A stretch of 11,958 nucleotides of DNA from Candidatus Latescibacterota bacterium (GTDB lineage: Bacteria > JAAXHH01 > JACQVL01): contig JACQVL010000222.1 in NCBI GenBank assembly GCA_016209865.1, positions 1-11,958 on the forward strand, given 5' to 3'. Shown here one piece after another: positions 1 to 11,958 of the stretch. How positions within the stretch are numbered: position 1 is the stretch's first letter; every line of letters begins with the position of its first letter. The notes beneath the pieces are model-generated. The model did not search any database and was not told the origin of the DNA. It worked only from the letters and a program-made list of their open reading frames with translations. The position numbers and the translations under genes are program-made.

Positions 1-450
1 ACTCTTCATGGCGACCTGAAACGCGATCATTCGCTGGAGGACCGCGGCCTGGGCGTCGCCCACTTTCGCGGCCCTGGCTCTGGCCTCCTCAGGCTTCGGA
101 CTGGGCTGATCGAGCAGAGCCATCAGGTCGAGCCGGGCGATCTGGAAGTCGGCGCGCAGGCGCGCCATGTCCTTCGCTACCCCGATCCGGAGTTCCTTCA
201 GCTTCGTCTGCTGCTCGTCGGTCAGCTTCAGTCGCTCGATGAGCGGGGCTGGCATCTCCCCTTGCGGCATCGGCTCCATCATCGGCGGGCTGTCGAACCC
301 AGGCCCGATCACGATGTCCTCCTCCACCATCTCATCCAGGTCGTCAAACACCGGCGGGCCCCACTCCGGTTGAGCCGCCGCCTGTTGGCTCCACGACGCG
401 GCCAGCATGATCGCCAGCACGCTGATGATGAGGATGAATGTCTGTCTCAT
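1..450 (-). CDS. Secreted Spy/CpxP-like periplasmic protein, 3' end outside window
   Basis: The reading frame opens with ATG at 450 and runs without a stop through position 1, so 150 residues are visible and the C-terminus is missing. A strong Shine-Dalgarno (GGAAGGAG) lies about 8 bases upstream. Residues 1-26 form a signal peptide: a short basic start, a hydrophobic core (FILIISVLAIMLAA) and a likely cleavage after AAA-Q. A Met/Pro/acid-rich linker (about 30-70) follows, then an amphipathic helical region with an LTDEQ motif at 76-80, the hallmark of the Spy/CpxP (LTxxQ) family. Known members are periplasmic chaperones or stress and metal sensors. No His is visible in the seen part; Met residues are frequent. 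It follows the ECF sigma operon in the same direction but is separated by a 148-bp repeat-containing gap, so co-transcription is inferred, not shown. Confidence 0.8.
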   Translation of the reverse strand, partial: MRQTFILIISVLAIMLAASWSQQAAAQPEWGPPVFDDLDEMVEEDIVIGPGFDSPPMMEPMPQGEMPAPLIERLKLTDEQQTKLKELRIGVAKDMARLRADFQIARLDLMALLDQPSPKPEEARARAAKVGDAQAAVLQRMIAFQVAMKS

Positions 451-598
451 AAGAAACACTCCTTCCTGTTATAAGGGTGAGCGACCGGGTCTCATGCAAT
501 CAAGGATGAACTTTGTATCCGTCTCGATGCGGGCGATCACAGAGGATCGCCCCTACCGACCACCGATCACCGATCACCGACCACTGCATTTACAGACC
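451..598. repeat. Gap between two Spy-like genes: partial hairpin element plus heptamer array
   Basis: This 148-bp gap carries no credible gene. At 531-556 lies a hairpin (GGGCGATC stem, 6-base loop, GATCGCCC) followed by CTAC. It matches the right half of the complete element at 8696-8751, differing in the loop; the left half is missing or decayed. It runs directly into a four-unit heptamer array at 555-582. The part nearest the downstream gene (451-530) holds the ribosome binding site of that gene and a TATAAC-like hexamer about 20 bases before its ATG, without a convincing -35 box. Confidence 0.7.
555..582. repeat. Heptamer tandem array A (4 x 7 bp)
   Basis: Four in-register 7-bp units read ACCGACC, ACCGATC, ACCGATC, ACCGACC on the plus strand and end at ACTG (583-586). 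The array abuts the CTAC end of the hairpin element at 531-556. It has the same flank and almost the same units as the array at 7671-7698. Confidence 0.85.
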
Positions 599-1000
599 TC
601 ACCAGGGGAACCACCTCCCCCGCCGCGGAGGCGGCGGCTGTTTCATCTTCTGGGTGAGTTGCCGGAATTTGACCTTCTGATCCGGCGTCAACACCTGCTC
701 GATCTCCATCCGGGTGCTGTCAGCGATCGCCTCGAAACGCGGGCGAATGACCTCGCGCCGGAGGGCCCTCATCTTCTGACCGCTCTGCTCGAGGATGCGA
801 TCCACCTTGGTGCGCTGATCCGGTGTCAGCTTGAGTTCCTCGGCGAACCGGTTCGTCAACCGGCCCCTCATCCGATCTTCCATGCCCGGTCCTCTCGGGC
901 CGAAGAACAGCGGGCCACGGGCGAAGAAGCCCACCCCAACCCCGAGCAGGAACGTGAGGACCAGCAACACCGCCGCGGTCCACCGGCTCGTGCCCATCAT
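599..1000 (-). CDS. Membrane-anchored Spy/CpxP-like periplasmic protein
   Basis: This 133-residue protein has an uncleaved-looking N-terminal membrane segment (about 8-26) that would place the rest in the periplasm. A Pro/Gly-rich linker (27-40) leads into a helical domain with two LTPDQ motifs (58-62 and 104-108), the paired LTxxQ signature of Spy/CpxP/CnrX-type proteins. The C-terminus is a Pro/Arg tail ending in Trp. The gene starts 12 bases after the anti-sigma stop with GGAGG just upstream. ATG at 1000 has 4-base spacing, and the second ATG at 997 has a better 7-base spacing, so the true start may be one codon later. The order sigma, anti-sigma, membrane-anchored Spy-like protein suggests it senses or buffers envelope stress and informs the anti-sigma factor. 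It contains no His and no Cys, so His-based metal sensing as in CnrX is unlikely. The sensing role is inferred. Confidence 0.85.
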   Translation of the reverse strand: MMGTSRWTAAVLLVLTFLLGVGVGFFARGPLFFGPRGPGMEDRMRGRLTNRFAEELKLTPDQRTKVDRILEQSGQKMRALRREVIRPRFEAIADSTRMEIEQVLTPDQKVKFRQLTQKMKQPPPPRRGRWFPW

Positions 1001-1012
1001 ACCGCCTCCGCA

Positions 1013-1480
1013 TCAATCCGACCGCGCGGCGTCGTCCAGCACGGCGGTCTGAAAGACGGTCTCCTTCGAGATCGCCTGATTCCCCACCAGCACCTGTTCC
1101 CCGGCCTTCCCTGTCCCGTTCCCGGTGAGATAACTCTCGATGTTGCTCGTGCCCTCGTCCTGCCAGAACAGGGACGTGAGGATCAACGTCGCGGCGATGA
1201 GCGCCGGGATGAGCCGCTTGGAGACCCAGATCACCTCCGGCCAGAAGACCGACCGGACGCCTTCCGCATCCAGACGCGCAGACAGGCGGGTCCAGAAGAA
1301 CGGCGGCGGCGCGACCGGCACGCGCCGGGCGAGCAGGCGCTGGGTCGCGCGGACGAGGTCGACCTCCCGGGCGCACGCCGGACAGGCGGCACAGTGTTCG
1401 CTGACCCGCTGCGCCTCGTCCTTGCTCAACTCCCCGCAGACGTATGGAAAGAGCAGGTCGATCGGATGTCCAGTCTGCAT
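1013..1480 (-). CDS. Zinc-finger anti-sigma factor (zf-HC2/ZAS type), single membrane span
   Basis: This protein would hold the neighbouring ECF sigma factor inactive at the inner membrane. I chose ATG at 1480, giving 155 residues, because it overlaps the sigma stop as TGATG with a G-rich stretch upstream, the usual layout for coupled sigma/anti-sigma pairs. Longer in-frame starts at 1501 and 1582 would sit inside the sigma coding region. The cytoplasmic part has an H-x3-C-x2-C zinc motif (His29, Cys33, Cys36) in the anti-sigma helix region. A hydrophobic span (about 89-106) follows, and then a roughly 48-residue periplasmic tail rich in Gly/Asn/Thr that could contact the Spy-like protein encoded next. 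Family membership is clear from the motif, size and position; the stimulus is unknown. Confidence 0.88.
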   Translation of the reverse strand: MQTGHPIDLLFPYVCGELSKDEAQRVSEHCAACPACAREVDLVRATQRLLARRVPVAPPPFFWTRLSARLDAEGVRSVFWPEVIWVSKRLIPALIAATLILTSLFWQDEGTSNIESYLTGNGTGKAGEQVLVGNQAISKETVFQTAVLDDAARSD

Positions 1481-2091
1481 CAGTTCCCCCCGGCTTTCCA
1501 TGCCTCGTAGAACGGCCGTAGTCGTTCTTTCAACGCTTCTCTCGCCCGGGTCAGACGGGACTTCACCGTGCCGACCGGGCAATCGAGAATGGCGGCGATC
1601 TCTTCTTGAGACCGCCCTTCCAGGTCTTTCAAGACGATGACCACTCGATGGTCGGGCGTGAGGGTGTTCAAGGCCGCGTGGATCGCCTGCTGAAGCCGTG
1701 CCTCATCCAGGGTCTCCGTCGCATCGGGTGACGCATCCTTAAAGAGGAAATCGAGATCCCCCTCCGATTGGTCGACCAACTGGTCGAGTGACATCACCGC
1801 CGAACGCCGACGGCGGCGCTTGAGCCAGTCCAGGCATTGATTCACCGTGACCCGGTACAGCCAGACCGAGAATTGCGATCCCCCCCGGAACGTCGGGAGT
1901 GACCGGTAGACTTTCAGAAAGACCTCCTGAGCGATGTCGTCAGCCTCCGTGGGATCTCCCATCACGGAGACGATGATGTTGAAGACCGTACGTTCGTACT
2001 GTTCGACGAGTTGGCGGAAGGCTGCGCGATCCCCCGACTGGCAGCGCGCGACAAGTTCCATGCTCGCGTCTTGTGGTGTATCATTCGGCAC
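1480..2091 (-). CDS. ECF-family RNA polymerase sigma factor (RpoE-like)
   Basis: This 203-residue group IV sigma-70 factor directs RNA polymerase to stress promoters. Region 2 spans about residues 25-92, with the core-binding segment DIAQEVFLKVYRSL (52-65) and a DNA-melting section around FSVWLYRVTVNQCLDWLKRR. A linker rich in acidic residues (about 100-130) follows. Region 4 (about 135-190) has the DNA-binding helix-turn-helix around GRSQEEIAAILDCPVGTVKS. There is no SnoaL-type extension, so control is probably by the anti-sigma factor whose gene overlaps by one base. The start is GTG at 2091, with GGAG 5 bases upstream; ATG at 2061 (residue 11) is an alternative with a weaker site. A GGAAC-N17-CGTC motif at 2155-2180 suggests autoregulation. 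Confidence 0.93.
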   Translation of the reverse strand: MPNDTPQDASMELVARCQSGDRAAFRQLVEQYERTVFNIIVSVMGDPTEADDIAQEVFLKVYRSLPTFRGGSQFSVWLYRVTVNQCLDWLKRRRRRSAVMSLDQLVDQSEGDLDFLFKDASPDATETLDEARLQQAIHAALNTLTPDHRVVIVLKDLEGRSQEEIAAILDCPVGTVKSRLTRAREALKERLRPFYEAWKAGGN

Positions 2092-2154
2092 ATGGACTCC
2101 GCTGACCCGTTCCTCCTGCGGCCGCTGTGATCGATCTTCTCACTCTGTCTGTTT

Positions 2155-2180
2155 GACGACGAGGCCCGTTTGTGAGTTCC
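2155..2180 (-). promoter_or_regulatory. Putative ECF-type autoregulatory promoter
   Basis: On the minus strand GGAAC (2180-2176) is followed, after exactly 17 bases, by CGTC (2158-2155) and then AAAC. GGAAC with a 16-17 base spacer and CGTC is the common ECF promoter pattern. The -10 element lies about 63 bases before the GTG start of the sigma gene. A second overlapping CGTC (2161-2158) would give a 14-base spacer and is less likely. The match is by eye; no promoter model was run. Confidence 0.6.
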
Positions 2181-2219
2181 ATACCGGGAGAGAAAAACCA
2201 GGGGAGTACGACGGAGGAG

Positions 2220-2255
2220 AAAAAACGGTTGTCGGGGCGACCCGGGTCGCCCCGA
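2220..2255 (-). terminator. Palindromic hairpin with T tract after the TlpA-like gene
   Basis: Positions 2232-2255 form a perfect 24-bp palindrome centred on CCCGGG (arms GGGGCGA / TCGCCCC). On the minus strand it is followed by 6 bases (2231-2226) and then a run of six T (2225-2220). It begins 13 bases after the TlpA-like stop codon, as expected for a factor-independent terminator, although the T run is not immediately next to the stem. The stem also resembles the GGGGCGA/TCGCCCC stems of the repeat elements elsewhere in the window, so it may be a repeat reused as a terminator. The 2092-2268 gap holds this hairpin and the sigma promoter and no gene. Confidence 0.6.
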
Positions 2256-2268
2256 TCGTGAAAGAGGA

Positions 2269-3027
2269 TTACAACGCTTGCTTGATCGCCTCCTCGACGA
2301 CCGCCCGCTCCTGATTCCCGATAAAGCGTTTCTGGACGATCCCTTTCCGATCGATGACAAACGTGTGGGGGATCGTCAGGATGTTGCCGTACGCCTGGTA
2401 CGTGGCTTTGTCCGAGGCCGCGATCGGGTACTGGATGTTCAGCTTCTTGACGAACGGTCTGGCCACGTCCAGTCCGCCTTCATCCAGGGACAGCCCGATC
2501 ACCGCCACCCCTTGCTTCTTGTACTGGGTGTAGAGGGCGTTCAATATCGGCATCTCGTGGAGACAGGGCGGGCACCAGGACGCCCAGAAATTCACGACGA
2601 CCACCTTCCCGGCAAGAGCCGACAGCTTGACCGGCTTGCCGCCCAGACCGGGAAACGCGAACGCCGGAGCCGGGGAGGAGCCTTCGACGAGCTGGCGAGC
2701 CTCGGCAATCTTCCTGAGTTCTGCGACGACCGCGCGGCGGATCCGGCCTTCCATCTCAGGGGTGAGGGTGATGTTCAAATCCCGCTTGACCGCTTCCGGG
2801 TCGATGTTGGGTTTCCCGGCTTTCGAGTTGGCGAACAGATTCAGGACGTACTGGACGACCTGCCGTTCCGCCACCGTCAGCTCTTCCGGCTGAGCCGGCG
2901 TCTGCGGCGTCGCGGCCTGTCCCTGTTCCGCGTGGGGCCGGCTCGACCAGACCAGGTGCAGCCCGATGACGAGGATCGGCAGGACGAACAGCACGGGAAA
3001 CCGGAATCGCGTTCGACGGGGTCTCAT
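2269..3027 (-). CDS. Membrane-anchored TlpA/ResA-like thiol-disulfide oxidoreductase
   Basis: This 252-residue thioredoxin-fold protein is expected to act in the periplasm, reducing or exchanging disulfides. The N-terminus has a basic stretch and a hydrophobic span (about 8-26) that works as a signal anchor. Residues 45-115 form an additional charged helical region not needed for the fold. The thioredoxin/AhpC-TSA-like domain covers about 118-252, with the active site WCPPC at 151-155 and the cis-proline in TIPHTF (Pro220). A FAFPGLGGKPVKLSALAGK segment before the active site is typical of the TlpA/ResA family. The start ATG at 3027 has GGAGGG overlapping the stop of the preceding gene, from which it is separated by only 3 bases, so the two are almost surely co-transcribed. 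The specific partner (cytochrome c maturation or another) cannot be told here. Confidence 0.9.
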   Translation of the reverse strand: MRPRRTRFRFPVLFVLPILVIGLHLVWSSRPHAEQGQAATPQTPAQPEELTVAERQVVQYVLNLFANSKAGKPNIDPEAVKRDLNITLTPEMEGRIRRAVVAELRKIAEARQLVEGSSPAPAFAFPGLGGKPVKLSALAGKVVVVNFWASWCPPCLHEMPILNALYTQYKKQGVAVIGLSLDEGGLDVARPFVKKLNIQYPIAASDKATYQAYGNILTIPHTFVIDRKGIVQKRFIGNQERAVVEEAIKQAL

Positions 3028-3030
3028 CGT

Positions 3031-3426
3031 TTATCCCTCCGTTGGTGTCCGGGTTGCTTTGCGCACCCGTCGTTTGCCAGGCGACGAGACACCGTCTTTC
3101 TGCTCGGCCCGGTCGAGCAGACGGCTGATGTTCAGATGAAAATGGGCCAGGTCCGTCCGGTCGACGATCGTCGCCGCGCTGACCCCGACGGCGATGGCGA
3201 CCGCCTCCCGAATCTCGGCCCCGGTCGCGCCCGCTTTGAGCGCCTTCTTCAGATGCCCCTCCAGACAATTCTGACACCCGGTGCAGAGCGAGGCCGCGAT
3301 GGCGACCAATTCTTTCGTCTTCGTATCGAGCGCCGTCCCCGCTTTATACGTCTCCTGATAGAACTCGAAGTAGATCTGTTTCATCCGGTCTTCGAGCAGC
3401 TCATACGATTTCATCACCCGGCTCAC
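3031..3426 (-). CDS. Carboxymuconolactone decarboxylase/AhpD-family protein
   Basis: This 131-residue all-helical protein belongs to the CMD/AhpD-like family. The core motif is CQNCLEGH: redox Cys51-x2-Cys54 with His58, plus Glu39 upstream, the set used by AhpD for peroxide-linked disulfide reduction. An extra Cys48 precedes the motif. The C-terminal 20 residues are a basic, low-complexity tail (GKRRVRKATRTPTEG) beyond the usual domain. The start is GTG at 3426 with GGAGG 6 bases upstream; the in-frame ATG at 3414 lacks a well-spaced site. It is the first gene of a two-gene unit with the TlpA-like thioredoxin, which suggests shared thiol redox or peroxide chemistry. The redox role is inferred from the CxxCxxxH site; decarboxylase activity is not implied. 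Confidence 0.88.
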   Translation of the reverse strand: MSRVMKSYELLEDRMKQIYFEFYQETYKAGTALDTKTKELVAIAASLCTGCQNCLEGHLKKALKAGATGAEIREAVAIAVGVSAATIVDRTDLAHFHLNISRLLDRAEQKDGVSSPGKRRVRKATRTPTEG

Positions 3427-3464
3427 CAGCCCCCCTCCGCGCCGTGGTATCAGTCAAGCGCAAT

Positions 3465-3479
3465 TCATTAATGATTATA
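3465..3479 (-). promoter_or_regulatory. AT-rich leader with TATAAT box and overlapping palindrome
   Basis: The gap 3427-3527 is strikingly AT-rich against its surroundings. On the minus strand it has a perfect TATAAT (3479-3474) about 48 bases before the AhpD-like start. A perfect 10-bp palindrome TCATTAATGA (3465-3474) meets its downstream edge and could be an operator. No good -35 lies 16-18 bases upstream, so an activator or an alternative architecture may be needed. This is probably the promoter of the AhpD/TlpA-like pair. Confidence 0.45.
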
Positions 3480-3527
3480 CATTATTGTTCAACGAGAGGT
3501 CGAATCCCTTCATTCTTTTTCAGGGCA

Positions 3528-6035
3528 TCACTCATACTGGAGACTCTCCGCCACATCGACCCGCACCGCCTTCAAGGCCGGGTACAGTCCGGCCGCCGTC
3601 GAGATGGCGGTCGCCGCGACCACGCTCATCACCAGCCAGCGCGGGGAGAGCGTGAAGGTCAGGTCGAGTTGACTCACCAGCGCGAGGCCATCGACGATGA
3701 TCCGGGCCAGCGGGATGCCCATGCCGCTGCCCAAGACGCCCCCGACGAGTCCGACGACCGTCCCCTCCAGGATGACGATCCGTCCGAGCTGAGCGGGCGT
3801 CACACCTAACGCCTGCAGCAGTCCGAACTCCCGCCGCCGCTCGAGCGCCCCGATGACCAGGGCGTTCGTCACCCCGATCCCGGCGAGGAGGCAGGTCATC
3901 GCTAAGATGAAGTCGAAGATCCGGAAATCGCTCGTCACCCCGCCGATGACCCACGCCCGCTTCTGGCCTCCGGTGATGATCGACAGCTCGAACGATCCAC
4001 CGTACCAGGCGATCAATTCATTCTTAACCCGGTTTTCATCCGCCCGTTCGTCTAACACGATGACGAACTGGTTCGCCGCCGACGTCTCCACCCGGAACGC
4101 CTGTGTCATCGTGGCCAGGTTCATCACCCCGAAGAATCGCTCATCGATAAAATACCCGTATTCGTCCGTGACGGCCAGGATGGTGAAGGTCATCGGGCCG
4201 CCGTTCGTGCTGAGGGTCAGACGATCCCCCGTCTTGAGGCCGCGGGCGTGGGCCAGTTGTGAGGAGATCAGGAGGGCGGGGGTGGACGTGAACCGGCGGA
4301 GCAAGTCAGGACTCCGGCTGAACAGCCCGTACCGTAAGCCGTCGGCCGGGAGACCACGGATCAGGAAGGGCGCCGGGATGGTGTGCGACATCGGCACGAC
4401 CGCCCGCACGCCGGGGACGGCGGTGAGCCGGGCGTACTCCGCCGGGGACAGGAGTCGAGACGAGACGAACAATTTCCCGCCGACGGCAGGGTCGACCCAT
4501 CGCTGGCTCTGGAGTCTCAGGCTCATCGTCATGTGCTTCAGTCCGACTAAGGCGGCGAAGACGAACGTCAGGATGCCTAAGGAGGCGGCGATGCGGGCGG
4601 TCGACCGCGACAGGGTGCGCTCGACGAGGAACCCTTCGCAACGGATGAGCCGCTTGATCGGCCAGGAGATGGCGCGAATCAGCCGGCCGGTCAACGACGG
4701 GGCGAGGAAGATGAGGCTCAGGAACGCCGCGAACAGGAGCGCCGTCTGCACGACGAGCGGCAAACCCTGACGCCACGGGATACGGAGGGCGGACGCCGCC
4801 GCCATGTACCCCGCCGGGAGGGCGATCAGGAGGGCGGCGACCAGGAGGGCGTACAGCCGGCGGGACAGGACGATCTCCAGCCGGAGGCCCCGCTGCTTCA
4901 GCGCCTCGACGACGGAGAGCCGGCGGGCTTTGAGGAGCGGGTAGACGGCCCCGCCCATCGCCGCGCTGACGCCCAGGACGACCACCTGGACGAGGCGTTC
5001 CCGAGGCAGACGAAACATCCAGACCCGGGTGCCCGTCCCCAACGAGGAGAACCCGAACAGCATCAAGAGCCGGGTCAGCACCAGCCCGCCGATCAGCCCG
5101 ACGGCGGCGCCGACCACCGCCATCACGCACGCCTCCACTAAGAAGACCGCCGCGATCTGCCGGTCGGTCGTCCCCACGGCCTGCATCAGGCCGACCTCCC
5201 GAATCCGCTCGGCCAGGGCCATCGACAGGGAGTTGAAGACCAGGTACAGACCGAGCACTAAGGTCAGCAGCCCGCTGACCCTGACGCCATCCCGCATCAC
5301 CTTCTTATCCCCCGTCTCCCCGGCCAGGACGTGGGGCGGGAGGGTCACGGTATGGTCGGGACCGAGGTCAGCCCGGATGGCATCGACCGTCGCCGTCCCG
5401 TTGAGTTTCACCCAGTAGAACGGACTCACCGCCTGGCTTCGGAACGCCCGCCAGCCGTCCCAGAACGGGATGATGCCCACATTCCCGTTGTTGCGCTGGC
5501 CGAGCAGCCACACCGGGATCAGCCCGATCACCCGGAAGGCCAGGTCGGGCCGCTCGGCAAACCGGACCGAATCCCCGATGCCGATCCCCAGGCGGGCGCT
5601 CACCCGCTCCGTCAGGATGATGACGTGCCCCCCGCTGTCGGGGAGGTCGTGGCCGGCGGAGACGTGGTACCCGCCGAACCATCCGCTCGCGTCCTGCTCC
5701 AGCCCGGCGACGGCGATCGCCTCCGACCCGTCCGGCCGGAGGATGGACAGGGTGCCGAAGAAGAGGGGGGTCACCCGCTGCACGTAGGACTTGCTCCGGA
5801 GCCGGGCCAGGTCGGCGGCGAACGACGCAGGGTCGCCCGCCGCCGTCGAGACCTCCAGGTCGGGAGTCCCGTACGCGGTGATTTCTTTGATCTTGAGGGT
5901 GATGAGGGTGTTGTAGTCGAGGACGAACACCGCGACGGCGGTGGCGACCCCGACGGCGATCCCGAGCGTGGTGAGGAGGGTGCGAGTTTTTCTAGATGCC
6001 AAGTTCCTGAAGGCAAGCAAAAATACGGCGTTCAT
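3528..6035 (-). CDS. Large FtsX/MacB-type ABC transporter permease with two FtsX domains
   Basis: This 835-residue inner-membrane permease has duplicated architecture. The first half has a membrane span at about 20-39, a periplasmic MacB-like core domain (about 45-245), and an FtsX block with spans near 253-273, 298-320 and 348-366. Two further spans (395-414, 427-446) lead into the second half: a span at 483-501, a second large extracytoplasmic domain and a final FtsX block with three spans in the last 125 residues, about ten spans in all. It ends in ALKAVRVDVAESLQYE, the usual C-terminal signature. Such proteins move lipoproteins, lipids or peptides out of the inner membrane using a LolD/MacB-like ATPase. 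The ATPase gene overlaps its 5' end by 44 bases, so they surely form one transporter. A GAGG sits 3 bases before ATG at 6035. The substrate is unknown. Confidence 0.93.
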   Translation of the reverse strand: MNAVFLLAFRNLASRKTRTLLTTLGIAVGVATAVAVFVLDYNTLITLKIKEITAYGTPDLEVSTAAGDPASFAADLARLRSKSYVQRVTPLFFGTLSILRPDGSEAIAVAGLEQDASGWFGGYHVSAGHDLPDSGGHVIILTERVSARLGIGIGDSVRFAERPDLAFRVIGLIPVWLLGQRNNGNVGIIPFWDGWRAFRSQAVSPFYWVKLNGTATVDAIRADLGPDHTVTLPPHVLAGETGDKKVMRDGVRVSGLLTLVLGLYLVFNSLSMALAERIREVGLMQAVGTTDRQIAAVFLVEACVMAVVGAAVGLIGGLVLTRLLMLFGFSSLGTGTRVWMFRLPRERLVQVVVLGVSAAMGGAVYPLLKARRLSVVEALKQRGLRLEIVLSRRLYALLVAALLIALPAGYMAAASALRIPWRQGLPLVVQTALLFAAFLSLIFLAPSLTGRLIRAISWPIKRLIRCEGFLVERTLSRSTARIAASLGILTFVFAALVGLKHMTMSLRLQSQRWVDPAVGGKLFVSSRLLSPAEYARLTAVPGVRAVVPMSHTIPAPFLIRGLPADGLRYGLFSRSPDLLRRFTSTPALLISSQLAHARGLKTGDRLTLSTNGGPMTFTILAVTDEYGYFIDERFFGVMNLATMTQAFRVETSAANQFVIVLDERADENRVKNELIAWYGGSFELSIITGGQKRAWVIGGVTSDFRIFDFILAMTCLLAGIGVTNALVIGALERRREFGLLQALGVTPAQLGRIVILEGTVVGLVGGVLGSGMGIPLARIIVDGLALVSQLDLTFTLSPRWLVMSVVAATAISTAAGLYPALKAVRVDVAESLQYE

Positions 6036-6741
6036 TCACCTCGGGTCCTGTCAGTACATAGTTGGAAGCGATGACCCCGTCGTTCAGGAAGAGGACGCGG
6101 TCGCCGCGTGCGGCATCTTTCGCGTTATGGGTGACGAGGAGGATCGTCTGGCCGCGGTCGTCCGCGCACGCGCGCAGCAGCCGCATGATCTCCTCCCCCA
6201 CGTGGGTGCCAACGTTCCCGGTCGGTTCGTCGGCGAGGACGATAGCGGGCGTGTTGGCGAGCGCCCGGGCGATGCTCACCCGCTGCATCTCGCCGCCCGA
6301 CAACTGGTGGGGGAAATGCTCCATCCGGTCGGTGATCCCGACCCACTCCATCAGCGCGTCCAGATGGGCGCGTCTCGATTCCGGCCGTTCCCCGCCGATG
6401 AGCAGGGGGAGGGCGATGTTCTCCCGGACGGTGAGGTTGGGCAGCAGGTTGAAGAACTGGAAGATGAACCCGATCTTCGCCCGGCGGAGCAGGGTCATCC
6501 GCCGCCGGCTCAGGCCGATGATCGACTGGCCGTCGATCATGATGTCGCCCGATGTCGGCCGCTCCAGGCCGGACAGGAGGTGCAGCAGCGTACTCTTCCC
6601 GCATCCGCTCGGCCCCATGATCGTCAGAAACTCGCCCTTCTGGACGCTCAAGGTAATCCCGTTCAACACACAGAGCGTGCGGTCGCCGGTCGTAAAGACT
6701 TTGGTTAATGCGCGTGTTGCCAGGACGGGGGAATCAGTCAT
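5992..6741 (-). CDS. LolD/MacB-type ABC transporter ATP-binding protein
   Basis: This 249-residue ATPase powers the permease encoded by the overlapping downstream gene. Visible motifs are Walker A GPSGCGKST (43-51), Q-loop Gln95 in FIFQFFNLLP, ABC signature LSGGE (147-151), Walker B VLADE (168-172) and the switch His205 in VTHN. This order and sequence fit the LolD/MacB/FtsE class. One oddity is the D-loop: where these ATPases usually have GNLD, this one reads GNVG, so the conserved Asp is Gly178. The start ATG at 6741 has no clear Shine-Dalgarno; a heptamer array (6748-6775) occupies the space directly upstream, so translation may depend on coupling or on a later start. The C-terminal 15 residues overlap the permease gene. 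Confidence 0.93.
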   Translation of the reverse strand: MTDSPVLATRALTKVFTTGDRTLCVLNGITLSVQKGEFLTIMGPSGCGKSTLLHLLSGLERPTSGDIMIDGQSIIGLSRRRMTLLRRAKIGFIFQFFNLLPNLTVRENIALPLLIGGERPESRRAHLDALMEWVGITDRMEHFPHQLSGGEMQRVSIARALANTPAIVLADEPTGNVGTHVGEEIMRLLRACADDRGQTILLVTHNAKDAARGDRVLFLNDGVIASNYVLTGPEVNERRIFACLQELGI

Positions 6742-6747
6742 AGATCA

Positions 6748-6775
6748 GTGACGAGTGACGAGTGACAAGTGACAA
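6748..6775. repeat. Heptamer tandem array C (4 x 7 bp) with distant inverted copy
   Basis: Four 7-bp units read GTGACGA, GTGACGA, GTGACAA, GTGACAA on the plus strand, preceded by CA so that the array begins CAGTGACGAGT (6747-6757). The inverse ACTCGTCACTG occurs at 6803-6813, giving 11-bp arms around a 45-base loop. The inverse copy contains the stop codon of the SecF-like gene. This fills the 67-bp gap between that gene and the ATPase gene. Confidence 0.85.
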
Positions 6776-6808
6776 GTACCCCTATCATTGCCTGTCACCG
6801 GCGACTCG

Positions 6809-7651
6809 TCACTGTTTTTTCCGCCGGCCGAGATGATCTCGTTCGTCGATCTCATGCTGATCCTGCCATGCCGCCAGCAGCGGAGGAGACAGGACGAGGG
6901 CGGTGTACGGGCTGACGAGCGCGCCGATCAGGACGAGCAGGCCGATCGAGCGGATCGGGCCTGCGCCGATCAGGACGAGCGGGAGGGCGATCAGGATGAG
7001 GCTCATCGTGAAGACCAGCGCCGGCCGGAGCGATTGGAGCGCACCCCCGGTGACTGTCTGGGCCGGCATCTCCCGCCGGGCGGTTCGCAGGGGAGGCCGG
7101 AGCCGGTCGAGGATGGCGCAGGTCAGACTCAGGGTGTATCCCCCGATGGCGACGATGCCCAGCACGATCGAGGGGGACAACGGGGTCCCGACCCCGACGA
7201 CGAAGAGAGCGGTGACGGCCATCCCGTACACCGGGAGGACGGTCGAGATGACCGCCAGCCGGGCCTGTACCCGCCAGGCCGCGTAGGACGCAGCGGCGAA
7301 CGTCACCAGCAGGAGGCCGGCCCAGATCGGAAGCCAGCCGCCGTTCATCGCCCGGTCGAACAACGCGTTGATCAGTCCGCCGGCCACGGCGGCGAGGACC
7401 GCGATCGTGATCGTGCGTCCCGGCTGGTCGTCGAACTGCCAGCCCAGGTAGACGAGCACGAGCAGGCCGGCGATCAGCAGCCCGAACGCAAACCCGCCCC
7501 AGTTCCCGATGTCCCCGATGTCCACGGTCACGACAAACCCGCTCCGCAGCCAGAACGTCAGCACCCCGGCGGCGAACAGCGCCGCAGCCGTCACAACGAC
7601 AACCGGCGCGTTCCCCGTCCAGGCGGTGTAGAATTTTTTGATGAGGTCCAT
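6809..7651 (-). CDS. Orphan SecF-like polytopic membrane protein, degenerate
   Basis: This 280-residue membrane protein has about seven hydrophobic segments. The C-terminal half (about 130-265) follows SecF: a segment like RLAVISTVLPVYGM, then GIVAIGGYTLSLTCAILDRLR matching the SecF GYSxNDTxVxFDRxR element, then LVLIGALVSPYTALVLSPPLLAAW matching the final SecF spans. Differences matter: the HD pair normally found in the first segment reads PV, and the (N/D)DT of the second reads SLT, so membrane acidic residues thought to serve proton-driven SecDF function are absent. The roughly 100-residue periplasmic domain after the first span also seems missing. No secD is nearby. The start ATG at 7651 has a weak GAG; an upstream in-frame extension to 7732 would run through repeat DNA and the tktC end. 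It is best called a SecF/RND-fold relative of unknown function. Confidence 0.65.
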   Translation of the reverse strand: MDLIKKFYTAWTGNAPVVVVTAAALFAAGVLTFWLRSGFVVTVDIGDIGNWGGFAFGLLIAGLLVLVYLGWQFDDQPGRTITIAVLAAVAGGLINALFDRAMNGGWLPIWAGLLLVTFAAASYAAWRVQARLAVISTVLPVYGMAVTALFVVGVGTPLSPSIVLGIVAIGGYTLSLTCAILDRLRPPLRTARREMPAQTVTGGALQSLRPALVFTMSLILIALPLVLIGAGPIRSIGLLVLIGALVSPYTALVLSPPLLAAWQDQHEIDERDHLGRRKKQ

Positions 7652-7670
7652 AATTGATCTCAGCGCGTTT

Positions 7671-7698
7671 ACCGACCACCGATCACCGACCACCGGCC
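7671..7698. repeat. Heptamer tandem array B (4 x 7 bp) overlapping the transketolase C-subunit stop
   Basis: Four units read ACCGACC, ACCGATC, ACCGACC, ACCGGCC on the plus strand, followed by ACTG (7699-7702), the same flank as the array at 555-582. On the minus strand it encodes the last residues (AGGR) and the TGA stop of the transketolase C-terminal subunit. Confidence 0.85.
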
Positions 7699-8684
7699 AC
7701 TGCCCTTGCCGCCTCCGCGATGCTCTCCGCATCCATCCTGTAGCGCTTCACTAAGTAGGGGATCGACCCGCTCTCGCAGAAACAGTCGGGAATGCCGACT
7801 CGTTTCAAACGGACAGACAGTCCGGCGTCGATCGCCGCATCCGCCACCGCGCTCGCCAGCCCGCCGGTGATGACGTGATTCTCGGCGGTGACGACGGTGT
7901 TCACGCGACCCACCAATGAGAGCACGGCGTCCCGGTCGAACGGCTTCAGCGTGCTCACGTGCAGCACGGCAGCCTGGATGCCTCCATCGGCTAACTGCGC
8001 GGCCGCCTCCAGCGCCCGTCCCGTCATCAAGCCGGTGCTGATGAGGGCAACGTCTCGCCCGTCCCGCAGTAATTTCGCCTTGCCCAGGTCGAACCGGTAC
8101 GCGGTGGGGTCGAGCACGATTGGCACCTGGCCGCGGAGCACGCGCATGTAGACGGGGCCGTCGTAGTCGGCGATCGCCTCGACCGCCTGCGCGATCTCGG
8201 TCGCGTCGCACGGGTCGATCACGACGACGTTGGGCATCGCGCGCATCAGCGCGAGGTCTTCGATCCCCTGGTGCGTGCCGCCGTACCCGGTCGTCAGTCC
8301 GGGCAGTCCGGCGATGATCTTGACGTTCGTCTTCCCCAGGGCGGCGCCGATGGCGATGAAGTCGTACGCCCGGCGGGTGGCGAACACGCAGTACGTCGTG
8401 GCGAACGGGATGAACCCGGTGCGGGCGAGTCCGGCCGCCACTCCGATGAGGTTCTGTTCCGCCATGCCGATCTGAAAAAATCGTTCAGGAAACCGCTCGG
8501 CGAACACGTGGATATCGGTGTATTTGCCCAGGTCGGCGGTCAGCCCGACGATCCTCGTGTTGCGCTCACCCGCCCGGACGAGGGCGTGACCGAACGGGGC
8601 GGCCGCCGTCGCCGTTGCTCCTGCCGTGTCGGACGACAGCAGCGTGCCGGTGACACCGGGGGAGGGGTTCGTTGTCGTCGCCAT
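7683..8684 (-). CDS. Transketolase, C-terminal (pyrimidine-binding) subunit
   Basis: This 333-residue protein forms the second half of a split, thiamine diphosphate-dependent transketolase and would pair with the product of the preceding gene. After an Ala/Thr-rich 30-residue N-terminal extension comes the pyrimidine domain (about 31-190). It contains the catalytic Glu76 in IGMAEQNLIGVAAG that activates the cofactor, an aromatic FATRRAYDF segment (101-109) and GGTHQGIEDLALMR (135-148) with a substrate-binding His138. The transketolase C domain (about 200-325) holds DVALISTG and the VTAENHVITGG segment. ATG at 8684 has AAGGA 6 bases upstream. The last residues AGGR and the stop lie in a heptamer array, so the native C-terminus seems to have been replaced or extended by repeat DNA. 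The substrate is unknown; split transketolases occur in sugar catabolic clusters such as apulose-4-phosphate use. Confidence 0.92.
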   Translation of the reverse strand: MATTTNPSPGVTGTLLSSDTAGATATAAAPFGHALVRAGERNTRIVGLTADLGKYTDIHVFAERFPERFFQIGMAEQNLIGVAAGLARTGFIPFATTYCVFATRRAYDFIAIGAALGKTNVKIIAGLPGLTTGYGGTHQGIEDLALMRAMPNVVVIDPCDATEIAQAVEAIADYDGPVYMRVLRGQVPIVLDPTAYRFDLGKAKLLRDGRDVALISTGLMTGRALEAAAQLADGGIQAAVLHVSTLKPFDRDAVLSLVGRVNTVVTAENHVITGGLASAVADAAIDAGLSVRLKRVGIPDCFCESGSIPYLVKRYRMDAESIAEAARAVAGGR

Positions 8685-8695
8685 ATCGATTCCTT

Positions 8696-8751
8696 GTAGG
8701 GGCGAATCTCGTATTCGCCCCGATACGGGCGATCACAAGGATCGCCCCTAC
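8696..8751. repeat. Complete 56-bp double-hairpin GTAGGGGCG element
   Basis: The outer ends GTAG/CTAC are inverted. Hairpin 1 has GGGGCGAAT (8699-8707), a 5-base loop and ATTCGCCCC (8713-8721). Hairpin 2 has GGGCGATC (8727-8734), a 5-base loop and GATCGCCC (8740-8747). A 5-base GATAC joins them. The element fills almost the whole space between the two transketolase genes: its minus-strand start GTAG provides the TAG stop of the N-subunit, and its other end touches the AAGGA ribosome binding site of the C-subunit. It is related to elements at 531-556 and 9687-9757. Confidence 0.85.
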
Positions 8752-9590
8752 GACGCCTCCAATTGCTGCCGCGCCAGGTCCCACTCATCCGGCCCCACAC
8801 GGATAAAATGGGCCTTCTCACGCTGCTCGAACAGGCGGACACCTTTGCCCATCAGAGTGTCCATCACGATCGCATGCGGCCGGCCGTTCACCGTCTTCGC
8901 GGCGTCGATCGCGGTGACGATCGCCTCGATGTCGTTCCCGTTGATCCGCTGCGTGTCCCATCCGAACGCCGCCCACTTCTCGTCCACCGGCTCGACAGCC
9001 ATGACCTGCCGCGGCGGGCCGTCCGCCTGCTGGTTGTTGCAGTCGATGAACGCGAACAGGGAGTCCAGCCGGTAATACGCCCCGGCCATCGCCGCTTCCC
9101 ACGTCGCTCCTTCCTGCAGTTCGCCGTCGGACAGCAGGTTGAAGACGCGGGCGTCGCGCCCGTCGAGGTGCAGACCCAGGGCCATGCCGACCGCCTGCGA
9201 CAGTCCCTGGCCGAGCGACCCGCCGGTCATCTCAAAGCCGGGAGTGAACTCGCTGCCGGACATTTCGAGGCGGGAGCCGTCCGCCCCGTACGTGTCGAGT
9301 TCGTCGAGCGGAATGACGCCCGCCTCGGCCAGCGCGGCGTACAGGCCGATCGAGTAATGGCCGGTGGACAGGACGAAGCGGTCCCGGTCGGGCCAGTCGA
9401 GACGGTGCGGGTCGTACCGTATCTCATGAAAATACAGCACGGCCAGCAGGTCGGCGATGTCGAGTCCCTGGCCGACGTACCCCTGGCCGACCCGCTCCGC
9501 CATCCGCAGGACATGCAGGCGCAATCGCCTGGCGCGGACTTGTAACTCCGAGATGGTTGAGGCCCTGGAGTGTGATTCAACCTTCTGCAT
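8748..9590 (-). CDS. Transketolase, N-terminal (TPP-binding) subunit
   Basis: This 280-residue protein is the first half of a split transketolase. It binds the diphosphate end of thiamine diphosphate and a divalent metal. Visible family motifs are STGHYSIGLYAALAEAG with the cofactor-contacting His, a GGSLGQGLSQAVGMALG segment, and SDGELQEG followed about 28 residues later by CNNQQADG, the GDG-x(n)-NN cofactor motif with the first Gly as Ser. The size and C-terminal KAHFIRVGPDEWDLARQQL tail fit N-subunits of two-gene transketolases. I chose ATG at 9590, which has AAGGA 9 bases upstream; the longer frame to 9722 has 44 extra residues read out of repeat DNA. The stop TAG lies inside the hairpin element at 8696-8751. 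The neighbouring C-subunit lies 63 bases downstream. Confidence 0.92.
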   Translation of the reverse strand: MQKVESHSRASTISELQVRARRLRLHVLRMAERVGQGYVGQGLDIADLLAVLYFHEIRYDPHRLDWPDRDRFVLSTGHYSIGLYAALAEAGVIPLDELDTYGADGSRLEMSGSEFTPGFEMTGGSLGQGLSQAVGMALGLHLDGRDARVFNLLSDGELQEGATWEAAMAGAYYRLDSLFAFIDCNNQQADGPPRQVMAVEPVDEKWAAFGWDTQRINGNDIEAIVTAIDAAKTVNGRPHAIVMDTLMGKGVRLFEQREKAHFIRVGPDEWDLARQQLEAS

Positions 9591-9609
9591 CTGGGGAAAT
9601 CCTTTACGT

Positions 9610-9637
9610 AAGGACGAAGGACGAAGTAGTAAGGACG
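9610..9637. repeat. Heptamer tandem array D (4 x 7 bp)
   Basis: Units on the plus strand are AAGGACG, AAGGACG, AAGTAGT (decayed) and AAGGACG, in register and followed by an A-rich run. It is the inverse of array E at 9861-9888 across the same gap. Confidence 0.8.
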
Positions 9638-9686
9638 AAAAATAAGAGGAAAAGGGCTCTTCCGAGATTTTGGCGGAATTCAGCAT

Positions 9687-9757
9687 TGTAGGGACGCAAT
9701 TTATTGCGCCCTCTTTGGACATGATCCACGAAGGGCGCGATGAATCGCGCCCCTACA
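9687..9757. repeat. 71-bp GTAGGG double-hairpin element, diverged
   Basis: The outer ends TGTAGGG (9687-9693) and CCCTACA (9751-9757) are inverted. The first hairpin pairs CGCAAT with ATTGCG around 9695-9708. The second is GGGCGCGAT (9733-9741), a 2-base loop and ATCGCGCCC (9744-9752). A 21-base spacer separates them. The architecture equals the 8696-8751 element, but the stem words differ and the spacer is longer. Confidence 0.8.
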
Positions 9758-9860
9758 GGTGACCGATCTTGGGCATCATACCTCATCAGGGTCATGGTTC
9801 CGTAAAAAAGTCGGAAGAACCAGGAAAAGATTTTTCGTCCGTCCTGCATCCTTGCTTTTT

Positions 9861-9888
9861 CGTCCTTCGTCCTTCATCCTTCGTCCTT
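9861..9888. repeat. Heptamer tandem array E (4 x 7 bp)
   Basis: Units on the plus strand are CGTCCTT, CGTCCTT, CATCCTT, CGTCCTT. It is flanked on both sides by CCTTGCTTTT-like sequence (about 9850 and 9885), and further CATCC/CGTCC remnants lie at about 9835-9850. It is the inverse of array D. Confidence 0.82.
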
Positions 9889-9892
9889 GCTT

Positions 9893-10666
9893 TTACGACA
9901 GCTCCATCCCGCCGGTGAAGTTGAACCGCTCGGCGGTGACGTACGCGGCCGCGTCGGACGCCAGCCAGACGGCGGCCTCGGCGACTTCGGCCGGTTCGAC
10001 ACGGCGACTCATAGGGAGTCCCTTCGTGCGCTCCGCCCGCAGCTCTTCGGCGGACTTGCCCGTGACGCGCACCAGGTCGTGTTCGAGCGCGTCGATCATC
10101 CCACCGGTCATCCGGCCGGGCGCGATGCAGTTCACCGTGATCCCGTACGGCGCCCAGGCGACGGCGGCGGCGCGGGTCATGCTGTCGACGGCGGCCTTGC
10201 TGGCGGCGTACGAGACGAAGTTGGGGAACCCCATCTTCGAGGCAGGCGTCGTGATCGTGATGATCCGGCCATACTGCTGCGGGATCATCACCCGCGCCGC
10301 GGCCTGCATGCAGAAGAACGCCCCACGAGCGTTCACCCCGAACACCCGGTCCCACCGTTCGGGCGTCACGTCGAGGATGGCATCGACCAGACAGATCGCC
10401 GCGCAGTTGACGACGATGTCGAGCCGGCCGAACCGGGCGACGACGGCGTCGACGAGCTGGCCGGGCACGGTCGCGTCGGCGATATTCCCCTGGAGCGCCA
10501 TGCCCTGTGTACCCTGTCCAGCGAGTTCCAGCGTCTCGACGGCCGCCTGCTGGTTCAGGTCGGCCACGGCGACCGTGGCGCCTTCACGGGCGTACACTCT
10601 CACGACCTCGCGGCCGAGGCTTCCGCCGCCGCCGATGATGAGGGCAATGCGGTTCTGCAGCGTCAT
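9893..10666 (-). CDS. Short-chain dehydrogenase/reductase (classical SDR), atypical catalytic Thr
   Basis: This 257-residue Rossmann-fold oxidoreductase probably interconverts a hydroxyl and a keto group using NAD(H). The cofactor loop is GGGGSLG (12-18), and Asp36 at the end of strand 2 favours NAD over NADP. The NNAG element reads NCAA (87-90). The catalytic set shows Asn112 in VNARG, Tyr153 and Lys157 in YAASK, but the position 13 residues before Tyr, normally Ser, is Thr140. The C-terminal GGMEL region is typical. ATG at 10666 has AAAGGTG 7 bases upstream and lies 22 bases after the MacB-type permease stop, so both probably share a transcript. With the split transketolase downstream it suggests a sugar or polyol pathway; the substrate is unknown. 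Confidence 0.9.
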   Translation of the reverse strand: MTLQNRIALIIGGGGSLGREVVRVYAREGATVAVADLNQQAAVETLELAGQGTQGMALQGNIADATVPGQLVDAVVARFGRLDIVVNCAAICLVDAILDVTPERWDRVFGVNARGAFFCMQAAARVMIPQQYGRIITITTPASKMGFPNFVSYAASKAAVDSMTRAAAVAWAPYGITVNCIAPGRMTGGMIDALEHDLVRVTGKSAEELRAERTKGLPMSRRVEPAEVAEAAVWLASDAAAYVTAERFNFTGGMELS

Positions 10667-10688
10667 AATCAGTCACCTTTCGGCACGG

Positions 10689-11912
10689 TCATTCATACTG
10701 TAACGCACGGATGGGATCCAGCCGGGCGGCCTTTTGCGAGGGGATGAGCGCAAACGCCACGTTCAGGACGATCGCCAGCGTCAGCGCCAACAGGGCATTC
10801 GCGCCGTCGAACACGAACGGCAGGTTGACCCGCTCCGCGATCATCCGGGAGGTTTGCCAGCCGGCGGCCAGGCCCAGGATGCTGCCGAGCGAACTGACGA
10901 CCGCGGCTTCAAAGAGAACTTGGAAAAAGACATCGTGGGCCGTGGCTCCGAGGGCGCGTCGCGTCCCGATCTCCACGGTGCGCTCCTTGACGGCAATCCA
11001 CGAGATCGCCAGAATCCCCAGTCCTGACACCACCAGCCCGCTCAGCCCGATCCAGCGGACGAAGAACCGGAGCTTCTCGGACGACGCGAGCTGAGTGTCG
11101 ATCAACGCTTTCTGGTTCTGCGCCTGAAAATCCTCCGGCTGCCTGGCCGACGCGCGGTGACGCTGTCGAAGCACGCTTACGACCGTCTGGGCGGCCTCAT
11201 CCATCGCGTCCCACCGGTCGACCTCGATGAGGATCGCGCTGTAGTAGTCGATGTTCATCAGACGGTGCATCGCCGTGCTGAGCGGTATGTAGACCTGGTT
11301 ATCTTCGTTGGCGACGTCGAGTCCCTGGCCGCGTTCCGACATCACCCCGATGACTTCAAAAGGAACACGGTTGATGAACAGCCGCTGGCCGATGGGGGAC
11401 TCGTCCTCGAACAGATCATGGGCGACCGTCCGGCCGAGCACGGCGACACGACCGGACCGGCGCAGGTCCGCCTTGTCGAAGAAATCCCCCTGCGCCACGC
11501 GCCAGTTTTTGATCCGGATATAACCCGGCTCGCACCCGACGACCGGGCAATTCTTCGAGAACTCACCCGCCTTCAGGAGAAAGCCTCGGACTGCCACCGC
11601 TGACGCTCGCCGGATGGATGGAAGTTCGCGCCGGATGGCCCGGTAGTCCTGTTCGACGAGGGTGGTGACGATCGTGCCCGTCCGGGCGCGGCCGCCGACG
11701 CTGCGGCTCTGCTGGGGGGTGACGATGAGGACATTCGTGCCCATTCGTTGGATCTGATCGAGCACCTGCTGGCGTCCGCCCGATGCGTAGTTCACGGAGG
11801 CGATCACTCCCGCCACACCTAACATCGCGCTGAACAGGATGAGGGCGGAACGCAGGCGGAATCGCCACATCAGCCGCAGCGATCCTGACATGATATGGAG
11901 GAACTTGGCCAT
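10689..11912 (-). CDS. MacB-type ABC transporter permease
   Basis: This 407-residue inner-membrane permease has the MacB layout: a first span (about 22-44), a large periplasmic core domain (about 45-280, with MGTNVLIVTPQ, FEVIGVMSERG and VYIPLSTAMHRL), then three spans (about 283-303, 335-355, 372-393) forming the FtsX domain, with EIGTRRALGAT in the cytoplasmic loop and PSQKAARLDPIRALQYE at the end. Two cysteines (NCPVVGC) in the periplasmic domain could form a disulfide. It starts 3 bases after another permease gene that ends in the same signature, so this is a tandem pair, and their ATPase gene should lie beyond the window edge. ATG at 11912 has only a very close AGGG; coupled translation from the preceding gene is likely. 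The exported substrate is unknown. Confidence 0.93.
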   Translation of the reverse strand: MAKFLHIMSGSLRLMWRFRLRSALILFSAMLGVAGVIASVNYASGGRQQVLDQIQRMGTNVLIVTPQQSRSVGGRARTGTIVTTLVEQDYRAIRRELPSIRRASAVAVRGFLLKAGEFSKNCPVVGCEPGYIRIKNWRVAQGDFFDKADLRRSGRVAVLGRTVAHDLFEDESPIGQRLFINRVPFEVIGVMSERGQGLDVANEDNQVYIPLSTAMHRLMNIDYYSAILIEVDRWDAMDEAAQTVVSVLRQRHRASARQPEDFQAQNQKALIDTQLASSEKLRFFVRWIGLSGLVVSGLGILAISWIAVKERTVEIGTRRALGATAHDVFFQVLFEAAVVSSLGSILGLAAGWQTSRMIAERVNLPFVFDGANALLALTLAIVLNVAFALIPSQKAARLDPIRALQYE

Positions 11913-11915
11913 GCC

Positions 11916-11958
11916 CTACACTCGCAGCGCGGCCACCGGGTCGACGTTGGTGGCCTTC
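11916..11958 (-). CDS. C-terminal fragment of a further MacB/FtsX-type permease (5' end outside window)
   Basis: The last 13 codons before a TAG stop read KATNVDPVAALRV on the minus strand. This is the typical C-terminus of MacB/FtsX permeases (A-x-x-x-D/H-P-x-x-ALR), close to KAARLDPIRALQYE at the end of the next gene. Only 43 bases are visible, so the assignment rests on this motif and on the 3-base spacing to the following permease gene. Confidence 0.6.
   Translation of the reverse strand, partial: KATNVDPVAALRV

Follow-up and report, generated by a model that had tools for sequence, protein, structure and literature searches.

Probably incidental supply of stop codons by heptamer elements and GTAG-REPs tolerated at gene edges in a Candidatus Latescibacterota genome

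Stop codons that lie inside dispersed repeats in the genome of a Candidatus Latescibacterota bacterium probably result from the position of these repeats and not from their targeting to stops. We consider it likely that two kinds of small element, heptamer elements and GTAG-REPs, are tolerated at gene edges, and that the termination signals they provide are incidental. The starting point was a window of 11,958 nucleotides, here meaning the whole stretch of DNA that was analysed. The metagenome-assembled genome to which it belongs, as contig 172, has 356 contigs and 3.75 Mb and is 83% complete. Statistics are based on the window plus 120 other contigs picked by number without regard to content, altogether 1.206 Mb or 32% of the draft genome. 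Genes were called with a home-made dicodon script whose start positions are approximate; checked on the window, it retrieves the genes with identical stops. The gene assignments of an earlier, sequence-only reading are upheld: an ABC ATPase, a SecD_SecF_C protein (SecF-like), the C- and N-halves of a transketolase (TktC and TktN), an SDR and two MacB/FtsX permeases.

Heptamer elements and GTAG-REP doublets

The repeats of the window and the stops associated with them are as follows, with the basis of each assignment in brackets.

555..585, minus strand: heptamer element of the GGTGGTC family (inverted-repeat search, TRF, sequence)
6747..6777, plus strand: heptamer element of the AGTGACG family, left arm of an inverted pair (TRF, family scan)
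6791..6814, minus strand: degenerate AGTGACG right arm, which holds the SecF-like TGA stop (sequence)
6809..6811, minus strand: TGA stop of the SecD_SecF_C protein, 6809-7657 (ORF, domain, sequence reading)
7671..7701, minus strand: heptamer element of the GGTGGTC family, encoding the last residues of TktC and its TGA (TRF, family scan, sequence)
7683..7685, minus strand: TGA stop of the transketolase C-half protein, 7683-8684 (ORF, domain, sequence reading)
8696..8751, no strand assigned: GTAG-REP doublet, REPIN/BIME-like, GTAGGGGCG...CGCCC / GGGCG...CGCCCCTAC (inverted repeat, RNA fold)
8748..8750, minus strand: TAG stop of the transketolase N-half protein, from GTAG (ORF, domain, sequence reading)
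9610..9639, plus strand: heptamer element of the AAGGACG family, left arm (inverted-repeat search, TRF, family scan)
9689..9756, no strand assigned: second GTAG-REP doublet, within the AAGGACG pair (sequence; fold z -7.6)
9859..9888, minus strand: heptamer element of the AAGGACG family, right arm (inverted-repeat search, TRF, family scan)

Tandem repetition in this genome is dominated by a period of seven. In 1.2 Mb, 139 period-7 arrays were found, against 0-5 for each of the other periods from 4 to 13 and for 15, and none in shuffles; the 101 arrays of period 14 are a harmonic of period 7. Alignment within each family shows that the arrays begin and end at constant points, comprise about four units (~30 nt) and carry a variant of unit 2 that recurs, as in AGTGACG AGTGAC(A/C) AGTGACG AGTGACG AG or ATTTTGG ATTTTAG ATTTTGG ATTTTGG ATT. 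Four copies of AAGGACG, GGTGGTC, AGGGGTC or CGGGGTT define further families, and with others there are at least 11. A scan with 11 family consensus sequences, in which overlapping elements of long AAGGACG arrays are partly counted separately, gave 377 heptamer elements in 1.2 Mb and none in shuffled DNA. The arrays thus look like discrete copied elements and not like products of local slippage. A few lie deep within called genes (L044 6388-6419, L049 16764-16792, L076 1715-1745 and 3561-3590); these may be linkers or mark broken genes, and 30 nt of period 7 should upset the reading frame.

The second class is a GTAG-tagged hairpin, of which 75 intergenic copies were counted in 1.2 Mb, 67 of them starting with GTAGGGGCG. 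The element at 8696-8751 has the GTAG tag followed by a palindrome (GTAGGGGCGATCCTTGTGATCGCCC), and both this element and that at 9689-9756 are inverted doublets. GTAG-tagged REPs and REPINs described elsewhere (PMC3733652, PMC2817692) likewise combine GTAG with a palindrome, form inverted doublets and lie beside 3' ends. A RAYT gene is associated with that class; no match to RAYT (Y1_Tnp, PF01797) was found in this 83% complete genome. A degenerate GTAG-REP doublet at 514-555 is fused to the GGTGGTC array at 555..585.

Stop codons inside elements

Three genes of the window end inside repeats, as the sequence-only reading had stated, and direct reading of the minus strand bears this out at 6809-6811, 7683-7685 and 8748-8750. 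The SecF-like frame ends ...AAAAAACAG-TGA-CGAGTCGCC, with the stop inside the right arm of that inverted pair (6747-6777 / 6791-6814), CAGTGACGAGT. TktC ends GCAGTGGCCGGTGGTCGG-TGA-TCGGTGGTCGGT, inside the GGTGGTC array at 7671-7700, and TktN ends GAGGCGTCG-TAG-GGGCG, where TAG is part of the GTAG end of element 8696-8751. Equally correct was the remark that the SDR stop is four bases from an array: its TAA occupies 9893-9895, and the AAGGACG array at 9859-9888 begins four bases beyond.

Does the arrival of a repeat alter the protein? That reading had proposed to look for altered C-termini where the repeats begin, and the answer differs between genes. TktN homologs finish QLEASx or QLEESx with a TGA stop, so the REP-supplied TAG and the native end are one codon apart; the SDR of the window has the same C-terminus as its homologs (GGMELx), so its stop is native. 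In these two proteins the end residue is thus the same as in homologs, plus or minus one, the outcome that the sequence-only reading had named as its refutation. TktC is different: the array encodes its last residues, its tail AVAGGR is unlike that of every homolog, and the homologs (70-79% identity, several phyla) have short, non-conserved tails and mixed stops. Alignments of the SecF-like protein to same-order homologs cease near residue 266 of 282, which places the stop past the conserved core.

Across the 1.206 Mb, 85 of 983 called stops (about one gene in 12) overlap a heptamer element, 79 of them in sense orientation, against 10.1 expected under uniform placement. Stops thus lie in repeats more often than by chance, a comparison that the sequence-only reading had proposed. 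We also set the count against a tolerance null, in which elements are placed randomly in their own intergenic region plus a tolerated gene tail, the length of the tail being the one free parameter. This null gave 26, 55±6, 74±7 and 95±7 overlaps for tails of 3, 12, 20 and 33 nt, and 84 were observed; the outcome depends on the assumed tail, and at a tolerance of 3 nt the observed overlaps exceed the null 3-fold. The observed overlap matches the null at a tail of about 20 nt, that is, the heptamer excess vanishes under restricted placement.

Targeting of stops such as TAG and TGA, which the sequence-only reading had considered, would call for an enzyme that places the repeat at these codons. 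It could produce the naive enrichment of 85 stops over 10, and would suit the GTAG-REPs, in which all 11 overlapped stops among the 75 hairpins are TAG (22% of all stops are TAG; Fisher p = 5e-8). Ten of these 11, however, are the TAG of the element's own GTAG, internal to the REP itself, and that REP termini often supply TAG stops has already been published (PMC3733652). In the case of the heptamer elements, a device aimed at TGA or TAG would yield a single codon phase, whereas element starts use all three (9, 7 and 6 in the AGTGACG family), which argues against targeting, as does the location of the overlapped stop in unit 1, 2, 3 or 4 of the array. Among native stops 0-12 nt ahead of an element, TAA is over-represented and TAG under-represented, contrary to what TAG/TGA targeting predicts. 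Elements also adjoin 5' ends, and the null is not exceeded at tolerances of 20-33 nt. Reading frame, stop usage and the null model all speak against stop targeting, which we reject as very improbable. Agreement with the tolerance null, the use of three frames and C-termini that are either unaltered (TktN, SDR) or non-conserved (TktC, SecF-like) together indicate that stops are not targeted.

The broader claim of the same reading, that repeats insert preferentially at gene 3' ends or are tolerated only there, survives in part. A concentration at 3' ends is real: 59 elements start 0-9 nt past a stop, against 26±5, 31±5, 35 and 45±6 in the null with tails of 33, 20, 12 and 3 nt. This excess, about twofold over the uniform intergenic null, points to some edge attraction or selection beyond tolerance. 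The restriction to 3' ends does not hold, since elements also occur at 5' edges, about 15 nt from the start. The median gap between element and gene is 2 nt past stops and 15.5 nt ahead of starts, and the latter leaves room for ribosome binding. In the window, the left arm at 6747..6777 sits 5 nt upstream of the ABC ATPase start (region 6739-6746), a distance that offers no space for the usual ribosome binding site.

The mechanism that we propose starts from two small dispersed classes, heptamer elements and GTAG-REP doublets, which occupy intergenic space and directly abut gene edges. The first consists of ~30-nt elements of four tandem heptamers, in many families, usually set as head-to-head arms that frame an intergenic region. 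In the families involved, the gene-facing G-strand presents TGA, TAG or TAA within about 21 nt in every frame. An arm that enters the last codons of a gene, where conservation is poor, would therefore close the frame inside the element and leave the protein nearly unchanged. GTAG-REPs would contribute their TAG likewise. The supply of stops would then be a by-product of position and tolerance.

Arrangement and possible origin of the elements

Same-family neighbours 30-200 nt apart are head-to-head in 85 of 86 cases, and 79 non-overlapping pairs flank intergenic regions. Their spacers measure 14-220 nt and are mutually unrelated, except for known small palindromes nested within them. Near gene edges the G-rich strand points away from the gene (170:17 at 3' and 98:15 at 5' ends, singles and paired arms together). 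Within 40 nt of an edge this outward orientation holds for single elements (100:17 at 3' ends, p 2e-15; 44:15 at 5' ends, p 2e-4) and for all paired arms (124:0). Such an orientation carries stops for a gene that runs into the array, which explains the stops found there.

The AGTGACG arms at 6747-6777 and 6791-6814 are predicted to pair as an RNA hairpin (-40.8 kcal/mol, z -6.4), as is the GTAG-REP at 8696-8751 (-42.4 kcal/mol, z -8.3). In the predicted folds 6747-6814 and 8696-8751 the stop codon lies in the 5' arm. The strength of these hairpins (z -6.4 to -8.3) makes a role in separating or protecting adjacent transcripts plausible, and transcribed pairs may act as RNA hairpins that separate neighbouring genes. 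Mismatches between paired arms number 531, against 501±12 in random pairings; the arms of a pair are slightly less alike than randomly paired ones, which lends no support to selection for a perfect hairpin. On the same count we rejected the idea that one arm is a copy of the other or that conversion maintains their complementarity.

How did the arms get there? We infer that they arrived as insertions. That they are terminal inverted repeats of MITE-like transposons, mobilised by a transposase recognising four-heptamer ends, is possible but rather unlikely. The head-to-head pairs, fixed ends and many copies speak for it, and so do the absence of the main AGTGACG family from 15 other genomes of the same order or phylum and the ATTTTGG arms, which often differ as left and right ends might. 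Against it stand the unrelated spacers, which led us to reject a MITE with a conserved interior, and the absence of a target-site duplication, direct repeats of 4-9 nt not being in excess. In the 83% complete genome a profile search gave only two DDE_Tnp_1 matches and no rve or Y1_Tnp, and more than ten families would require more than ten specificities. A telomerase-like reverse transcriptase adding G-rich heptamers was rejected, as no RVT_1 was found in the same genome. It is doubtful, too, that the arms serve a DNA- or RNA-binding regulator of the IHF/HU kind as binding sites that selection keeps at gene edges. Their constant four-unit length and inward orientation would suit such sites, and a report on Geobacter metallireducens (PMC2700814) proposes regulator binding for tandem-repeat sites that are paired on opposite strands; more than ten unrelated families in one genome, the lack of the AGTGACG family in same-order relatives and the absence of a known ligand do not.

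Plain polymerase slippage is the usual account of simple repeats, cited for heptamers in PMC4692102. As the source of these arrays it is highly improbable: hundreds of dispersed sites, and unrelated IMG/VR contigs as well, carry identical 30-mers that agree in their internal variants and fixed ends, and the copy number stays tightly at about four. Slippage may still change the unit number locally. IMG/VR contigs that vary in G+C contain identical 30-32-mers, and they often combine several families and head-to-head pairs. The contigs L225-L248, which carry these 30-mers, are classed as viral, and many may be misclassified bacterial DNA. A more speculative reading, to which we give only tentative credence, takes the arms as the termini of mobile or copied DNA of an uncharacterised class, with a shared architecture (four heptamers, ~30 nt, A-rich borders) and differing sequences, which would spread between distant bacteria, insert head-to-head round unrelated spacers and rewrite gene 3' ends without a known transposase.

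Several minor observations concern the composition of pairs. In ATTTTGG pairs (e.g. L049 10832-10936, L089 9335-9443) the variant heptamer is often unit 2 in one arm and unit 3 in the other, an asymmetry of the sort that left and right ends might show. The spacers of heptamer pairs often contain a third dispersed palindrome, GTCATTCCCGCGCAAGCGGGAATCCAT, which resembles the ATTCCC-N8-GGGAAT repeat type (L069 3172-3307, L083 84-219, L110 1900-2029 and many other sites). Repeatedly, an (aaaatc)AGTGACG arm comes immediately after a GGTGGTC arm (L090 4916-5088, L093 9968-10129, L134 2531, L084 3816), as if one had inserted at the inner edge of the other or the two travelled jointly.

Related repeats in other bacteria

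Precedents in Xanthomonas, Nostoc and Geobacter metallireducens mean that this kind of element is already known. A literature search with the exact heptamer strings matched no paper. The GGGAATC and GGGGA(T/C)T repeats of Xanthomonas and Nostoc (Rehm et al. 2015, PMC4692102) are G-rich intergenic heptamers, in Xanthomonas mostly of four units and in convergent inverted pairs. They lie up to 50 bp past stops on the sense strand, stop overlap included, and antisense upstream of starts. Our arrays share with this type the tandem heptamers of about four units, the intergenic location in many copies and the convergent pairs with inward orientation. The published repeats form one family per genome with 2 to 26 units, whereas here at least 11 families keep a fixed length of ~30 nt. 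Unlike the Xanthomonas and Nostoc repeats, the present families are probably not all capable of forming a G-quadruplex; AGTGACG and AAGGACG are among several without runs of three G.

As far as the available portion of PMC2700814 goes, Geobacter metallireducens has four- and five-heptanucleotide elements, among them a four-heptamer element in 49 copies, and tandem-repeat sites paired on opposite strands at variable distance, partly within genes; its heptamers are other sequences, stop codons are not raised in that portion, and the sites are named there as putative sites of a global regulator (IHF/HU). The TAACTGA repeats of Beggiatoaceae and Cyanobacteria (PMC4679880) are likewise heptamer arrays scattered through intergenic DNA, and their taxonomic distribution is patchy, but they are a single sequence in direct repeats, mostly just upstream of starts. 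What is new here is the coexistence of many families of one architecture, and that the overlap with stops is shown to follow from position.

Heptamer arrays have so far been described family by family and left unexplained, and a genome with many families in head-to-head pairs is a clear test case for how they spread. The overlap between repeats and stops is accounted for without stop targeting, and annotated C-termini in such genomes should be read with caution, being partly derived from repeats. In a genome of the same order (G013, L249-L268), 400 kb contained 10 heptamer and 27 octamer arrays, the latter recalling the paired octanucleotide sites of Geobacter metallireducens.
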